Assembly (NCBI RefSeq): GCF_030817355.1
Contig: NZ_JAUSZH010000001.1
Coordinates: forward strand, 806,001 to 870,000
Reading direction: 5' to 3'
Source of the DNA: Streptomyces sp. V1I1
GTDB lineage: Bacteria > Actinomycetota > Actinomycetes > Streptomycetales > Streptomycetaceae
DNA length: 64,000 nt
Part shown: positions 1 through 64,000 of the stretch, piece by piece
Position numbering within the stretch: position 1 is the first letter of the stretch
How the letters are laid out: each line of letters opens with the position of its first letter
Translations under genes and position numbers: made by a program
The notes under the pieces: model-generated
Told to the model about the DNA's origin: nothing
The model's database searches: none
The model's input: only the letters and a program-made list of their open reading frames with translations

Positions 1-2
1 GC

Positions 3-374
3 CTGGAGGCCCGCTGCGTGGCCGAACTCCGCATCCCCGCCGAGATCGACCTCACCGGGGCGACGGCCAAGAAGTTCTACGTCGATTCAACCGTGAAACG
101 GGACACCGAGTACGTCCTGTCCAGCGGCAAACCGGTGCACGCGCTGCTCGCCCCGGGCGACCGCACATACGTCCTGCAGGCGTACTCCCACACCGTGGAC
201 GACAGCCAGACGATGGACTCCCTGGCCACGCTCGGCCACCGGCTGCGGCTCCCGCAAGGCTGGCAGTATCGGGTCCATGCCCCGGAAGACGACCTTGTCG
301 TGCGGACGGTCGCGGGAGATGCCCACGTCGTGCAGGACGAGCTGGAGAACACCTACATGCTCCTCGCCCACTGA
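3..374 (+). CDS. C-terminal part of an unidentified protein (5' end outside window)
   Basis: The frame is open from the first complete codon to a TGA stop, so this is the end of a gene that starts before the window; an internal GTG at 18 could act as a start but the frame continues upstream of it. About 123 residues are visible. They are hydrophilic and probably beta-rich, with no membrane segment and no metal-binding cysteine pattern. The last third (DLVVRTVAGDAHVVQDE) looks like a conserved C-terminal block, but I cannot name the family. Strong G/C at third codon positions supports real coding. Confidence 0.55.
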   Translation: MEARCVAELRIPAEIDLTGATAKKFYVDSTVKRDTEYVLSSGKPVHALLAPGDRTYVLQAYSHTVDDSQTMDSLATLGHRLRLPQGWQYRVHAPEDDLVVRTVAGDAHVVQDELENTYMLLAH

Positions 375-464
375 GCCGTGGCCCGGCAGCGGGCGCCGCA
401 ATCCTTGAGGTCCGGCGCCTGGACGGGCAGTTGGTGCCGCAGGTCAGGCCACCCGTCACCGTGG

Positions 465-570
465 CTTGAGAGGCACCGGCGGCAGTTCGGGAGCGAGCGG
501 TTCGGCCGCCGTCCTAGCCCTTTGCGTCACCGAAGCGGGACCCTTCCATCCAGTCCCGCAGTCCGTCCAG
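465..570 (-). pseudogene. remnant of the 3' end of a pirin-family gene
   Basis: Read on the minus strand, this stretch encodes DWMEGSRFGDAKG, an in-frame TAG where Tyr is expected, then after a frameshift AEPLAPELPPVPLK. This matches the C-terminus of the intact pirin gene at 32845-33810 in this window (DWMESSRFGEVKGYDGG and PELPPVALK). The rest of the gene is absent. It is a decayed fragment of a second pirin copy. The remainder of 375-795 holds nothing I recognise. Confidence 0.7.
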
Positions 571-795
571 AACCACCCAACTCCACGTACCCCGCCCCAT
601 GAACAGCCATCGAACGATCACCACATCGGACACAGCTTTATGACGCCGTTTCCGATGGCGGGTCGCATCCGTGGGGCTCCGATGCGCGAAATCGATCTGG
701 TTCCGCCGAGTCGGGGCCCAGTCGCGTCAGATGGCTGAAGCCGGTGGGCAGTTCGAGGGTCTGGTCAGTACGGTCACCGGGTGTGCCTCTACGCC

Positions 796-1152
796 ATGAC
801 CTACTACAAGCTGCACTACGCATGCGTGACGTGCCGTGTCAGCTTCAAGCAGCATGCGGATCCGGAGCGGGAGCGTCCGTGCCCGAACTGCGCCCGGCCC
901 CTTGTTTGCGCTGGTCACGACTTTGCTCCACCACCAAGGCGTAATGTCCGCGGGTGGTCCGTAGTGGCTGCGGTGCTGGGCGAAGGACTGCGCTACGAGG
1001 GGCGACTGGTTTGTGGCTGTGGCAAGGAGCCGAAGTTCCGTCCGCGTACGCGCTGCGAACTGCGAACGCGTCAGATCGCGGCTTCAAGGGCCGGGCTGCC
1101 GCTCTCCGAGACGTTGTCTCGCGTTGACCCTCTGACGCCGACGGCGGACTGA
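796..1152 (+). CDS. small zinc-ribbon-like protein
   Basis: A 118-residue protein with cysteine pairs near the start (CVTC, then CPNC about 20 residues later) and a later CGC, the pattern of a treble-clef or zinc-ribbon fold. The first residues MTYYKLHYACVTC look like a proper start; an in-frame GTG at 781 would add five residues, and neither start has a clear Shine-Dalgarno. The basic tail (RPRTRCELRTRQ) could contact nucleic acid. It is probably a structural-zinc protein of unknown role; the family is not recognised. Confidence 0.5.
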   Translation: MTYYKLHYACVTCRVSFKQHADPERERPCPNCARPLVCAGHDFAPPPRRNVRGWSVVAAVLGEGLRYEGRLVCGCGKEPKFRPRTRCELRTRQIAASRAGLPLSETLSRVDPLTPTAD

Positions 1153-1461
1153 GGCAGCGCCTCATGGGGCGAAGTTCGCGTACGAACCGCGTCAAAGCGA
1201 TGTCCGAGGCTGTCCCGCACCGGTCCGTCCCTGTGAGCACCGGCTACGAGGGCGACGCAGACGTTGACTCCTGGGCGACACCCGCTGCGTACGCCATCGA
1301 AGCTGCAGCCAGCAGTAGCCTCACAGTCGATGGGACTCGAAGCATCTCGCGCGTGCCAATGAGTACTTCAACCGCCTCGTCGAGTCGCTTAACCAGGAAC
1401 ATCGGTGGATGTCGTGCGCCGACCCGCACGCAGGACGATGCCGGCATCGAAGGAGGTAGCA
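1153..1461. other. gene-free stretch with a possible coding remnant
   Basis: No credible gene. In one plus-strand frame at about 1330-1420 a well-formed peptide appears (KHLARANEYFNRLVESLNQEH), but it has no start and its neighbours are not open. It may be the trace of a dead gene. The stretch ends with the ribosome binding site of the next gene (AGGAGG at 1451-1456). Confidence 0.35.
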
Positions 1462-2322
1462 ATGGCAACTGTATTGATGCCCATTCCCGCGCAGGACTTC
1501 GACCCCAGCGAGGTGGCGGTGGGGTGGCAGGTCCTTACCCGGGCCGGACACAGTGTTGTGTTTGCGACGCCCGACGGCAGGACCGCAATGGGGGACGAGG
1601 TCATGCTGACGGGGCAGGGGCTCGATCCGTGGGGACGTGTTCCGGGACTGAAGCGATTCCTCGGCATCGGGCGGGCCCTGCGTGCCAACGCCGATGCCCG
1701 GTCCGCCTACACAAAGATGGTCCAGTCCGAGGAGTTCCGCGTCCCGCAGTCGTGGGATGCGTTGACTGCCGATGGCGCGGACGGCCTGTATCTGGCGGGC
1801 GGCCACCGCGCACGGGGCATGCGCCCGTATCTGGAGAGCAAGACTCTTCAGTCCCTGGTCGTGGATGCATTCCGCCGCGACCTGCCGGTTGCGGCGATCT
1901 GCCACGGCGTTCTGCTCGCCGCGCGGAGCACTGACCCCGACAGCGGTCGCTCGGTTCTGTACGGCCGCCGTACCACGGCGCTGACATGGCGCCTTGAGAG
2001 GACGGCGTGGCGAATCGCCCGGCGCACGCGCTACTGGGACCCCGATTACTACCGCACCTACCGGGAGGAGCCTGGCCAGCCTGAGGGCCACATGTCCGTG
2101 CAGCAAGAGGTGACACGGAATCTGGCGCATCCGGAGGACTTCCTCGATGTCGAGCCCGGCACCGCGGACTACCGGCGCAAGGCTCGCGGCAGCAGCCGCG
2201 ACAGTCCGAGCGACGAGCGCCCCGCATTCGTCGTCGAGGACGGGAACTACCTGTCCGCCCGCTGGCCGGGTGACGTCCACACCCTCGCCAAACGATTCGC
2301 TGCCAAACTCGCTCGCCGATAG
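1462..2322 (+). CDS. DJ-1/PfpI-family (class I glutamine amidotransferase-like) protein
   Basis: A 286-residue cytoplasmic protein of the DJ-1/PfpI superfamily. The N-terminal strand MATVLMPIPAQDFDPSEVAV and the nucleophile elbow AAICHGVLLAARS with Cys147 are characteristic; members act as glyoxalase/deglycase, chaperone or hydratase-like enzymes. It is longer than the usual 180-230 residues, with an extra C-terminal region (Tyr/Trp-rich around residues 190-215) also seen in larger PfpI relatives. The ATG start is fixed by AGGAGGT 5 nt upstream; a start further up would lack such a site. The substrate cannot be told from sequence. Confidence 0.85.
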   Translation: MATVLMPIPAQDFDPSEVAVGWQVLTRAGHSVVFATPDGRTAMGDEVMLTGQGLDPWGRVPGLKRFLGIGRALRANADARSAYTKMVQSEEFRVPQSWDALTADGADGLYLAGGHRARGMRPYLESKTLQSLVVDAFRRDLPVAAICHGVLLAARSTDPDSGRSVLYGRRTTALTWRLERTAWRIARRTRYWDPDYYRTYREEPGQPEGHMSVQQEVTRNLAHPEDFLDVEPGTADYRRKARGSSRDSPSDERPAFVVEDGNYLSARWPGDVHTLAKRFAAKLARR

Positions 2323-2453
2323 TGCCGCTCGCCGAGTCATGCGCTGGTGAGCTCGCACCCGACCGCAGCGTCAGCTTCCTCATCCACACAGTCCTGGTAT
2401 GCCTTACGACGCAGGCCGACGTCTTGCGGCGGCAGGCGACCGATTGGCGAGCA

Positions 2454-3269
2454 TCAGAACGCGGAGTGGCTGAACCAGCGGGTGAGTAGGCGCTCGTCGC
2501 CCGATACCTCGAAGGCTCTGCTGTCGTACGTAAGCCTTCCGTACATGAGCAGGAGCAAGTCAGCGGCCCGACCCCTGACCTTGGCGTGCTCGAGTGTCTG
2601 CCCTGACGGGGCCTCCTCCGCTCGTTCCGGCTCGATCCCGAACGTGTCGGGCCGCAGCCGGACGACCCAGGTGTCACCGTCGCTCTCACGGTCGGTGCAC
2701 TCGAAACGGATGGCCTCGCCGTTCCCGCGCAAGTTCGCCACGTCTGGTGCGAATGAGCTGGCGTAGGGCAGATTGACCAGGAACTCGTCCACGCCGTCTG
2801 CGGCCAGTGTGGCGTCGATGTCCGATGTCCGACCCACGGTCCGTTCCGCGTCGACCCGGTGTACCAGTGTTTCGAAGGCCATCCGGCGGACCCAGAATCG
2901 CGCGCGCTGGTCGGCACCCCAAGCCCACATCGGGGCGTCGGGATCGGTGGTGCGCAGGAGGGCGAGGACCTCGGAGACCTCAGTTGAGAGCCATTCGGCA
3001 AGAGCGTCCTCGCGCTCCGGCAGCCCCAGCTCCACCGTGCGCTCGCGTGGCGGCTCCTGGATGACGCGGGTCAGCAGAACGCTGAACCAGCGCTGCACCG
3101 TTCCGAGGTGTCTGGTCAGATCGGCCAGCGTCCAGTCGGGGCATGTGGGGACGGCTGCGGTGGGATCTTCGGCCGTGATGGCGGCTGCGAATCGGGCGGT
3201 ATCCCGCTCGATCGCCTCGAGGTAGCGGTCGTATGGCAGCGGGTGCCCCGGCAAATGTGCGATGGTCAC
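2454..3269 (-). CDS. maleylpyruvate isomerase family mycothiol-dependent enzyme
   Basis: A 271-residue DinB-superfamily protein. The N-terminal four-helix bundle has the CPDWTLADLTRHLGTV motif (metal-binding His) and the middle FETLVHRVDAE supplies another His; a C-terminal MDMPI-type domain follows. The family uses mycothiol, the actinobacterial thiol, for isomerase or transferase reactions. The GTG start is chosen because GAGGA lies just upstream; an earlier in-frame start would add about 19 residues without similarity. It stands alone between unrelated genes and its substrate is unknown. Confidence 0.8.
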   Translation of the reverse strand: MTIAHLPGHPLPYDRYLEAIERDTARFAAAITAEDPTAAVPTCPDWTLADLTRHLGTVQRWFSVLLTRVIQEPPRERTVELGLPEREDALAEWLSTEVSEVLALLRTTDPDAPMWAWGADQRARFWVRRMAFETLVHRVDAERTVGRTSDIDATLAADGVDEFLVNLPYASSFAPDVANLRGNGEAIRFECTDRESDGDTWVVRLRPDTFGIEPERAEEAPSGQTLEHAKVRGRAADLLLLMYGRLTYDSRAFEVSGDERLLTRWFSHSAF

Positions 3270-3322
3270 TCGTCCTCGCTCTATTGACGCGTGCGGGTTG
3301 GCCTGACGACCGCTTGCCAGTC

Positions 3323-4192
3323 TCACTCTCGGAGTGCACTCGAAGGCAAACCGATCCGCCGGTCAGGGAGGCCGAGCAGCAGAAAGACGCGGTGCGCCGC
3401 ACCCGTTTCGGGGCGTACGACGAACAGGAGGGTGACGGCCGCGACCACCGGTACGCCGAGCCACCAGCCCAGCAGGTGAACCAGCACACTGGCGGCCACA
3501 GCCGTGCCCAGCGCCACCCCGAAGACGGCGCCCAGCACGGCAGCGACGATACGGAGCCGCCCGGCCACCACGCCGCCGTCGGCACCGCCCGCTGCGAGCT
3601 GCCCCGACCTGACCCAGGAGACCATCAGCGCCAGCATCGCCGGGACGATCACCGCCCCCATCCCGTACAGCGTCAAAGCGACAGGCGAGGCCAGCCAGTC
3701 GCCCGCGCGCGACAGTGCCTGCCCGAGGCCCGGATGCTCGGGCCAGGCCGCGAAGGTATCCCGGTCGGCGGAGAAGAACCGCTGGTAGCCCCGGCCGTCC
3801 CAGCCGTGGACAAGAATGAAGAACATGCCCGTGTACCCCAGTCCTGCCTGGAGGAAGGCTGCGTACACCCGGCCGCGCGCGATCAGCCGCGCCGCGACGC
3901 AGTAGCCGAGCACGCCCTGGCTCACATTCGTCGCGGCGAACAGCGCGACCAGCCATGGGGGCAGCGAGCCGTGGCCGTCGGCCGTCTGCATCGTCTCCCA
4001 GTCCGGAAAGCCCCACAGCAGCCAGGCGCCGCTCGGCGCGAACAGCACGGCGCAATACAGCGCACTGCCCAGCAGATAAGGATCCGACCATCGGCCGGCA
4101 CGGCGGGCGTCAGCGCTCCTGAGCTGGTACGCGGCGGCGGTGGCGAGGCTCGCCCCTATGCCGTACGACCAGAAGACATCGACCTGGACCAT
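3323..4192 (-). CDS. multi-pass membrane protein controlled by the adjacent TetR
   Basis: A 289-residue integral membrane protein with roughly seven to eight hydrophobic helices, for example IGASLATAAAYQL, VALFAATNVSQGVLGYCVAA and VLGAVFGVALGTAVAASVLV. I do not recognise the family. The ATG start follows GGGGAG by about 5 nt. A 20-bp palindrome lies immediately upstream of that ribosome binding site, the same element found before the upstream TetR gene, so the gene is very probably repressed by that TetR and may export or sense its ligand. Both genes run in the same direction, TetR first. Confidence 0.75.
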   Translation of the reverse strand: MVQVDVFWSYGIGASLATAAAYQLRSADARRAGRWSDPYLLGSALYCAVLFAPSGAWLLWGFPDWETMQTADGHGSLPPWLVALFAATNVSQGVLGYCVAARLIARGRVYAAFLQAGLGYTGMFFILVHGWDGRGYQRFFSADRDTFAAWPEHPGLGQALSRAGDWLASPVALTLYGMGAVIVPAMLALMVSWVRSGQLAAGGADGGVVAGRLRIVAAVLGAVFGVALGTAVAASVLVHLLGWWLGVPVVAAVTLLFVVRPETGAAHRVFLLLGLPDRRIGLPSSALRE

Positions 4193-4206
4193 TGTTCTCC
4201 CCTTTC

Positions 4207-4226
4207 CGGAATGACATGTCATTCCG
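4207..4226. promoter_or_regulatory. TetR operator, copy 1 (perfect palindrome)
   Basis: CGGAATGACATGTCATTCCG is a perfect 20-bp palindrome 15 nt upstream of the membrane-protein start codon and next to its ribosome binding site. The same 16-bp core occurs before the TetR gene. Binding here would block transcription of the membrane-protein gene. Confidence 0.85.
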
Positions 4227-4277
4227 TTCGGAAGGCAAAAGAAATGAGCGGTCCTTGCACCTCTTGCAGCCCGCGGC

Positions 4278-4898
4278 TCAGGCGGAGCCGAGGCCGTCGA
4301 ACATGAGCGTTTCCACGGCGTGGATCCACGGCTCGCGCATGGCTTCGGGATCCGGCGCGTGCAGCAGCCGTAGCGCCCCGGTCGTGATCATCCCGTTCAC
4401 GGCCAGTCCGACCACCATGGTGTCCACATCGCGGCGCAGGAAGCCCCGGTCCTGCCCGTTGTGGATGAACGCGGCCGTGAAGGCGGCCGCCGACTCCAAC
4501 ACCCTCCCGGCGAAGTCCGCATCGGCCCGGTCGATTGCGATGGCGTCGTAGAAGAGGATGTGGCACAACTCCGGCTCTGCGACGACGAGGTCGAACAGTT
4601 TGTTGCCGATTCGCGCGACCTGCTCCCGGTACTGCGGCAGGGACTGCGAGGAGCGCGGGTCCTCGTCGGCCAGCGCCTCGCTCACCTGCCGCAGAGCGTG
4701 CGACACCACGCTGCGCGCGATGTCCTCCTTGTTCTTGAAATACCGGTAGAACGTGCCGTGCCCGGCACCGAGTTCGCGGGCGATGTCGGAGATGCCGGTC
4801 GCGTGGTAGCCGCGCTCGGCGAACACCGTCCTCGCCGCGCGAAGGATCGCCTCCCGCTTGTCGACCGCGCCCACCGTGCCAACGGCGCCTGAAGCCAC
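4278..4898 (-). CDS. TetR/AcrR-family transcriptional repressor
   Basis: A 206-residue TetR-type regulator. The N-terminal helix-turn-helix (DKREAILRAARTVFAERGYH, then GISDIARELGAGHGTFYRYF) is textbook; the C-terminal helical ligand domain is too diverse to name an inducer. The GTG start is supported by TAGGAGGGG about 7 nt upstream and gives the usual length. The operator palindrome lies about 22 nt upstream of the start, and another copy lies between this gene and the downstream membrane-protein gene, so it likely represses both itself and that gene. Confidence 0.9.
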   Translation of the reverse strand: MASGAVGTVGAVDKREAILRAARTVFAERGYHATGISDIARELGAGHGTFYRYFKNKEDIARSVVSHALRQVSEALADEDPRSSQSLPQYREQVARIGNKLFDLVVAEPELCHILFYDAIAIDRADADFAGRVLESAAAFTAAFIHNGQDRGFLRRDVDTMVVGLAVNGMITTGALRLLHAPDPEAMREPWIHAVETLMFDGLGSA

Positions 4899-4919
4899 GG
4901 GCGTTCCCCTCCTACCGAC

Positions 4920-4937
4920 GGAATGACATGTCATTCT
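4920..4937. promoter_or_regulatory. TetR operator, copy 2
   Basis: GAATGACATGTCATTC at 4921-4936 is a perfect 16-bp palindrome upstream of the TetR gene and identical to the core of copy 1. It is probably the autoregulatory site. Confidence 0.85.
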
Positions 4938-5020
4938 CAAGCTGACAGCCGACCCCGTCAACGGTGCGGGCACGGCGATGGCCGAAAACCTCCGGGAGTG
5001 GCACACGCCGCCGGCTGTCC

Positions 5021-5066
5021 TGTGCCATCGAAGGTTGACCGTGTGTCACCGAAGTTTGAGTGGCGC
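5021..5066 (+). repeat. IS21-type end repeats, left cluster
   Basis: Two related units in the same orientation: TGTGCCATCGAAGGTTGA at 5021 and TGTCACCGAAGTTTGAGTGG at 5044, the latter followed by CGC. They are inverted with respect to the right cluster at 8964-9038. Confidence 0.65.
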
Positions 5067-5069
5067 GCT

Positions 5070-5472
5070 GGAGATCCAATCGCCGGCGGTGGCGGCACGC
5101 GCGTACGCCGGCCGCCCGGAGCCGTTTGCGGAGCTGACCGAGCGGCTGCGGGAGCGGCTGCGCACACTCCTCGCCGCCCCGAGTTACACCCCCGTCGAGT
5201 TCCCGGTGTACGGGACGGTGCTGCACGCCCTCGGCCTGGCCGGAATCGCGTCCGGGGACACCTCCGCCGTACGGCTGATCGCGCTGGCCGAACGGATGCG
5301 GGTGCAGCGTGAGTTCCAGCCGACGATGTCCTTGGCCCGGGCCCGGCGGGCGGCCGAGGACGCGGACGGGGCGGCGTACGCCGACGCGGTGTCGGAGTAC
5401 GCCGCCCTCGGGCGGGACGAGCTGCGGGAGGCGGCCGGCGCGGTCGTCTCGGCTACTTCGGATCGCGGTTGA
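5070..5472 (+). pseudogene. C-terminal fragment of a SARP/BTAD-type regulator
   Basis: The frame encodes about 130 residues (VEFPVYGTVLHALGLAGIAS, FQPTMSLARARRAAEDADG, YAALGRDELREAA). This resembles the C-terminus of large AfsR/SARP-like regulators that often accompany DrrAB-type exporters in Streptomyces; that assignment is from memory and moderate. The DNA-binding and ATPase parts are missing: coding similarity begins directly after the left IS21-type end repeats, so the gene was cut there. Its 3' end overlaps the convergent permease gene by about 20 nt. Confidence 0.55.
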
Positions 5473-6244
5473 AAACCGCCTTCGACCAGTAGTAGCCGAG
5501 CGCGGAGAGAGCCAGGCACCAGGCGATCGCGATCCACCCGTTGTTGCCGATCTCGCTGCCGAGCAGCAGCCCACGCAGGGTCTCGATGGCCGGGGTGAAC
5601 GGCTGGTACTCGGCGATCGGCTGGAACCAGCCCGGCATTGCGTCGACCGGGACGAAGGCGCTCGAGATGAGGGGCAGGACGATCAGCGGCAGCGCGTTGT
5701 TGCTGGCCGCCTCGGCGTTCGGGCTGACCATACCCATCCCGACGGCGATCCAGGTGAGCGCCAGGGCGACGAGCGCGAGCAGCCCGAACGCCGCCAGCCA
5801 CTCCAGGGCCGTGGCATCCGTGGACCGGAAGCCGATGGCCACGGCGACGGCGCCCACGAGGACCACACTCATGACCGACTGCAGCACGCTGCCGACGACG
5901 TGCCCGATGAGCACGGACCCGCGGTGGATCGCCATCGTGCGGAAGCGGGCGATGATGCCGTCGGTCATGTCATTGGAGACGGACACCGCGGTCCCGACCA
6001 CGGTGCCGCCGATGGTCATCAGCACGATGCCCGGCACGACGTAGGCGATGTACTCGGAGCGATCGGCGCCGCCGCCGGCAATGCCCGCGCTCATCACGTC
6101 GCCGAAGACGTAGACGAAGAGCAGCAGCAGGATGATCGGCGTGAGCAGGAGGTTCAGGGTGAGGGACGGGTAGCGCCGCGCGTGCAGGAGGTTGCGGCGC
6201 AGCATCGTGGACGAGTCGCGCACGGCGAGGGAGAGGGAGCTCAT
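5453..6244 (-). CDS. ABC-2 type permease, DrrB-like
   Basis: A 263-residue membrane protein with six hydrophobic segments, including LTLNLLLTPIILLLLFVYVF near the start and IAIAWCLALSALGYYW at the end. It has the ABC-2 permease pattern (YVVPGIVLMTIGG, VSNDMTDGIIARFRTMAI, LPLIVLPLISSAFVPVDAMP) seen in DrrB, the daunorubicin exporter membrane subunit. It pairs with the ATPase upstream: ATPase stop and permease start overlap as ATGA, implying translational coupling. AAGGAGG lies 8 nt before the ATG. The substrate is probably a hydrophobic drug or metabolite, not determined. Confidence 0.9.
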   Translation of the reverse strand: MSSLSLAVRDSSTMLRRNLLHARRYPSLTLNLLLTPIILLLLFVYVFGDVMSAGIAGGGADRSEYIAYVVPGIVLMTIGGTVVGTAVSVSNDMTDGIIARFRTMAIHRGSVLIGHVVGSVLQSVMSVVLVGAVAVAIGFRSTDATALEWLAAFGLLALVALALTWIAVGMGMVSPNAEAASNNALPLIVLPLISSAFVPVDAMPGWFQPIAEYQPFTPAIETLRGLLLGSEIGNNGWIAIAWCLALSALGYYWSKAVFNRDPK

Positions 6245-7233
6245 CGGACAGCCTCCTTGGGGGGCTGGTTGGTGCCGCTGGTCAAGGCGAAGAACACGTC
6301 GTCGAGGTCGGGGGTGTGCACGGTCAGCTCGTCCGCCTCGATGCCGGCCGAGTCCAGCCAGTCGAGGATGGAGCGGAGCTCGCGCTGGGTGCCGTCGCTG
6401 GGGATCTGCAGCGTGAGGGAGTCGTCGTCCCGGGTGACCTCGCGCAGCGCGAGGGCGGCGGACTGGTACACGGACGGGTCGGAGAAGCGGAGCCGGACAT
6501 GGCCGCCGGGGATCAGCCGCTTCAGCTCTTCTGCGGTGCCCTCGGCGGCGATCTTGCCGTCGTTGAGCACGGCGATGCGGTCGGCGAGCTGGTCGGCCTC
6601 CTCCAGGTACTGGGTGGTGAGGAAGACGGTGACGCCGTCGGAGACGAGTTCGCGGATGATCTGCCACATGTTGTGCCGGGAGCGAGGGTCGAGGCCGGTC
6701 GTCGGCTCGTCGAGGAAGATGATGCGCGGGTCGCCGACAAGCGTCATGGCGATGTCGAGGCGGCGCTTCATGCCGCCGGAGTAGGTGGAGGCGGGCTTCT
6801 TCGCGGCGTCGGTGAGGTCGAAGCGCTCCAGCAGCTCGGCGGCGGTTCGGCGGCCCTCGCTGCGGGAGAGGTGGTGCAGGTCCGCCATGAGGAGCATGTT
6901 CTCCTCGCCGGTGATCAGCCCGTCGACGGCGGAGAACTGCCCGGTGACACCGATCGCGGCGCGCACCGCCTGCGGGTCGGTGGCCAGGTCGTGACCGCCG
7001 ACGTGCAGGTCGCCGGCGTCGGCGGTGATGAGGGTGGAGAGGATTTTGACGGCGGTGGTCTTGCCGGCGCCGTTGGGCCCGAGCAGTGCGAACACGGACC
7101 CGGCCGGGATGCGCAGATCGATGCCGTTGAGCACGGTCTTGTCGCCGTACGACTTGCGCAGACCGATGGTGGAGACGGCGGCGGGCGACTGCAGACCGCC
7201 GCGCCTGGACGTGGGCATGACAGAAGAAGGCAC
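6241..7233 (-). CDS. ABC transporter ATPase, DrrA-like
   Basis: A 330-residue ATPase with Walker A (GPNGAGKTT), ABC signature (YSGGMKRRLDIA), Walker B (IIFLDEPTTGLD), the switch region TTQYLEEADQLAD, and the C-terminal extension typical of DrrA (HTPDLDDVFFALT). It energises the downstream DrrB-like permease. The GTG start is preferred because GGAGGG sits 5 nt upstream; an internal ATG five codons later lacks one. It is probably co-transcribed with the DUF4097 and ribbon-helix-helix genes upstream. Confidence 0.93.
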   Translation of the reverse strand: MPSSVMPTSRRGGLQSPAAVSTIGLRKSYGDKTVLNGIDLRIPAGSVFALLGPNGAGKTTAVKILSTLITADAGDLHVGGHDLATDPQAVRAAIGVTGQFSAVDGLITGEENMLLMADLHHLSRSEGRRTAAELLERFDLTDAAKKPASTYSGGMKRRLDIAMTLVGDPRIIFLDEPTTGLDPRSRHNMWQIIRELVSDGVTVFLTTQYLEEADQLADRIAVLNDGKIAAEGTAEELKRLIPGGHVRLRFSDPSVYQSAALALREVTRDDDSLTLQIPSDGTQRELRSILDWLDSAGIEADELTVHTPDLDDVFFALTSGTNQPPKEAVR

Positions 7234-7297
7234 GGAGCCCTCCGTTCGAAGGCTGAAGGGACTGGGGGTGGAGTGGGCGAGTTCGCGGGGCCGGTGC

Positions 7298-8143
7298 TCA
7301 GGCCCGGGCGCGGCGCACGTCGATGTTGCCGTAGCGGGTCCGGGCGTGGACCTCGACGGTGTCCTCGGTCTTCTCCGGGGTCTCGGAGGCGGCGAGTGTG
7401 TTGCGCACCTGCCCGTGGCCGGAGCTGACGTCGAGCCAGGCGGCGGTGCCCTCGCGGATGCCGACCTCGATAGCGCCGTAGGAGGTCTCCAACTGGACGG
7501 TGCCGCGGGCGACTTCGGCGACGCGCAGGGTGCCATGGGCGGTGGTGGCAACGACCGAGCCCTCGGCGCGCGCGATGTCGATGTCGCCGTTGGCGCCGCT
7601 CACCCGCAGGTCGCCGGTCGCGGTGCCGACGGTCGTGGTGCCGTGTGAGTTCTTCAGGACGGCGGGACCCTCGACGGTGCCGACGCGCAGGCTGCCGGAG
7701 CTGGTGGTGATCTCGGCCATGCCCTCGATCCGGTCGACGGTGATCGAGCCGTGGGAGGCGGTCAGCTGGAGCGGCCCGGTCGTGTCGAGGCGGACGTCAC
7801 CGGACGAGGTCTTTACCCGGACCTCGCCGAGCCGGCCCTCGCCGAGCACCTGGGCCCAGGCGCCCGTCATGTCGACGCGCGAGCCCGTGGGCAGTTCGAC
7901 CGTCACAACGACGGTGCCGGTGCGCCCGACGAGATAGCGCTGCTTGGGCGTCCTGACGGTCAGGACGCCGCTCGCGTACGTGACCTCGGTCTGGTCGGCC
8001 GCCCGTACGTCCTGGTCCCGCTTCGGGTCGCGGGGCCGCACCTCGACGACGGTGTCGAGGCGGTCGCCCGCGGTGAACCGGATGGAACCGGCCTCCACGT
8101 GCGCCGTGGCCGAGATCGGTTCGGGAGTGTCGAAAGAAGGCAT
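7298..8143 (-). CDS. DUF4097 beta-strand repeat protein
   Basis: A 281-residue protein made of repeated short beta strands with recurring SSGDVRL, SHGSITVDRIEG, SSGSLRVGTVEG and ANGDIDIARAEG units, the right-handed beta-solenoid pattern of DUF4097 (adhesin-like) proteins. No signal peptide or membrane segment is seen, so it is probably cytoplasmic. In actinomycetes this family often sits beside DrrAB-type transporters, as here; its role is unknown. It lies 64 nt upstream of the ATPase gene in the same direction. Confidence 0.85.
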   Translation of the reverse strand: MPSFDTPEPISATAHVEAGSIRFTAGDRLDTVVEVRPRDPKRDQDVRAADQTEVTYASGVLTVRTPKQRYLVGRTGTVVVTVELPTGSRVDMTGAWAQVLGEGRLGEVRVKTSSGDVRLDTTGPLQLTASHGSITVDRIEGMAEITTSSGSLRVGTVEGPAVLKNSHGTTTVGTATGDLRVSGANGDIDIARAEGSVVATTAHGTLRVAEVARGTVQLETSYGAIEVGIREGTAAWLDVSSGHGQVRNTLAASETPEKTEDTVEVHARTRYGNIDVRRARA

Positions 8144-8224
8144 GGCTGTCCCGTCCTCTTGGGTCTTTAGGGCGTCCCCGCTGGTGGGACGTGGTGTGGG
8201 TGAAGTGGTGGGGCGGGGGCGCGG

Positions 8225-8743
8225 CTAGCGCACCCAGCCCGTGTAGCTCTGCCCGATGGTTTGGGTCTTCTCCGTCGTACGCGGCCGGGTGCCGCCGTCG
8301 ACCGCGGCCGACACGGCGCGCACCAGCCACGCGTTGACCGACAGGCCCTCGCGGCTCGCGGCCTCCTCGGCGCGGGCCTTGAGGTGGGCCGGCAGGCGCA
8401 GGTTGACGCGGGCGGTGCCGCCCTCGTCGCCGTCGGCCGGGGCCGGGGTCTTGGGCGGTTCGACGGGCGCGGCGGGCTCCGCGGGGGCACCGCCGCCGGT
8501 GGGCGGCAGTGTCACCACGAAGTCGGGGTCGAGCCCGCGCAGCCGTACGTCGATCGAGCCGGGGGCGAGCTCGCGGGTGATCTCGTCCATCGCGGCGGAG
8601 AGCACGTTGAGCATGGTCAGCCGGGTCGCCGACTCCAGGGGAGCGGTGAGCCTCGCGGCCAGCTCGCGGGCTTCGTCGCCGCCGGCTTCGGCGGCCACCG
8701 CGAGTTCGCGGCGGAGGGTGTCGACATACGGGGTGAGGTCCAT
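8225..8743 (-). CDS. HicB/ribbon-helix-helix type regulator
   Basis: A 172-residue protein. The N-terminal 90 residues are helical (MDLTPYVDTLRRELAVAAEA); a Pro/Ala-rich linker leads to a ribbon-helix-helix motif, RVNLRLPAHLKARAEEAASR then GLSVNAWLVRAVSAAV, as in HicB/CopG/Arc-type DNA-binding proteins. No HicA toxin gene is adjacent, so it is more likely a regulator than an antitoxin. The ATG directly follows an imperfect palindrome, which fits autorepression of the regulator-DUF4097-transporter operon. Confidence 0.8.
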   Translation of the reverse strand: MDLTPYVDTLRRELAVAAEAGGDEARELAARLTAPLESATRLTMLNVLSAAMDEITRELAPGSIDVRLRGLDPDFVVTLPPTGGGAPAEPAAPVEPPKTPAPADGDEGGTARVNLRLPAHLKARAEEAASREGLSVNAWLVRAVSAAVDGGTRPRTTEKTQTIGQSYTGWVR

Positions 8744-8745
8744 GA

Positions 8746-8769
8746 CGCCACCATGGCACCATGATGGCG
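8746..8769. promoter_or_regulatory. probable operator of the ribbon-helix-helix regulator
   Basis: On the minus strand the half-sites CGCCATCATGG and CCATGGTGGCG are separated by TG, giving an inverted repeat with 10 of 11 positions matched. It begins 3 nt upstream of the regulator start codon, so binding would cover the initiation region. TGGCACC/GGTGCCA words recur in the inverted repeat at 8902-8951, which may be further binding sites. Confidence 0.7.
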
Positions 8770-8901
8770 TTATGTGCAAGTCCAGGTGGCGCCTTGTGTG
8801 GGGCGGGCTCAAGGGAGGCCGTCCTGAAGAGCGGAAACTTGAAGGGGTCGACCTGAGCGATTGTGGCGCCATGCATGCTCATGTGCTTCTGGGAGCGCGG
8901 A

Positions 8902-8951
8902 ATGGCACCGGGCGGCGCCGGATGGCACCAAGCGGTGCCACCCGGCGCCAT
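8902..8951. repeat. clustered ATGGCACC / GGCGCCAT inverted repeats
   Basis: Within 50 bp, ATGGCACCGGGCGGCGCC is followed by ATGGCACCAAGCGGTGCC and then GGTGCCACCCGGCGCCAT, which is the reverse complement of an ATGGCGCCGGGTGGCACC unit. The block can fold into alternative hairpins and shares its words with the operator at 8746-8769. It lies just inside the right cassette end. Confidence 0.6.
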
Positions 8952-8963
8952 CGTGTCTCATCT

Positions 8964-9038
8964 GCGCCACTCAAGCTTCGCTGACACGGACTCGCGCCCA
9001 TCAAGGTTCGCCGGCACACGCTCAAGATTCAGTGGCAA
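8964..9038 (-). repeat. IS21-type end repeats, right cluster
   Basis: Three minus-strand units: TGTCAGCGAAGCTTGAGTGG (8964-8986 including CGC), TGTGCCGGCGAACCTTGATG (8994-9018 with GGCGC) and TTGCCACTGAATCTTGAG (9021-9038). They match the left cluster in inverted orientation. Confidence 0.65.
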
Positions 9039-9100
9039 GGACACCGGCTCGGCAACGCCGAGCGCAGCGAGGCTTGAACCGCTACAAATCGAACACATGA

Positions 9101-9262
9101 TTGAATATCGGCCATGGCTCACACCTCGCCCCGTCCGACCTGGTGCAGGCCCAGCGCGATTGGAGCCGCACCTACGCGGAGCTTGCCGACCGCCAGGCCC
9201 AGGCCACGACGCTACGTCTCCGCCTGCTGCCGTCCTCCCGGCTCCTCCGGCACCCGTCCTAG
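9101..9262 (+). CDS. possible small protein or fragment (HLAPSDLVQAQRDW)
   Basis: A short frame, open from TTG 9101 to TAG 9262, encodes HLAPSDLVQAQRDWSRTYAE and an Arg/Leu-rich tail ending RLLRHPS. It resembles small Streptomyces proteins of unknown function that I recall only loosely. No good start or ribosome binding site is visible, so it may be a truncated remnant. The following stretch to 9496 holds no gene I can support. Confidence 0.35.
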   Translation: MNIGHGSHLAPSDLVQAQRDWSRTYAELADRQAQATTLRLRLLPSSRLLRHPS

Positions 9263-9496
9263 GGTACCGAGCCGGGCCGGTCACCAGCGGCCTCGCCTTA
9301 CAGAGCGTGGAAAGCCTTTTCGTCACGTGGCATGGCGGGGCGGATGGGTGCTCGTACACGATCCTGCGGTCTGACGGGACCGTCGATCAGGAGTCGGACG
9401 GCTTCCTGCGGACCGATTCGCCGAGAAACGCAACGCCGACGTCGAAGCCCAGCCGCTGGGTCCTCGAAGTACGTAACGGCCTGCTTCGCACCGAAT

Positions 9497-10627
9497 ATGA
9501 TGCACTTTGTGATCACGCCCGGGCGGCTGCGGCGCCGCCGTCCTCCCTACGGCGGCCGGTGGGAAGCTGCCCTGCTGTCACCGGTGATCCTCACCGTCCT
9601 CATCGCCGGCCTGGCGTTCTCCACACCGAGGGAGATCGCCTTCAGCCGCCTCCTGCCCGCCGCACCCGCCCTCGCCGCCGCGATGTGGCCTGTGCTCCCC
9701 ACGATCCTGCTGGGGACGTTCTGCCTGCTGGTCATGATCGGACTCAGCTTCGTCTACACCGACCTGGGGACGCCATACACCGCGGCTGCGATCGTCGCGG
9801 TCACCTTGGCGGCCGCATACGCAAGCCATGTCCGGCTCCAGCGGGAGGAGACACTCTTCCACGTCCGGCTCATCGCCGACGCAGCCCAGAAGGTGCTGCT
9901 GCGCCCCCTGCCGCGCCGCATCGCGGACGTCGAGATCGAGTCGCTGTATCTGGCGGCCCAAGAGCAGGCCCGGATCGGCGGGGACTTCTACGAGGCGGCC
10001 GACACACCGTACGGGGTCCGGCTGCTCATCGGCGACGTACGAGGCAAGGGCCTGCCCGCGGTGGGGGCGGCCGCGGCGGTGATCAGCTGCTTCAGGGAGG
10101 CCGCGTTCGACGAGCCCGACCTGCGGGGCATCGTCCATCGCCTGGAGACCAGCATCACCCGCTACAGCGCTGCGTTCCCCGCCCAGGACCTGCCGGAGCG
10201 CTTTGCTACCGCTCTTCTCGCCGAGATTCCGCACGGCGGCGGCCACGTCAGACTTCTCAACTGCGGGCACCCCCCGCCGCTACTCGTGCACCGAGGGGGG
10301 ATCCGCGTCCTGGAGCCCACCGCCCCCTCGCCGCCCCTCAACCTCGCCACGCTCATCGGAGACCGCTACTTCGTCGACACCGTCGCCTTCGCTCCGGGCG
10401 ACCAGCTGCTGCTCTACACCGATGGCGTAACGGAGACCCGGGACCGCACCGGCGAGTTCTTCCCGCTGCCGGACTGGATGCGGCGGCAGGGCCCGGCGCC
10501 GCCCCGGGAGCTGCTCGACGGGCTTCACCGGGACCTGCTCCACTACAGCGGCGGAAGGCTCAACGACGACATCGCGGCCCTCGCCGTGCGGTGCCCGAAC
10601 ACCCGGGCCCAGGAGCACCCCGCGTAG
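9497..10627 (+). CDS. membrane-anchored PP2C-family (SpoIIE-type) serine phosphatase
   Basis: A 376-residue protein. The first 115 residues hold three to four membrane helices (ALLSPVILTVLIAGLAFS, LAAAMWPVLPTILLGTFCLL, AAAIVAVTLAAAYA). A SpoIIE/PP2C catalytic domain follows, with metal-binding aspartates in GGDFYEA (near residue 163), GDVRGKG, YTDGVTE and NDDIAALAVR. Such proteins dephosphorylate anti-anti-sigma factors in partner-switching pathways; no anti-sigma gene is adjacent. The start is uncertain: ATG at 9497 and 9500 are adjacent, with no clear ribosome binding site. Confidence 0.85.
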   Translation: MMHFVITPGRLRRRRPPYGGRWEAALLSPVILTVLIAGLAFSTPREIAFSRLLPAAPALAAAMWPVLPTILLGTFCLLVMIGLSFVYTDLGTPYTAAAIVAVTLAAAYASHVRLQREETLFHVRLIADAAQKVLLRPLPRRIADVEIESLYLAAQEQARIGGDFYEAADTPYGVRLLIGDVRGKGLPAVGAAAAVISCFREAAFDEPDLRGIVHRLETSITRYSAAFPAQDLPERFATALLAEIPHGGGHVRLLNCGHPPPLLVHRGGIRVLEPTAPSPPLNLATLIGDRYFVDTVAFAPGDQLLLYTDGVTETRDRTGEFFPLPDWMRRQGPAPPRELLDGLHRDLLHYSGGRLNDDIAALAVRCPNTRAQEHPA

Positions 10628-10696
10628 GTGGCTGGAAGCGGTGGGTGGGACTCGACGGTCGGCCGGCCACTGCACCCGGATCGCAGCCCTCACGAC

Positions 10697-10900
10697 CCCG
10701 CCACCCTCGGCAAGCGACTGACCACCGCAGGAGTCCCCACCCTCCACGGCCGGACCGCCACCCTGCGGCAACTCGTCCTTCAGGCACCGCCATCGGTCGT
10801 CGCGGGCATGCTCGGCTACCACACTGTCCACACCGAGGCCGTCGCCGCCCAAGCCGGAGGGGCCTGGAAGAAGTACGCCCCCGGCGACCACACCCGATGA
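10697..10900 (+). pseudogene. C-terminal remnant of a site-specific integrase/recombinase
   Basis: The frame encodes TLGKRLTTAGVPTLHGRTAT, RQLVLQAPPSVVAGMLGYH and the ending AGGAWKKYAPGDHTR. This resembles the C-terminal tail of Streptomyces tyrosine-recombinase-like integrases; the catalytic domain is absent. Only about 67 residues remain. The TGA stop overlaps an in-frame ATG of the next gene. The assignment is from remembered family endings and is moderate. Confidence 0.5.
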
Positions 10901-10941
10901 AACGATCCGCGCAGAACCTCACCGGAGGAGACAGCAGCCCG

Positions 10942-11478
10942 ATGTCCGCCAAAAGCTCACTCACGCGCGCACTCACCGAATTCGCATGGCCCTTTGGAAA
11001 CCGCAGTGGCCAGAGGCCACGTCCGCTTGACCTCCTCCTTCTGGAAGGCACCGCCCCCGAAACAGCACGGACAGTGGTCGAAGAGGTGATCCGGGAAATG
11101 GCACCTGACGCGGCTTCGACGGATATTGATCTCATATCCGACCTCCCCTGGCCCTCGGATGCCCAGGCCGCCCTCACCGCCATCGTCGACGCGACGGGGG
11201 CTCGGGAAGGGGAGACCGCCGTAGTCCTGGACCTGACGGACGAACGGCAGCGCGAATGGTTCATCACCCTCGTGCCGCACACCATCTCCGCAGAGATCTG
11301 GGGGCCGACGGGATCAGGAGTCTCCTTCTCCGCAAGCGACACCGGATCGGTGATCGGGTGGAAGCTGCCTGCTGAGCGGTGGGAGAGGGTCCACGCGCGA
11401 CTACGGCACCGAGGCATCGATCCCGACACCGCAGTACAAAGGCCTACCCGAGGCCGCCCTGACAGATACTCACGGTAA
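10942..11478 (+). CDS. hypothetical protein
   Basis: A 178-residue soluble protein not assigned to a family. The N-terminus (SSLTRALTEFAWPFGNRS) is followed by mixed alpha/beta sequence (EGETAVVLDLTDERQREWFI, TISAEIWGPTGSGVSFSASD) with no membrane segment or catalytic motif. The ATG at 10942 has GGAGGAG 11 nt upstream; an alternative ATG at 10897 adds 15 residues and overlaps the stop of the integrase remnant. Third-position GC supports coding. Confidence 0.6.
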   Translation: MSAKSSLTRALTEFAWPFGNRSGQRPRPLDLLLLEGTAPETARTVVEEVIREMAPDAASTDIDLISDLPWPSDAQAALTAIVDATGAREGETAVVLDLTDERQREWFITLVPHTISAEIWGPTGSGVSFSASDTGSVIGWKLPAERWERVHARLRHRGIDPDTAVQRPTRGRPDRYSR

Positions 11479-11725
11479 TCGGAAGCGGCGCAAGCCCTCG
11501 ATTACCGGTCACCTGATCACAGACTCCTACCAGTATCGCCCCCCTTCGCTCACTGACAGGTACAGCGGAAGACGCGCGGCGGTGAACCTCCGGCGGCCTA
11601 TGGACGTCTAATACATCGAAGTTCGTTCTCGAGAAGGGCGGACAGCATGCAGCAGGCATGGACCAGCGTCATCGCCGTGTGCAAGCACCATCGTCAATCA
11701 GCTCTATCGGAAGGACACGGAACGC

Positions 11726-12289
11726 ATGGCGACGTTCGATCCGATCACCCGTCGACTCCGGCGGCTCTTCTCTGTCCTGGACACCGACGAAGACGGCTTC
11801 GTCACGTGGGGTGACTACCAGCGGATCGTGGACAAGTACATGACCGGCTATGCGTTGGCGGAGAGCGACGACAGGATCAAGTCACTGGAGAAGGCGTACT
11901 GGGCGCAATGGCTGGGACTTCTGACGCAGGCGAACCCCGGGCAGGACCGTCTGTCCCAGGACGAGTTCGTCCAGGCGCACCGCGCTGCAGGTTATGACAC
12001 GAACGCGTCCCACCTGCTGGAGGACATTGCCCAGGCCATCTTCAATGTCCTGGACGTCGACGGCGACAAGCGGATCAGCAGGGACGAGTTCGCCCGGTAC
12101 CTGGCCTTCTGCGAGATTTCCAGCGCTGACGCCACGATCATCTTCCAGCGGCTGGACCTTGACGGCGACGCCTTCATCTCCCAGCGAGAGGTCGCCAGGT
12201 CGCTCCGCGCATTCCACCTCTACAACGACGATCTCAACACGCCAGGCGGCATCTTCCTCGGCGTCACTGAGCCGAGTTCAGGCGCCTGA
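11726..12289 (+). CDS. EF-hand calcium-binding protein (calerythrin-like)
   Basis: A 187-residue cytoplasmic protein with three canonical EF-hand loops: DTDEDGFVTWGDY (residues about 19-31), DVDGDKRISRDEF (about 110-122) and DLDGDAFISQREV (about 144-156). A degenerate fourth (NPGQDRLSQDEF) lies near residue 75. This four-hand layout matches the calerythrin/sarcoplasmic-calcium-binding family of actinomycetes, thought to buffer or sense Ca2+. GGAAGGA lies about 9 nt before the ATG. The region 11479-11725 upstream holds no other gene I can support. Confidence 0.92.
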   Translation: MATFDPITRRLRRLFSVLDTDEDGFVTWGDYQRIVDKYMTGYALAESDDRIKSLEKAYWAQWLGLLTQANPGQDRLSQDEFVQAHRAAGYDTNASHLLEDIAQAIFNVLDVDGDKRISRDEFARYLAFCEISSADATIIFQRLDLDGDAFISQREVARSLRAFHLYNDDLNTPGGIFLGVTEPSSGA

Positions 12290-12321
12290 TCGTGGGCTGA
12301 GCCGGGCCGCACCGACGTCGC

Positions 12322-12381
12322 GAGCTCGAGCTGAACAACCGCGTCCAGATCGCGATGCTCATCCACGATGCCGAAGTCTGA
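12322..12381 (+). pseudogene. C-terminal scrap of a LuxR-type response regulator
   Basis: A short frame ending in TGA encodes ELELNNRVQIAMLIHDAEV, which closely resembles the last helix of NarL/LuxR-type response regulators. Nothing of the receiver or the rest of the helix-turn-helix is visible upstream, so this is a leftover of a deleted gene. Confidence 0.45.
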
Positions 12382-12401
12382 CGGCCGACCGACTCCAGTA
12401 C

Positions 12402-12444
12402 GTACGGGGCCGGCCCAGGAACCTCACCCGGGCCGGCCGCGTAC
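12402..12444. terminator. hairpin terminator after pyc
   Basis: GTACGGGGCCGGCCC pairs with GGGCCGGCCGCGTAC (one mismatch, 13-nt loop). It lies about 20 nt beyond the pyc stop codon on the minus strand. Confidence 0.65.
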
Positions 12445-12462
12445 GCCCGCAGGAAGCAGGCG

Positions 12463-15400
12463 TCAGCCGATCTCGATGAGCAGATCGCCTGCCTCGACCT
12501 GCTGGATCTTTCCGATCGCCAGCCGCGCGACCGTGCCCGCGCACTGGGCGGTAATGGAGGCCTCCATCTTCATCGCCTCGATGGTGGCCACCGTCTGACC
12601 CACCGACACCGAAGAGCCCTCCTCCACCTGGAGCGTCACGACGCCCGCGAACGGCGCGGGGACATGCCGGTCGTTGCCGCGCTCGGCCTTCTCCGCGGCC
12701 TTGACCTCAGTGGCGACGGACTTGTCCCGCACCGCCACCGGGCGCAGCTGGCCGTTGAGCGTGGCCAGCACCGTACGGAAGCCCCGCTCGTCGGCCTCGG
12801 AGATCGCCTCCAGCTCGATCAGCAGCGTGACACCGGCACCCAGGGTGACCGTGTGCTCGGTGTCCGGCTCCAAGCCGTAGAAGAAGTCCTGCGTGGGCAG
12901 TACGGACGTGTCACCGTAGGCCTCGCGGTGGGCATCGAATTCCTTGGTCGGGCCGGGGAACAGCAACCGGTTCAGCGTCGCCCGCCGGTCCCGGCTCAGT
13001 CCCTGGCGGTCCTCGTCCGACAAGGTCGGGGCCTCGGCCGGCGCGGGGCGGCCCTGGAGGGCGCGCGTACGGAACGGCTCGGGCCAGCCGCCGGGCGGGT
13101 CGCCCAGCTCGCCGCGCAGGAATCCGACCACCGAGTCCGGTACGTCGAACTTGCCGGGGTCGGACTCGAAGTCGGCCGCTTGGACCCCGGCTCCGACCAG
13201 GTGCAGGGCGAGGTCTCCCACCACCTTCGAGGAGGGGGTCACCTTGACCAGCCGGCCCAGCATCCGGTCGGCGGCCGCGTAGCAGTCCTCGATCAGCTCG
13301 AAGCGGTCGCCGAGGCCGAGCGCGATGGCCTGCTGACGCAGGTTCGACAGCTGTCCGCCGGGGATCTCGTGGTGGTAGACGCGCCCGGTGGGCGAGGCGA
13401 GCCCCGACTCGAAGGGCGCGTAGACCTTGCGCATGGCTTCCCAGTACGGCTCGAGTCCCCCGACCGCGTCGAGTGAGAGCCCGGTCGCGCGCTCGGTGTG
13501 GTCGGTAGCCGCGACGAGCGCCGACAGGGACGGCTGGCTGGTGGTGCCCGCCATCGAGGCGACGGCGGCGTCGACGGCGTCGACGCCCGCGTCGATCGCG
13601 GCGATCAGTGTCGCGAGCTGGCCGCCCGCCGTGTCATGGGTGTGCAGATGCACCGGAAGGTCGAAGCGCTCGCGCAGTGCGGTCACAAGGGTGCGGGCGG
13701 CGGGCGGGCGCAGCAGGCCGGCCATGTCCTTGATGGCCAGTACGTGCGCGCCGGCCTCGACAATCTGCTCCGCGAGGCGCAGGTAGTAGTCGAGCGTGTA
13801 CAGCTGTTCGGCCGGGTCCGACAGGTCCGCGGTGTAGCACAGGGCGACCTCGGCCAGCGCGGTGCCGGTGGACCGTACGGCATCGATGGCGGGACGCATC
13901 TGCGAGACGTCGTTGAGCGCGTCGAAGATCCGGAAGATGTCCATTCCGGTCGCCGCCGCCTCGGCGACGAAGGCCTCGGTCACCTCGACGGGGTAGGGCG
14001 TGTAGCCGACGGTGTTGCGCCCACGAAGCAGCATCTGCGTACAGATGTTGGGCACCGCCTCCCGCAGGGCCGCGAGCCGCTCCCAGGGATCCTCGGCGAG
14101 GAAGCGCAGGGCCACGTCGTAGGTGGCGCCGCCCCAGCACTCCAGGCTCAGCAGCTCCGGTGTTGTGCGGGCGACATACGGGGCGACGGCCAGCAGATCG
14201 CGCGTCCTCACCCGGGTGGCCAGCAGGGACTGGTGCGCGTCGCGGAAGGTCGTGTCCGTCACCGCGACGGCCCGCTGCGCACGCAGCTCCGCTGCGAACG
14301 CCTCAGGCCCGAGTGCCGCGAGGCGCTGCCGGGAGCCTTCGGCGGGCGCTGTGCCCAGTGAGGCGGGAGGGAGCTTGGCGGCCGGGTCGATGACCTGGGG
14401 ACGCGGGCCGTGGGGACGGTTGACGGTCGTTTCGGCGAGATAGGTGAGCATGCGGCTTCCGCGGTCGGCCGAGGGGCGCACCCGGATCAGCTCCGGATGC
14501 TCGGCGATGAAGCTCGTCGTGATACGGCCCTCGCGGAATCCGGGGTGGTCGAGCACGGCGCCGAGGAAGGGCAGGTTGGTGGCGACTCCGCGGATACGGA
14601 ACTCGGCGATCGCACGCCGTGCGCGACGGGCGGCGTTGGCGAAGTCGTGGCCGTGGCAGGTCAGCTTGACCAGCATCGAGTCGAAGTGGGCGGACACTTC
14701 GGCGCCGGTGTGGACGGTGCCGCCGTCGAGCCGTACACCGGGGCCGCCCGGGGAACGGTAGGCGGAGATGGTGCCGGTGTCGGGGCGGAAACCGTTGGCG
14801 GGATCCTCAGTGGTGATACGGCACTGCAGGGCCGTGCCCGTGAGGACGATGTCGTCCTGCGTCAGGTTCAGTTCCGGAAGCGTCCTTCCCGCGGCGATCC
14901 GCAGCTGCCCGATCACCAGGTCCCGTCCGGTGACCTGCTCGGTGACCGTGTGCTCCACCTGGATACGGGGGTTCATCTCGATGAAGACATGGTTGCCGCG
15001 CTCGTCGACCAGGAACTCCACGGTGCCCGCGTTGACGTACCCGATGTGCCTCGCGAACGCGACGGCGTCGGCGCAGATGCGCGCGCGCAGCTCCGGGTCG
15101 AGATTCGGAGCGGGCGCGATCTCGACGACCTTCTGGTGGCGCCGCTGCAGCGAACAGTCCCGCTCGTACAGGTGGACGACATTCCCGTGGGCGTCGGCGA
15201 GGATCTGCACTTCGATATGGCGCGGGTTGAGGACGGCCTGCTCCAGGAAGACGGTGGCGTCTCCGAACGCCGACTCCGCCTCTCGCATCGCCGCGTCGAT
15301 CGCTTCCCGCAGCTCGGTGGGCTCGGCGACGCGCCGCATTCCTCGCCCGCCGCCGCCGGCGACGGCCTTGACGAACACCGGGAACCCGATGGAGTCGGCG

Positions 15401-15840
15401 GCGCCGACCAGCGTGTCCACGTCCGTGGACGGCTCCGACGACTTCAGTACCGGAACGCCGGCCTCTCGAGCGGCCGCCACCGCGCGGGACTTGTTGCCCG
15501 TGAGGAGCAGTACGGAGGCGGGGGGCCCGACAAAGGTGATCCCGGCCTCGGCGCACGCGGCGGCGAGGTCGGGGTTCTCCGACAGGAAGCCGTATCCGGG
15601 GTAGATGGCGTCGGCACCAGCCTTGCGCGCGGCCTTGATCACCTCGTCGACCGAGAGATAGGCCCGCACCGGGTGGCCCTTTTCGCCGATCTGGTAGGCC
15701 TCGTCGGCTTTTGCCCGGTGGAGCGAGTTGCGGTCCTCGTACGGGAACACGGCCACGGTGGAGATGCCGAGCTCGAACGCCGCGCGGAAAGCGCGGATCG
15801 CGATCTCGCCCCGGTTGGCGACCAATACCTTGCGGAACAT
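12463..15840 (-). CDS. pyc: pyruvate carboxylase
   Basis: A full-length 1125-residue biotin enzyme converting pyruvate, bicarbonate and ATP to oxaloacetate (anaplerosis). Domains in order: biotin carboxylase (VLVANRGEIAIRAFRAA, Gly-rich ATP loop GGGGRGMRRV near residue 170, EMNPRIQVEHTVTE near 290); carboxyltransferase (DTTFRDAHQSLLATRVRTRD near 540, with the metal-binding HLHTHDTAGG near 740); and a biotinyl domain with EAMKMEAS, Lys1091 being the biotin site. The ATG start follows AGGGG; a TTG one codon earlier is unlikely. It is monocistronic, with a hairpin after it. A large plus-strand open frame over the gene is antisense noise. Confidence 0.97.
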   Translation of the reverse strand: MFRKVLVANRGEIAIRAFRAAFELGISTVAVFPYEDRNSLHRAKADEAYQIGEKGHPVRAYLSVDEVIKAARKAGADAIYPGYGFLSENPDLAAACAEAGITFVGPPASVLLLTGNKSRAVAAAREAGVPVLKSSEPSTDVDTLVGAADSIGFPVFVKAVAGGGGRGMRRVAEPTELREAIDAAMREAESAFGDATVFLEQAVLNPRHIEVQILADAHGNVVHLYERDCSLQRRHQKVVEIAPAPNLDPELRARICADAVAFARHIGYVNAGTVEFLVDERGNHVFIEMNPRIQVEHTVTEQVTGRDLVIGQLRIAAGRTLPELNLTQDDIVLTGTALQCRITTEDPANGFRPDTGTISAYRSPGGPGVRLDGGTVHTGAEVSAHFDSMLVKLTCHGHDFANAARRARRAIAEFRIRGVATNLPFLGAVLDHPGFREGRITTSFIAEHPELIRVRPSADRGSRMLTYLAETTVNRPHGPRPQVIDPAAKLPPASLGTAPAEGSRQRLAALGPEAFAAELRAQRAVAVTDTTFRDAHQSLLATRVRTRDLLAVAPYVARTTPELLSLECWGGATYDVALRFLAEDPWERLAALREAVPNICTQMLLRGRNTVGYTPYPVEVTEAFVAEAAATGMDIFRIFDALNDVSQMRPAIDAVRSTGTALAEVALCYTADLSDPAEQLYTLDYYLRLAEQIVEAGAHVLAIKDMAGLLRPPAARTLVTALRERFDLPVHLHTHDTAGGQLATLIAAIDAGVDAVDAAVASMAGTTSQPSLSALVAATDHTERATGLSLDAVGGLEPYWEAMRKVYAPFESGLASPTGRVYHHEIPGGQLSNLRQQAIALGLGDRFELIEDCYAAADRMLGRLVKVTPSSKVVGDLALHLVGAGVQAADFESDPGKFDVPDSVVGFLRGELGDPPGGWPEPFRTRALQGRPAPAEAPTLSDEDRQGLSRDRRATLNRLLFPGPTKEFDAHREAYGDTSVLPTQDFFYGLEPDTEHTVTLGAGVTLLIELEAISEADERGFRTVLATLNGQLRPVAVRDKSVATEVKAAEKAERGNDRHVPAPFAGVVTLQVEEGSSVSVGQTVATIEAMKMEASITAQCAGTVARLAIGKIQQVEAGDLLIEIG

Positions 15841-16248
15841 CAATGTCCCCTGTCGTGTTGCGGGCGCGCGCCCTCAAGGTGGCGATGTCATTTTGGCTGC
15901 CGGGATCGGCATCCGCTGTTCCCGTGGACGGTACCGATCACTAGCGGTGGCGTCGATCTCCCACCGGCGGGAGCTACGTCACGCCGGTCGGAGCAGGCGT
16001 CGGCACAGTCCAAGGTGGTGGCCCCGGGGCGGGAGCCTCTTGCGCGGCTCCGGCCAGAGGTCCACCGCCTTCCGCACCGTCCGACACGTCACGCCCATCG
16101 AGCCTGCTACTGCTCGCGTTGCACGAGGGCATCAACCGCCACACCGAGCTTCCGATCGAGGCGACCGTCACGCAGTTCAAGGCCATCGGCACTGCTCGAC
16201 GGCCTGTTCCGTCGCGAATGGCCAGGCTCGGGACTCTGCGGACACGGC
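15841..16248. other. intergenic region between pyc and the IS701-type element
   Basis: About 400 bp without a gene I can support. It contains the pyc promoter region and, at about 16110-16200, an unrecognised open peptide (LHEGINRHTELPIEATVTQF) without a start that may be a gene remnant. It ends at the CTAG target of the insertion element. Confidence 0.4.
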
Positions 16249-16252
16249 CTAG

Positions 16253-17634
16253 TAGGGCTTTGTTAGGTGGTGTCGTAGGGCTGCCAGGGGGTGGGTTGTC
16301 GGCAGGTGGGGCAGGTGCCGGTCCAGGTGGCCAGGAGGTGTTGGAGGAGATCCAGGGCCTGGTAGAGGGTCAGGCCCTGGCAGGGGCTTTTGGGCAGGTC
16401 CGCTGTTCGGTCAGGAACAGGTGGGCGGCGGTGACGAGGGTGACGTGCCGGTGCCAGCCGGTGAACGAGCGGCCCTCGAAGTGGTCGAGGCCGAGGGTGG
16501 TCTTCAGCTCGCGGTAGTCGTGCTCGATGCGCCACCGCAGTTTCGCGATGCGGACAAGGTCGCGGGCGGGGATGTCTGCGGGCAGGTTCGAGATCCAGTA
16601 CTTGACCGGCTCGTCCTCGCCTTCGGGCCACTGGGCGATGAGCCAGGTCAGCGGGATCGTGCCGTCGGTGGCGGGCTTGGGCCGCCGCCCCGCGAGACGG
16701 ATCCTCACAAGAACGAAGTGCGAGCTCATCGCGGCTTTGGAGCCCCTGCGCCAGGTCAGGGTTCGTCCCTGGCGTCGTCCGGCGGCCAGCACGTGATCCC
16801 GTAAGGACACCGGGCGGGTGCGGTAACGCGGAAGGGGCCTGGGCCCCAGGCCGCCATAGGCAGGCTGGTGGGGTTCGGCATCCTCACTGTGGGCGGTCAT
16901 TTCGGCCTTGGCCTGCAGGACGTAGGCCAGGCCGCGGTCTTCCAGGCCGCGGCGGAAGTCGGCGTTGGCGCCGTATCCGGTGTCCGCGACCAGCACCGCC
17001 GGCTTCAGCCCGGTGCCGGCCAGGTCGTCGAGCATCTCCAGCGCCAGCTGCCACTTCGGGCGGTGATGCTCGTCATCAGGGATGCGACAGCGTTCCCGAC
17101 GGCTGGCCGCTTCTGGCGTGTCCCAGCTCTCGGGAAGGAACAAACGCCAGGACAGCGGACACGAGGCGGTGTCGGAAGCGGCGTGGACGCTGACGCCGAT
17201 CTGGCAGTTACCGACCTTGCCCAGGGTGCCCGAGTACTGCCGGGCCACCCCGGGCGACGAGATGCCGTCCTTCGGGAACCCGGTGTCGTCCACCACCCAC
17301 GCCTGAGGACGGACCACCCGCACGGCCCGCCACGCCAACCGGGCCCGCACCGCGTCAAAGGCCCAGGTGGAGGACGTGATGAACTGCTGAAGCTGCTGGT
17401 GGTCCACCCCCAGGCGCCCGGCCATCGGCTGCATCGACTTACGCCGGCCGTCCAGCAGCAGCCCCCGCAGATACAGGGCACCCTTCTCACGCTGATCCCG
17501 CCGCACCAGCGGCGCGAACACCTCCCCACCGAACTCCTCCAACCGGACACGACACGAAGCGAGTTCCCCGACCCTCATACCAACAGCGAACTACCAGACA
17601 CCCAACGCGACAAGACCCACCTAACAAAGCCCTA
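16253..17634 (-). mobile_element. IS701-family insertion sequence, complete ends
   Basis: A 1382-bp element with near-perfect terminal inverted repeats (TAGGGCTTTGTTAGGTGG at the left, its complement at the right), flanked by CTAG on both sides (16249-16252 and 17635-17638), a 4-bp target duplication. It carries one transposase gene. The right CTAG supplies the TAG stop codon of the adjacent Fur-family gene, so insertion left that protein unchanged. Confidence 0.92.
16370..17578 (-). CDS. IS701-family transposase (DDE type), frame broken near the 3' end
   Basis: A 402-residue DDE transposase (DDE_5/IS701 type): VVDDTGFPKDG near residue 93, VLVADTGYGANADFRRGLE near 195-215 and WRIEHDYRELKTTLGLDHFE near 350-370 carry the catalytic acids. 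The frame stops after FLTEQRTCPKAPARA, whereas relatives continue; the expected tail (GLTLYQALDLLQHLLATW then TCPTCRQPTP) is present in the -1 frame. The switch occurs at C CCA AAA (16388-16394, minus strand), which fits a -1 slippery heptamer. Either it is a frameshift mutation removing about 40 residues, or the tail is made by frameshifting. The catalytic domain is intact. Confidence 0.88.
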   Translation of the reverse strand: MRVGELASCRVRLEEFGGEVFAPLVRRDQREKGALYLRGLLLDGRRKSMQPMAGRLGVDHQQLQQFITSSTWAFDAVRARLAWRAVRVVRPQAWVVDDTGFPKDGISSPGVARQYSGTLGKVGNCQIGVSVHAASDTASCPLSWRLFLPESWDTPEAASRRERCRIPDDEHHRPKWQLALEMLDDLAGTGLKPAVLVADTGYGANADFRRGLEDRGLAYVLQAKAEMTAHSEDAEPHQPAYGGLGPRPLPRYRTRPVSLRDHVLAAGRRQGRTLTWRRGSKAAMSSHFVLVRIRLAGRRPKPATDGTIPLTWLIAQWPEGEDEPVKYWISNLPADIPARDLVRIAKLRWRIEHDYRELKTTLGLDHFEGRSFTGWHRHVTLVTAAHLFLTEQRTCPKAPARA

Positions 17635-18045
17635 CTAGGCGCAGGATGGGCAGAGCCCGCGGTAAGTGACCTCGACCTCGGACACCGTGAAGCCGAACCG
17701 TTCCTCGGCCGGGAGGCCGGCCAGCGGATTGCCGGTCGGGTGGACATCGCGGATGGTGCCGCAGTTGGAGCACACCAGGTGCTGGTGCGGGTGGTGTGCG
17801 TTGGGGTCGTAGCGCTTGGCACGGCCGTCGGTGGAGACCTCTATGACCTCACCGAGGGAGACCAGTTCACCCAGGGCGTTGTAGACGGTCGCGCGGGAGA
17901 TCTCGGGCAGCCGCCGTGCCGCACGGGCGTGCACCTCGTCGGCCGTGAGATGCACGTGGTCGCCGTCGAGGACCTCCGCAACGACACGCCGCTGGGAGGT
18001 CATCCGCCAGCCACGCCCTCGCAGTCGCGCAAGCAAGTCACTCAT
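17635..18045 (-). CDS. Fur-family (peroxide/metal-responsive) repressor
   Basis: A 136-residue Fur-superfamily protein. The N-terminal winged helix (MTSQRRVVAEVLDGDHVHLT, ISRATVYNALGELVSLGEV) is followed by a dimerisation/metal domain with HHPHQHLVCSNC and the final CPSC, the two CxxC motifs of the structural zinc site. It sits next to katG and is transcribed away from it; Fur/PerR/CatR-type proteins commonly repress catalase genes, so it may control katG. AGGTGA precedes the ATG. Its TAG stop is formed by the CTAG copy bordering the IS701-type element. Confidence 0.9.
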   Translation of the reverse strand: MSDLLARLRGRGWRMTSQRRVVAEVLDGDHVHLTADEVHARAARRLPEISRATVYNALGELVSLGEVIEVSTDGRAKRYDPNAHHPHQHLVCSNCGTIRDVHPTGNPLAGLPAEERFGFTVSEVEVTYRGLCPSCA

Positions 18046-18133
18046 ATCGGTTCACCTATTCAGGTTCGGCGGGATACCCGAAGTTTACCGGTGGACGTCC
18101 GGGTTCCGATTGAATACGAGTTTGGCGTGCTTG

Positions 18134-18161
18134 TTGACCTGGACTCTGTCCATTGTAGGAT
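18134..18161 (+). promoter_or_regulatory. putative furA-katG type promoter with operator-like palindrome
   Basis: TTGACC and TAGGAT, 16 nt apart, resemble -35 and -10 hexamers reading toward katG. The spacer contains the inverted repeat TGGAC-TCT-GTCCA (18140-18152), well placed for a repressor. Downstream lies the ruined fur gene, then katG, so this is probably the ancestral operon promoter now driving katG alone. Confidence 0.5.
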
Positions 18162-18189
18162 CAGTTCCGGCGATAGCCAAGGGACAGGA

Positions 18190-18389
18190 AGACTCCAGTA
18201 CGCCGCCTCGAACCGGCTGGCAGCCAGGCCCGGTTCGAGGGACGCGCCGTGTCGTCGCTGACGTCGACTGAGCGGTCGGCGAGGCCCCCTGCCTGACCGT
18301 GTCCGACGACCACGGCTTCTCCACCGACGAGGCCGAGGTCACCTACTGGGGCCTGTGCCCCGACTGCTCCACCGCCCGCAGTACCTGAG
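18190..18389 (+). pseudogene. remnant of a second Fur-family (CatR/FurA-like) gene
   Basis: Directly upstream of katG, pieces of a Fur protein are spread over frames: VRRLEPAGSQARFEG, then VADVD with a TGA in place of the expected Cys codon, then [12 protein letters not shown] and [20 protein letters not shown] ending in TGA. The DNA-binding half and the metal-site HHHxxC region are missing. The layout matches the usual furA/catR-katG operon, whose repressor has decayed here. It lies 32 nt before katG. Confidence 0.75.
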
Positions 18390-18397
18390 CAACGTGA

Positions 18398-20653
<2,256 letters not shown>

Positions 20654-20657
20654 TCAT

Positions 20658-20695
20658 GACGTCCAGGTCGGCCCGCGCCGGCCGACCTGGACGTC
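20658..20695 (+). terminator. strong hairpin terminator after katG
   Basis: GACGTCCAGGTCGGCC pairs perfectly with GGCCGACCTGGACGTC around a 6-nt loop, 4 nt after the katG stop. Confidence 0.85.
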
Positions 20696-21476
20696 CTCCG
20701 GGCCGACTCACGGCCGTCTGGGACAACTGCATCCGTTCCTGCTGGTCACAATGGGGACAGAGCGTGTACCACCAGCGACCTGGACATGCTCGCAGTTTCC
20801 GATCCACCTCCTCCACGGGGGGCTCGGCGACAGAGATGACCTTTTCGGGGCGCCCCTTGCCGGCGCCGACGCCCTACGGGTGAGCACACCGCTCGACACC
20901 CTTTGGCACGTCGCCCTCCCTCAAGCGCTCGAGCCCACCAAGAGCCAACCTCACCTGCCCCGGCGGGGCCCAGCAACCTGATTACTCGTCAGCAGGGTCA
21001 GCAAGAGTCTGATTAGACCTGGTGACAGACGCCAACACCTGCAACTCGTTTTCCGCGACAGAGTGGATCACTTCGAGGCGCGGGCACCTCGTGAAGTTCC
21101 ACCACGCCTCAGGCAGCCAGGCCCATGTCCAGCATTCCCAGCCCGGTTCCCGCGCCCTTGTCTGACAGGCGCATTGTCGGCCTGCCGGTTACCTGGAGGG
21201 CATCCGTCCATGGCTGAGCCGGGCAGTCGAGAGTGGTGGTGAGGTGGGCGCGCGGAATCGCCCCGGACGGCGTCCCACCAGTGATGCTGCTCTCCCTGGA
21301 CGGCGAGTGGGACCAGAGGGTTCCCTGCCGGCAGCAGTTCACTTGTTTCGCCAACTTCAGCACGATCAAAGGGTCCTTGGTGGGATAGTCGGTCCATTGA
21401 GTCCGAGCAGTGATCAGGGCCGTCGTGTCGGTAAGTGTTCCAGGCACGATCGTCTAGTGCAGGGGGGCCGCGCGCG
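20696..21476. other. gene-poor left border of the 21-32 kb island
   Basis: This stretch lies between the katG terminator and the island operon. It contains the left direct repeat (20978-21044). On the minus strand 21109-21447 is open for 112 residues from a GTG (MPGTLTDTTALITARTQWTD) without a ribosome binding site or recognised family; I do not annotate it as a gene. Nothing else is recognised. Confidence 0.45.
20978..21044 (+). repeat. direct repeat, left copy (candidate attachment site)
   Basis: This 67-bp stretch matches 32652-32728. The longest exact run is AGAGTCTGATTAGACCTGGT; both sides also share ATTAC, GTCA and GGGTCAGCA, and downstream ACAGACGC and CTGCAA. The right copy has an 11-nt insertion. 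The two copies frame the conflict-type operon and its border DNA. Confidence 0.75.
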
Positions 21477-21779
21477 ATGGATGCACTGGGACTGGCGGAG
21501 ACGGTGGAGGCGCTGCGCGCCGAGTTGGCCCGAGCGGCGGCCGCGGGGGCGGGGTCCGGGTTCCAGTTCCCGGTGACGGGGGTACAGCTGGAGTTCCATG
21601 TGGCAGTGACCCGGACTGCCGAGGGAAGCGCCGGGGTGAAGTTCTGGGTGGTGGAGTTGGGCGGCGCGGGCGGCTACGCGCGGGAGGAGATTCAGACCGT
21701 AACGGTGACCCTGGGTGCGCCTGTGGGTCCGGACGGCCTGCCGGTCAAGATTCACCATGGTTCCGCCGGGAAGCCTTGA
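21477..21779 (+). CDS. Trypco2 (trypsin-co-occurring) domain protein
   Basis: A 100-residue protein: an N-terminal helix (LGLAETVEALRAELARAAA) and a beta-rich body (VTGVQLEFHVAVTRTAEGSA, VKFWVVELGG, IQTVTVTLGAPV). This matches the small Trypco2 family encoded next to trypsin-like proteases in actinobacterial conflict-type operons. It probably acts with the protease encoded just downstream, as cofactor, adaptor or inhibitor; this is inference. The ATG at 21477 follows a G-run (AGGGGGG). It is the first gene of the island operon: a TTG overlapping its stop is a possible start for the next gene. Confidence 0.8.
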   Translation: MDALGLAETVEALRAELARAAAAGAGSGFQFPVTGVQLEFHVAVTRTAEGSAGVKFWVVELGGAGGYAREEIQTVTVTLGAPVGPDGLPVKIHHGSAGKP

Positions 21780-21793
21780 GCCGGCGCAGCTCC

Positions 21794-24700
21794 ATGGACG
21801 ACGCGTACGACACCGGGACTGGCCGGGCAGTCGAGGTGCTCTATGACCGTGGCCCGGACACTCCACCATCGCTGCCTCGGTGGAGCGCCGGTTCGGGCTA
21901 TCTCATCGGCGGTCACCTGGTACTGACCGCCGCGCACAATCTCGACTACCGGCAGGAGCTCAGCTGTGATGAACAGCTGTTGGTGCGCGACATCGACGGT
22001 GTCGAGTACATGGCGACGGCCCTGCTCGTCTGCGACCGGAGCTCCGACGAGGATCTCGCCCTCCTGGTGATCGACGATCCCGAGGTACCCGATACGCCTG
22101 CGGTCTCCTTCGCCCAGGTGAACCGGGACAGCCCCGAGGCGGTCACGGGCTGCTGGGCCGTCGGCTTCCCGCGGTTCGGTCAGGCCGGTCAGGTTCTGCC
22201 TGAAGGCAGCTCCAGGGACACGTGGCATGTCCACGGCGAGATCTCCCCCGGAGGGAAACAGCGCGCCGGCAGGCTGGCCCTGCGGGTGAACGACGCCCCA
22301 CGGCCGCTCGGTGACTCGGCATGGGAGGGGATGTCCGGTGCCGTCGTCTTCACCGGCAGCCCGGGCGGCCCTCAGCATGCCGTCGGGGTCGTCATCGAGC
22401 ATCACACGCCTGAGGGAGAATCGGCTCTCACCGTCGCACCGGTCAACGCCATCATCGATCCGGACAGGGCGAGACAGTGGTGGGAGTACCTCGGAGTGGG
22501 CGAACCGGACGGCCTCCCGGTCCTGCCACGGCCGCCGCGCGGTTCCGGTCCCCGGCCACGACCCGGCTGGGAACGCGGGTATCTGAAACTGCTTCGAGAC
22601 AAGCACGCGGGGGTGACGGTTCCACTGTCGTCCGAGGACCAGTCCGTGGCCCTCGAGCGCGTCTACCTGCCGCTGGACCTCAGTCCCGGCGACGGGCACG
22701 GCACCGTGACCGCCGAGGACCTGCTCCAGGCGAAGGTCGCCCTCGTCATCGGCGATGCGGGTTCCGGCAAGTCCACGTTCTTGAGGTGGCTGACGATGTG
22801 CCTCGTCAAGAAGCGTCTGGAGCAGCAGCGGACGGCGGGCACCGCACCGGCGGTTTCCGGGCCACGTGCACGCCTGCCGGTCTGGATGCCGGCGGTGGAC
22901 GCTCTCGAATCGTTGAGCGGGTCCGGCAGCGGCCGCGCAGTGAGTCCGAGGAACATCGGTGACAGCTGGACCAAGGCACTTGCCCGTGTACTGAACCTCC
23001 AGCCCGAACAGACCCGGAGGCTGCTCGACGACGGCGATCTGATCGTGGTCTTCGACGGTCTCGACGAAATCCCGGACGCGGACGCACGCGTCGGCCTGGT
23101 CGAGGCGATCCAGGTGCTCCACCGCATGCTCTCGCCCAGTGCGGTGCATGTCGTCATCAGTTCCCGTCCACAGGCATGGGCGGACGCGCTCCCCAACGCC
23201 ACCCGGGTGCGCTTGCTGCCGATGACCGAGGACAAGAGGGACCAGTACCTCCAGAAGTGGTGTGCGGGGGTCCGGACGTCAGACCCGGAGCGGGCGCGGC
23301 GATTCATCGACGATGCCATCCGGGACTCCAGCGGCCTCGCCAAGCTCGCCACGAATCCGCAGTTCGCCGTGATGCTCGTGCAGATCGCGAGTGGACCGAT
23401 CCCGCATCAGCGCGTTCCTCTGTACGAGGCTTTCATCGAAAACGTCCTGGCCAAGCCAGCGGTGCGAAAGCTGGGCATCTCACCGACGATGTTGCGCGGT
23501 CATCTCGAAGCAATGGCGGTCGCTTTGCAGCGAGAACGCTCCCGACCCACCTCGTCGACCGGTTACCTGCACATCGACGCCGCACACCGAATTCTCGCCG
23601 AGCGATTCGCCGCCGCGGAGCCGGCCGGTTCCGTCAGATCCCTCCTCGACAGCCTTGTTCTGCACACGGGCCTGCTCGCGATCAAGAAACCCTCGCCTTT
23701 CGACTGCACCGTCGCCTTTGTGCATCAGACGTTCCAGGAGTTTCTCGCGGCCGGTTACTTCGCGACCCGACCGCATGAGCTGGCCGAGCATCTCGCCGAT
23801 GCCGCCTGGGTGGAGACCATCGCACTGGCGGCAGGCATCCGTGCACGCAGTGATCCCGACCGGCTGCCCGCCTTCTTCACTGCACTCCTACGACCGCCCA
23901 GGATCCCGCCCGGCAGCGACGCTGCGAGCCGGGACACATGGATCGCGTGGGCACCGAGGCTCGCGGCCGTGACGGTGGCGCTCGACGAGGTCGACTCTTT
24001 CCTGCCCGAAGAGCGGAAGGCGGACCTGCTCGCACCCGTACACGCCGTACAGAGGGACATCAAGACGGTGTTGGCGTCTCTCCCGCTCCCGGACCGGCGC
24101 CGTATCGCCGCAGGATTCTGCAGGGTCCTCGACAGCGACTTCGAAGTGCCGGAGCGCTGGGCGGAGATACCGGCCGGGGCATTCATCCGCGGGTCGGACG
24201 ACCTCGAGGCCTGGGACCACGAACGACCGGCGAAGACGATCCGGCTCGACCGGTACCTGATCCAGCGGTGGCCGGTGACCGTCGGCGAGTACGCACGTTT
24301 CCTCGCCGACGGAGGCCAGCGCGACAGCAGATGGTGGGACGGGGAAGGATGCGCGTGGCGTGACCGCGAAGACGCCGTAGCGCCACTCGGCTGGGAGGCC
24401 CAGCGTGTCCACACCAACCGTCCGGTGACCGGCGTCTCCTTCTGGGAGGCGACCGCATATGCACGGTGGCTCTCCCGATGCGGACCCGTCCCCGAAGGCC
24501 ATGTTGCGGCACTCCCCACCGAGGCACAGTGGGAGAAGGCGGCCCGGGGCCCGACAGTCCAGACGGAGCCCCGTGCGAAGCGGTTCCCGTGGGGGGACGA
24601 CTGGCTCGACGACCGGGCGAACTGCCGCCGGTCGAACGTCGGTATCTGCCCGGTGATGCTGTTTCCCACCGGCCCCTATCGGATCTGGGACATGGCCGGC

Positions 24701-24931
24701 AACGTCGCAGAGCGCTGCCGCGACGGCTTCGTCGGGCACAGCGAGGCCGAGACCACCGACGTCAACCCCGTGGTGGCCGAATACACGCACGGGCATGTGG
24801 TCAAGGGCGGCGGATTCCGCTCCTTCCCGATGGATCTGCGCGTCTCCGCGCGCTTCGGCGAGGACCGGGACGCCCGCGCGGATTGGATCGGATTCCGGCT
24901 CGCCGCCGTACCACCCGGCCCCGAGGGGTAG
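21794..24931 (+). CDS. trypsin-like protease - NACHT NTPase - FGE-sulfatase domain protein
   Basis: A 1045-residue three-part protein. (1) Trypsin-like domain, residues 1-240, with His48 (VLTAAH), Asp87 (EDLALL) and Ser181 (GMSGA), so likely active. (2) NACHT/STAND NTPase, about 310-700, with Walker A GDAGSGKST (Lys326), Walker B VVFDGLDEI (Asp421) and VHQTFQEFLAAGYFA in the helical part. (3) FGE-sulfatase/C-type-lectin-like domain, about 790-1040 (EIPAGAFIRGSD, RWPVTVGEYARFL, LPTEAQWEKAARG, WDMAGNVAE, FRLAAVPP). This is an NLR-like design: C-terminal sensor, NTPase switch, protease effector. The next gene starts 3 nt after the stop. A start at TTG 21776, overlapping the Trypco2 stop, is possible. 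No signal peptide. Confidence 0.9.
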   Translation: MDDAYDTGTGRAVEVLYDRGPDTPPSLPRWSAGSGYLIGGHLVLTAAHNLDYRQELSCDEQLLVRDIDGVEYMATALLVCDRSSDEDLALLVIDDPEVPDTPAVSFAQVNRDSPEAVTGCWAVGFPRFGQAGQVLPEGSSRDTWHVHGEISPGGKQRAGRLALRVNDAPRPLGDSAWEGMSGAVVFTGSPGGPQHAVGVVIEHHTPEGESALTVAPVNAIIDPDRARQWWEYLGVGEPDGLPVLPRPPRGSGPRPRPGWERGYLKLLRDKHAGVTVPLSSEDQSVALERVYLPLDLSPGDGHGTVTAEDLLQAKVALVIGDAGSGKSTFLRWLTMCLVKKRLEQQRTAGTAPAVSGPRARLPVWMPAVDALESLSGSGSGRAVSPRNIGDSWTKALARVLNLQPEQTRRLLDDGDLIVVFDGLDEIPDADARVGLVEAIQVLHRMLSPSAVHVVISSRPQAWADALPNATRVRLLPMTEDKRDQYLQKWCAGVRTSDPERARRFIDDAIRDSSGLAKLATNPQFAVMLVQIASGPIPHQRVPLYEAFIENVLAKPAVRKLGISPTMLRGHLEAMAVALQRERSRPTSSTGYLHIDAAHRILAERFAAAEPAGSVRSLLDSLVLHTGLLAIKKPSPFDCTVAFVHQTFQEFLAAGYFATRPHELAEHLADAAWVETIALAAGIRARSDPDRLPAFFTALLRPPRIPPGSDAASRDTWIAWAPRLAAVTVALDEVDSFLPEERKADLLAPVHAVQRDIKTVLASLPLPDRRRIAAGFCRVLDSDFEVPERWAEIPAGAFIRGSDDLEAWDHERPAKTIRLDRYLIQRWPVTVGEYARFLADGGQRDSRWWDGEGCAWRDREDAVAPLGWEAQRVHTNRPVTGVSFWEATAYARWLSRCGPVPEGHVAALPTEAQWEKAARGPTVQTEPRAKRFPWGDDWLDDRANCRRSNVGICPVMLFPTGPYRIWDMAGNVAERCRDGFVGHSEAETTDVNPVVAEYTHGHVVKGGGFRSFPMDLRVSARFGEDRDARADWIGFRLAAVPPGPEG

Positions 24932-24934
24932 GCC

Positions 24935-27900
24935 ATGACTCAGCCGCAGGACCCCGTCGAGGGCTTCCCCACCACACTCTTCCGCGAACTGCTGCGCCAG
25001 GCCCGCTCGCTGCTGAGCACCGCCGACGACCGCACCCGGCTGCGTACGAGCCTTCGGCTGGCCGGCCCGGACGAGGCACGGCAGGCCCAGCCGGCGAACA
25101 GGGACAGTGGTGAAGGCCCGGACACCCAAGGCGACGCCGACGACACGGCCGAACACAGCGCGCTGAGCGCCGAAAGGGCCGAGGAGGAAGGCCGCCGGGA
25201 CGACCTTGCGCATGTCTCACGCGCCTACCACGCCGCGCGGGACTTCGCCTCGGACCGGGTATTCGCCGACGCGCTGCTGCGCCAGGTCGCGATGCCCGAT
25301 CATCTCGACGCGGCGGTCCGGCTCGCTCATCGCGCCGTCCACGTGCTGCCCGAGCACGAACGCGAGCAATGGGACGAGCTCGTAGCATCGCTGGAGCGTC
25401 TCCGTGCCCGGCACCGCCGCCGGGCGGTCGGTCATGAGCAGGACACGGACCTCGACACCTACCGTCGACGGGCCAACTTCGAGTGTGTTCACCACTATTC
25501 GCTGACGGACGAGTTCATCGGGCGCGAGGACGATCTGCGCGCGCTGGAGCAGTGGGCGTCCGACCCGGAAGGGAGGGCCGTCCTCTGCCTCTGCGCGCTC
25601 GGCGGCGGGGGCAAGACCGCGATCGCATGGCAGTGGATCAACCGCGTCCTGGCCGAATGGCACAACAGCGGCTATCGCGGCGCCTTCTGGTGCAGTTTCT
25701 ACGACAAGGGCTTCGACTTCGAGGCCTTCCTGCGCCGAGCCCTGGTCTTCTGCGGGGGCAAGGAGGAGGCCACGGTCCGGTCCATGCCGCGCACCTGGGT
25801 CGAGGAGGAGCTTCTTCAGGCGCTGGCGCGTGAGCGCTTCGTGCTGGTGATCGACGGCTTGGAGCGCCTGATGGCGGCCTACACACGCGCCGCCGACCGG
25901 GCGATCGACGAGGAAGGTGCGCGTGCCGCCGACGACTTCGTCTTCGCGTCCCCCGCACAGCGCAGCATGTCCGACCCGCGCGACGGTGAGTTCCTGCGCC
26001 GTCTGGCCGGGACCGGCAACGGTACGAAGGTGCTCATCACCACCCGGCTCCGCCCCACCGAACTCGAGCCCAGGAATGGACAGGACGCGCGCGCGGTGGC
26101 GGAGTTCCACGACGTCGAAGGACTCAACCGGGACGAGACGTACGAACTGTGGGACAGCATCGTCCAGGACAGCCCGTCCGACGATGTGCTGGACGCGCTG
26201 TTCGATCTGTGCGGCGACCATCCGCTCACCGTCGGTGTGCTGGCCCGGGAGGTCGCCGAGAGCGGGGGCTGGACGCCCTGGCGCGCCGCGCACCGCGATT
26301 TCGACCCCGAGGGCCCGCCCGCGCGGGCACGGGCGTACATCATCGGCACCTCCGTGCGCGACCTGGGAGAGGACCGGCTCGAGGCGCTGTTCGTACTGAC
26401 CATGAGCGGTCGGCCCATGCTGCACCGGGAGGTCGCGGAGGCGCTGCGGTTCGGCTCGATCGCCGATGACGGGGGCCGGTGGGCCGAGCCGGACCGCGTC
26501 GACGAAGTACTCGACCACCTGATCAAACGCGGCCTCATCGGCCGGGTGAGGGAGGAGGACACCTGGGAGTACGACGTGCATCCCGTCGTGCGGGGGCAGA
26601 TGTGGGAGGCGCTCACCGACACCGGGACCGGACGCGAGCGGTTCCTCGGCCACGCGCTGTCGGAACTGACCGCGATTCCCGATCCGCAGCGCCCGCTGGA
26701 TCTGCACCATCTGCGGCGCGCCATCAAGGTGTACGGGATGTATGCCGGTGCGGAGCAGTTCGACCGTGCCTGGGAGCTCTTCTACTACCGGCTCTGGTAT
26801 CCCCTCGAAACACAGGGCGCCACCCGCGAACTGCTGGACCTCCTGCGTCGGTTGCTGCCCCTGGGAGATCTGTACCAGCTGCCGCCGCTGACGTCCCGGC
26901 GCCAGCAGGCGATCGCGACCGGCGCACTCGCCGATCTCCTGGTCCAGATGGGCGACGGCGGATTCGACCGGGACGGGCTCGGCGATGTGCTGCTCCGCTG
27001 GAGCGGCGCGATCGCACTGCGCCTCGGCGATGTCTTCATGTTCCTGGGTTTCCACCACAGCCGCACCTGGGTGTCGCTCTACGAGGGGCGGCTCTATGAG
27101 ACGGAGATCGAGCTCCGCCGGCTGCGCTGGATGAGCGTGCGGGCCGGCGCGTTCGGCATGGTGGGGCCGATCGACCTGTGGATCGGCATCGTCCTCGCGC
27201 TGCGTGGCGAGGCACCAGAGGGTCTCGCTCGACTCGACTCCCCCATGGGCCACTTCGACTCCGAACGGTGGCGCAAGCAGACGGCGGCCGAGGGGCTTCT
27301 GTACGCGAACCGGCCCGCCGAAGCGCTGCAGCTGCTCGACTACCTGACCGAGCTGGGCACGGACGCGTCGGAGGGGCACAACCAGCTCGCTTGGGAGTAT
27401 CTGACCAGGGGTGTGGCGAAGTACCGGGCCGGCGCCGGCACGCCGGAGGAGCTGGACGAGGCGTACGACGACCTCGCCACGGCGCTGAGCACCGCGCGGG
27501 GCATCGAGTACGTGGTCGTACAGTGCTTCGCCCTCACCACGCTCGCGCAGATCCGGCTCGACCAGGACAGCGTGCAGGCCGCGGCCGACCTCGTCGACCA
27601 GTACTTCCGCCTTGATCCAAAGGGCCGCTACCGGCTCACCGCTTCCGATGCCCACCGGATTCACGCGGAGTGCGCCCGCAGGCGAGGGGACATCGGGGAG
27701 GCGGTCTCCGCCGCGCGCAAGGCGTACGAGCGTGCCGCCTGCGACGGTCCGCCGTTCGTCTACCGGGACGGGCTCGTCCTCGCCCGTGCTCTGCTCACCT
27801 CGCTCGGCGCATCGGTGCCCAGGGTGGACGCGGAGCTACCGCCGGAGTGGGCGACGGTGCTGAGCGAACAGGTCTGCCGGGAGGAGGAGCAGAGCAACGC

Positions 27901-30550
27901 GCTGCTCGCTCGTCGGCGGCCCCGCCGACGGCCGGCCGGCCGGAGCAGGGACACCAACGAGATGATCCTGCGGGTGGACCGGATGGCCCGCGCCGGCACC
28001 GACGACGACCAGCGCTGGTGGTCCGACGTCACCGGCGACCACTCGACGATCACCTTCCTGCTCGGCAAGACCATGGTCGAGCTCGGGCTCACCCTCGCGG
28101 ACGCGCGGGCGCGCTTCGAGCGGAGCGCCCACCGTTCGATCGAGGTGCTGTATCACGAGCTGTGGGCGATCCGGGTCCTGCATCCCGAGGAGCCCAGGCA
28201 AGCCGCCGACGCGTCGGCGGAGCAGCGCGACGCGTGGCTCGCCGACACCGCGACACAGGATGTCCAGCTTGAAGCGTTCCTCGACGGCGATCGCGCGAAG
28301 GAGGCGGCTCATGCCTTCGACGCGCATGGTCTCGACGACAAGGGCATGCGGGTGTTCCTCGACGACGGCCTGCGGCGCATCGGCTTCGCGAACGCGCCGG
28401 ATCACGTCCGCCGATGGTGGCACCAGGCCGAGCGACGCCGCGGCTTGACCGGGGCGAACGGCCTGCGCGACATGCTGGTCATCGCCGAATGCGTGCAGTC
28501 GGTCCCGGCCACGCTCGCGCAGTTCGTCGACGCGATCTCCCTGCGCGGGGCCGAAGGGATCGAGTACGCCTTCCGCGCGCTCGACGTGGCGCGGTCTACC
28601 GAACAGCCGCAGATCACCTGGGTGTCCAGGGTGGAGGGCTGGCCGCCCTGGCGGATCCTCCTGCGGCTGCAGGCGGTGCTGTACCAGCTCGACTGGCCGT
28701 CGGCCGCACCCGAGGTACGGGCGTTCTGGCGGCGGCTTACCAGCCCCGACAACTCACGGCTCGACCGAGCCCTGCACCTGGCGGAGGAGATCGCGCTGCG
28801 GGAGGGCGCCTCGCTCACCGACTACCACGACGCGTGGCTCGGCGGGGGCACGGCCAATATCCAGGCGATCCTGTGCTTCCTCGACTACCAGCGCACGAAG
28901 TCCGCGCCGGCGGGCGAGGAGCCCTGGTCCGACGGCAACGCCGCGACCCGCTGGCCGTACGACACCAGGTCGCCCAGCTTCACCGACACCTCGGCATGGG
29001 CGGCCGACCGGATCGTACGACGCCTTGGCCAGTTGAAGAACCGCATCGGCTACGGCGCGGCAAGCAATCCGGCACGGGCCTGGTGGGACGGCCTCGAAGA
29101 CCGGGCGTCCGGCCGGGCCATGGTCAGGCTCGCGGAGGAGCTCGACACCCGCGGCGAGACCGTCGACGCCTTCCATCTCGCCCATGTCGACGCCCACACC
29201 GACCATCCCGTGGCTACGCTCGCCTATCTCGATTTCGACAGGCTTCGGAACACCTACGGCGACACCGACGCCGAGGCCGCCGCGCAGTTGCACAACGACA
29301 TCGCCAACCGGCACTACACCGAGGGGGACTTCGACTCCGCGATCGACAGATACGAGGCAGCCATCGGACAGGACCCGACCAGGCCGGTGTACTACACCAA
29401 CCTCGCCGGGGCATGGCGGAAGAAATTGGACTCGGCCGCCGGAGCGCGGAAGGCGATCGAAGTGGTTCGCCGCGGCTTGGACCACTGCACGGAAAAGTCC
29501 GATCTGGAGAGCGAACTCGCTCAACTCGACCTCTGGCTCCGCGGGTTGGGGCGGCGTGACGCGGGGGGCGACGCCGATTCCCTGGCCAGCGTCGTCACCC
29601 CGGTCGTGGTCGAACTCTCCAGAGCCCTGCAAGGCGATACGGCAGGGCTGGTGGCGCGGACGAACGACGTGCGTGGTGAGATCCAGGCGACCGTCGGTGT
29701 GTGGCTGCCACCCGTTCGGTACCGGGGCAATGACGAACTGGATCCCGGCCACTACGTCATCGTGATCAACGAGGGTCGCCGCATCCTGGGGATCACCGTG
29801 CCGGGCGCGGTCTTCGTCCGGTCCGGCGGTGCCGCGCGGGACCCGCTGGACGGCGCATCCGGCGCATGGGTCGCGACCACAGACGACGCTGCCGCGCCCG
29901 AGGGCGCGTTGAGCCCGTACGACTTCACTCTGCGCCATCTCCACCGGGCGGTGCTGGCGGACACCTCGTGGCTCCGCGAGGCGGACATCGCCGCGACGCT
30001 CGAGGAACGCTGGGCGGACCCGCTCGACCCGGTCGCGGATCTCCCGTTGCTGGCCGGCTTCACCACGGTCGTGCGGGCCATGCTCGACGACGGGGTGCCG
30101 GTGGTGGCGATGGAGGTTCTGCTTGATGCGTACCGGGGGGCCCGGGACCGGGGCGAGAACATCGACGAGGCGATTCAGAGTCTCCGCGTGCTGCCGGGCG
30201 TCCGGCCGCAGTTGCCGGGGAACTCGCCCCGCGGTGAACTGGTGCGCCTCGGCGATGACCTCGAACGGATTCTGCGATCCGCTCTCGTCGATGCGGGTGA
30301 CCAGCACATCCTCGTACTCGACGCACGGGACGCGTACACGGTTCTCGATGTGCTCCGCCAGGAATTCGAGGATCGCCGACCGGATGAGCGGCGAACTCTG
30401 CTCACCACGGATCCGCTGGTGCGCCGCTATCTACGGCTCCTGGTCAGAACCGAATTTCCCTGGCTGCACGTCATCGCGGATGCCGAGCTCCTCGGCCGAC
30501 GTACGGTCGGCCGCACAGTGACATCGACGGATGCCAAGGATCTGTCATGA
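24935..30550 (+). CDS. giant STAND NTPase with TPR-like region and C-terminal FlhA (FHIPEP)-like domain
   Basis: A 1871-residue soluble protein. Residues 1-180 are helical and charged, possibly an adaptor. The NB-ARC/STAND domain (about 190-600) begins TDEFIGREDDLRALEQW and has Walker A GGGGKT (about 223-228), Walker B VLVIDGLERL (near 306) and VLITTRLRPTE (near 368). A long helical solenoid follows, with a clear TPR near 1450-1500 (RHYTEGDFDSAIDRYEAAIG). Residues about 1556-1860 read like the FlhA cytoplasmic domain: VVVELSRALQGD, VWLPPVRYRGNDELDPGHYV, a GVPVVAMEVLLDA stretch matching the FlhA GVxIRDLxxIL motif, and RTEFPWLHVIADAEL near the end. No membrane helices. The FlhA-like domain is my reading and needs profile checking. 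GAGGGG precedes the ATG. Confidence 0.8.
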   Translation: MTQPQDPVEGFPTTLFRELLRQARSLLSTADDRTRLRTSLRLAGPDEARQAQPANRDSGEGPDTQGDADDTAEHSALSAERAEEEGRRDDLAHVSRAYHAARDFASDRVFADALLRQVAMPDHLDAAVRLAHRAVHVLPEHEREQWDELVASLERLRARHRRRAVGHEQDTDLDTYRRRANFECVHHYSLTDEFIGREDDLRALEQWASDPEGRAVLCLCALGGGGKTAIAWQWINRVLAEWHNSGYRGAFWCSFYDKGFDFEAFLRRALVFCGGKEEATVRSMPRTWVEEELLQALARERFVLVIDGLERLMAAYTRAADRAIDEEGARAADDFVFASPAQRSMSDPRDGEFLRRLAGTGNGTKVLITTRLRPTELEPRNGQDARAVAEFHDVEGLNRDETYELWDSIVQDSPSDDVLDALFDLCGDHPLTVGVLAREVAESGGWTPWRAAHRDFDPEGPPARARAYIIGTSVRDLGEDRLEALFVLTMSGRPMLHREVAEALRFGSIADDGGRWAEPDRVDEVLDHLIKRGLIGRVREEDTWEYDVHPVVRGQMWEALTDTGTGRERFLGHALSELTAIPDPQRPLDLHHLRRAIKVYGMYAGAEQFDRAWELFYYRLWYPLETQGATRELLDLLRRLLPLGDLYQLPPLTSRRQQAIATGALADLLVQMGDGGFDRDGLGDVLLRWSGAIALRLGDVFMFLGFHHSRTWVSLYEGRLYETEIELRRLRWMSVRAGAFGMVGPIDLWIGIVLALRGEAPEGLARLDSPMGHFDSERWRKQTAAEGLLYANRPAEALQLLDYLTELGTDASEGHNQLAWEYLTRGVAKYRAGAGTPEELDEAYDDLATALSTARGIEYVVVQCFALTTLAQIRLDQDSVQAAADLVDQYFRLDPKGRYRLTASDAHRIHAECARRRGDIGEAVSAARKAYERAACDGPPFVYRDGLVLARALLTSLGASVPRVDAELPPEWATVLSEQVCREEEQSNALLARRRPRRRPAGRSRDTNEMILRVDRMARAGTDDDQRWWSDVTGDHSTITFLLGKTMVELGLTLADARARFERSAHRSIEVLYHELWAIRVLHPEEPRQAADASAEQRDAWLADTATQDVQLEAFLDGDRAKEAAHAFDAHGLDDKGMRVFLDDGLRRIGFANAPDHVRRWWHQAERRRGLTGANGLRDMLVIAECVQSVPATLAQFVDAISLRGAEGIEYAFRALDVARSTEQPQITWVSRVEGWPPWRILLRLQAVLYQLDWPSAAPEVRAFWRRLTSPDNSRLDRALHLAEEIALREGASLTDYHDAWLGGGTANIQAILCFLDYQRTKSAPAGEEPWSDGNAATRWPYDTRSPSFTDTSAWAADRIVRRLGQLKNRIGYGAASNPARAWWDGLEDRASGRAMVRLAEELDTRGETVDAFHLAHVDAHTDHPVATLAYLDFDRLRNTYGDTDAEAAAQLHNDIANRHYTEGDFDSAIDRYEAAIGQDPTRPVYYTNLAGAWRKKLDSAAGARKAIEVVRRGLDHCTEKSDLESELAQLDLWLRGLGRRDAGGDADSLASVVTPVVVELSRALQGDTAGLVARTNDVRGEIQATVGVWLPPVRYRGNDELDPGHYVIVINEGRRILGITVPGAVFVRSGGAARDPLDGASGAWVATTDDAAAPEGALSPYDFTLRHLHRAVLADTSWLREADIAATLEERWADPLDPVADLPLLAGFTTVVRAMLDDGVPVVAMEVLLDAYRGARDRGENIDEAIQSLRVLPGVRPQLPGNSPRGELVRLGDDLERILRSALVDAGDQHILVLDARDAYTVLDVLRQEFEDRRPDERRTLLTTDPLVRRYLRLLVRTEFPWLHVIADAELLGRRTVGRTVTSTDAKDLS

Positions 30551-32112
30551 GGGAAAGCCGCGCCACCGGCGAAGCCGAATCCGCCGACACGATCACAGTC
30601 GAGATCGGGTTGCCGGCAACCGCGGATCCATCCGGGACAGCACCGATCGAGGCCGCGGTGCGAAGCACCGTACAGCGACTGGTCACCGACCTCGCCCTGC
30701 CGCTCTCGCCACGGGTAGAGGTGGCTATCAGTACCGCGGAGCGGCTCCTGATGCACATCAATGGACGCCGGTGCCGCATGGTCGAACGACGCTACTTCGC
30801 ATCGCTCGACCAGTCGTTGCACGCCCGGCTCGCCGACGCGGTGGACACAAGCCCGGAGCTGTTGCTCACCCCGGCGGTGATCGCGGCGCTGTGGTCCGGG
30901 TGGGGTGGGACGACGAGTCGGCCACCGGAGGCGTTCGCCGCCACACTGCGCTCACTCGTTCGCCATCGTGTGCGCCCCGACCGGTTGGCCATTACCACGG
31001 CCATGTGGTCCGACGACCAGGCCGGCCGGGCATTCGAGGATGCCATGTGCGAGGCGAGCGCACCCTTGACCATCATGGTCGATCAGCTGACGCATATCGA
31101 GATCAACAAGGATGAGGAGCAGGTAAGCGCGGATACCGCGTGGCTGGCCGAAGGAGTGTTCGTGGAACTCGGGGTCGTGCTCGGACGGCCGCGCGTCGAC
31201 CTCGACGAGAGTCTTCCGCCGTACCACTCCACCGTGAAGATCAACGACTGCCGGCTGAACACACAACCTGGGATCCGCCCCGGCACAGCCTTGGTAAACG
31301 ACACCGCGGGGAGACTCAAGGCAATTGACGTGGACGCCAAGCCGGTTACGAACCCCTCGACCGGGCAGCCTGCCGCCGTGGTCGCCACCAGGCATATGGC
31401 CTTGCTCGAGGCGGCCGGCCACACGACGTGGACGGTGTTGGGCACTGTCATCCTGGTGGCCGCGGCACAGGTCCGGCGCCATGCGTGCGCGCTGCTCAGC
31501 CGTGACGTCGTCGAATGCCAGCTCGGCACACTGGCCGACACCGCCGCCGCGATGGCTGCGTCGCTGGGCGGGGCGGACGCACTCACACCCGTCATGCGGG
31601 ACCTTGTGTCGGAGGGCGTCAACGTACGTGATCTGACCGGTATCGTCGGATCGCTGTATCGCGCGCCGACAATGCCCGCCTGGGTGGACGAGCGTGTGGT
31701 CATCGCACCAGCGTCCTACCGGCCAGGGCTGCCCGACGCTCCGGAGCTGGGGAACACCGGGCTGGTGTCCTCCGTGGAGGCCGTGCGCATGGCCTTTGCA
31801 CCCGCTGTCTCGTCCAAGTTCGCAGGCAGTGCCAAGACCCTGGTGGTGTACCTGCTGGCATCACAGATCGAGGTCCGGCTGAGTGATCCCACACCTTACT
31901 CGGAGGCCGAACGTGACGATCTGATCGGCCTCATCATGGAGGAAATGCGATTCTTGCCACCAACAGCGCTGGTGCCCGGAATCCTCACCCGGGTCGCTGC
32001 ACGCCGGAGACTGCGCGAGCTCATCCGGGCCGAACTGCCACAGGTGCCCGTGCTCTCGTACCGCGACATCGACCCTGAGTTCAATGTCCAGCCGATCGCG
32101 CGGATCGGCTGA
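30547..32112 (+). CDS. soluble FlhA (FHIPEP)-like protein of the conflict operon
   Basis: A 521-residue protein. The N-terminal 200 residues (TITVEIGLPATADPSGTA, then helical) are unrecognised. From about residue 200 to the end it follows the cytoplasmic domain of FlhA/LcrD export-gate proteins: VELGVVLGRPRVDLDESLPP, VKINDCRL near 232, LLSRDVVECQLGTLAD, EGVNVRDLTGIVGSLYRAP (358-376, FlhA motif GVxIRDLxxILE), VVYLLASQIEVRL, and a C-terminus LPQVPVLSYRDIDPEFNVQP where FlhA has LPVLSYNEIPPxxxIQ. The eight FlhA membrane helices are absent, so it cannot form an export channel. It overlaps the STAND gene as ATGA, with AAGGA 6 nt upstream, so the two are coupled. Function unknown; a scaffold or signalling partner is inferred. 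Confidence 0.8.
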   Translation: MRESRATGEAESADTITVEIGLPATADPSGTAPIEAAVRSTVQRLVTDLALPLSPRVEVAISTAERLLMHINGRRCRMVERRYFASLDQSLHARLADAVDTSPELLLTPAVIAALWSGWGGTTSRPPEAFAATLRSLVRHRVRPDRLAITTAMWSDDQAGRAFEDAMCEASAPLTIMVDQLTHIEINKDEEQVSADTAWLAEGVFVELGVVLGRPRVDLDESLPPYHSTVKINDCRLNTQPGIRPGTALVNDTAGRLKAIDVDAKPVTNPSTGQPAAVVATRHMALLEAAGHTTWTVLGTVILVAAAQVRRHACALLSRDVVECQLGTLADTAAAMAASLGGADALTPVMRDLVSEGVNVRDLTGIVGSLYRAPTMPAWVDERVVIAPASYRPGLPDAPELGNTGLVSSVEAVRMAFAPAVSSKFAGSAKTLVVYLLASQIEVRLSDPTPYSEAERDDLIGLIMEEMRFLPPTALVPGILTRVAARRRLRELIRAELPQVPVLSYRDIDPEFNVQPIARIG

Positions 32113-32118
32113 CGTGGC

Positions 32119-32313
32119 TTACTTGGACGTGTTCTTGAAGCAGCCCTCGATGATTTCGAGCGTCGTCGACTTGTAGACGCTACTACCGCATGACGGGCAT
32201 GATCCTTGTGGACTCCTCGACAGCACGACGGTCTTGCCCTGAACGAACCTCGCAATCGAGATCCGTGGGGAGTACCGCTCACCACATGGGCAGATGCCGA
32301 ACTCCATTGCCAT
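32119..32313 (-). CDS. small zinc-ribbon protein in the island
   Basis: A 64-residue protein with CPCGERY near the start and CPSCGSSVYK about 35 residues later, a CxC/CxxC zinc-ribbon layout. It is convergent with, and ends 6 nt from, the FlhA-like gene. The ATG at 32313 has GAGGCAGG upstream; an internal ATG two codons later is possible. Family and role not recognised; it may bind nucleic acid or protein through the ribbon. Confidence 0.55.
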   Translation of the reverse strand: MAMEFGICPCGERYSPRISIARFVQGKTVVLSRSPQGSCPSCGSSVYKSTTLEIIEGCFKNTSK

Positions 32314-32844
32314 ACGCCTGCCTCGCCCCCACTTGACGCGCGCGTTCCGATCGACGACATAGACCAATGAGCGCCGACAAATCAACAAGACACATCGATC
32401 ACTCAAGCACAGAACCCTGACAGGGTGGTCTTGTAGATAGCACCGTCTAGCGCATCCGAAGTAGCCAGTACGTACGCCGACACTGATCCGCTCCTGCAAG
32501 CAGGAGACCATTCCAACTCGCGTTTAGCGACGTTGCAGCACGTCGGAGACCTCTACTGCCGGGGCAGCCAATGCTCGACATGGAGCAGTCGCCACACCCT
32601 GCTGTGCCGTGACTCCTGCCCATCCCTCCTGGCACCCACATGCGGCCAGATCTAATTACGCGTCAATAGGGTCAGCAACGGGTCAGCGAGAGTCTGATTA
32701 GACCTGGTCACAGACGCTAAGCCTGCAAGTACCGACACCCAGCCGAGACGGCCAACAAGAAGGCGCGGCCACCCCCTCCGCCGCACAGAACCGGAGATGA
32801 TGACCGCGCCTCGCTGTCACTAGCGCCAGACACATAGCCCCAGT
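32314..32844. other. gene-free right border of the island
   Basis: About 530 bp, visibly less GC-rich than its surroundings in 32314-32660. It contains the right direct repeat (32652-32728). No gene, RNA or clear terminator was found. Confidence 0.5.
32652..32728 (+). repeat. direct repeat, right copy (candidate attachment site)
   Basis: Counterpart of 20978-21044 in the same orientation; AGAGTCTGATTAGACCTGGT is identical. It carries an extra 11 nt that partly repeats the GGTCAGC word. The repeats bound about 11.7 kb. Confidence 0.75.
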
Positions 32845-33810
32845 TCAGCGCACCCGCCCCCGTGGTTTCAGCGCCACCGGCGGCAGCTCGGGTGCGGCCA
32901 ACGGGCCACCGTCGTAGCCCTTGACCTCGCCGAAGCGGGAGCTCTCCATCCAGTCCTTCCGAGCCTCCTCGATTTCCTCATGCGACCGTCCGATGAAGTT
33001 CCACCACATGACGATCTCCTCCTCGAACGGCTCGCCGCCGAGGAGCATCAGCCCGGCGCCGGATTCGGCCCGCAGCGGGAGTTCCGTACGGCCGCAGCCG
33101 AGGTAGAGCATCGAGCCCGGCAGTACGGGCACGCCGTCGACATGCGCCTCGCCGGACATGGCGAGCACGGCGTACTCGAAGTCGGGGTCCAGCGGCAGGC
33201 TCGTCTCGGTCCCCCTGGCGAGCGCCAGATCGGCGCCGACGATCGGGGTGTATGTCGTCCCGGGCGAGGCGGCGCCGTCGAGGGCGCCGAGGATGACCGT
33301 GGCGGTCAGGCCGGGCGCGGTGACGGTCGGCAGCTCGGTGTGGTGCTGGAACTGCGGCTCGACGCTGCGGTGCGCGTCGGGGAGCGCGACCCAGAGCTGG
33401 GCTCCGTGGAGGAAACGCGCGTGCGGCTTGGGGCTCTCCTCGGAGTGGCTGATCGCGCGCCCGGAGGTCATCAGGCCGAGTTCCCGGGGGCGGATGGTCG
33501 CCAGGCTGCCGGTGCTGTCGCGGTGCAGCACCTCGCCGTCGTGCAGCCAGCTGACGGTCTGGAGGCCCATGTGCGGGTGGGGCGGGACCTGCATTCCGGG
33601 CTCGTCGGCGATGTCGTCAGGCCCGTAGTGATCAACGAAGGCCCAGGCGCCGACCATACGGCGGCCGAGGTTGGGCAGCAGTCGGCGGACCTCGGTGGAC
33701 TCGCCGAGCTGGACTCGGCGGGGGCTGAGAAGTTCACGGACGGGCTCGGCGACGACGAAGCCACGACCGCCGCAGACTGAGAGGGCGGCCTGACGATCGA
33801 GATTGCTCAT
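32845..33810 (-). CDS. pirin-family bicupin protein
   Basis: A 321-residue cupin protein of the pirin family. The N-terminal cupin carries the Fe(II)-binding pattern PPHPHMGLQTVSWLHDGEVL with a later His in GRAISHSEE; the C-terminal cupin is VLPGSMLYLG to LRAESGAGLMLLGGEPF. Relatives include quercetinase-like enzymes and redox-sensing regulators. The ATG gives the usual length; upstream only weak AGG is seen. It is transcribed divergently from the TPR gene, with an AT-rich stretch (GGAATATTCAACC near 33870) between them that probably holds both promoters. A decayed second copy lies at 465-570. Confidence 0.9.
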   Translation of the reverse strand: MSNLDRQAALSVCGGRGFVVAEPVRELLSPRRVQLGESTEVRRLLPNLGRRMVGAWAFVDHYGPDDIADEPGMQVPPHPHMGLQTVSWLHDGEVLHRDSTGSLATIRPRELGLMTSGRAISHSEESPKPHARFLHGAQLWVALPDAHRSVEPQFQHHTELPTVTAPGLTATVILGALDGAASPGTTYTPIVGADLALARGTETSLPLDPDFEYAVLAMSGEAHVDGVPVLPGSMLYLGCGRTELPLRAESGAGLMLLGGEPFEEEIVMWWNFIGRSHEEIEEARKDWMESSRFGEVKGYDGGPLAAPELPPVALKPRGRVR

Positions 33811-33936
33811 GGCGCTCAACCTATTCCTGTACGGGTGCGAGCCGGCAGCCCCCACGCCCCAAAGGATAGTGGAATATTCAACCATCATTCTATGTTGACT
33901 GCACGCAGCAGGATGAGTCCTTGAGGAGGAGGGCAA

Positions 33937-34308
33937 GTGAACGACAGCTACTACGAGTTCGGCACCGCGGCCGATCGGTGGGACCGCGCACAGATGTTCT
34001 TCGACGCCAAGAAGTACATGACGGCAGCCCGCATTCTGGGTGGTCTCGTCGAGGAGGCGCCGGAGCAGATCGCGCCGCGTCTGCTGCTGGCCCGCGCCTA
34101 CTACCACTCGGCGCGGCTGAGCAAGGCCGAGGCCGAGCTGCGCGCCGTGCTGGAGCTCAGCCCGGTGGAGCACTACTCGCGGCTGATGCTGGGCCGCACG
34201 CTGGAGCGGCAGGGGCGGCCCCAGGACGCCGCGCCGCATCTGCGGATGGCCGCGGCGATGTCCGGGGATCCGGTCCCAGAAGGCATCCCGGAAGGCGGTG
34301 CTCGCTAG
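33937..34308 (+). CDS. small tetratricopeptide-repeat protein
   Basis: A 123-residue helical protein with about two and a half TPR units (AQMFFDAKKYMTAARILGGL, APRLLLARAYYHSARLSKAE, EHYSRLMLGRTLERQGRPQD). It is a common small Streptomyces protein, presumably a protein-protein adaptor. The GTG start has a strong GAGGAGGAGGG at 33923-33933. The next gene downstream is the broken AEC transporter on the other strand. Confidence 0.88.
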   Translation: MNDSYYEFGTAADRWDRAQMFFDAKKYMTAARILGGLVEEAPEQIAPRLLLARAYYHSARLSKAEAELRAVLELSPVEHYSRLMLGRTLERQGRPQDAAPHLRMAAAMSGDPVPEGIPEGGAR

Positions 34309-34318
34309 TCGCTGCCCG

Positions 34319-34761
34319 TCAGGTGAGCAGCCAGGCGATCAGCGACAGCGACCCCATCGACAGCAGCGTGGACAGCAGAACGGTGTCCCTGGCGAGATCG
34401 GTGTTCAGGCGGGACGTGTACGGCAATGGGGATGCCCAGATTGGAGGAGTTGACGTACGCCCCCGCCATCGCGCCTATGGCCCGGTCGGCCTGACGCCGC
34501 CGGAAGATCCACCGGCCGAGCAGCAGGCCTACGGCGCACACGATGAGGAGGCTGGCCGCGAACACCGCAATGCCCGGGGTGGCCAGATCGGACAGCTGTG
34601 ACCTGGACAGCGTCAGGAACAACAGCGCGGGCATGGCGAACGCGAAGGCGAATCGGCCCCAGCACGGTCTGCGCTCGACCGCCGAGCACATTGAACCGCG
34701 CGGCCGCCCAACCGACAGCGGTGATCGCCCAGATGGGCAGGAAGCTGGAGAGCACGGTCAC
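34319..34761 (-). pseudogene. broken AEC-family (auxin efflux carrier-like) transporter
   Basis: Pieces of a roughly 300-residue transporter in shifted frames: VTVLSSFLPIWAITAVGWAA at the start (GTG 34761), then in another frame FAMPALLFLTLSRSQLSDLA, IAVFAASLLIVCAVGLLLGR and AYVNSSNLGIPIAV, then the final helix LLSTLLSMGSLSLIAWLLT. About half the gene is missing between the GIPIAV region and the last helix. It is clearly dead. Confidence 0.8.
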
Positions 34762-34941
34762 GCGGCCGGCATGCCCGACGGCGATCATCGCGCCGCGACT
34801 GCCCCCGGCGGCCCGTGGCCAGGTGCGGGACCGGCGTACGCCCCACTGCTCGTCCGGGAGCAAGTGCACACCCTCGGCCGAAAAGTGCTCATCCCAAAGC
34901 AGGCCTTGTCACGCTCGGAATTGGCGCGAACATTAAGAGAC

Positions 34942-36213
34942 ATGGCGATCGTTGTGCTGGTAGGGACTCTGGACACCAAGGGCGAGGAGTACGGCTGGCT
35001 CCGGGACCGGCTGCTGCGGCTGGGAGTTGAGGTCGTGCTCATCGATGCGGGCGTCATCGGGGAGCCCCTTGTGCGGGCCGACATCCCACGCGCCGCGGTG
35101 GCCGAGGCAGCGGGCGCCGACCTGGGACTGCTCCGGGAGGAGGGGGACCGCGGCGCTGCCGTGACCACCATGGCCCGCGGGGCCGCCGAGACAGTCCTTC
35201 GCCTCTACGCCGAGAACCGGCTGCACGGTGTGCTGGCCATCGGCGGCAGCGGTGGCACCTCGATCGCGACCAGGGCGATGCGGGCGCTGCCGCTGGGCGT
35301 ACCGAAGCTGATGGTGTCCTCGATGGCCTCGGGCGATGTCTCGCCGTACGTCGGCTCCACCGACATCACGATGATGTACAGCATCGTCGACATCGCCGGG
35401 ATCAACACCGTCTCGGCACCGATCCTCGCCAACGCGGTGGATGCGATCGCCGCGATGGCCAAGTCATTCGCCGCGGCGTCACGGGCCGTACGGCCGGCGG
35501 ATCTCAGGGCCGGCAGGAGGCCACTGGTGGCCGCGACGATGGCCGGCGTGACGACACCGGGCGTCGACGCCGCCCGGGAGCGGCTCACCGAACTCGGTTA
35601 CGAAGTCCTCGTCTTCCACACCAGCGGCTCCGGCGGACGGACTCTGGAGTCACTCGCCGAACAGGGACTGTTCGCCGGCATCCTGGACCTGACGCTCAGT
35701 GAGCTCGCCGACGACCTGGTGGGCGGCATCCTGACCGCCGGACCCGACCGGCTCCGGGCCGCCGGGCGCAAGGGCATACCCCAGGTGGTGAGCCTGGGCG
35801 CACTGGACATGGTCAAGTTCGGGCCGCTCGACACCCTCCCGGAGCGCTTCCGGGACCGCCAAGTCCGCGTGCACAACCCGTCCATCACCCTCATCCGCAC
35901 CACCGCGGCGGAGTGCGCCGAGCTGGGCCGCGGCGTCGCCGCGAAACTGCGGGCCGCCACCGGGCCGACGGCGGTGTGCCTGCCCCGGCGCGGGCTCTCC
36001 ACGCTCGGCGGCCCGGGAGGCCCGTATCACGATCCGCACGCAGACGACGCGTTGTTCACCTCGCTCCGTGACGGGCTACGGGGCAGCACGACCGAAGTGC
36101 TCGAATTCGATACCCACATCAACGATCCGGCCTTCGGCCGGGCGGCGTCCGAAGAGCTGCACAGGATGATCAGCGCGCACCGGCCCACCGCGAGCGAGGA
36201 CCGGGTGGCGTAA
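34942..36213 (+). CDS. Tm-1-like ATP-binding / UPF0261 family protein
   Basis: A 423-residue cytoplasmic protein. The start MAIVVLVGTLDTKGEEYGWL and the glycine-rich HGVLAIGGSGGTSIATRAM are typical of UPF0261/Tm-1-like proteins, as are VSSMASGDVSPYVGSTDITM and VVSLGALDMVKFGP. The plant relative Tm-1 binds a viral replicase; bacterial members are of uncertain role. No strong ribosome binding site is seen before the ATG, but similarity begins exactly there. The upstream open frame continues only through the dead AEC gene. Confidence 0.9.
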   Translation: MAIVVLVGTLDTKGEEYGWLRDRLLRLGVEVVLIDAGVIGEPLVRADIPRAAVAEAAGADLGLLREEGDRGAAVTTMARGAAETVLRLYAENRLHGVLAIGGSGGTSIATRAMRALPLGVPKLMVSSMASGDVSPYVGSTDITMMYSIVDIAGINTVSAPILANAVDAIAAMAKSFAAASRAVRPADLRAGRRPLVAATMAGVTTPGVDAARERLTELGYEVLVFHTSGSGGRTLESLAEQGLFAGILDLTLSELADDLVGGILTAGPDRLRAAGRKGIPQVVSLGALDMVKFGPLDTLPERFRDRQVRVHNPSITLIRTTAAECAELGRGVAAKLRAATGPTAVCLPRRGLSTLGGPGGPYHDPHADDALFTSLRDGLRGSTTEVLEFDTHINDPAFGRAASEELHRMISAHRPTASEDRVA

Positions 36214-36397
36214 CCAGGTACCGGGGCCCGGGCGCGGCCGATGGCCCGCACATGCCGGATCCGCCACTGCCGCGATTGCCTCGACTACCTCGATTGCCTT
36301 GATTCCTCCACAATGCTCGATTCCTCCATAAAGAGGGCTCAACCGGCACATCGTCGTAACCTGGTAGTACTCACCCTCCACCAGCCTGGGGGAGATC

Positions 36398-37537
36398 ATG
36401 GAACTTGGTTTTCTCAAGCCGCTCTTCGACCGTCCAGGCCCCTGGGCCTCTGTGTACATCGACACCACGCGTGCGACCGAGGACGCCCAGAGGCTGCAGA
36501 AGCTCCGTGAGCGCTCCGTCGCGTCGCAGCTCATCGACGCGGGCGCAGACGCCTACACCATCAGGGCGCTGATGGACAGGCTCACCCACGAGCCGGTCTC
36601 CGGGGCACCACCCGGCCGGGCCCTGTTCGCAGCGGGCGCCGAGGTAGTGCTCGACATACCGCTCAGCGTGACCCCGACCGGCATCGAGGCGACCTGGTCG
36701 GTCCTGCCGCACGTAGCGCCGCTGGCCGGCCTGCGGGGCGACGAGCCGTCGTGCCTGGTGGCGTACATCGACCGCACCGGAGCAGATCTGGAGCTGCGCG
36801 ACGCGCACGGCCGCGAGACCGTGGGGCAGGCGAACGGCAAGGAGCGGGGCCGAGGACAGCGCAGCGTCCCCACGGGCGAGTGGCACTTCCGGAACAAGGT
36901 CGAGAACAACTGGAACGAGACCGCCGACACCATCGCGGGCGAGCTCGCCAGGCAGTGGCCCGGCAGCGGCGCACAGTTGCTGGTCCTGACCGGCGACTCC
37001 CGCGAGCGCAGGGCGGTGTACAACCGGCTGCCCGAGCGCATCCGGGCCGTTACCGTCGAGGCCGAGAACGGCAGCAGGTCCCCGGGTGCCTCGAAGAGCG
37101 TGCTCGACCGGCAGATCGCCCAGGCCTGCGAGGAGTACACGCGCGACCGGCTCCAGAGCGCCCTCGAGCGATTCCGCATCGGACGCGGCAGGCCGGGCGA
37201 GCACCGCGCGGCCTCTGTCGACACCGGTCGCGGAGAAGCCGCTGAAGGGGTACCCGCCGTCGTGGACGCTGCCCGGAGCCACCAGGTGGCCACGCTGCTG
37301 CTCGGGCAGGACGCGTCCGACGCGGGCCGCGATGTGTGGATCGGGCCCGGCGTCGACGAGGTCGCCGTGCAGCGCGGCCAGGCACAGGCGATGGGCGTCG
37401 CCAAGCCCGTACAGGCACGCGCGGACGACGCCCTGCTGCGCTCCGCCGCGGCCTCCGACGCCGAGGTGCTGCTGGTTCCCGAGGGCATGCAGGGCCCGGC
37501 GGGCGGGCTGGGGGCGGTGCTGCGCTGGAGCCTCTGA
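36398..37537 (+). CDS. baeRF-family (Rv2629/Vms1-like) protein
   Basis: A 379-residue protein resembling the actinobacterial Rv2629-type branch of the bacterial/archaeal eRF1-like group: GPWASVYIDTTR near the start, a central domain (CLVAYIDRTGADLELRD, GEWHFRNKVENNWNETADTI) and an eL30-like C-terminal domain (HQVATLLLGQDASDA, RSAAASDAEVLLVPEG). Relatives are linked to peptidyl-tRNA release during ribosome rescue or to stress; enzymatic function is not shown here. GGGGGAG lies before the ATG. Confidence 0.8.
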   Translation: MELGFLKPLFDRPGPWASVYIDTTRATEDAQRLQKLRERSVASQLIDAGADAYTIRALMDRLTHEPVSGAPPGRALFAAGAEVVLDIPLSVTPTGIEATWSVLPHVAPLAGLRGDEPSCLVAYIDRTGADLELRDAHGRETVGQANGKERGRGQRSVPTGEWHFRNKVENNWNETADTIAGELARQWPGSGAQLLVLTGDSRERRAVYNRLPERIRAVTVEAENGSRSPGASKSVLDRQIAQACEEYTRDRLQSALERFRIGRGRPGEHRAASVDTGRGEAAEGVPAVVDAARSHQVATLLLGQDASDAGRDVWIGPGVDEVAVQRGQAQAMGVAKPVQARADDALLRSAAASDAEVLLVPEGMQGPAGGLGAVLRWSL

Positions 37538-37656
37538 GGTGACCGGCCGCACGGGGTCCCGTAGCGAGGGTCTGCGCCACACGCTCGGCGGGCGGGTTGG
37601 CCGTCAGCTGGCTAGCGTGGCAAAAGGGGACCACGCACCGAGCGGGAGGCAGAGCC

Positions 37657-38457
37657 ATGGCCGTACATCCTGAGGGCACGCCGTGCTGGGCTGATGCGAT
37701 GTTCACCGACGTGGAGGGCGCGAAGAGCTTCTACGGTGACGTGCTGGGCTGGACCTTCGGCGAGGCTTCGTCGGAGTACGGCAATTACACACAGGCGTAC
37801 GCGAACGGCAAGGCGGTCGCCGCAGTTGTGCCCCCGATGCCGGGCCAGGAAGGCCAGTCGGCGTGGTGTCTGTATCTGGCCTCGCCGGACGTCGCCGCCA
37901 CCGCCGCGAAGATCCGTGACAACGGCGGCGAGCTGCTGATGGAGCCGATGCAGGTCGGCGATTTCGGGTCGATGCTGCTCGCCCGCGATCCGAGCGGTGT
38001 CGTTTTCGGGGCGTGGCAGGCGGGTACGCACGAGGGCTTCGAGGCGAAGGCCGTGCCGGGCGCGTACGTCTGGGGTGAGGTGTTCACCCGGGAGCCCGAG
38101 AAGTCGGACGCCTTCTTCCCCGCCGTCTTCCCGTACAGCGTGCAGCGGGTGGAGGACGACGCGATCGACTTCAAGCTCTACAACCTCGGCGACTCCGCGG
38201 TCCTCGGGCGCATGAAGATGGACGACGCCGACTTCCCGCCCCAGGTGCCGCCATACCTCAACGTGTACTTCACCGTGGTGAACTGCGACGCGGCGGTGGC
38301 GACGGCGACCGAGCGGGGCGGGGTGCTGCGGTTCGGGCCGATGGACAGCCCGTTCGGCCGGTTCGCGGCGCTGAGCGATCCGCAGGGTGCGGCGTTCTCC
38401 GTGATCGACATCAACACGACCAAGGGCGACATGCCCAAGACGTCCAACGAGTCCTGA
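37657..38457 (+). CDS. VOC (glyoxalase/bleomycin-resistance) superfamily protein, two modules
   Basis: A 266-residue protein built from two vicinal-oxygen-chelate modules, residues about 1-125 (TPCWADAMFTDVEGAKSFYG, LGWTF) and 130-260 (GAYVWGEVFTREPEKSDAFF, DPQGAAFSVIDI). This two-module form is widespread in Streptomyces; some relatives are called hydroxylases, but no substrate can be assigned. GGGAGGC precedes the ATG. A hairpin terminator follows at 38477. Confidence 0.88.
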   Translation: MAVHPEGTPCWADAMFTDVEGAKSFYGDVLGWTFGEASSEYGNYTQAYANGKAVAAVVPPMPGQEGQSAWCLYLASPDVAATAAKIRDNGGELLMEPMQVGDFGSMLLARDPSGVVFGAWQAGTHEGFEAKAVPGAYVWGEVFTREPEKSDAFFPAVFPYSVQRVEDDAIDFKLYNLGDSAVLGRMKMDDADFPPQVPPYLNVYFTVVNCDAAVATATERGGVLRFGPMDSPFGRFAALSDPQGAAFSVIDINTTKGDMPKTSNES

Positions 38458-38476
38458 GCCGCCCGGAAGCGAAGCC

Positions 38477-38503
38477 GGTCTGCACGTCATGCACGTGCAG
38501 ACC
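38477..38503. terminator. hairpin between convergent VOC and flavoprotein genes
   Basis: GGTCTGCACGT pairs perfectly with ACGTGCAGACC around CATGC; it could end transcription from both sides. Confidence 0.65.
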
Positions 38504-38514
38504 GCGGTCGCCAC

Positions 38515-38551
38515 CTCAGCCTCGATACGACTGCTCAGCCTCGATACGACT
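38515..38551. repeat. 19-bp tandem duplication over the flavoprotein stop codon
   Basis: CTCAGCCTCGATACGACT occurs at 38515 and again at 38534. The second copy contains the stop codon and last residues of the flavoprotein gene; the first is a duplicate just beyond it. Confidence 0.8.
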
Positions 38552-39965
38552 CCAACAGGCGCAACCACACCTCGCTGATGGTGGGATACGCGGGCACCGC
38601 ATGCCACAGCCTGTCGACCGGCACCTCACCCGCCACCGCCACCGTGGCCGAGTGCAGCAGTTCGCCGACGCCCGGGCCCACGAAGGTGACGCCCAGCAGG
38701 ATTTCGCGGTCGAGGTCGACGACCATCCGCGCGCGGCCTCGGTAACCGTCGCCGTACAGGCTCGCTCCCGCGACCGAGGACAGGTCCTGGTCGACGGCGC
38801 GGACGCGGTGGCCCGCCGCCTCGGCCTCCGCGAGGGAGAGGCCCACGGCCGCCGCCTCGGGGTCGGTGAAGACGACCTGTGGGACGGCCGAACGGTCGGC
38901 GGTCGCCGCGTGGGCGCCCCAGCGGTCGGTCTCCAGCAGCGGGACGCGCTGCGCCCTCGCCGCGATGGCGGCTCCGGCAATACGGGCCTGGTACTTGCCC
39001 TGGTGCGTGAGCAGCGCGCGGTGGTTCACGTCGCCGACCGCGTAGAGCCAGTCGCTGCCCTCGACGCGGCAGCTGTCGTCGACGGGCAGCCAGGCGCCCG
39101 GTTCCAGCCCCACCGTCTCCAGACCGATGTCGTCGGTCCGGGGGGCGCGGCCGGTGGCGAAGAGGACCTCGTCGGCCTCGACACGCTCGCCGTCTTCCAG
39201 TACGAGAGTGACGGGGCCGGCACCCTCGGAGCGCTCGACGGACTTCACGGAGGTGTTCGTACGGATCTGTGCCCCGCCCTCGGTCAGGGCCTCGGCGACG
39301 TGCTCGCCGACGAAGGATTCCATCCGGGGCAGCAGTCCCCCGCCGCGGACCAGCAGGGTGACCTGCGAGCCTAGGGCCTGCCAGGCGGTCGCCATCTCCA
39401 CGCCGACCACACCGCCGCCGACGACCGCGAGCCGCCCTGGCACGCGAGAGGAGCTGGTGGCCTCGCGGCTGGTCCAGGCCTTCGCGCCGGCGAGGCCCGG
39501 GATGTCGGGCAGGACGGCGCGGCTGCCGGTGCACACGACCACGGCGTGCCGGGCGGTCAGGACGTGGTGCTCCCCCTCGGGGCCGTCGACGACGACCTTC
39601 TTCGGGCCGTGCAGCCTGCCCTGTCCGCGGTAGAGGCGGGCGCCGATCGAGTCCAGCCAGGCGACTTGGCCGTCGTCCTTCCAATGGGAGGCGTATTCGT
39701 CTCGATGGGCAAGGACGGCATCAGCGTCGAGCGGCCCTTGTACCAACTGGCTCAGGCCCGGCGTGCGGCGGGCGTCGGCACGGGCGATCGCCGGGCGCAG
39801 CAGGGCCTTGCTGGGCATGCACGCCCAGTACGAACACTCGCCCCCGACCAGTTCACTCTCCACGACCGCGGTGCTCAGACACGCCGCCCTCGCACGGTCC
39901 GCCACGTTCTCGCCGACAGGGCCCGCGCCCACCACCACGACGTCGTACTCCACAGGTTCTGTCAT
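38535..39965 (-). CDS. class I pyridine nucleotide-disulfide oxidoreductase-like flavoprotein
   Basis: A 476-residue flavoprotein of the lipoamide dehydrogenase/mercuric reductase superfamily. FAD-binding VVVGAGPVGENVADRA; redox disulfide GGECSYWACMPSKALL (two Cys four residues apart); NAD(P) site GRLAVVGGGVVGVEMATAW; second FAD motif LYAVGDVNHRALLTHQG. The usual catalytic HPTxxE is YPTISE, with Tyr in place of His (a His lies a few residues before, in WHAVPAYP), so chemistry may differ from true dihydrolipoamide dehydrogenase. It is divergent from trxA, with a promoter region between. Confidence 0.88.
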   Translation of the reverse strand: MTEPVEYDVVVVGAGPVGENVADRARAACLSTAVVESELVGGECSYWACMPSKALLRPAIARADARRTPGLSQLVQGPLDADAVLAHRDEYASHWKDDGQVAWLDSIGARLYRGQGRLHGPKKVVVDGPEGEHHVLTARHAVVVCTGSRAVLPDIPGLAGAKAWTSREATSSSRVPGRLAVVGGGVVGVEMATAWQALGSQVTLLVRGGGLLPRMESFVGEHVAEALTEGGAQIRTNTSVKSVERSEGAGPVTLVLEDGERVEADEVLFATGRAPRTDDIGLETVGLEPGAWLPVDDSCRVEGSDWLYAVGDVNHRALLTHQGKYQARIAGAAIAARAQRVPLLETDRWGAHAATADRSAVPQVVFTDPEAAAVGLSLAEAEAAGHRVRAVDQDLSSVAGASLYGDGYRGRARMVVDLDREILLGVTFVGPGVGELLHSATVAVAGEVPVDRLWHAVPAYPTISEVWLRLLESYRG

Positions 39966-40083
39966 AGAGCCAGTCTGGTCCCGGGTGTGCGTCCTGGCCA
40001 CATGGGCAGGGGCAGGAATAGCACGGCCCCAGGCACCGTTGTCGGGGGCGAGTCCGCCGGACATCAGGAAGAGGTAGCACGTC

Positions 40084-40476
40084 ATGAGCACTGTTGAGCT
40101 CACCAAGGAAAACTTCGATCAGGTTGTCACCGACAACGACTTCATCCTGATCGACTTCTGGGCTTCCTGGTGCGGTCCGTGCCGGCAGTTCGCCCCGGTC
40201 TACGAGGGTGCCGCGGAGCGCCACCCCGACCTGGTCTTCGCGAAGGTCGACACGGAAGCTCAGCAGGAACTCGCTGCCGCGTTCGAGATCCGCTCCATCC
40301 CCACGCTGATGATCGTCCGTGACAATGTCGCGGTCTTCGCCCAGCCCGGCGCGCTGCCCGAGGCCGCCCTGGAGGACGTGATCGGTCAGGCGCGCGCGCT
40401 GGACATGGACGAGGTCCGCAAGTCGATCGAGGACGCGCAGGGCGCGGCCCAGGCGGAGGCGGCGGCGGAGGCCTGA
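40084..40476 (+). CDS. trxA: thioredoxin
   Basis: A 130-residue thioredoxin with the WCGPC active site (FWASWCGPCRQFAP), the cis-proline segment SIPTLMIV and normal fold order. The acidic, Ala-rich C-terminal tail of about 20 residues is longer than in classical thioredoxins. It reduces protein disulfides in the cytoplasm. It starts 118 nt from the divergent flavoprotein gene. The gene end is the first unit of a 20-bp tandem repeat. Confidence 0.95.
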   Translation: MSTVELTKENFDQVVTDNDFILIDFWASWCGPCRQFAPVYEGAAERHPDLVFAKVDTEAQQELAAAFEIRSIPTLMIVRDNVAVFAQPGALPEAALEDVIGQARALDMDEVRKSIEDAQGAAQAEAAAEA

Positions 40477-40570
40477 CGCGCACGGCCAAGGCGTGACACG
40501 GACGACCAAGGCCTGACGCGGGCAACCGAGGCCTGACGCGGGCGACCGAGGCCTGACGCAGGCTCGAAGG
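40471..40570. repeat. five tandem 20-bp units starting at the trxA stop codon
   Basis: Consensus GCCTGACGCGGGCGACCGAG. Units start at 40471, 40491, 40511, 40531 and 40551; the first contains the trxA TGA, and each later unit repeats it except that the second has GCG in place of GCC. The array fills the gap to the thiolase gene. Confidence 0.85.
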
Positions 40571-40579
40571 CTGTCCGGC

Positions 40580-41764
<1,185 letters not shown>

Positions 41765-41807
41765 CAAAACTCTCCCAGGCTTGGCCGTGCGCACAGCGTT
41801 GTTCTCT

Positions 41808-41827
41808 TGGTGAACCAACGTTCACCA
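41808..41827. promoter_or_regulatory. operator-like palindrome upstream of the thiolase gene
   Basis: TGGTGAACCAACGTTCACCA is an inverted repeat (8-bp arms, 4-nt spacer) about 45 nt upstream of the thiolase start. It is typical of TetR-family sites controlling fatty-acid degradation genes; the cognate regulator is not in this window. Confidence 0.7.
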
Positions 41828-41917
41828 TTGGCCCAGCCCGAGTCTCTGCCGGGCGTCGTCCCATGTCAACGGCCACTGTCGACGGCCCGGAGAGGCGCCC
41901 ATGTGGAGAAGTCGCCG

Positions 41918-42187
41918 TCAGCGGTCTGCCACGTCGACGACCCGCACGGAGAGTCCGTAGTCCAGCTCCGACCCGTCGACGAGCAGCGCCTCGACCGTGC
42001 GCGTCGCAGGGTCGATGTCAGCCACCACACCCTCACCCTCATAGCGCGGATAGCCGGAGGAGCCGTGCCGACCCGTGGCCTCCACGACGGCGGAGCGGAT
42101 GGCGCTCTTGGCCAGGGAAGCGGCATCGCGGCCCTCGACATGCTCGGGCACCACCAGGATCTCGAAGCGCTGCGGGTCAGTACTCAT
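41918..42187 (-). CDS. hypothetical protein (89 aa)
   Basis: A small soluble protein (MSTDPQRFEILVVPEHVEG, then ADIDPATRTVEALLVDGSEL). No family recognised. The ATG start at 42187 is the only good one before a clean coding run; longer in-frame starts lack support. It lies between the thiolase and LacI genes in the same direction, with gaps on both sides. Confidence 0.6.
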   Translation of the reverse strand: MSTDPQRFEILVVPEHVEGRDAASLAKSAIRSAVVEATGRHGSSGYPRYEGEGVVADIDPATRTVEALLVDGSELDYGLSVRVVDVADR

Positions 42188-42308
42188 GCAAGTGACGCTA
42201 GACACGCACCGCCCGGCGCGCATGTCGTCACTGCGGCGACCTGGGGCCGCATGCCGACTTCACGCCACTTCACGCCAGACCGGGGCCGCCGGGCTGAGGC
42301 GCCCCGGG

Positions 42309-43331
42309 TCAGCTGGACTCGCGGTGGAGAGCCCGCGCCCCCATCAGGCCGTGCCGCTCCGGCTCGGCACCCGGGTCGCGTACGACGCGGTCGACGAGTT
42401 CGGCCAGCCGCTGACCGGTCGCCATGTCGATCCGCACGGTGCTGAGCCGGGGCCGCAGCAGTCTGCCGAGCAGCAGATTGTCGGCGCCCACCACGGCGGT
42501 CTCGCCCGGGACTTGGATGCCCGCGTCCTGGAGAGCGCGCATGAGCAACATGGCGTACTCGTCGTTGTACGCGTAGACCGCGTCGAGGCCGAACTTGCGC
42601 CAGCGGGCGGCGAGCTGGGCCGCCGACTCCTCGTCGTACGACAGGGGAAGCGGCTCGATCCGGGCGCCGGTGCCCGCCGCGGCCCGCCGGGCGCCCTCCA
42701 GGCGGGGGTCGGAGAAGAGCTCCAGGCCCGGCTCCTGCGGCATGACCACGCCGATGGCGCGCCGGCCGCGCCCGAGCAGGTGGGTCACCGCGCAGCTGCC
42801 GATCTCGCTCTGGTCCATGACGAGGGAGTGCGCGCCCTGGACGCGGTGCGGGCCGAGGGTTATGACGGCTTTCGCGCCGGAGCGCTTGAGGACGTCGACG
42901 CCGTGCGGGGTGAGCGCGACCTCGCCGAGCGAGACGACCGCGACGGGACGCAGCTCCGCCCAGGCGCGGGCGGCCTCGTCGCCGTCGAGACCGAGGCTGC
43001 CGTACTGCACGACGGTGTAGTCGAGCCGGCGCAGCGCCCACTGGAGCTCGTTGAAGAAGCGGCTGTAGAGCGGGCCGACCGGGACGTGGGCGGTGGGCAG
43101 CAGCACCATCCGGGTGTGCCCGGCGCGCAGACTGCGGGCCGCGGCGTGGGGCACATAGCCGAGTTCCTCGGCGGCCTCGCGGACGCGCCTGCGGGTGGGC
43201 TCGCTGATCCGTACGGCCGAGGTGTTGTTGAGCACGTACGAGACGGTGGCTCGGGAGACTCCGGCCAGCCGGGCGACGTCGGCGCTGGTCGGAACGGGGC
43301 GTTCTGCGGATTGCTTGGGTGTCTGACTCAT
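42309..43331 (-). CDS. LacI/GalR-family transcriptional regulator
   Basis: A 340-residue regulator: helix-turn-helix plus hinge (TSADVARLAGVSRATVSYVL, residues about 13-70, with AARSLRAGHT) and a periplasmic-binding-protein-like effector domain (VVMDQSEIGSCAVTHLLGRG-type half-site, AVYAYNDEYAMLLMRALQDA, VVGADNLLLG). No sugar transporter gene is adjacent, so its target is unknown. The ATG at 43331 has AGGG just upstream; a second ATG at 43343 is possible. It is divergent from the PemK-type gene. Confidence 0.88.
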   Translation of the reverse strand: MSQTPKQSAERPVPTSADVARLAGVSRATVSYVLNNTSAVRISEPTRRRVREAAEELGYVPHAAARSLRAGHTRMVLLPTAHVPVGPLYSRFFNELQWALRRLDYTVVQYGSLGLDGDEAARAWAELRPVAVVSLGEVALTPHGVDVLKRSGAKAVITLGPHRVQGAHSLVMDQSEIGSCAVTHLLGRGRRAIGVVMPQEPGLELFSDPRLEGARRAAAGTGARIEPLPLSYDEESAAQLAARWRKFGLDAVYAYNDEYAMLLMRALQDAGIQVPGETAVVGADNLLLGRLLRPRLSTVRIDMATGQRLAELVDRVVRDPGAEPERHGLMGARALHRESS

Positions 43332-43401
43332 CGCCCTGGGCATCTTTCCAGACCAGTTCCGCACGGGGTTCTGGAGGATGGCCTGAAACGAGTGCTGGAC
43401 A

Positions 43402-43899
43402 GTGTCCTACCGTGAGGCGGTGACAGTCTTCCCCCGTGCATCCGGTGCACCAGACGCCTACGACGGCCCCTCCGACCTGCCCGGCAGTAGCGGCCCCGCG
43501 GCCACTACCGAGGCCGATCCTGTCGAGGTGGGCCCGGTCCGCACCTCGTACGCCCCGGACAGCGACGGCGATCCCGATCCCGGCGAGATCGTCTGGACGT
43601 GGGTGCCGTTCGAGGAGAACGACGGGCGGGGCAAGGACCGTCCGGTCCTGGTGGTGGCCCGCGAGGAGGCCGGCACGCTGCTCGCCGTGCAGCTCTCCAG
43701 CAAGCGCCACGACCGGGACCGCGAGTGGGTGCCGATCGGCGTCGGGCCGTGGGACCGGGCCGGACGCGAATCTTGGGTCGACCTCGACCGGGTGCTGCGG
43801 GTGCACGAGGACGGCATGCGCCGCGAGGCCTGCGCGCTCGACCGGCCCCGCTTCGACGTGGTCGTGCGGCGGCTTCAGGAACGCTACGGCTGGAGCTGA
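43402..43899 (+). CDS. PemK/MazF-family toxin-like protein
   Basis: A 165-residue protein; the last 110 residues follow the PemK/MazF fold (PDPGEIVWTWVPFEENDGRG, KDRPVLVVAREEAGTLLAVQ, SSKRHDRDREWVPIG). The first 55 residues are a low-complexity, acidic extension. No antitoxin gene is adjacent, so it is either an orphan or tamed. The GTG start is tentative because the ribosome binding site is weak. Its 3' end overlaps the convergent PARG gene by 16 nt. Confidence 0.75.
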   Translation: MSYREAVTVFPRASGAPDAYDGPSDLPGSSGPAATTEADPVEVGPVRTSYAPDSDGDPDPGEIVWTWVPFEENDGRGKDRPVLVVAREEAGTLLAVQLSSKRHDRDREWVPIGVGPWDRAGRESWVDLDRVLRVHEDGMRREACALDRPRFDVVVRRLQERYGWS

Positions 43900-44735
43900 C
43901 CGAACGGCTTGAGCCGGCCCGCGAAGGTCCGCCGGAAGGCCCCCAGCGTGGCCGCCCCGGCCGTGCGGTCGAGGACCGCGAAGACGACCTGCTCGAAGTG
44001 GCCCACGAACCGGCCACCGTCGGTGAGCAGTGCGTGGAAGGCGCCCGCGACCGCCGCGGGGTCGTTGCGGAAGACCCCGCAGCCCCAGGCCCCCAGCACG
44101 AGGCGCCGGTAGCCGCGCTCGGCCGCCGTCTCCAGGACCCGCTCGGCGCGGACGGCGATGGCGGCCGGGATGCGGTGCGCCTCGTCGGGGGTGCGGCTGG
44201 TGATCACCCCGGCGTTCGGCGCGGGCGAGGTCAGGAATCCCACGGTGTACGGAGCGTCCAGGAGCCGTCCGCGGTCGTCGCGGAAGACCGGGACGCCGGG
44301 CGAGTGGATCACCCGATCGGTGTAGAACGGACTGCGGTCTGCGCGGTGGTGGTCGTAGAACTCGGGGGCGCGCAGCAGCGTGGCGTACAGCGCCGAGGCC
44401 CGGCAGAGCGCCTCTTCCTGGGCCTGTGCGCCGTTCAGATAGCCGCCGCCGGGGTTGCGTGCCGATGCGAAATTCAGGACGGCGACCGGTGCCGCGTCCG
44501 CGGAGGTGAGCCGGCGGGCGGCTTCCGTGCTGCTCTCGCCCGTGACCTCGAAGGACGTCGTACGGTCCGTGTCCGCGGTGACCTCCACCGCCTCGGGTCC
44601 GTACATCCTCGTGCCCACCAGCGCGGCGGCCAGCTCCCGCCCGATCTCCACCTTCCGACCGTCGAATGCCAGGTAATGGCCCGTTTCGACGATGTCTTCG
44701 GTCTGCTTCGCGATCCCCCGCAGTCGTGCACTCAT
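43884..44735 (-). CDS. bacterial poly(ADP-ribose) glycohydrolase-like protein (TIGR02452)
   Basis: A 283-residue macro-domain protein with the bacterial PARG signature: VLNFASARNPGGGYLNGAQA immediately followed by QEEALCRASALY, the second Glu of QEE being the catalytic acid. PARG removes ADP-ribose polymers from proteins. Other supports: YTVGFLTSPAPNAG, LVLGAWGCGVFRNDP and FEQVVFAVLD. The start at 44735 is chosen by similarity; ATG 44744 is possible. It is convergent with a toxin-like gene, which may be coincidence. Confidence 0.88.
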   Translation of the reverse strand: MSARLRGIAKQTEDIVETGHYLAFDGRKVEIGRELAAALVGTRMYGPEAVEVTADTDRTTSFEVTGESSTEAARRLTSADAAPVAVLNFASARNPGGGYLNGAQAQEEALCRASALYATLLRAPEFYDHHRADRSPFYTDRVIHSPGVPVFRDDRGRLLDAPYTVGFLTSPAPNAGVITSRTPDEAHRIPAAIAVRAERVLETAAERGYRRLVLGAWGCGVFRNDPAAVAGAFHALLTDGGRFVGHFEQVVFAVLDRTAGAATLGAFRRTFAGRLKPFGQLQP

Positions 44736-44872
44736 GCCGGACATCGTCCTGATCGGCCGGGGCCACGGCAATCGATTTCCTTACGTCCCGCGGACATCAC
44801 AAGCACTCTTGTGCGAACCAGCGGGCGTGGCTTTAGGTTGGCAGAGTGCCTTCGCGACTGGAGGAGCAGATC

Positions 44873-46147
44873 ATGCACCCACCCGATGCCGACGACTTCG
44901 GCCGGCCGATCGACCTGGATGAAGCGGAGGACCTGCTTCGATGTATTTGCTTCAAGAACGGCCCGCCCCGCACCGTCGGCGTGGAGGTCGAATGGCTCAT
45001 TCATGAGCTGGAGCGGCCCGAGCGCCCCGTCCCCGCCGACCGCATCGCCGCAGCCCACGACCAGGTACGTTCGCTACAACTGAAATCGGCCCTCACTTTC
45101 GAGCCAGGCGGCCAGCTGGAGCTCAGCTCCCTCCCCGCCGCCTCCCTGATGGAGTGCATCGACTCCACCGCCGCCGATCTGGACGCCGTACGATCCGCGC
45201 TCCGCCCGGCAGGCCTCACTCTCACCGGACTCGGCCTCGACCCCTGGCATCCGCCGCGCCGACTGCTCCACGAACCCCGCTACGACGCCATGGAGGCGTA
45301 TCTGGACCGGACGGGTCCGGCCGGCCGCGCCATGATGTGCACCTCAGCCTCCACCCAGGTGTGCCTCGACGCGGGCGAGGAGGAGCCGGGACCCCTCGGG
45401 TACGGCAGACGCTGGCAGCTCGCGCATCTTCTGGGCGCCGTGCTGATGGCGGCGTTCGCCAACTCGCCTGCACAGCAAGGGCGTTACACCGGCTGGCGGT
45501 CGACCCGGCAGGCCGTGTGGGCCGCGCTCGACGACCTACGGCCCGTGGCGCCGCCGCTGGACCAGGAGCCGCGCTCCGCCTGGACCGCCCATGCGCTGGA
45601 CGCCCCGGTGATGTGCGTCCGGACGGCCGAGGGGTCGTGGGAGCTGCCCGACGGCCTCACCTTCCGCCAGTGGCTGCGCTCGGGGAATCTGCGCCGGCCG
45701 ACCCGGGAGGACCTCGACTACCACCTGACCACCCTCTTTCCGCCCGTAAGGCCGCGTGGCCATCTCGAACTGCGCATGATCGACGCCCAGTCCGGCGAGG
45801 ACGGCTGGCTGGTGCCGCTCGCCGTCACCACCGCCCTGTTCGACGACGCCGAGGCGGCGGAGACGGTCTATCGCACCGTCAAACCGCTGGCTGAGTACGC
45901 CGGTTCGCTGCCGGCGCCGCGCAATCCGCTCTGGGTCAACGCCGCCCGGCACGGGCTGGCCGATCCCGAGCTGCACGCGTCGGCCGTGACCTGTTTCGCC
46001 GTCGCCCTGGAAGCACTCCCCCGCATCGGCGCGTCCGACGCCGTGCTGGGGGCCGTCGCCGCATTCAATGAGCGCCATGTCCTGCGGGGCCGATGTCCCG
46101 CCGACGATCTGCGCATCTCCTCCCTCGGGAAGGAACTGAGCACATGA
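44873..46147 (+). CDS. egtA: glutamate-cysteine ligase EgtA
   Basis: A 424-residue ATP-dependent ligase making gamma-glutamyl-cysteine, the sulfur donor for ergothioneine. Family features: VGVEVEWLIHELERP (metal-binding Glu), FEPGGQLELSSLPA and HLELRMIDAQSGEDGW. The ATG start has GGAGGAG 6 nt upstream, giving MHPPDADDFGRPIDLDEAE; a GTG 27 nt earlier is less likely. It is the first gene of the egt operon and its stop overlaps the egtB start as ATGA. Confidence 0.93.
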   Translation: MHPPDADDFGRPIDLDEAEDLLRCICFKNGPPRTVGVEVEWLIHELERPERPVPADRIAAAHDQVRSLQLKSALTFEPGGQLELSSLPAASLMECIDSTAADLDAVRSALRPAGLTLTGLGLDPWHPPRRLLHEPRYDAMEAYLDRTGPAGRAMMCTSASTQVCLDAGEEEPGPLGYGRRWQLAHLLGAVLMAAFANSPAQQGRYTGWRSTRQAVWAALDDLRPVAPPLDQEPRSAWTAHALDAPVMCVRTAEGSWELPDGLTFRQWLRSGNLRRPTREDLDYHLTTLFPPVRPRGHLELRMIDAQSGEDGWLVPLAVTTALFDDAEAAETVYRTVKPLAEYAGSLPAPRNPLWVNAARHGLADPELHASAVTCFAVALEALPRIGASDAVLGAVAAFNERHVLRGRCPADDLRISSLGKELST

Positions 46148-47454
46148 CCGAAGACCTCCGGCGCCGCGCCCTCGATGCGCTGACCGCCGCCCGAGCCCGT
46201 ACGGCCACGCTCACCTCGTGCGTCGACGACCATGAACTGACCGCCCAGCACTCTCCGCTGATGTCCCCGCTGGTCTGGGACCTGGCCCACATAGGCAACC
46301 AGGAGGAGCAGTGGCTGTGGCGCACCGTCGCCGGGCGTGAGGCGCTGCGGCCCGAGATCGACTCCGTCTACGACGCCTTCGAGCATCCGCGTGCCCTGCG
46401 GCCAACGCTGCCGCTGCTCGCCCCTGCCGAGGCACGCGTGTACGCATCCGACGTACGGGGCCGGGTCCTCGACGTCCTCGACCGCACCCCGTTGGAGGGC
46501 GGGCCGCTGGTCGACGCCGCCTTCGCCTTCGGGATGATCGCCCAGCACGAACAGCAGCACGACGAGACGATGCTCATCACCCACCAGCTGCGCAAGGGCC
46601 CGGCCGCGCTCACCGCGCCCGAGCCGCCGGGCGGCAGCGCGCGGGGCCTGCCTGCCGAGGTCCTGGTGCCGGGCGGCCCGTTCACCATGGGCACATCGAC
46701 CGAGCCGTGGGCGCTGGACAACGAACGGCCCTCGCACCAGCGTGTCGTGCCGCCGTTCTTCATCGACACGGTGCCGGTGACCTGCGGCGCGTACCAGGCC
46801 TTCATCGAGGACGGCGGCTATACGGACCCCCGCTGGTGGGCGGCCGATGGCTGGGACCAGATCCGACAGCACGACATCGGCGCACCGCTGTTCTGGCGGC
46901 GCGAGGGCGGGCAGTGGCTGCGCCGCCGCTTCGGGGTGACCGAGCCGGTGCCCGCCGACGAGCCGGTGCTGCATGTGAGCTGGTACGAAGCCGATGCGTA
47001 CGCCCGCTGGGCGGGGCGGCGGCTGCCCACCGAGGCCGAGTGGGAGAAGGCCGCCCGCCACGATCCCGACTCGGGCCGCTCCCGCCGCTTCCCGTGGGGC
47101 GACGAGGATCCGGCGCCGGCACACGCCAACCTCGGCCAGCGCCATCTGCGGCCCGCCCCGGTGGGCAGCTATCCGGAGGGTGAATCGGCGCTCGGCGTAC
47201 GGCAGTTGATCGGCGATGTGTGGGAGTGGACGTCGAGCGACTTCCTGCCCTACCCGGGGTTCGCCGCCTTCCCCTACCGGGAGTACTCCGAGGTGTTCTT
47301 CGGCAGTGCGCACAAGGTGCTGCGCGGCGGTTCGTTCGCCGTCGACGCGGTGGCCTGCCGTGGCACGTTCCGCAACTGGGACCTGCCGGTGCGCCGGCAG
47401 ATCTTCGCCGGGTTCCGCACGGCGCGGGACGCGGCTCCCGGGGAGGCGTCGTGA
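46144..47454 (+). CDS. egtB: ergothioneine sulfoxide synthase EgtB
   Basis: A 436-residue non-haem iron enzyme joining gamma-glutamyl-cysteine (or cysteine) to hercynine with O2. The N-terminal DinB domain carries the three-His iron site: His49 (VWDLAHIGNQEEQW), His135 and His139 (IAQHEQQHDETML). The C-terminal FGE-sulfatase domain follows (VPGGPFTMGTS, LPTEAEWEKAAR, FRNWDLPVRRQIFAGFR). The start is set by the ATGA overlap with egtA. Confidence 0.95.
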   Translation: MTEDLRRRALDALTAARARTATLTSCVDDHELTAQHSPLMSPLVWDLAHIGNQEEQWLWRTVAGREALRPEIDSVYDAFEHPRALRPTLPLLAPAEARVYASDVRGRVLDVLDRTPLEGGPLVDAAFAFGMIAQHEQQHDETMLITHQLRKGPAALTAPEPPGGSARGLPAEVLVPGGPFTMGTSTEPWALDNERPSHQRVVPPFFIDTVPVTCGAYQAFIEDGGYTDPRWWAADGWDQIRQHDIGAPLFWRREGGQWLRRRFGVTEPVPADEPVLHVSWYEADAYARWAGRRLPTEAEWEKAARHDPDSGRSRRFPWGDEDPAPAHANLGQRHLRPAPVGSYPEGESALGVRQLIGDVWEWTSSDFLPYPGFAAFPYREYSEVFFGSAHKVLRGGSFAVDAVACRGTFRNWDLPVRRQIFAGFRTARDAAPGEAS

Positions 47455-47519
47455 GCGCGCGGACGGCGCTCCGCGCGCCGCTGCCGGGACGCCTGCTCTG
47501 CCGAGGGGGCGAGCGCTGA
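47451..47519 (+). CDS. 22-codon mini-ORF bridging egtB and egtC
   Basis: It begins with a GTG overlapping the egtB stop (GTGA) and ends with a TGA overlapping the egtC start (TGATG). It encodes a short Arg/Leu-rich peptide. It is probably a coupling device rather than a functional protein. Confidence 0.4.
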   Translation: MSARTALRAPLPGRLLCRGGER

Positions 47520-48274
47520 TGTGCCGCCATATCGCCTTCCTCGGACCCGAACTGCCGCTCGGGCAACTGCTGGTCGAGCCCGCCCACGGCCTGTTCCGGC
47601 AGTCCTGGGCGCCTCGTCACCAGCGGTACGGAACCGTCAACGCCGACGGATTCGGCGTCGGCTGGTACGCCGAGGGGGATCCGGTGCCCGCCAGATACCG
47701 GCGGTCGGGCCCCATCTGGGCGGATCTCTCCTTCACCGATCTCGCCCGGGTGGTCCGCAGCGGGGCCGTGCTCGCGGCCGTCCGCGACGCCACCGTGGCC
47801 GGCGCGGACGGTGAGGCGGCGGCCGCACCATACGCCGCCGGGCCCTGGCTGTTCAGCCACAACGGTGCGATCAGGGGCTGGCCCGCCACACTGGCTCCGC
47901 TCGCGCTGTCGCTGCCCGCCGCCGAACTGCTGTCGCTGGAGGCGCGCTGCGACTCCGCGCTGCTGTGGGCGCTGGTGCTGCACCGGCTGCGCGACGGCGA
48001 CGAGATGGGCCAGGCGCTGGCCGACACGGTCCGCGAGGCCGCCGAGGCGGCGCCGGGATCCCGGCTCAATCTGCTCCTCACCGACGGCGAGACGATCGCG
48101 GCGACGGCGTGGGGCGACACCCTCTGGTATCTCGCCGAGCCCGGCCGCCGCACGGTCGTGGCCTCCGAGCCGTACGACGACGATCCCCACTGGCGCGAGG
48201 TTCCCGACCACACCCTGCTGGCCGCGACCCGCACCGATGTCCTGCTGACCCCGCTCAAGGAGCCCACTGCGTGA
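47519..48274 (+). CDS. egtC: gamma-glutamyl-hercynylcysteine sulfoxide hydrolase EgtC
   Basis: A 251-residue class II (Ntn) amidohydrolase with Cys2 as nucleophile after removal of Met1 (MCRHIAFLGPELPLGQLL). It also has RYGTVNADGFGVGWYAEGDP, WLFSHNGAIRGW and LNLLLTDGETIAATAWGD. It removes the glutamyl group from the EgtB product. The end overlaps egtD as GTGA. Confidence 0.95.
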   Translation: MCRHIAFLGPELPLGQLLVEPAHGLFRQSWAPRHQRYGTVNADGFGVGWYAEGDPVPARYRRSGPIWADLSFTDLARVVRSGAVLAAVRDATVAGADGEAAAAPYAAGPWLFSHNGAIRGWPATLAPLALSLPAAELLSLEARCDSALLWALVLHRLRDGDEMGQALADTVREAAEAAPGSRLNLLLTDGETIAATAWGDTLWYLAEPGRRTVVASEPYDDDPHWREVPDHTLLAATRTDVLLTPLKEPTA

Positions 48275-49233
48275 GCCCGTTCCTGCTGACCCGCACCCTG
48301 CCCGAGGACGCCACGGATGCCGCTCTGCGCGCCGATGTGCTGCACGGGCTGACCCGTACGCCCAAGGAACTGCCGCCCAAGTGGTTCTACGACGCCCTGG
48401 GCAGCGAACTCTTCGAGGAGATCACCCGGCTGCCCGAGTACTACCCGACCCGTGCCGAGCGGGAGATCCTCGTCGCCCGCGCTCCCGAGATCGCCGCCGC
48501 GACCGGTGCACGCACCCTGGTGGAGCTGGGCTCGGGATCCTCTGAGAAGACCCGGCATCTGCTGGACGCACTGCCCGCGCTGGACAGCTATGTGCCGGTC
48601 GATGTGAGCGAGAGCGCGCTGACCGGCGCGGCCGAGGGGCTGCTCGCCGAGCGTCCAGGGCTGAATGTCCACGCTCTGATCGCCGACTTCACCCGCGGTC
48701 TCGCGCTGCCCGGCACGCCGGGACCGCGGCTGGTCGCGTTCCTCGGCGGCACCATCGGCAATCTGCTGCCCGCCGAGCGCGCGGTGTTCCTGCGTTCCGT
48801 GCGGTCGCTGCTGGACCCCGGCGACGCGCTGCTGCTGGGGACGGATCTGGTGAAGGACGAGGAGGTCCTGGTCAGGGCGTACGACGACGCGTCGGGGGTG
48901 ACGGCCGCGTTCAACAAGAACGTGCTGTCCGTCATCGCCCGGGAGCTGGGCGCGGACGTCGACCCCGGCGACTTCGATCATGTGGCTGTTTGGGACCGGG
49001 AGCAGGAGTGGATCGAGATGCGGCTGCGGGCGCGCTCCGCGCTGACCGTGAAGATCCCCGAGCTGGATCTGGCGGTGTCCTTCGAAGCGGGCGAGGAGAT
49101 GCGTACGGAGGTGTCGGCGAAGTTCCGTCAGAAGGGTGTGCGCAGGGAACTGGCGGCTGCTGAACTCGAGTTGACGAAGTGGTGGACGGACACGGAGGGC
49201 AGATTCGCACTGTCCCTCTCGACGGCCAGCTGA
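48271..49233 (+). CDS. egtD: histidine N-alpha-methyltransferase EgtD
   Basis: A 320-residue SAM-dependent enzyme that trimethylates histidine to hercynine. Family motifs: TPKELPPKWFYDALGSELFE, LVELGSGSSEKTRHLLDA (SAM site), YVPVDVSESAL, RLVAFLGGTIGNLLPAERAV and NKNVLSVIARELGADVD. The GTG start overlaps the egtC stop. The last 106 nt are antisense to the end of the convergent acyltransferase gene. The pathway gene for the final C-S lyase step (EgtE) is not adjacent. Confidence 0.96.
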   Translation: MSPFLLTRTLPEDATDAALRADVLHGLTRTPKELPPKWFYDALGSELFEEITRLPEYYPTRAEREILVARAPEIAAATGARTLVELGSGSSEKTRHLLDALPALDSYVPVDVSESALTGAAEGLLAERPGLNVHALIADFTRGLALPGTPGPRLVAFLGGTIGNLLPAERAVFLRSVRSLLDPGDALLLGTDLVKDEEVLVRAYDDASGVTAAFNKNVLSVIARELGADVDPGDFDHVAVWDREQEWIEMRLRARSALTVKIPELDLAVSFEAGEEMRTEVSAKFRQKGVRRELAAAELELTKWWTDTEGRFALSLSTAS

Positions 49234-49997
49234 GCGGCGCGGGCCAGTGAGCGGCGGTCGGGGTGGCTCCCCGCGGGGATGGGCGGCAGCAGCCGGACCT
49301 CCGCGGTGAGCCCGCCGGCCGCCACGACCCGCCACAGGGACGCGGTCAGCGGGTCCTCCCCGACGAACGCGGCCGCTCCGGTGGGCAGATAGTTGATTCG
49401 TACGGGCTGGACGGCGGCGTCGGCGTCCAGCGCGGCCTGGAAGACGGCGTGCCGGAAGCGGCCCTGGGCGCGGCCGCACCAGGTGGAGCCCTCGGGGAAG
49501 GCTATGACGCGGGCGCCGCTGCCCAGCGCGGACGCCATCTCGCGGACGGTGGCGGGCAGCGTACGGAGCCGGTCGCGCTCCAGGAAGAGGGTGCCGCCCC
49601 GGGCGGCGAGCGGCCCGAGCACCGGCCAGCGCCGGATCTCGCTCTTGGCCAGCATCCGTCCGGGCAGGGCCGCCGCGATCAGCGGTATGTCCAGCCAGGA
49701 GATGTGGTTGGCGACGACGAGGGACCCCCGGGGGCCGTACGGCCGGCCGACGACCCGTATGCGTACGCCGAAGGCGCGTACCACCGCACGCGCCCAGCAG
49801 CGGGTCATGGCGTCCCGCACCCGGGTCCCGAGGAGGACGCCGAGCAGCACGGCCACCGGCGCGAAGAGCAGACCCGCGAGCACGGCAAGCGTCCCGGCCA
49901 GCAGCCGGGCGGCGGCCGTGAACGCGCCGGCCGCCGGTCCGTGGTGTGTCGCGCAGCCCCCCGGGGTGCAGGGCGCGCTGGGCAGCCAGACGCTCAT
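49128..49997 (-). CDS. 1-acyl-glycerol-3-phosphate acyltransferase family (PlsC/OlsA-like)
   Basis: A 289-residue membrane-associated acyltransferase. An N-terminal hydrophobic region (LLAGTLAVLAGLLFAPVAVL) precedes the HX4D site VANHISWLDIPLIAAALPG, then SEIRRWPVLGPLAARGGTLF and FPEGSTWCGRAQGRFRHAVF. Its start overlaps the stop of the upstream OlsB-like gene (ATGA), so the pair resembles OlsBA, which makes ornithine lipids: OlsA acylates lyso-ornithine lipid. An AGPAT role is the alternative. The last about 35 residues are encoded antisense to egtD. Confidence 0.85.
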   Translation of the reverse strand: MSVWLPSAPCTPGGCATHHGPAAGAFTAAARLLAGTLAVLAGLLFAPVAVLLGVLLGTRVRDAMTRCWARAVVRAFGVRIRVVGRPYGPRGSLVVANHISWLDIPLIAAALPGRMLAKSEIRRWPVLGPLAARGGTLFLERDRLRTLPATVREMASALGSGARVIAFPEGSTWCGRAQGRFRHAVFQAALDADAAVQPVRINYLPTGAAAFVGEDPLTASLWRVVAAGGLTAEVRLLPPIPAGSHPDRRSLARAAQLAVERDSANLPSVSVHHFVNSSSAAASSLRTPF

Positions 49998-50827
49998 CGC
50001 ACGGGGGCGAGGGAGAGGAAGTGCCGCAGGTAGCGGGGGTTGGTGCGGCGCAGTGAGAGCAGCACGTACAGGTCCGCGACGCCGAAGTCGGGGTCGTGGG
50101 CGGGCGCGCCGCACACCCAGGCGCCGAGCCGCAGATAGCCGCGGAGCAGGGCGGGCAGCTCGGTGCGGCCTTCGGAGCGGGTGACGGAGTCGGGGTTCCA
50201 GAGCTTGTGGGGGGTGACCCAGTACTCCTCGGGGGCGAGGTTCTTGGCCTTCACGGTGTCCCAGGTGGCGGCCGCGAGGGTGCCGCCGTCCGCGAGCGGG
50301 ATGGAGCAGCAGCCGGCCAGCCAGGTGTGGCCGGTGCGGGTCATGTAGCGGGCGAGCCCGGCCCAGATGAGGGCGATGACGGCGCCGTTGCGGTGCAGCG
50401 GGTGGACGCAGGAGCGGCCGACCTCGACGAGGTCGTCGCGGATCGGTGCCAGACGGGTGAGGTCGAACTCGGTCTCGGAGTAGAGCCGGCCTGCCACCTT
50501 GGCGCGCTCGGGCGGCAGCACCCGGTAGGTGCCGACGACCTCGCCGGTCTCCGCCTCGCGCACGAGGATGTGGTCGCAGTACGCGTCGAAGGCGTCGATG
50601 TCCAGACCCGGCTCCGGGCCCTCGAGCCTGGCGCCCATCTCACCGGCGAACACCTGGTGGCGCAGGCGCTGCGCGGCCCGTACGTCGTCCTGGTCCCGGG
50701 CGAGGGAGACGACGTAGCGGGGCTGGTCGCCCTCGGCGAGCGGCGTGAGGGCGGGCGCGGGCGCCGAGAACTGCGCGGGGAGGGAAGCGGCGACTGGGGC
50801 GGGGACGACGGTTGGCGATGCGGGCAT
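49994..50827 (-). CDS. GNAT-fold N-acyltransferase, OlsB (ornithine acyl-ACP N-acyltransferase)-like
   Basis: A 277-residue protein of the acetyltransferase-like OlsB group: ARDQDDVRAAQRLRHQVFAG, DIDAFDAYCDHILVREAETG, VVGTYRVLPPERA, EVGRSCVHPLHRNGAVIALI and HTWLAGCCSIPLADGG. OlsB attaches a 3-hydroxyacyl chain to the alpha-amino group of ornithine. Coupled translation with the PlsC-like gene supports a lipid role. The first 35 residues are Pro/Ala-rich. AGGAG precedes the ATG. Confidence 0.85.
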   Translation of the reverse strand: MPASPTVVPAPVAASLPAQFSAPAPALTPLAEGDQPRYVVSLARDQDDVRAAQRLRHQVFAGEMGARLEGPEPGLDIDAFDAYCDHILVREAETGEVVGTYRVLPPERAKVAGRLYSETEFDLTRLAPIRDDLVEVGRSCVHPLHRNGAVIALIWAGLARYMTRTGHTWLAGCCSIPLADGGTLAAATWDTVKAKNLAPEEYWVTPHKLWNPDSVTRSEGRTELPALLRGYLRLGAWVCGAPAHDPDFGVADLYVLLSLRRTNPRYLRHFLSLAPVR

Positions 50828-51005
50828 GACGCTCTCCTGTGCCGGACGGTAGGGGGCGGACCGCGGGTGCGGCGGCCCGGCTCCTTACTTCTTCCGTGGT
50901 CGGCTGGATTCGACATGACCGCCCGGCGGAGAGTGGATGTGCGAAGGCTGAATGCCGGGGAATGCGTGCCGTGACAGAGCACGGAGGGTAGCGAGAGGGG
51001 ACGGC

Positions 51006-52265
51006 TCAGTGAGGCGCGAGGGCCTCGGTGATGCGCGCGGATGCGATCCGCGCCGCGCGCCTGGGCTCCTTGCCCTGCAGAACGGCCGTCATATAGGGCT
51101 TGATCGGGTTGTCGGCCTCGACATCGGCCCACTGCGGCGAGTTGGGCGTCGCCCTGCCCCGCGCGGCGCCGGCGGCCATCGCCGCGGTGCTCTCCTCGCC
51201 CTCGATGACGCCCGCGAGGGTCGTCTTGTTGGGTACGTAGTGCATGGTGCGGGCGAGGTCGGTCTGCCACTTCTCGCCCGCCAGCGCCTTGACGACCTCG
51301 ATCGCGGCGGTCCGCTCGCGCGCCTTCTCGGGCACGATCAGATCGGAGCCGCCGGTGAAGACGGCGCCGGGCGCGGCGGCCGTCTTGCCCGGTACGGCGA
51401 AGAAGCCGAGCTTGCCCTGGAGATCGGGGTTGTTCTTCTCGATGAGGGTCGCGGAGCTGGGCACCGCGATCATCTGGGCGACATTGCCTCTGGCGAAGAC
51501 TTCGGCCTGCGGCGGGGTCTCCTCGTCCGCGTTCTTGGGCCCGCTGCCGTGCGCCTGGAGCTTCTTGTAGAACGCCATGCCGCGCAGCGCCGCCGGGGTG
51601 TCCAGCGCCCCCTGCCATTCGCCGCCCTGGTCGACGGCGAGATCCCCGCCCTCGTCCCAGATGAAGCCGGCGAGGGTGTACCAGTCCTGGCCGGAGAGGT
51701 AGATGCCCTGTGTGCCGCCGCGGTTGAGTCTTTCGGAGTCTTTGAGCCACTGGGCGCGGGTTCTGGGGGGTTGTGTGATCCCGGCGTCGGCGAAGAGGTC
51801 CTTGTTGTAGATGACGACGCGGTTGGCCGCGTACCAGGGAATGCCGTACTGCGAGCCGTTGATGCTGCCCGGTTCGGCGAGTCCTGGCAGCCATTCCTCG
51901 TTGCCGAGGTCCCGCACGGATTCGAGGGTGAGGTCCCGCAGTGCGTCGCTCTCGGCGTACTGGGCGACCTGGGTGTTGCCCACCTCGATGACGTCCGGCG
52001 TCTTCTCGCTCTCCAGCGCGGCGGTGACCTTTTTGCCGATGCCGGTCCACTCCTGGAAGGTGAACTCCAGTCGTATGGAGGGGTTGTCCTTCTCGTAGGC
52101 GGTGGTGAAGCGTTTCAGGAAGTCGTCGGAGACGCTGTCCTTCATCAGCCAGATCCGGACGGTGCGGGTCTCGGGCCCGCCGAGGACGCCGCAGCCGCTG
52201 AGCGTGAGCGCGGACACGAGTACGACTGACAGGATGACGGACAGGTTGTGAGAGCGCTTCTTCAC
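51006..52265 (-). CDS. ABC transporter extracellular solute-binding lipoprotein (family 1)
   Basis: A 419-residue exported lipoprotein. The signal peptide KKRSHNLSVILSVVLVSALT ends in the lipobox LTLSGC. The mature part is a sugar-type solute-binding protein (VRIWLMKDSVSDDFLKRFT, TPDVIEVGNTQVAQYAESDA, YGIPWYAANRVVIYNKDLFA, VFTGGSDLIVPEKARERTAA). No permease or ATPase genes flank it, so it is an orphan that must use components elsewhere. The GTG start has AAGGTG 6 nt upstream; longer forms would bury the signal peptide. Confidence 0.92.
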   Translation of the reverse strand: MKKRSHNLSVILSVVLVSALTLSGCGVLGGPETRTVRIWLMKDSVSDDFLKRFTTAYEKDNPSIRLEFTFQEWTGIGKKVTAALESEKTPDVIEVGNTQVAQYAESDALRDLTLESVRDLGNEEWLPGLAEPGSINGSQYGIPWYAANRVVIYNKDLFADAGITQPPRTRAQWLKDSERLNRGGTQGIYLSGQDWYTLAGFIWDEGGDLAVDQGGEWQGALDTPAALRGMAFYKKLQAHGSGPKNADEETPPQAEVFARGNVAQMIAVPSSATLIEKNNPDLQGKLGFFAVPGKTAAAPGAVFTGGSDLIVPEKARERTAAIEVVKALAGEKWQTDLARTMHYVPNKTTLAGVIEGEESTAAMAAGAARGRATPNSPQWADVEADNPIKPYMTAVLQGKEPRRAARIASARITEALAPH

Positions 52266-52447
52266 GGAGGTCACCTTCGGCGTGGGAGCACGGGAGTGTG
52301 AGCCCGACGTGGGGGGAAGCGCGCTCCGCGCTCGCACGGGTGTGACGGAGTTTGGTCTGTACCAAAGGACCGGTCAAGCCCCGGAAGGTGTGGCGGGGTC
52401 CGGCCGCGGGGCGGACGCGCACCTGGCGTCCGCCCCTTGAAGCGTGA

Positions 52448-53080
52448 TCACTGGCCGGGGACGGTGTCGGCGAGGCCGTTGCCAGGGGCGTAGTGCACCC
52501 AGTCGCGGTCGGCGAGCGCCGCGAGCGCCACCCGGCCGGCCTCGTCGGTGGCGGCCGGGTCGCCGTCGGCGACGACGACCACGAACTCCTCCGTTCCCAG
52601 CTCCCGTACGGGACCGCCCCACGAGCCCGGCGCGGGCCCGACAGCGAGGTCGGCACGGCCCGCGGTCATCGCGTCGACGAGGGCGTCGGTGTGGGCGAAC
52701 TCCAGCAGCCGGATACGAACGCCGGGGTGCTGCTCACGCCAGGCGCGCAGGACCGGCGGCAGCACGCCGAGCGTGACGGAGTACACCGCGGCCACCTGGA
52801 TCTCACCGCCGTCGAGGCCGACGGCACGGCGGGCGGCGGTACGGGCCCGCTCGGCGTCGGCGAGTGCGGCGCGGGCGTGCGGCAGCATGGCACGGCCCGT
52901 CGGCGTCAGCCGGACGGCGCGTGGCAGGCGTTCGAGCAGGGGGCCGCCCGCATCCCGTTCCAGTGCGCGGACCTGGTGGAACAGGGCGGGCTGGGAGACG
53001 TGCAGAAGCTCGGCCGCCCGGGTGAAGGAGCCGGTGTCGACGACGGCGACCAGGTATTCGAGCTGCCGGAGTGTTGCCAT
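52448..53080 (-). pseudogene. LysR-family regulator, truncated at the C-terminus
   Basis: The N-terminal helix-turn-helix is intact (MATLRQLEYLVAVVDTGSFT, RAAELLHVSQPALFHQVRAL), and the first half of the effector domain is present (GEIQVAAVYSVTLGVLPPVL). It stops after GNGLADTVPGQ at 210 residues, whereas LysR regulators have about 300. The second half of the effector domain is gone and unrelated DNA follows. It may still bind DNA but not respond normally. The 260 bp between it and hemC hold no gene I recognise. Confidence 0.7.
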
Positions 53081-53341
53081 GACCAAGGGCTATGGCAGCG
53101 ATGGAAGGCAAGCCCTGGACGTATGAGTGGCGGGCGCTGAGCGCCTGGCCGACGAGGACGCCAATCGCCGTGCCCGCACCGCGCGGCCAGACGTCTTCGA
53201 CCACCTGGTCCCACGGCCGTGGCCGCCCCGCCCGGAATCCCGCACACCCGCCCGAATGGCCCAACCTCCTTGCCGCACCGCCGAGATGGGCGTCGGGTCC
53301 GGTGGAGGGAGTTGCGAGTCCGAGCCTCTATGGTGGATGCC

Positions 53342-54277
53342 ATGTCCACCCCTGAGCTGATCCGCATCGTCTCCCGCGACTCGCCCATGGCGCTCGCCCA
53401 GGTGGAGCGCGTGCGCACCGAACTGGCCGCGCTTCACCCCGGCATCCGCACTGAGGTCGTCCCGGTCAAGACGACCGGGGACAAGTGGATGGGCGACCTC
53501 TCCCTGGTCGAGGGGAAGGGCGCGTTCACCAAGGAGGTGGACGCCGCCCTGCTGGCCGGCGAGGCGGACCTCGCCGTGCACTGCGTCAAGGACGTGCCCG
53601 CCGACCGGCCGCTGCCCGCCGGCACGGTCTTCGCCGCCTTTCTCAAACGCGACGACATCCGCGACGCCCTCATCCATCCCGCGGGGCTCACTCTCGACGA
53701 GCTCCCGGCAGGGACGCGGATCGGCACATCCTCCGTACGCCGCAGGGCCCAGCTCGCCGCCTCCCACCCGCAGCTCGAGTGCGTACCGATGCGCGGCAAC
53801 GCCAACCGCCGCCTGGACAAGCTCGCCCACAGCGAGGCCGACGCGCTGCTGCTGGCCGTTTCCGGCCTCGAGCGCATCGGCCGCACGGATGTGATCGCCG
53901 AGGTCCTCGCGCCCGAGGTGATGTGTCCGCCGATCGGCGCGGGCATCCTGGCCCTCCAGTGCCGCGAGGGCGACACCGACGTGATCGACGTCGTCAGCGG
54001 CCTCGGTGACCCCGACGCCCACCGCGAGGCCACGGCGGAACGTATGTTCCTGCACGTTCTCCAGGGTCACTGCAACAGCCCGATCGCCGGTTACGCCAAG
54101 TCCGAGCGCAGCGGCGATCTCTCCCTGCGCGCCTGCGTGTTCACTCCCGACGGCAAGACGGTCCTCAACGCGCACGAATGGGCCGGCCCTCTCGACCCGG
54201 CCACCCTCGGCACCTCCGTCGCCGTCACCCTCCTCCGCCAGGGCGCACGAGACTTGATCGACTCCATCGCGCACTGA
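53342..54277 (+). CDS. hemC: porphobilinogen deaminase (hydroxymethylbilane synthase)
   Basis: A 311-residue enzyme polymerising four porphobilinogens. Supports: [80 protein letters not shown], and the cofactor Cys in [14 protein letters not shown] (the usual context is GGCQVP). No other haem genes are adjacent, and the divergent Cys context suggests a second, non-operonic copy. An ATG 12 nt upstream (53330) is an alternative start. Confidence 0.88.
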
Positions 54278-54283
54278 CACACC

Positions 54284-54304
54284 GAGGCCGGACACGGCCC
54301 GGCC

Positions 54305-54306
<2 letters not shown>
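54284..54306. terminator. bidirectional hairpin between hemC and clpX
   Basis: GAGGCCGG pairs with CCGGCCTC around a 7-nt loop, directly between two convergent genes and touching the clpX stop codon. Confidence 0.65.
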
Positions 54307-55603
<1,297 letters not shown>

Positions 55604-55722
55604 TCGGAAGCGTCCCCTCGCTGGTTACGAGTTGCAATGTCCGGATCATATGACGTCACCATCTGAATGGCGACGGTATCTTGAACCGCGACAGACGGCA
55701 ACACGGCGATGAGTGAGGGGTA

Positions 55723-57018
55723 ATGGGCCGGCTCAGCAGAGCGGAGCTGCAGCAGCTCAACCGCGCCAAGGTGCTCGCCGCCGCCAGGGACGAGTTCGCC
55801 GGGCGCGGCTTCCGCGACGCCAAGGTGGACGGCATCGCCGAGCGCGCCGGGCTGACTCGCGGTGCGGTCTACTCCAACTTCCCCGGCAAGCGGGCCCTTT
55901 ACTTCGCGGTTCTGGCCGACCTCGCCGAGCGCGCGCCCGAGCCGGCCGCTCCGGATGCGTCGGCTCCGGATGCGGCGCCCGAGCCGGCCGCTCCGGATGC
56001 GTCGGCTCCGGATGCGGCGCCCGAGCCGGCCGCTCCGGATGCGTCGGCTCCGGATGCGGCGCACGAGCCGGCCGCTCCGGAGCCGGACAGCACCGTCTTC
56101 GAGGCGCTCGGCGCGTTCGCCCGCGCCTGGGTCGCCCGGCTGCCGCTCGCCGACGCCGACACTGACACCGACGAGAAGCGGGGCTCGGCCCGGCTCGGCA
56201 TGCACCTGATGCCGGAGATCCTCGCCGACGAATCGATTCGGCGCCCGTTCGGGCAGCTGCTGAAGCTGGACGCGATCCTCCTCGGGCTGGCCCTGGAGCG
56301 GCTGCGACCGGCCGACGCGCCGCAGGGCCGCCTGGTGCGCGTTGCGGAGGCCGCCCTCACGACCCTGTACGGCGCGACCCAACTGGCAGACGCCGCCCCC
56401 GGGTTCATCGAGCCCTTCAACGTCGTCAGGGCCTGCGAGCAGCTGGCGGGCCTCGATCTCAACGACGCGTGGCCCCCGCCGTACCTCCCCTACATCCCGC
56501 ACGCGCGGCCGGCCGACGAGCCGTGGGCCCCGCCGCGGGCGGTGGACGCGGTGCGCGGCGAGCCCGCGCGGCTCGCGGACGACGGCGTGGTGGGCATCCT
56601 CGGGCTGCACCGCCTGGAAGCCGCCGAGGAGTTGGTACGGGCCGCACCGCCCGGCGCGACAGTCACCGCCGTCCTGGTCACTGCCAACCCCGGCGAGCTG
56701 GCACCCCTGGCACGGCTGAGCGTCGTCGGCCTCCGCGACTGCCTGCGTCAGGCCTTCCCGCCGTCGGCATGGCCGCGCCTTCAGGCGGTGTGCGACGAGT
56801 CGGGCGCCCTCGCCGCGGCGGCCGGTGTGCCCGCCGTGAGCGACGCGACCGAGGCCGCCGTCCGTATCGAAGCCGGCCGGATCGTCGCCCGCGCGGACGG
56901 CCGCGGCGCGTGCCACGCGGCGGCGTCGGCCGGTGCCGCCGCCCAGGCCCGGACGGGGCGGGCCGGTGGCCGGAGGGGCCGAGAGGGGAACATCAATGAA
57001 CGACAGCCACTCTCCTAA
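55723..57018 (+). CDS. TetR-family regulator with a C-terminal extension and a 14-residue tandem repeat
   Basis: A 431-residue protein. The N-terminal TetR helix-turn-helix is AKVLAAARDEFAGRGFRDAK, DGIAERAGLTRGAVYSNFPG. Three copies of EPAAPDASAPDAAP follow (residues 73-114), then a TetR ligand domain. A further C-terminal domain of about 150 residues (DDGVVGILGLHRLEAAEELV, VTAVLVTANPGELAPLA) is unusual for TetR and not identified. GAGGGG precedes the ATG. Its 3' end overlaps the start of the GntR gene by 23 nt. Confidence 0.85.
   Translation: MGRLSRAELQQLNRAKVLAAARDEFAGRGFRDAKVDGIAERAGLTRGAVYSNFPGKRALYFAVLADLAERAPEPAAPDASAPDAAPEPAAPDASAPDAAPEPAAPDASAPDAAHEPAAPEPDSTVFEALGAFARAWVARLPLADADTDTDEKRGSARLGMHLMPEILADESIRRPFGQLLKLDAILLGLALERLRPADAPQGRLVRVAEAALTTLYGATQLADAAPGFIEPFNVVRACEQLAGLDLNDAWPPPYLPYIPHARPADEPWAPPRAVDAVRGEPARLADDGVVGILGLHRLEAAEELVRAAPPGATVTAVLVTANPGELAPLARLSVVGLRDCLRQAFPPSAWPRLQAVCDESGALAAAAGVPAVSDATEAAVRIEAGRIVARADGRGACHAAASAGAAAQARTGRAGGRRGREGNINERQPLS
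55939..56082 (+). repeat. in-frame 42-bp minisatellite (3 copies plus a partial)
   Basis: Units start at 55939, 55981 and 56023, with a partial at 56065; each encodes EPAAPDASAPDAAP (last unit ends AH). Within each unit GCTCCGGATGCG occurs twice. The copies are almost identical, which implies recent expansion. Confidence 0.92.
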
Positions 57019-57783
57019 GGCGGTACTCAAACGCGAACGGGTGCGCGCGTATCTGCTCACCCTCGTCGAGGACCGCCGGCCCGGTGACGCCATCCCCTCC
57101 GAGCGCACGCTCTGCGCCGAACTGGGCGTCTCCCGGCCCACCTTGCGCGCCGCCGTCGATGAACTCGTCGCCACCGGACAGCTCGTACGCGAACACGGAC
57201 GCGGCATGTTCGTCGCCCCCGCCAAAATCACTCAGGAGCTGGTCGCGGAGAGCGGCCCGGCTGCGGCCCCGCAGGCTCCGGGTGCCTGGGCGAGCCGGGT
57301 TCTCGAGTTCCGTACCGTCACCGCCGGTGCGCGCATCGGGCGCAAGCTGCGGGTCTCCCCGCAGCCGAGCTGGTGTACGTGGCCCGGCTGCGGCTGGTCG
57401 ACGGTGCGCCCATCGCGCTGGAGTATCTGCACATCCCCGCCGCTCTGGTGCCCGGGCTCACCCCTGAGCAGATGGAGACGGGCTTCTACGCGCATCTGCG
57501 CGAGGAGCGCAAGGTCGTGACCGTACGGGCCGTGCAGTCGATCGAGCCGACCGTTCTCAGCGAGGACGAGGCCGAGCTGCTCGGCGTCCGGGTGCTCTCC
57601 CCCGCTCTGCTGTTCGACCGCGTCACATCGGACAGCGCGGGCAGGCCGGTGGAGTACGTACGGTCCCTCTACCGCGGCGACCGGTACCGCATCGTCTCGC
57701 GGCTGGCGCTCGGCCCGGCAGCGGACGACCGTCCGGCTCCCGACGCCTCGCGGACTGCCTCCTGGTGGGGCACGGTGGAGTGA
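56996..57783 (+). pseudogene. GntR/HutC-family regulator with a frameshift
   Basis: The N-terminal GntR winged helix is intact (VRAYLLTLVEDRRPGDAIPS, RTLCAELGVSRPTLRAAVDE, REHGRGMFVAPAK). The UTRA effector domain continues in another frame after about 57360 (ELVYVARLRLVDGAPIALEY, VLSPALLFDRVTSDSAGRPV, VRSLYRGDRYRIVSRLALG). The join fits loss of one G in CCCCGCAGCC. DasR/DevA-type regulators sense amino sugars. If the missing base is a sequencing error, the gene is functional. GAGAGGGG precedes the ATG; the dodecin gene follows. Confidence 0.8.
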
Positions 57784-57808
57784 ACGCATCGAGAGGAGCG
57801 CGACACAC

Positions 57809-58024
57809 ATGTCACATCACACCTACCGGGTCACCGAGATCGTCGGCACCTCCCACGAGGGCGTCGACGACGCCATCCGCAACGGCATCAGCCGTGCGTC
57901 CCAGACCCTGCGGGGACTCGACTGGTTCGAGGTGACGCAGGTCCGCGGAAATATCGTCGACGGGCAGATCGAGCACTACCAGGTCGGTCTCAAGGTCGGC
58001 TTCCGGCTCGACGACGGCGACTGA
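57809..58024 (+). CDS. dodecin
   Basis: A 71-residue flavin-storage protein that forms dodecamers. The sequence (TYRVTEIVGTSHEGVDDAIR, ASQTLRGLDWFEVTQVRGNI, YQVGLKVGFRL) is typical, including the Trp in LDWFEV that stacks on the flavin. GAGAGGAG lies upstream of the ATG. It may be read through from the GntR gene. Confidence 0.95.
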   Translation: MSHHTYRVTEIVGTSHEGVDDAIRNGISRASQTLRGLDWFEVTQVRGNIVDGQIEHYQVGLKVGFRLDDGD

Positions 58025-58070
58025 CCGCCGGACCGTACGACCACCGGGCCCGTACGCCCACCGGGCCGGA

Positions 58071-58562
58071 TCAGGTGCGGCCCTCCCGTTCCTGCGCGTC
58101 CTTCATAGCCTCGGACCTGTCGGCCGCCCATCCGGCCCGTACGACCCGGAAACCGGCGCGCTCCGCGTCGTCGCACACCAACTCGTCGTCGTCCACCAGC
58201 ATCCGGATCTCCCGGTCGCGGCCCAGCCGCCGCAGGATCTCCAGCTTGGTCGTGCGGGCGGGCCGGCGGTCGTCGTTGCGCCGCATGAACACCCTGCCCT
58301 CGGGCAGTCCCTGCTCGGCCAGCCAGGTCAGGGTGTCCCTGCGGCACCGCTCCGGCCTGCCCGTGAGGTACATGACCTCGCACTCCTCGGCCGCCCGCAG
58401 ACACATCTCAATGCCCTTCGCCAGCGGCGGGTCGTCGGGGGCCGCCGCGAAGAAGGCGTCCCAGTCTCGCGGTTTGCGCTCCAGGAAGCGCTGCCGGTGC
58501 CCCGAGTCGGCGAGCGTCCCGTCCAGGTCGAATATGGCCAGTGGCCTGCTGTTTCGCGTCAC
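58071..58562 (-). CDS. HAD-family phosphatase (polynucleotide-kinase 3'-phosphatase-like)
   Basis: A 163-residue HAD hydrolase. Motif I FDLDGTLADSGHRQRFL, motif II VMYLTGRPERCRRDT, and an acidic motif near the end (RMLVDDDELVCDDAERAGF). It resembles the small phosphatases of phage T4 Pnkp type that act on nucleic-acid ends or nucleotides; substrate not determined. The GTG at 58562 follows GGTGGGGG; GTG 9 nt earlier is also possible. Confidence 0.82.
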   Translation of the reverse strand: MTRNSRPLAIFDLDGTLADSGHRQRFLERKPRDWDAFFAAAPDDPPLAKGIEMCLRAAEECEVMYLTGRPERCRRDTLTWLAEQGLPEGRVFMRRNDDRRPARTTKLEILRRLGRDREIRMLVDDDELVCDDAERAGFRVVRAGWAADRSEAMKDAQEREGRT

Positions 58563-58621
58563 GGCCCCCACCCTAGGCAAGGCCGGGGGAATCCCGCTGC
58601 GGTGAGCGCGTTGAACTGGGT

Positions 58622-59641
58622 GTGAGCTCAGTGATCGCGTCCACCCGGCTGTCCGTACTCGACCGTTCCCGCACCCGCGAGGGATACGACGGGGCCGCCG
58701 CCCTGCGCGACACGGTTCGTCTCGCGCAGGAGCTGGAGACGCTCGGCTATCACCGTTTCTGGGTGTCCGAGCACCACAGCGTGCCGGGGGTGGCCGGTTC
58801 GGCGCCGACCGTCCTCGCGGCGGCCGTCGCGGCCGCTACTTCGACAATCCGCGTCGGCACGGGCGGCGTGATGCTGCCGAACCATCAACCGCTGGTCGTC
58901 GCCGAGCAGTTCGGGGTGCTCGAATCGCTCTTCCCCGGCCGGATCGACATGGGGCTCGGCCGTTCGGTGGGCTTCACGGACGGGATACGCAGGGCGCTGG
59001 GCCGGGACAAGAAGGACGCCGAGGACTTCGCCGGGCAGTTGGAGGAGCTGCTGGGCTGGTTCACGGGTGAGCAGACGGCGCATCCGCAGGTGCACGCCCA
59101 CCCTGCGGAGGGTCTGCGCGTTCCGCCGTTTCTTCTGGCGACCGGTGAGGGCGCGCAGATCGCGGCCGCTGCCGGGCTGCCGCTGGTCATCGGCGACATT
59201 CGGGGCCGCGAGCGGATGCTGGCGGCCATCGACCGCTACCGGCTGGACTTCCGGCCGTCCCCCTGGTCCGAGCAGCCGTATGTGGTCGTCTCGGGCACGG
59301 TCGTGGTCGCCGCCACGGAGGCGGAGGGCCGCCGACTGCTGATGCCGGAGGCGTGGGCGCTGGCGTACTCCCGTACGCACGGTGTGTTCCCGCCGCTCGC
59401 GCCGCCGGAGCGGATCGAGGAGCTGACGATGACGGAGAGGGAGCGCGGGTTCTACGAGTCCGGGCTGCGCGGCCATATCGCCGGGACCCAGGAGCAGGTG
59501 GCGGATGCGCTGGAGGCGGTCGTGAAGGACAGCGGCGCCGACGAGGTGCTGGTCACAACCAGTACGTATGACCGTGCGGCGCTGCTGGATTCCTTCCGCC
59601 GGCTCGCCGGGATCGCCGGGCTGACCAGCTGCGACGCCTAG
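58622..59641 (+). CDS. LLM-class flavin-dependent oxidoreductase (luciferase-like)
   Basis: A 339-residue F420/FMN-dependent luciferase-like protein: YHRFWVSEHHSVPGVAGSAP, IRVGTGGVMLPNHQPLVVAE, FPGRIDMGLGRSVGFTDGIR and a C-terminal HIAGTQEQVADALEAVVKDS. It is of the MsnO8-like group by general pattern. The start is the GTG at 58622. A truncated uvrA fragment begins right after its stop. Confidence 0.9.
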   Translation: MSSVIASTRLSVLDRSRTREGYDGAAALRDTVRLAQELETLGYHRFWVSEHHSVPGVAGSAPTVLAAAVAAATSTIRVGTGGVMLPNHQPLVVAEQFGVLESLFPGRIDMGLGRSVGFTDGIRRALGRDKKDAEDFAGQLEELLGWFTGEQTAHPQVHAHPAEGLRVPPFLLATGEGAQIAAAAGLPLVIGDIRGRERMLAAIDRYRLDFRPSPWSEQPYVVVSGTVVVAATEAEGRRLLMPEAWALAYSRTHGVFPPLAPPERIEELTMTERERGFYESGLRGHIAGTQEQVADALEAVVKDSGADEVLVTTSTYDRAALLDSFRRLAGIAGLTSCDA

Positions 59642-59648
59642 AATCGTC

Positions 59649-60251
59649 CGCTATGCGGGCGAGGGCTTCGTCTCGGTGGAGCTGCTCTTTCTGCCCAGTA
59701 CGTACGCTCCCTGCCCTGACTGTCACGGCGCGCGCTACAACCCGGCGGCGCTGGAAGTCCGTCACGAAGGGCTGAACATCGCCGAGGTGCTCGGTCTGAC
59801 GGTGGAGGCTGCCGCGGACTTCTTCACCGGCGTCCCCGCGGCCGAACGCAGCCTGCGCCCCCTGCTCGACGTCGGGCTCGGCTATCTGCGGCTCGGCCAG
59901 CCCGCCACCGAGCTGTCGGGCGGCGAGGCACAGCGCATCAAGCTGGCCGCCGAGCTCCAGCGCGTCCGCCGCGATCACACGCTGTACGTCCTCGACGAGC
60001 CGACAACGGGGCTGCATCCCGCCGATGTCGAGGTGCTGATGCGGCAGTTGAACGGTCTGGTCGACGCGGGGCACTCGGTGGTGGTCGTCGAGCACGACAT
60101 GGATGTGGTCGCGGCCGCGGACTGGGTCATCGACCTCGGGCCCGGCGGGGGCGACGAGGGCGGGCGCATCGTCGCGGCGGGCACCCCGGCGGAGGTGGCG
60201 CGGGCGGCCGGCAGCCGCACCGCGCCGTATCTGCTGAGGTGCCTCCCCTGA
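59649..60251 (+). pseudogene. 5'-truncated uvrA paralogue
   Basis: About 200 residues of the C-terminal ATPase half of a UvrA-like protein: GEGFVSVELLFLPSTY, PCPDCHGARYN (half of a zinc motif), ATELSGGEAQRIKLAAELQR (ABC signature), LYVLDEPTTGLHPADVEVL (Walker B) and VVVEHDMDVVAAADWVIDLG. UvrA paralogues have 750-950 residues; everything before the second zinc motif is missing, cut right behind the luciferase-like gene. No start codon context. It cannot act as an excinuclease. Confidence 0.85.
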
Positions 60252-60257
60252 CGGGGG

Positions 60258-61085
60258 CTAGGCCGCCGTGTCGAAGGTGTAGTAGCGGGTGTGGTCCAGC
60301 ATGTCCGCGGGGGTCACGTTGTTCCACGGGCGCATCGTGTCGTTGAGGTCCACCACATTGGCCGTGCCGGCGGCCGGGAGGTAGGCCGAGCCGGGGTGGC
60401 GGGCCTGCCAGTCGGCCCAGAGTTTGTCGATGAAGGCGTGGTGGAGCCAGAACACCGGATCGTTCGGCGAGACGCCGGTGGCCATCTGACCACCGACCCA
60501 GACGTGCACCCGGTTGTGCAGATTCGGGCCGCGCCAGCCTTCCAGGTGGTTGCGGAAGCTGTTCGACGCGCTGTTCCACGGCGCGGCGTCATAGGTGGTC
60601 ATGGCGAGTACGGAGTCGACCTCGGCCCTGGTCGGCAGCTGCCGTCCGCCGACGCCGAGGTCCCGGCGAAGATAACCGCGGCCGTCCACGCGGACGCTGA
60701 CCGGCCACCTGCCGGCGGCGAAGGCGAACGGTCCGTCCATCACCTGACCGTCCCTGCTGCGTCCGGTGCCGCCGAGGAAGTCGGCCGCCCAGAGCGAGGA
60801 GGCGGCGGTGCGGTCCTCGGTCCAGTCCCAGTACGGCAGCGCCACCGACGGGTCGACGGCCTGGAGCGCCTGCTCGAACTGGATGAGGAATCGGCGGTGC
60901 CAGGGCAGGAAGGAGGGCGAACGGTGCCCGACGCGGTCCCCGTTGTCGGTGTCGCTCATGATGAAGGCGTTGTGGGTGGTGACGAAGGTGTCGTACTGCC
61001 CATTGCGCTTGAGCGCGAGCAGCGCGTCGGCGAAGCGGCGCTTCTCGGTGGCGGTGAGCTGGGCCTGGTTCTTGCGTACGGTCAT
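60258..61085 (-). CDS. melC2: tyrosinase
   Basis: A 275-residue type-3 copper enzyme oxidising tyrosine to dopaquinone for melanin. CuA site: His38 (TTHNAFI), His54 (VGHRSPSFLPWH) and His63. CuB site: NLHNRVHVWVGG with two His, and FWLHHAFIDKLW. There is no signal peptide; export depends on the MelC1 partner encoded just upstream (15 nt gap), as in other Streptomyces. Confidence 0.97.
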   Translation of the reverse strand: MTVRKNQAQLTATEKRRFADALLALKRNGQYDTFVTTHNAFIMSDTDNGDRVGHRSPSFLPWHRRFLIQFEQALQAVDPSVALPYWDWTEDRTAASSLWAADFLGGTGRSRDGQVMDGPFAFAAGRWPVSVRVDGRGYLRRDLGVGGRQLPTRAEVDSVLAMTTYDAAPWNSASNSFRNHLEGWRGPNLHNRVHVWVGGQMATGVSPNDPVFWLHHAFIDKLWADWQARHPGSAYLPAAGTANVVDLNDTMRPWNNVTPADMLDHTRYYTFDTAA

Positions 61086-61100
61086 GGCGGTGCTCCCGGA

Positions 61101-61508
61101 TCAGGCGACGGCGAGGGGGACGAGCTGGGCGCCCTGGAGCTCCTCCACGGCGGCGCGGGCCACCGCGCGGGGCGTGGCGAACGTCTCGTAGTGGTTGACG
61201 ACGCTGATCCAGGTGCCGTCGGCGTTGCGCATGACGTGCAGTTCCTCGCCGTCTATGCGCACCGCATAGCCGCCCCCGTGTCCCTCGCCTCCGCCGTGTC
61301 CCTCGCCTCCCCCGTGTCCGCCGTGGTGTCCGCCGCCGTGCGACGGCGCGCCCTGTATTCGGCGGCCCCGGTAGACCTCGTCGAAGGACGCAGGTTCGGC
61401 TGCGGTCGACACCGTCCGCGCGGCAGCGGCGGCGGTGCCTCCTACGGCGAGCGCGGCGGCCGCTCCTGCGGCCGCGCCCATGGCGCGTCGGCGGGTGATT
61501 TCAGGCAT
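61101..61508 (-). CDS. melC1: tyrosinase copper chaperone/cofactor MelC1
   Basis: A 135-residue protein with a twin-arginine signal ([20 protein letters not shown]). The His/Gly-rich central region has repeats ([20 protein letters not shown]) likely to carry copper, then a conserved domain (VYRGRRIQG before it; [39 protein letters not shown] after). It delivers copper to apo-tyrosinase and carries it out through Tat. GGGGG precedes the ATG. The gap to sdhB (61509-61810) holds only promoter-type sequence; no gene seen. Confidence 0.95.
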
Positions 61509-61810
61509 GGCAAAACCCCCAGGAATTGCAGTGGTTCGGTCGGTCACGGCGTGGTCGGTTGCCGTGACCCCGGCCATGCCTACCGGCTGACCCGAGTCCC
61601 GCTGAAATCCCTGAGGACTGGTTGGCTGCTAAGCGGACATGTCGAGATATGCAGTGCAGAATTGAACAAAGTTGATCTTGCTGTCCGCACGCCCAGCCGC
61701 CGCCAGAAGCGGAAATCCTGCGGCCAATGCGGCAGCTGTGTGAATATCTTGTTGCGGGAGGCGAGGAGACGTGTTCGGCTTCACACAGGAAAGCTGACCG
61801 GATCCCCGCC

Positions 61811-62553
61811 TCAGCGGCGCACCTTACGGGTGGCCCGCAGCCACTCCTTGTTCATGGCCGAGATCGACGGCAGCGGGATGCCCTTCGGGCAGGCCGTCGC
61901 GCATTCGCCGGTCAGCGTGCAGCCGCCGAAGCCCTCCTCGTCCATCGTCGCGACCATGTCGAGCACCCGCGTCTCACGCTCGGGCGCGCCCTGCGGCAGC
62001 ACATTGAGGTGGTTGACCTTCGCCGAGGTGAAGAGCATCGCCGAGCCGTTGGGGCAGGCCGCGACGCAGGCTCCGCAGCCGATGCACTCGGCGTGCTCGA
62101 AGGCGAAGTCGGCGTCCGGCTTGGCCACGGCCGTCGCGTGCGCCTCGGGAGCCGCGCCGGTGGGGGCGGTGATGTAGCCGCCGGCCTGGATGATCCGGTC
62201 GAAGGCGCTGCGGTCGACCACCAGGTCCTTCACCACGGGGAAGGCGGAGGCACGCCACGGCTCGATGTCGATGGTGTCGCCGTCCTTGAAGGACCGCATA
62301 TGGAGCTGGCAGGTGGTGGTGCGCTCCGGGCCGTGGGCGTCACCGTTGATGACCAGACTGCACGCTCCGCAGATGCCCTCGCGGCAGTCGTGGTCGAAGG
62401 CGACGGGGTCCTCTCCGCGCAGGATGAGTTCCTCGTTGAGGGTGTCGAGCATCTCGAGGAACGACATGTCCTTCGAGATGCCGTCGACCTCGTACGTGGC
62501 CATGGCGCCGGGCGCTTCAGGGTTCCGCTGACGCCAGACGCGCAGGGTGAGCT

Positions 62554-62557
<4 letters not shown>
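61811..62557 (-). CDS. sdhB: succinate dehydrogenase/fumarate reductase iron-sulfur subunit
   Basis: A 248-residue electron-transfer subunit. The [2Fe-2S] ligands lie in [18 protein letters not shown] plus a later Cys in TTTCQLHM. The C-terminal ferredoxin domain has [14 protein letters not shown] and [12 protein letters not shown] for the other two clusters. It overlaps the flavoprotein gene upstream as ATGA. The sequence is of the shorter, non-mitochondrial-like type typical of actinobacterial Sdh1/fumarate reductase-like complexes. Confidence 0.95.

Positions 62558-64000
<1,443 letters not shown>

Follow-up and report, generated by a model that had tools for sequence, protein, structure and literature searches.

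As far as we are aware, FlhA and SctV have been described solely as the gates of flagellar and injection machines. Several described conflict systems hold other elements of the locus that we analyzed. In Trypco-trypsin conflict systems a Trypco2 gene adjoins a gene for a trypsin-bearing NTPase protein (Kaur et al. 2020, PMC7159879), CARD-NLR systems such as LypABC encode a trypsin-ATPase protein with an NLR-like protein (PMC13236601), and in the DGR 6 type a STAND NTPase carries at its C-terminal end a C-lectin fold of the FGE type, the proposed sensor, with trypsin as the effector (PMC10907252). Neither FlhA nor FHIPEP occurs in the main text of Kaur et al. 2020. In the literature accessible to us, which included few subscription journals and was covered partly by abstract, we found no description of an immune-like FHIPEP pairing, and the combination of a secretion-ring module with an NLR-like protein seems not to have been reported before.

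We analyzed a 64,000-nucleotide stretch (the window, in which all positions are numbered) of Streptomyces sp. V1I1, a soil bacterium without flagella. Four closely spaced genes on the + strand (21477-32112) encode a Trypco2 protein, a trypsin-NACHT-FGE protein, an NB-ARC-TPR-FHIPEP protein and a soluble FHIPEP protein. As in the Trypco-trypsin systems, the Trypco2 gene adjoins one for a trypsin-like peptidase that bears catalytic motifs (Pfam, string search), but unlike in the vWA-MoxR Trypco systems, Pfam matched neither vWA nor MoxR in any of the four genes. The locus shares with LypABC the trypsin-ATPase protein encoded beside an NLR-like one and differs in having an FHIPEP tail on that protein, a second FHIPEP protein as partner, a Trypco2 gene and an FGE domain. 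Gene 2 has the STAND-then-FGE order of the DGR 6 type, but here the trypsin is in the same chain and an FHIPEP pair is added. The trypsin part of gene 2 also weakly matches AVAST type 1 (Avs1b) and other trypsin-bearing defense proteins; the Avs1b match is far below the NCBIfam cut-off, and Pfam recognized no gene for a partner nuclease among the four.

Layout of the operon and its two NTPase proteins

The sequence-only reading had proposed a four-gene operon with tight junctions, and we verified all four ORFs and their spacings. Gene 1 (21477..21779, +; 100 aa; Pfam Trypco2, E 2.1e-27) was read from ATG 21477, while the ORF list begins at GTG 21435. Its stop at 21779 is followed by 14 nt and then by ATG 21794, the start used for gene 2 (21794..24931, +; 1045 aa); TTG 21776 is also a possible start and would overlap gene 1. 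The stop of gene 2 at 24931 is separated by 3 nt from ATG 24935 of gene 3 (24935..30550, +; 1871 aa), and gene 4 (30547..32112, +; 521 aa) begins at ATG 30547, overlapping by 4 nt the gene 3 stop at 30550.

Gene 2 matched Trypsin_2 (9.3e-07), NACHT (8.8e-14) and FGE-sulfatase (7.2e-45) in Pfam. String searches found the trypsin motifs TAAH (His48), Asp87 and GMSG (Ser181), numbered from ATG 21794, and the Walker A and B motifs GSGKS and VVFDGLDE. The formylglycine-generating enzyme (FGE) uses a catalytic pair of cysteines, and alignment of the gene 2 domain with FGE 6s07 showed no cysteine at either of the two positions; by motif, the domain is not catalytic. The earlier statement that gene 2 has all its catalytic motifs thus stands for the trypsin and NACHT parts and fails for the FGE part. 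PADLOC gave weak matches to gene 2 only, with the trypsin part scoring 27.8 bits against LmuA and 8.8 bits against Avs1b. In NCBIfam, neither the Avs1b equivalog (8.1 bits, cut-off 1500) nor the EruA NACHT antiphage equivalog (30.4 bits, cut-off 1000) was reached. PHROGs gave two matches, both to gene 2.

Gene 3 matched NB-ARC (9.2e-07) and, at its C-terminus, FHIPEP (4.7e-15), with a TPR region between them (TPR_MalT, E 8.4e-06, plus TPR matches). String search placed GGGGKT at residue 223 and LVIDGLE at residue 304, and the operon has two STAND NTPase cores that each bear Walker A and B motifs, the NACHT of gene 2 and the NB-ARC of gene 3. Pfam, at a cut-off of E 5, recognized neither a CARD nor any other domain in the N-terminal 200 residues of gene 3, the end at which CARD-NLR proteins have their CARD-like domain. 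The hydrophobicity profile of gene 3 showed a single weak window at residue 737.

FlhA/SctV-type modules in genes 3 and 4

The modules of FlhA/SctV cytosolic type occupy residues 1566-1852 of gene 3 (29630..30490, +) and residues 171-520 of gene 4 (31057..32106, +). In gene 4, Pfam FHIPEP (3.4e-20) matched in two stretches from residue 171, the NCBIfam hrcV match ran to residue 520, and VIA gave limits of 154-521. Both modules align across the cytosolic domain of SctV/FlhA (YscV, CdsV, EscV, FlhA), and their structure models, which are low in confidence with a mean pLDDT of 50 and 58, had FlhA/SctV cytosolic domains as top PDB matches. In the VIA list for gene 4 no further family reached a high Z, although this does not rule any out. 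The agreement of Pfam, PDB searches, VIA and models rules out a chance profile match; the relationship of both modules to FlhA is real, and the earlier identification, which profile searches could have overturned, is borne out by them.

We also looked at the N-terminal part of gene 4. Three of the 8 matches in its PDB search (E up to 0.01) were nucleotidyltransferases, at residues 97-180 with E 0.007, and we took these for chance. A by-eye reading of the N-terminus as an echo of SD1 is unsupported, because profile comparison with FHIPEP modules gave a probability of 3.7.

Unlike SctV and FlhA, both modules lack the N-terminal membrane domain. The Pfam matches begin at positions 330 and 346 of the 657-position profile, and gene 4 has no hydrophobic segment. 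In 17 ORFs read among 44 FHIPEP loci, hydrophobic segments preceded the match in 16, the exception being that of a Cytophagales MAG (L005). FliP was absent from the V1I1 genome and from all 3 genomes searched, this one included, and PF00771 matched the V1I1 genome only at this locus. The locus further departs from SctV/FlhA in that one module is fused to a STAND-TPR receptor and the operon carries two different copies. The family name and fold would fit the remnant of an export gate, flagellar or type III, with a continuing role in secretion, but without a membrane domain, and with no FliP in the genome, genes 3 and 4 form no such gate; with PF00771 found only here, we regard a secretion role as hardly credible.

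The two modules differ in the SD3 signature, which reads RDL, as conserved, in gene 4 and VAM in gene 3. The conserved Arg of this stretch is likewise missing from the other fused members (judged by eye in L221, a Bacteroidota locus described below), so fused copies, that of gene 3 included, may be unable to enter a ring as ordinary subunits do. This is not a clean rule for fused members, because P0010, in which FHIPEP is fused to TIR, retains the Arg. We built two trees, to both of which a long-branch warning applies. Stand-alone members grouped together in the second tree (100/99), where gene 4 lay beside myxobacterial SctV (87/92). Fused members also grouped together (89/77 in the first tree; 96/98 in the second, on long branches), but their place differed, beside SctV and the stand-alone members in the first (85/83) and on the FlhA side in the second (87/92).

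Distribution and partners of the FHIPEP pair

A TPR protein ending in FHIPEP together with a stand-alone FHIPEP protein also occurs in two Bacteroidota genomes, so that the pair is known from three loci in two phyla (Actinomycetota and Bacteroidota). Its partners are trypsin and NACHT here and SIR2-TIR and nSTAND1-LRR in L005. In further genomes, too, TIR and STAND domains are found next to FHIPEP modules. The frames at L005 and L085 are broken in the available sequence. The conserved unit is the large FHIPEP-ended protein with the stand-alone FHIPEP protein, while the partners change. Co-conservation of all four genes, as first proposed, was not borne out, the full set being seen only here. 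The closest relative, Streptomyces sp. NPDC020681, has genes 3 and 4 both present and is known from these two alone; both homologues carry the source name "FHIPEP family type III secretion protein".

Trypco2 was present in 99 of 150 Streptomyces genomes, our own counted. At 20 such loci, tblastn recovered the trypsin part 11 times, the NACHT part 9 times, and neither gene 3 nor gene 4 at any, although this search likewise failed to detect FHIPEP modules already known from L085, L049 and the fused protein of L005. We therefore rejected the four genes together as the defining unit. The genomes that hold these 20 loci were also covered by the genus survey for PF00771, which matched 2 of 392 genomes, our own and, weakly, G391. 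Trypco2 is common and the FHIPEP pair very rare. Genes 1-2 and genes 3-4 may be independent: a common Trypco2/trypsin-NACHT module and a separate STAND-FHIPEP plus FHIPEP module that share only a promoter or an island. The Trypco2 counts and the other partners in L005 speak for this arrangement, but it is at odds with the 3-nt and 4-nt-overlap junctions and with L005 itself, where effector-type genes also precede the pair on the same strand, and we consider it unlikely.

At the third locus, L221, the TPR protein that accompanies the stand-alone FHIPEP protein ends in FHIPEP and has two predicted membrane segments, and no NTPase or effector gene was recognized near the pair, as at no other of the three loci. 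This would suit a membrane-linked or housekeeping unit for trafficking or assembly that stands beside a defense gene by chance and has no conflict role. We find that highly doubtful given the extreme patchiness (our own genome and one weak case in 392 of the genus), the flanking repeats, and the TIR and trypsin partners. Plant NLRs carry integrated decoys, and the FHIPEP parts could likewise be bait for foreign proteins such as secretion chaperones, effectors or phage proteins, with gene 4 as a competitor or as bait in free form. According to PMC9163089, complexes of chaperone and substrate bind to the cytosolic domain of FlhA/SctV, and the domain sits at the C-terminal, sensor-like end of both the gene 3 and L221 proteins; a conserved stand-alone second member is unexpected for a simple bait, however, and there is no candidate ligand; we regard this explanation as very unlikely.

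Wider PF00771 surveys, whose samples overlap and of which the large ones often scored only two candidates per genome, matched 1 of 293 genomes in the order and 51 of 394 in the class (our own and 50 with the membrane part in the matches, two of the 50 partial). In the phylum of G763 they matched 90 of 395 (G763 and 89 full-length), and in its order 3 of 271 (G763, G1361 and G1487, the last with E 6e-4 at positions 248-322). Because of this limit, the large surveys could overlook a soluble copy in a genome that also has a true FlhA. A tblastn search with gene 4 found no match in plasmids and phages, and alignment A2 and P0010 as queries found no relative in viral contigs.

The locus lies between direct repeats (20978..21035 and 32652..32720, by repeat comparison and genome search) that agree over 41 nt at 93% and 27 nt at 85%. 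A 76-base query from the left copy gave 14 matches in the 8.3-Mb genome, of which 12 had E >1 and only those at the two island ends were significant (E 1.8e-33 and 6.1e-13). That the repeat matches significantly nowhere else suggests an imported block. The repeats of the mobile unit proposed earlier are thus real, but we recognized no integrase and found no clean empty site.

A proposed receptor platform and its meaning

We tentatively favor, at somewhat below an even chance, an NLR-like conflict operon, probably anti-phage, in which a platform derived from FlhA/SctV lets the receptor assemble and activate an exchangeable effector. Gene 3 would be the STAND receptor, its TPR region sensing or relaying, and its FlhA/SctV-like tail would dock on gene 4. 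Gene 4, which keeps the SctV-type signature, probably forms a ring or arc, alone or with the gene 3 tail; a ring or platform is plausible from homology. Several observations weigh against this reading: the complete set occurs at this locus only, the L221 pair has no recognized NTPase or effector gene, the fused copies have lost the SD3 Arg, the structure models are of low confidence, and genes 1-2 may work independently of genes 3-4. The platform would gather gene 3 molecules and hold or release the gene 2 protease, for which the pseudo-FGE domain may be a second sensor, and the activated trypsin would cut a partner (Trypco2, gene 3 or 4, or a host protein), so that the infected cell is stopped. 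We infer oligomerization, signal flow, trigger, protease target, phage defense and benefit to the host.

For the family as a whole, we put a little short of an even chance on the FlhA/SctV cytosolic domain, removed from the secretion machine, serving NLR-like receptors as a two-subunit platform for assembly, one subunit degenerate and fused to a TPR receptor and the other stand-alone, with exchangeable protease or TIR effectors, a single origin, and transfer between Actinomycetota and Bacteroidota. If so, a soluble, paired form of FlhA/SctV on NLR-like receptors would give that ring a second role, as a secretion-ring-derived counterpart of the inflammasome scaffold, and it would link the docking of TPR proteins, familiar from type III secretion, to the way in which immune receptors assemble. 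The name "FHIPEP family type III secretion protein" need not mean a role in secretion. The operon is a small, testable system in which ring formation by gene 4, its binding by gene 3 and the switching-on of the protease can be addressed.

Layout and surroundings of the island

The four genes lie on the plus strand between a minus-strand pirin gene on the right (3' end at 32845; Pfam Pirin and Pirin_C) and a catalase-peroxidase-type gene on the left (18422-20653; Pfam peroxidase), which we take to be katG. They encode, in order, a Trypco2 protein (gene 1, ATG at 21477), a trypsin-NACHT-FGE protein (gene 2, ATG at 21794), an NB-ARC-TPR-FHIPEP protein (gene 3, 24935-30550) and a soluble FHIPEP protein (gene 4, 30547-32112). 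Third-position GC was 0.79-0.87 in genes 1-4, compared with 0.83-0.96 in many neighbours. The block is bracketed by a direct repeat some 60 bases long (20978-21035 and 32652-32720), and its two copies were the only significant matches in the genome (8.3 Mb, two contigs). Also within the island, adjoining gene 4, is a minus-strand ORF of 130 aa (32119-32511) with CPSCG-type cysteine motifs, no firm match in Pfam and a lower GC in its stretch (0.63).

A query made from the right flank matched 39 of 41 genomes, including the strain's own, several of the matches being weak. In seven regions from six relatives the right flank was matched every time, and the island and the peroxidase side were each matched in none; in one genome, G019, a pirin 3' fragment comes after the repeat, with no island present. 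This pattern is consistent with import of the block into a recurrent site. A clean empty site was not seen, because the peroxidase and pirin genes are not adjacent in the stretches taken from relatives, and no integrase was recognised. Short fragments resembling the pirin 3' end occur away from the intact gene at window positions 436-556, elsewhere in the same genome (G000:C1:8046329-8046493 and G000:C1:8052534-8052585) and in G019 (L160:6292-6651), where one such fragment adjoins the flanking repeat. Recombination or integration may recur at this end of the pirin gene.

The FHIPEP pair and its relatives

Homologues of both gene 3 (85% over residues 1480-1871) and gene 4 (89% over the whole length) were found in a strain named by its source Streptomyces sp. 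NPDC020681, each recorded with a 623,260-base contig. A further stand-alone form, the JGI protein P0003 (519 aa), matched at 35% over 62% of the query. A scan of the species-genome collection yielded 44 loci. The ORF was read in 17 of them, and in 16 hydrophobic segments precede the matched stretch, which is also the arrangement in SctV/FlhA. The sole exception was L005, a locus of a Cytophagales MAG, which carries on one strand a SIR2_2-TIR_2 protein (460 aa), an nSTAND1-LRR protein, an LRR-TPR-FHIPEP protein split over two further frames, and then a stand-alone FHIPEP protein (597 aa, E 2.3e-33). A second locus of that MAG (L085, 1-7208) holds a TIR_2 domain, a STAND-like stretch read by eye with nothing firm in Pfam, FHIPEP and a TPR-like protein, as pieces in different frames that may be one gene or several. 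Among 271 genomes of the MAG's order we found another pair (L221), in which a 1469-aa protein with TPRs, FHIPEP (E 6.1e-18) and two predicted hydrophobic segments overlaps by 4 nt a stand-alone FHIPEP gene (459 aa, E 6.2e-12). No NTPase or effector gene was recognised beside this pair in 18 kb, where the pair alone was domain-scanned and other ORFs were judged by eye.

Three loci of two phyla (the window, L005 and L221) share two adjacent genes in the same order, the first for a large TPR protein with FHIPEP at its end and the second for a stand-alone FHIPEP protein that has an N-terminal extension of its own. In a 23-row tree the five stand-alone members formed one group (100/99) and the four fused members another (96/98), each including two near-copy rows. 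The stand-alone group adjoined myxobacterial SctV (87/92) in a tree with only five SctV rows; the fused rows were long branches, their position differed between the two trees, and the L005 fused row was assembled from two frames.

In the aligned SD3 stretch, stand-alone members keep the FlhA/SctV RDL/RNL signature (window, RDL; P0003, RNL; L005, RNL; L221, RDL), but fused members do not (VAM in the window, TNI in L005, NDF in L221), the L221 residues being read by eye; L085 was unaligned there. This difference suggests, as a hint, a division of labour in which one copy would keep the ring surface and the other would dock or cap.

Matches to the domain were seen in other architectures as well. 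P0010 (503 aa, on a 2548-base contig) joins TIR_2 (E 7e-30) to FHIPEP (E 5e-41) and has REP at the SD3 position. A CHAT-STAND-TPR protein of G391, a genome of the same genus (L049, 8732-13303, minus strand), is a tentative relative: its tail resembles FHIPEP weakly, and only over the opening part of the cytosolic domain, with scores short of the cut-off (survey E 8e-4; Pfam E 0.0035). A weak FHIPEP match was also seen at L218 (G1487:C34:91940-92209; profile positions 248-322, E 6e-4). Within gene 4, residues 97-180 (window 30835-31086) weakly matched solved nucleotidyltransferases (E 0.007), probably by chance.

Partners of the pair

Trypco2 occurred in 99 of the 150 Streptomyces genomes searched, this one included. 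By tblastn at 20 Trypco2 loci (18 from other genomes, two from this one), the trypsin part was matched at 11 and the NACHT part at 9; gene 3, gene 4 and the FGE part were matched at none, in a search weak for distant FHIPEP, which missed the known modules of the L005 fused protein, L085 and L049. A PF00771 survey that took in the 18 other Trypco2 genomes gave matches in this genome and G391 only. By these counts, genes 1-2 resemble a common protease module, one that the FHIPEP pair seldom accompanies in the sequences surveyed. In the Cytophagales MAG the pair adjoins SIR2-TIR and nSTAND1-LRR in place of the trypsin module. The strain's two further Trypco2 genes lie at G000:C1:3565321, with a match to the gene 2 NACHT part, and at G000:C1:4615858, alone.

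Trypco1/2 were named after adjoining trypsin-like peptidases in conflict systems (Kaur et al. 2020, PMC7159879), and a term count found no mention of FlhA or FHIPEP in the main text of that paper.

The nearest structures to the gene 2 FGE domain were ToxD, EgtB and FGE. The alignment with FGE 6s07 placed no cysteine at the sites of that enzyme's two cysteines. A C-lectin-type sensor has been proposed for the FGE part of STAND-FGE proteins (PMC10907252), and we read the gene 2 domain as such a sensor, rather than an enzyme.

A proposed platform

Nonamer formation by the cytosolic domain of YscV depends on concentration; the ring requires SD3 and SD4, and YscY, a TPR protein, is seated on it together with its substrate YscX (PMC9163089). 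Lysis requires the LypA-LypB contact, which joins a trypsin-ATPase protein to an NLR-like protein (PMC13236601), and in Avs and Hachiman systems trypsin-like proteases activate a partner by cleaving it (PMC12799240). Combining these findings, and going beyond homology and pairing, we infer that gene 4 and the gene 3 tail would together build a platform which, by bringing STAND receptors together, would switch on a separate effector; in this operon that would be the gene 2 protease.

A literature search, judged partly by title and abstract, returned no related paper on FHIPEP in a STAND or defence context. We read the system as a variant of NLR-like conflict systems that seems not to have been described before, and the component derived from a secretion ring likewise seems to be new.
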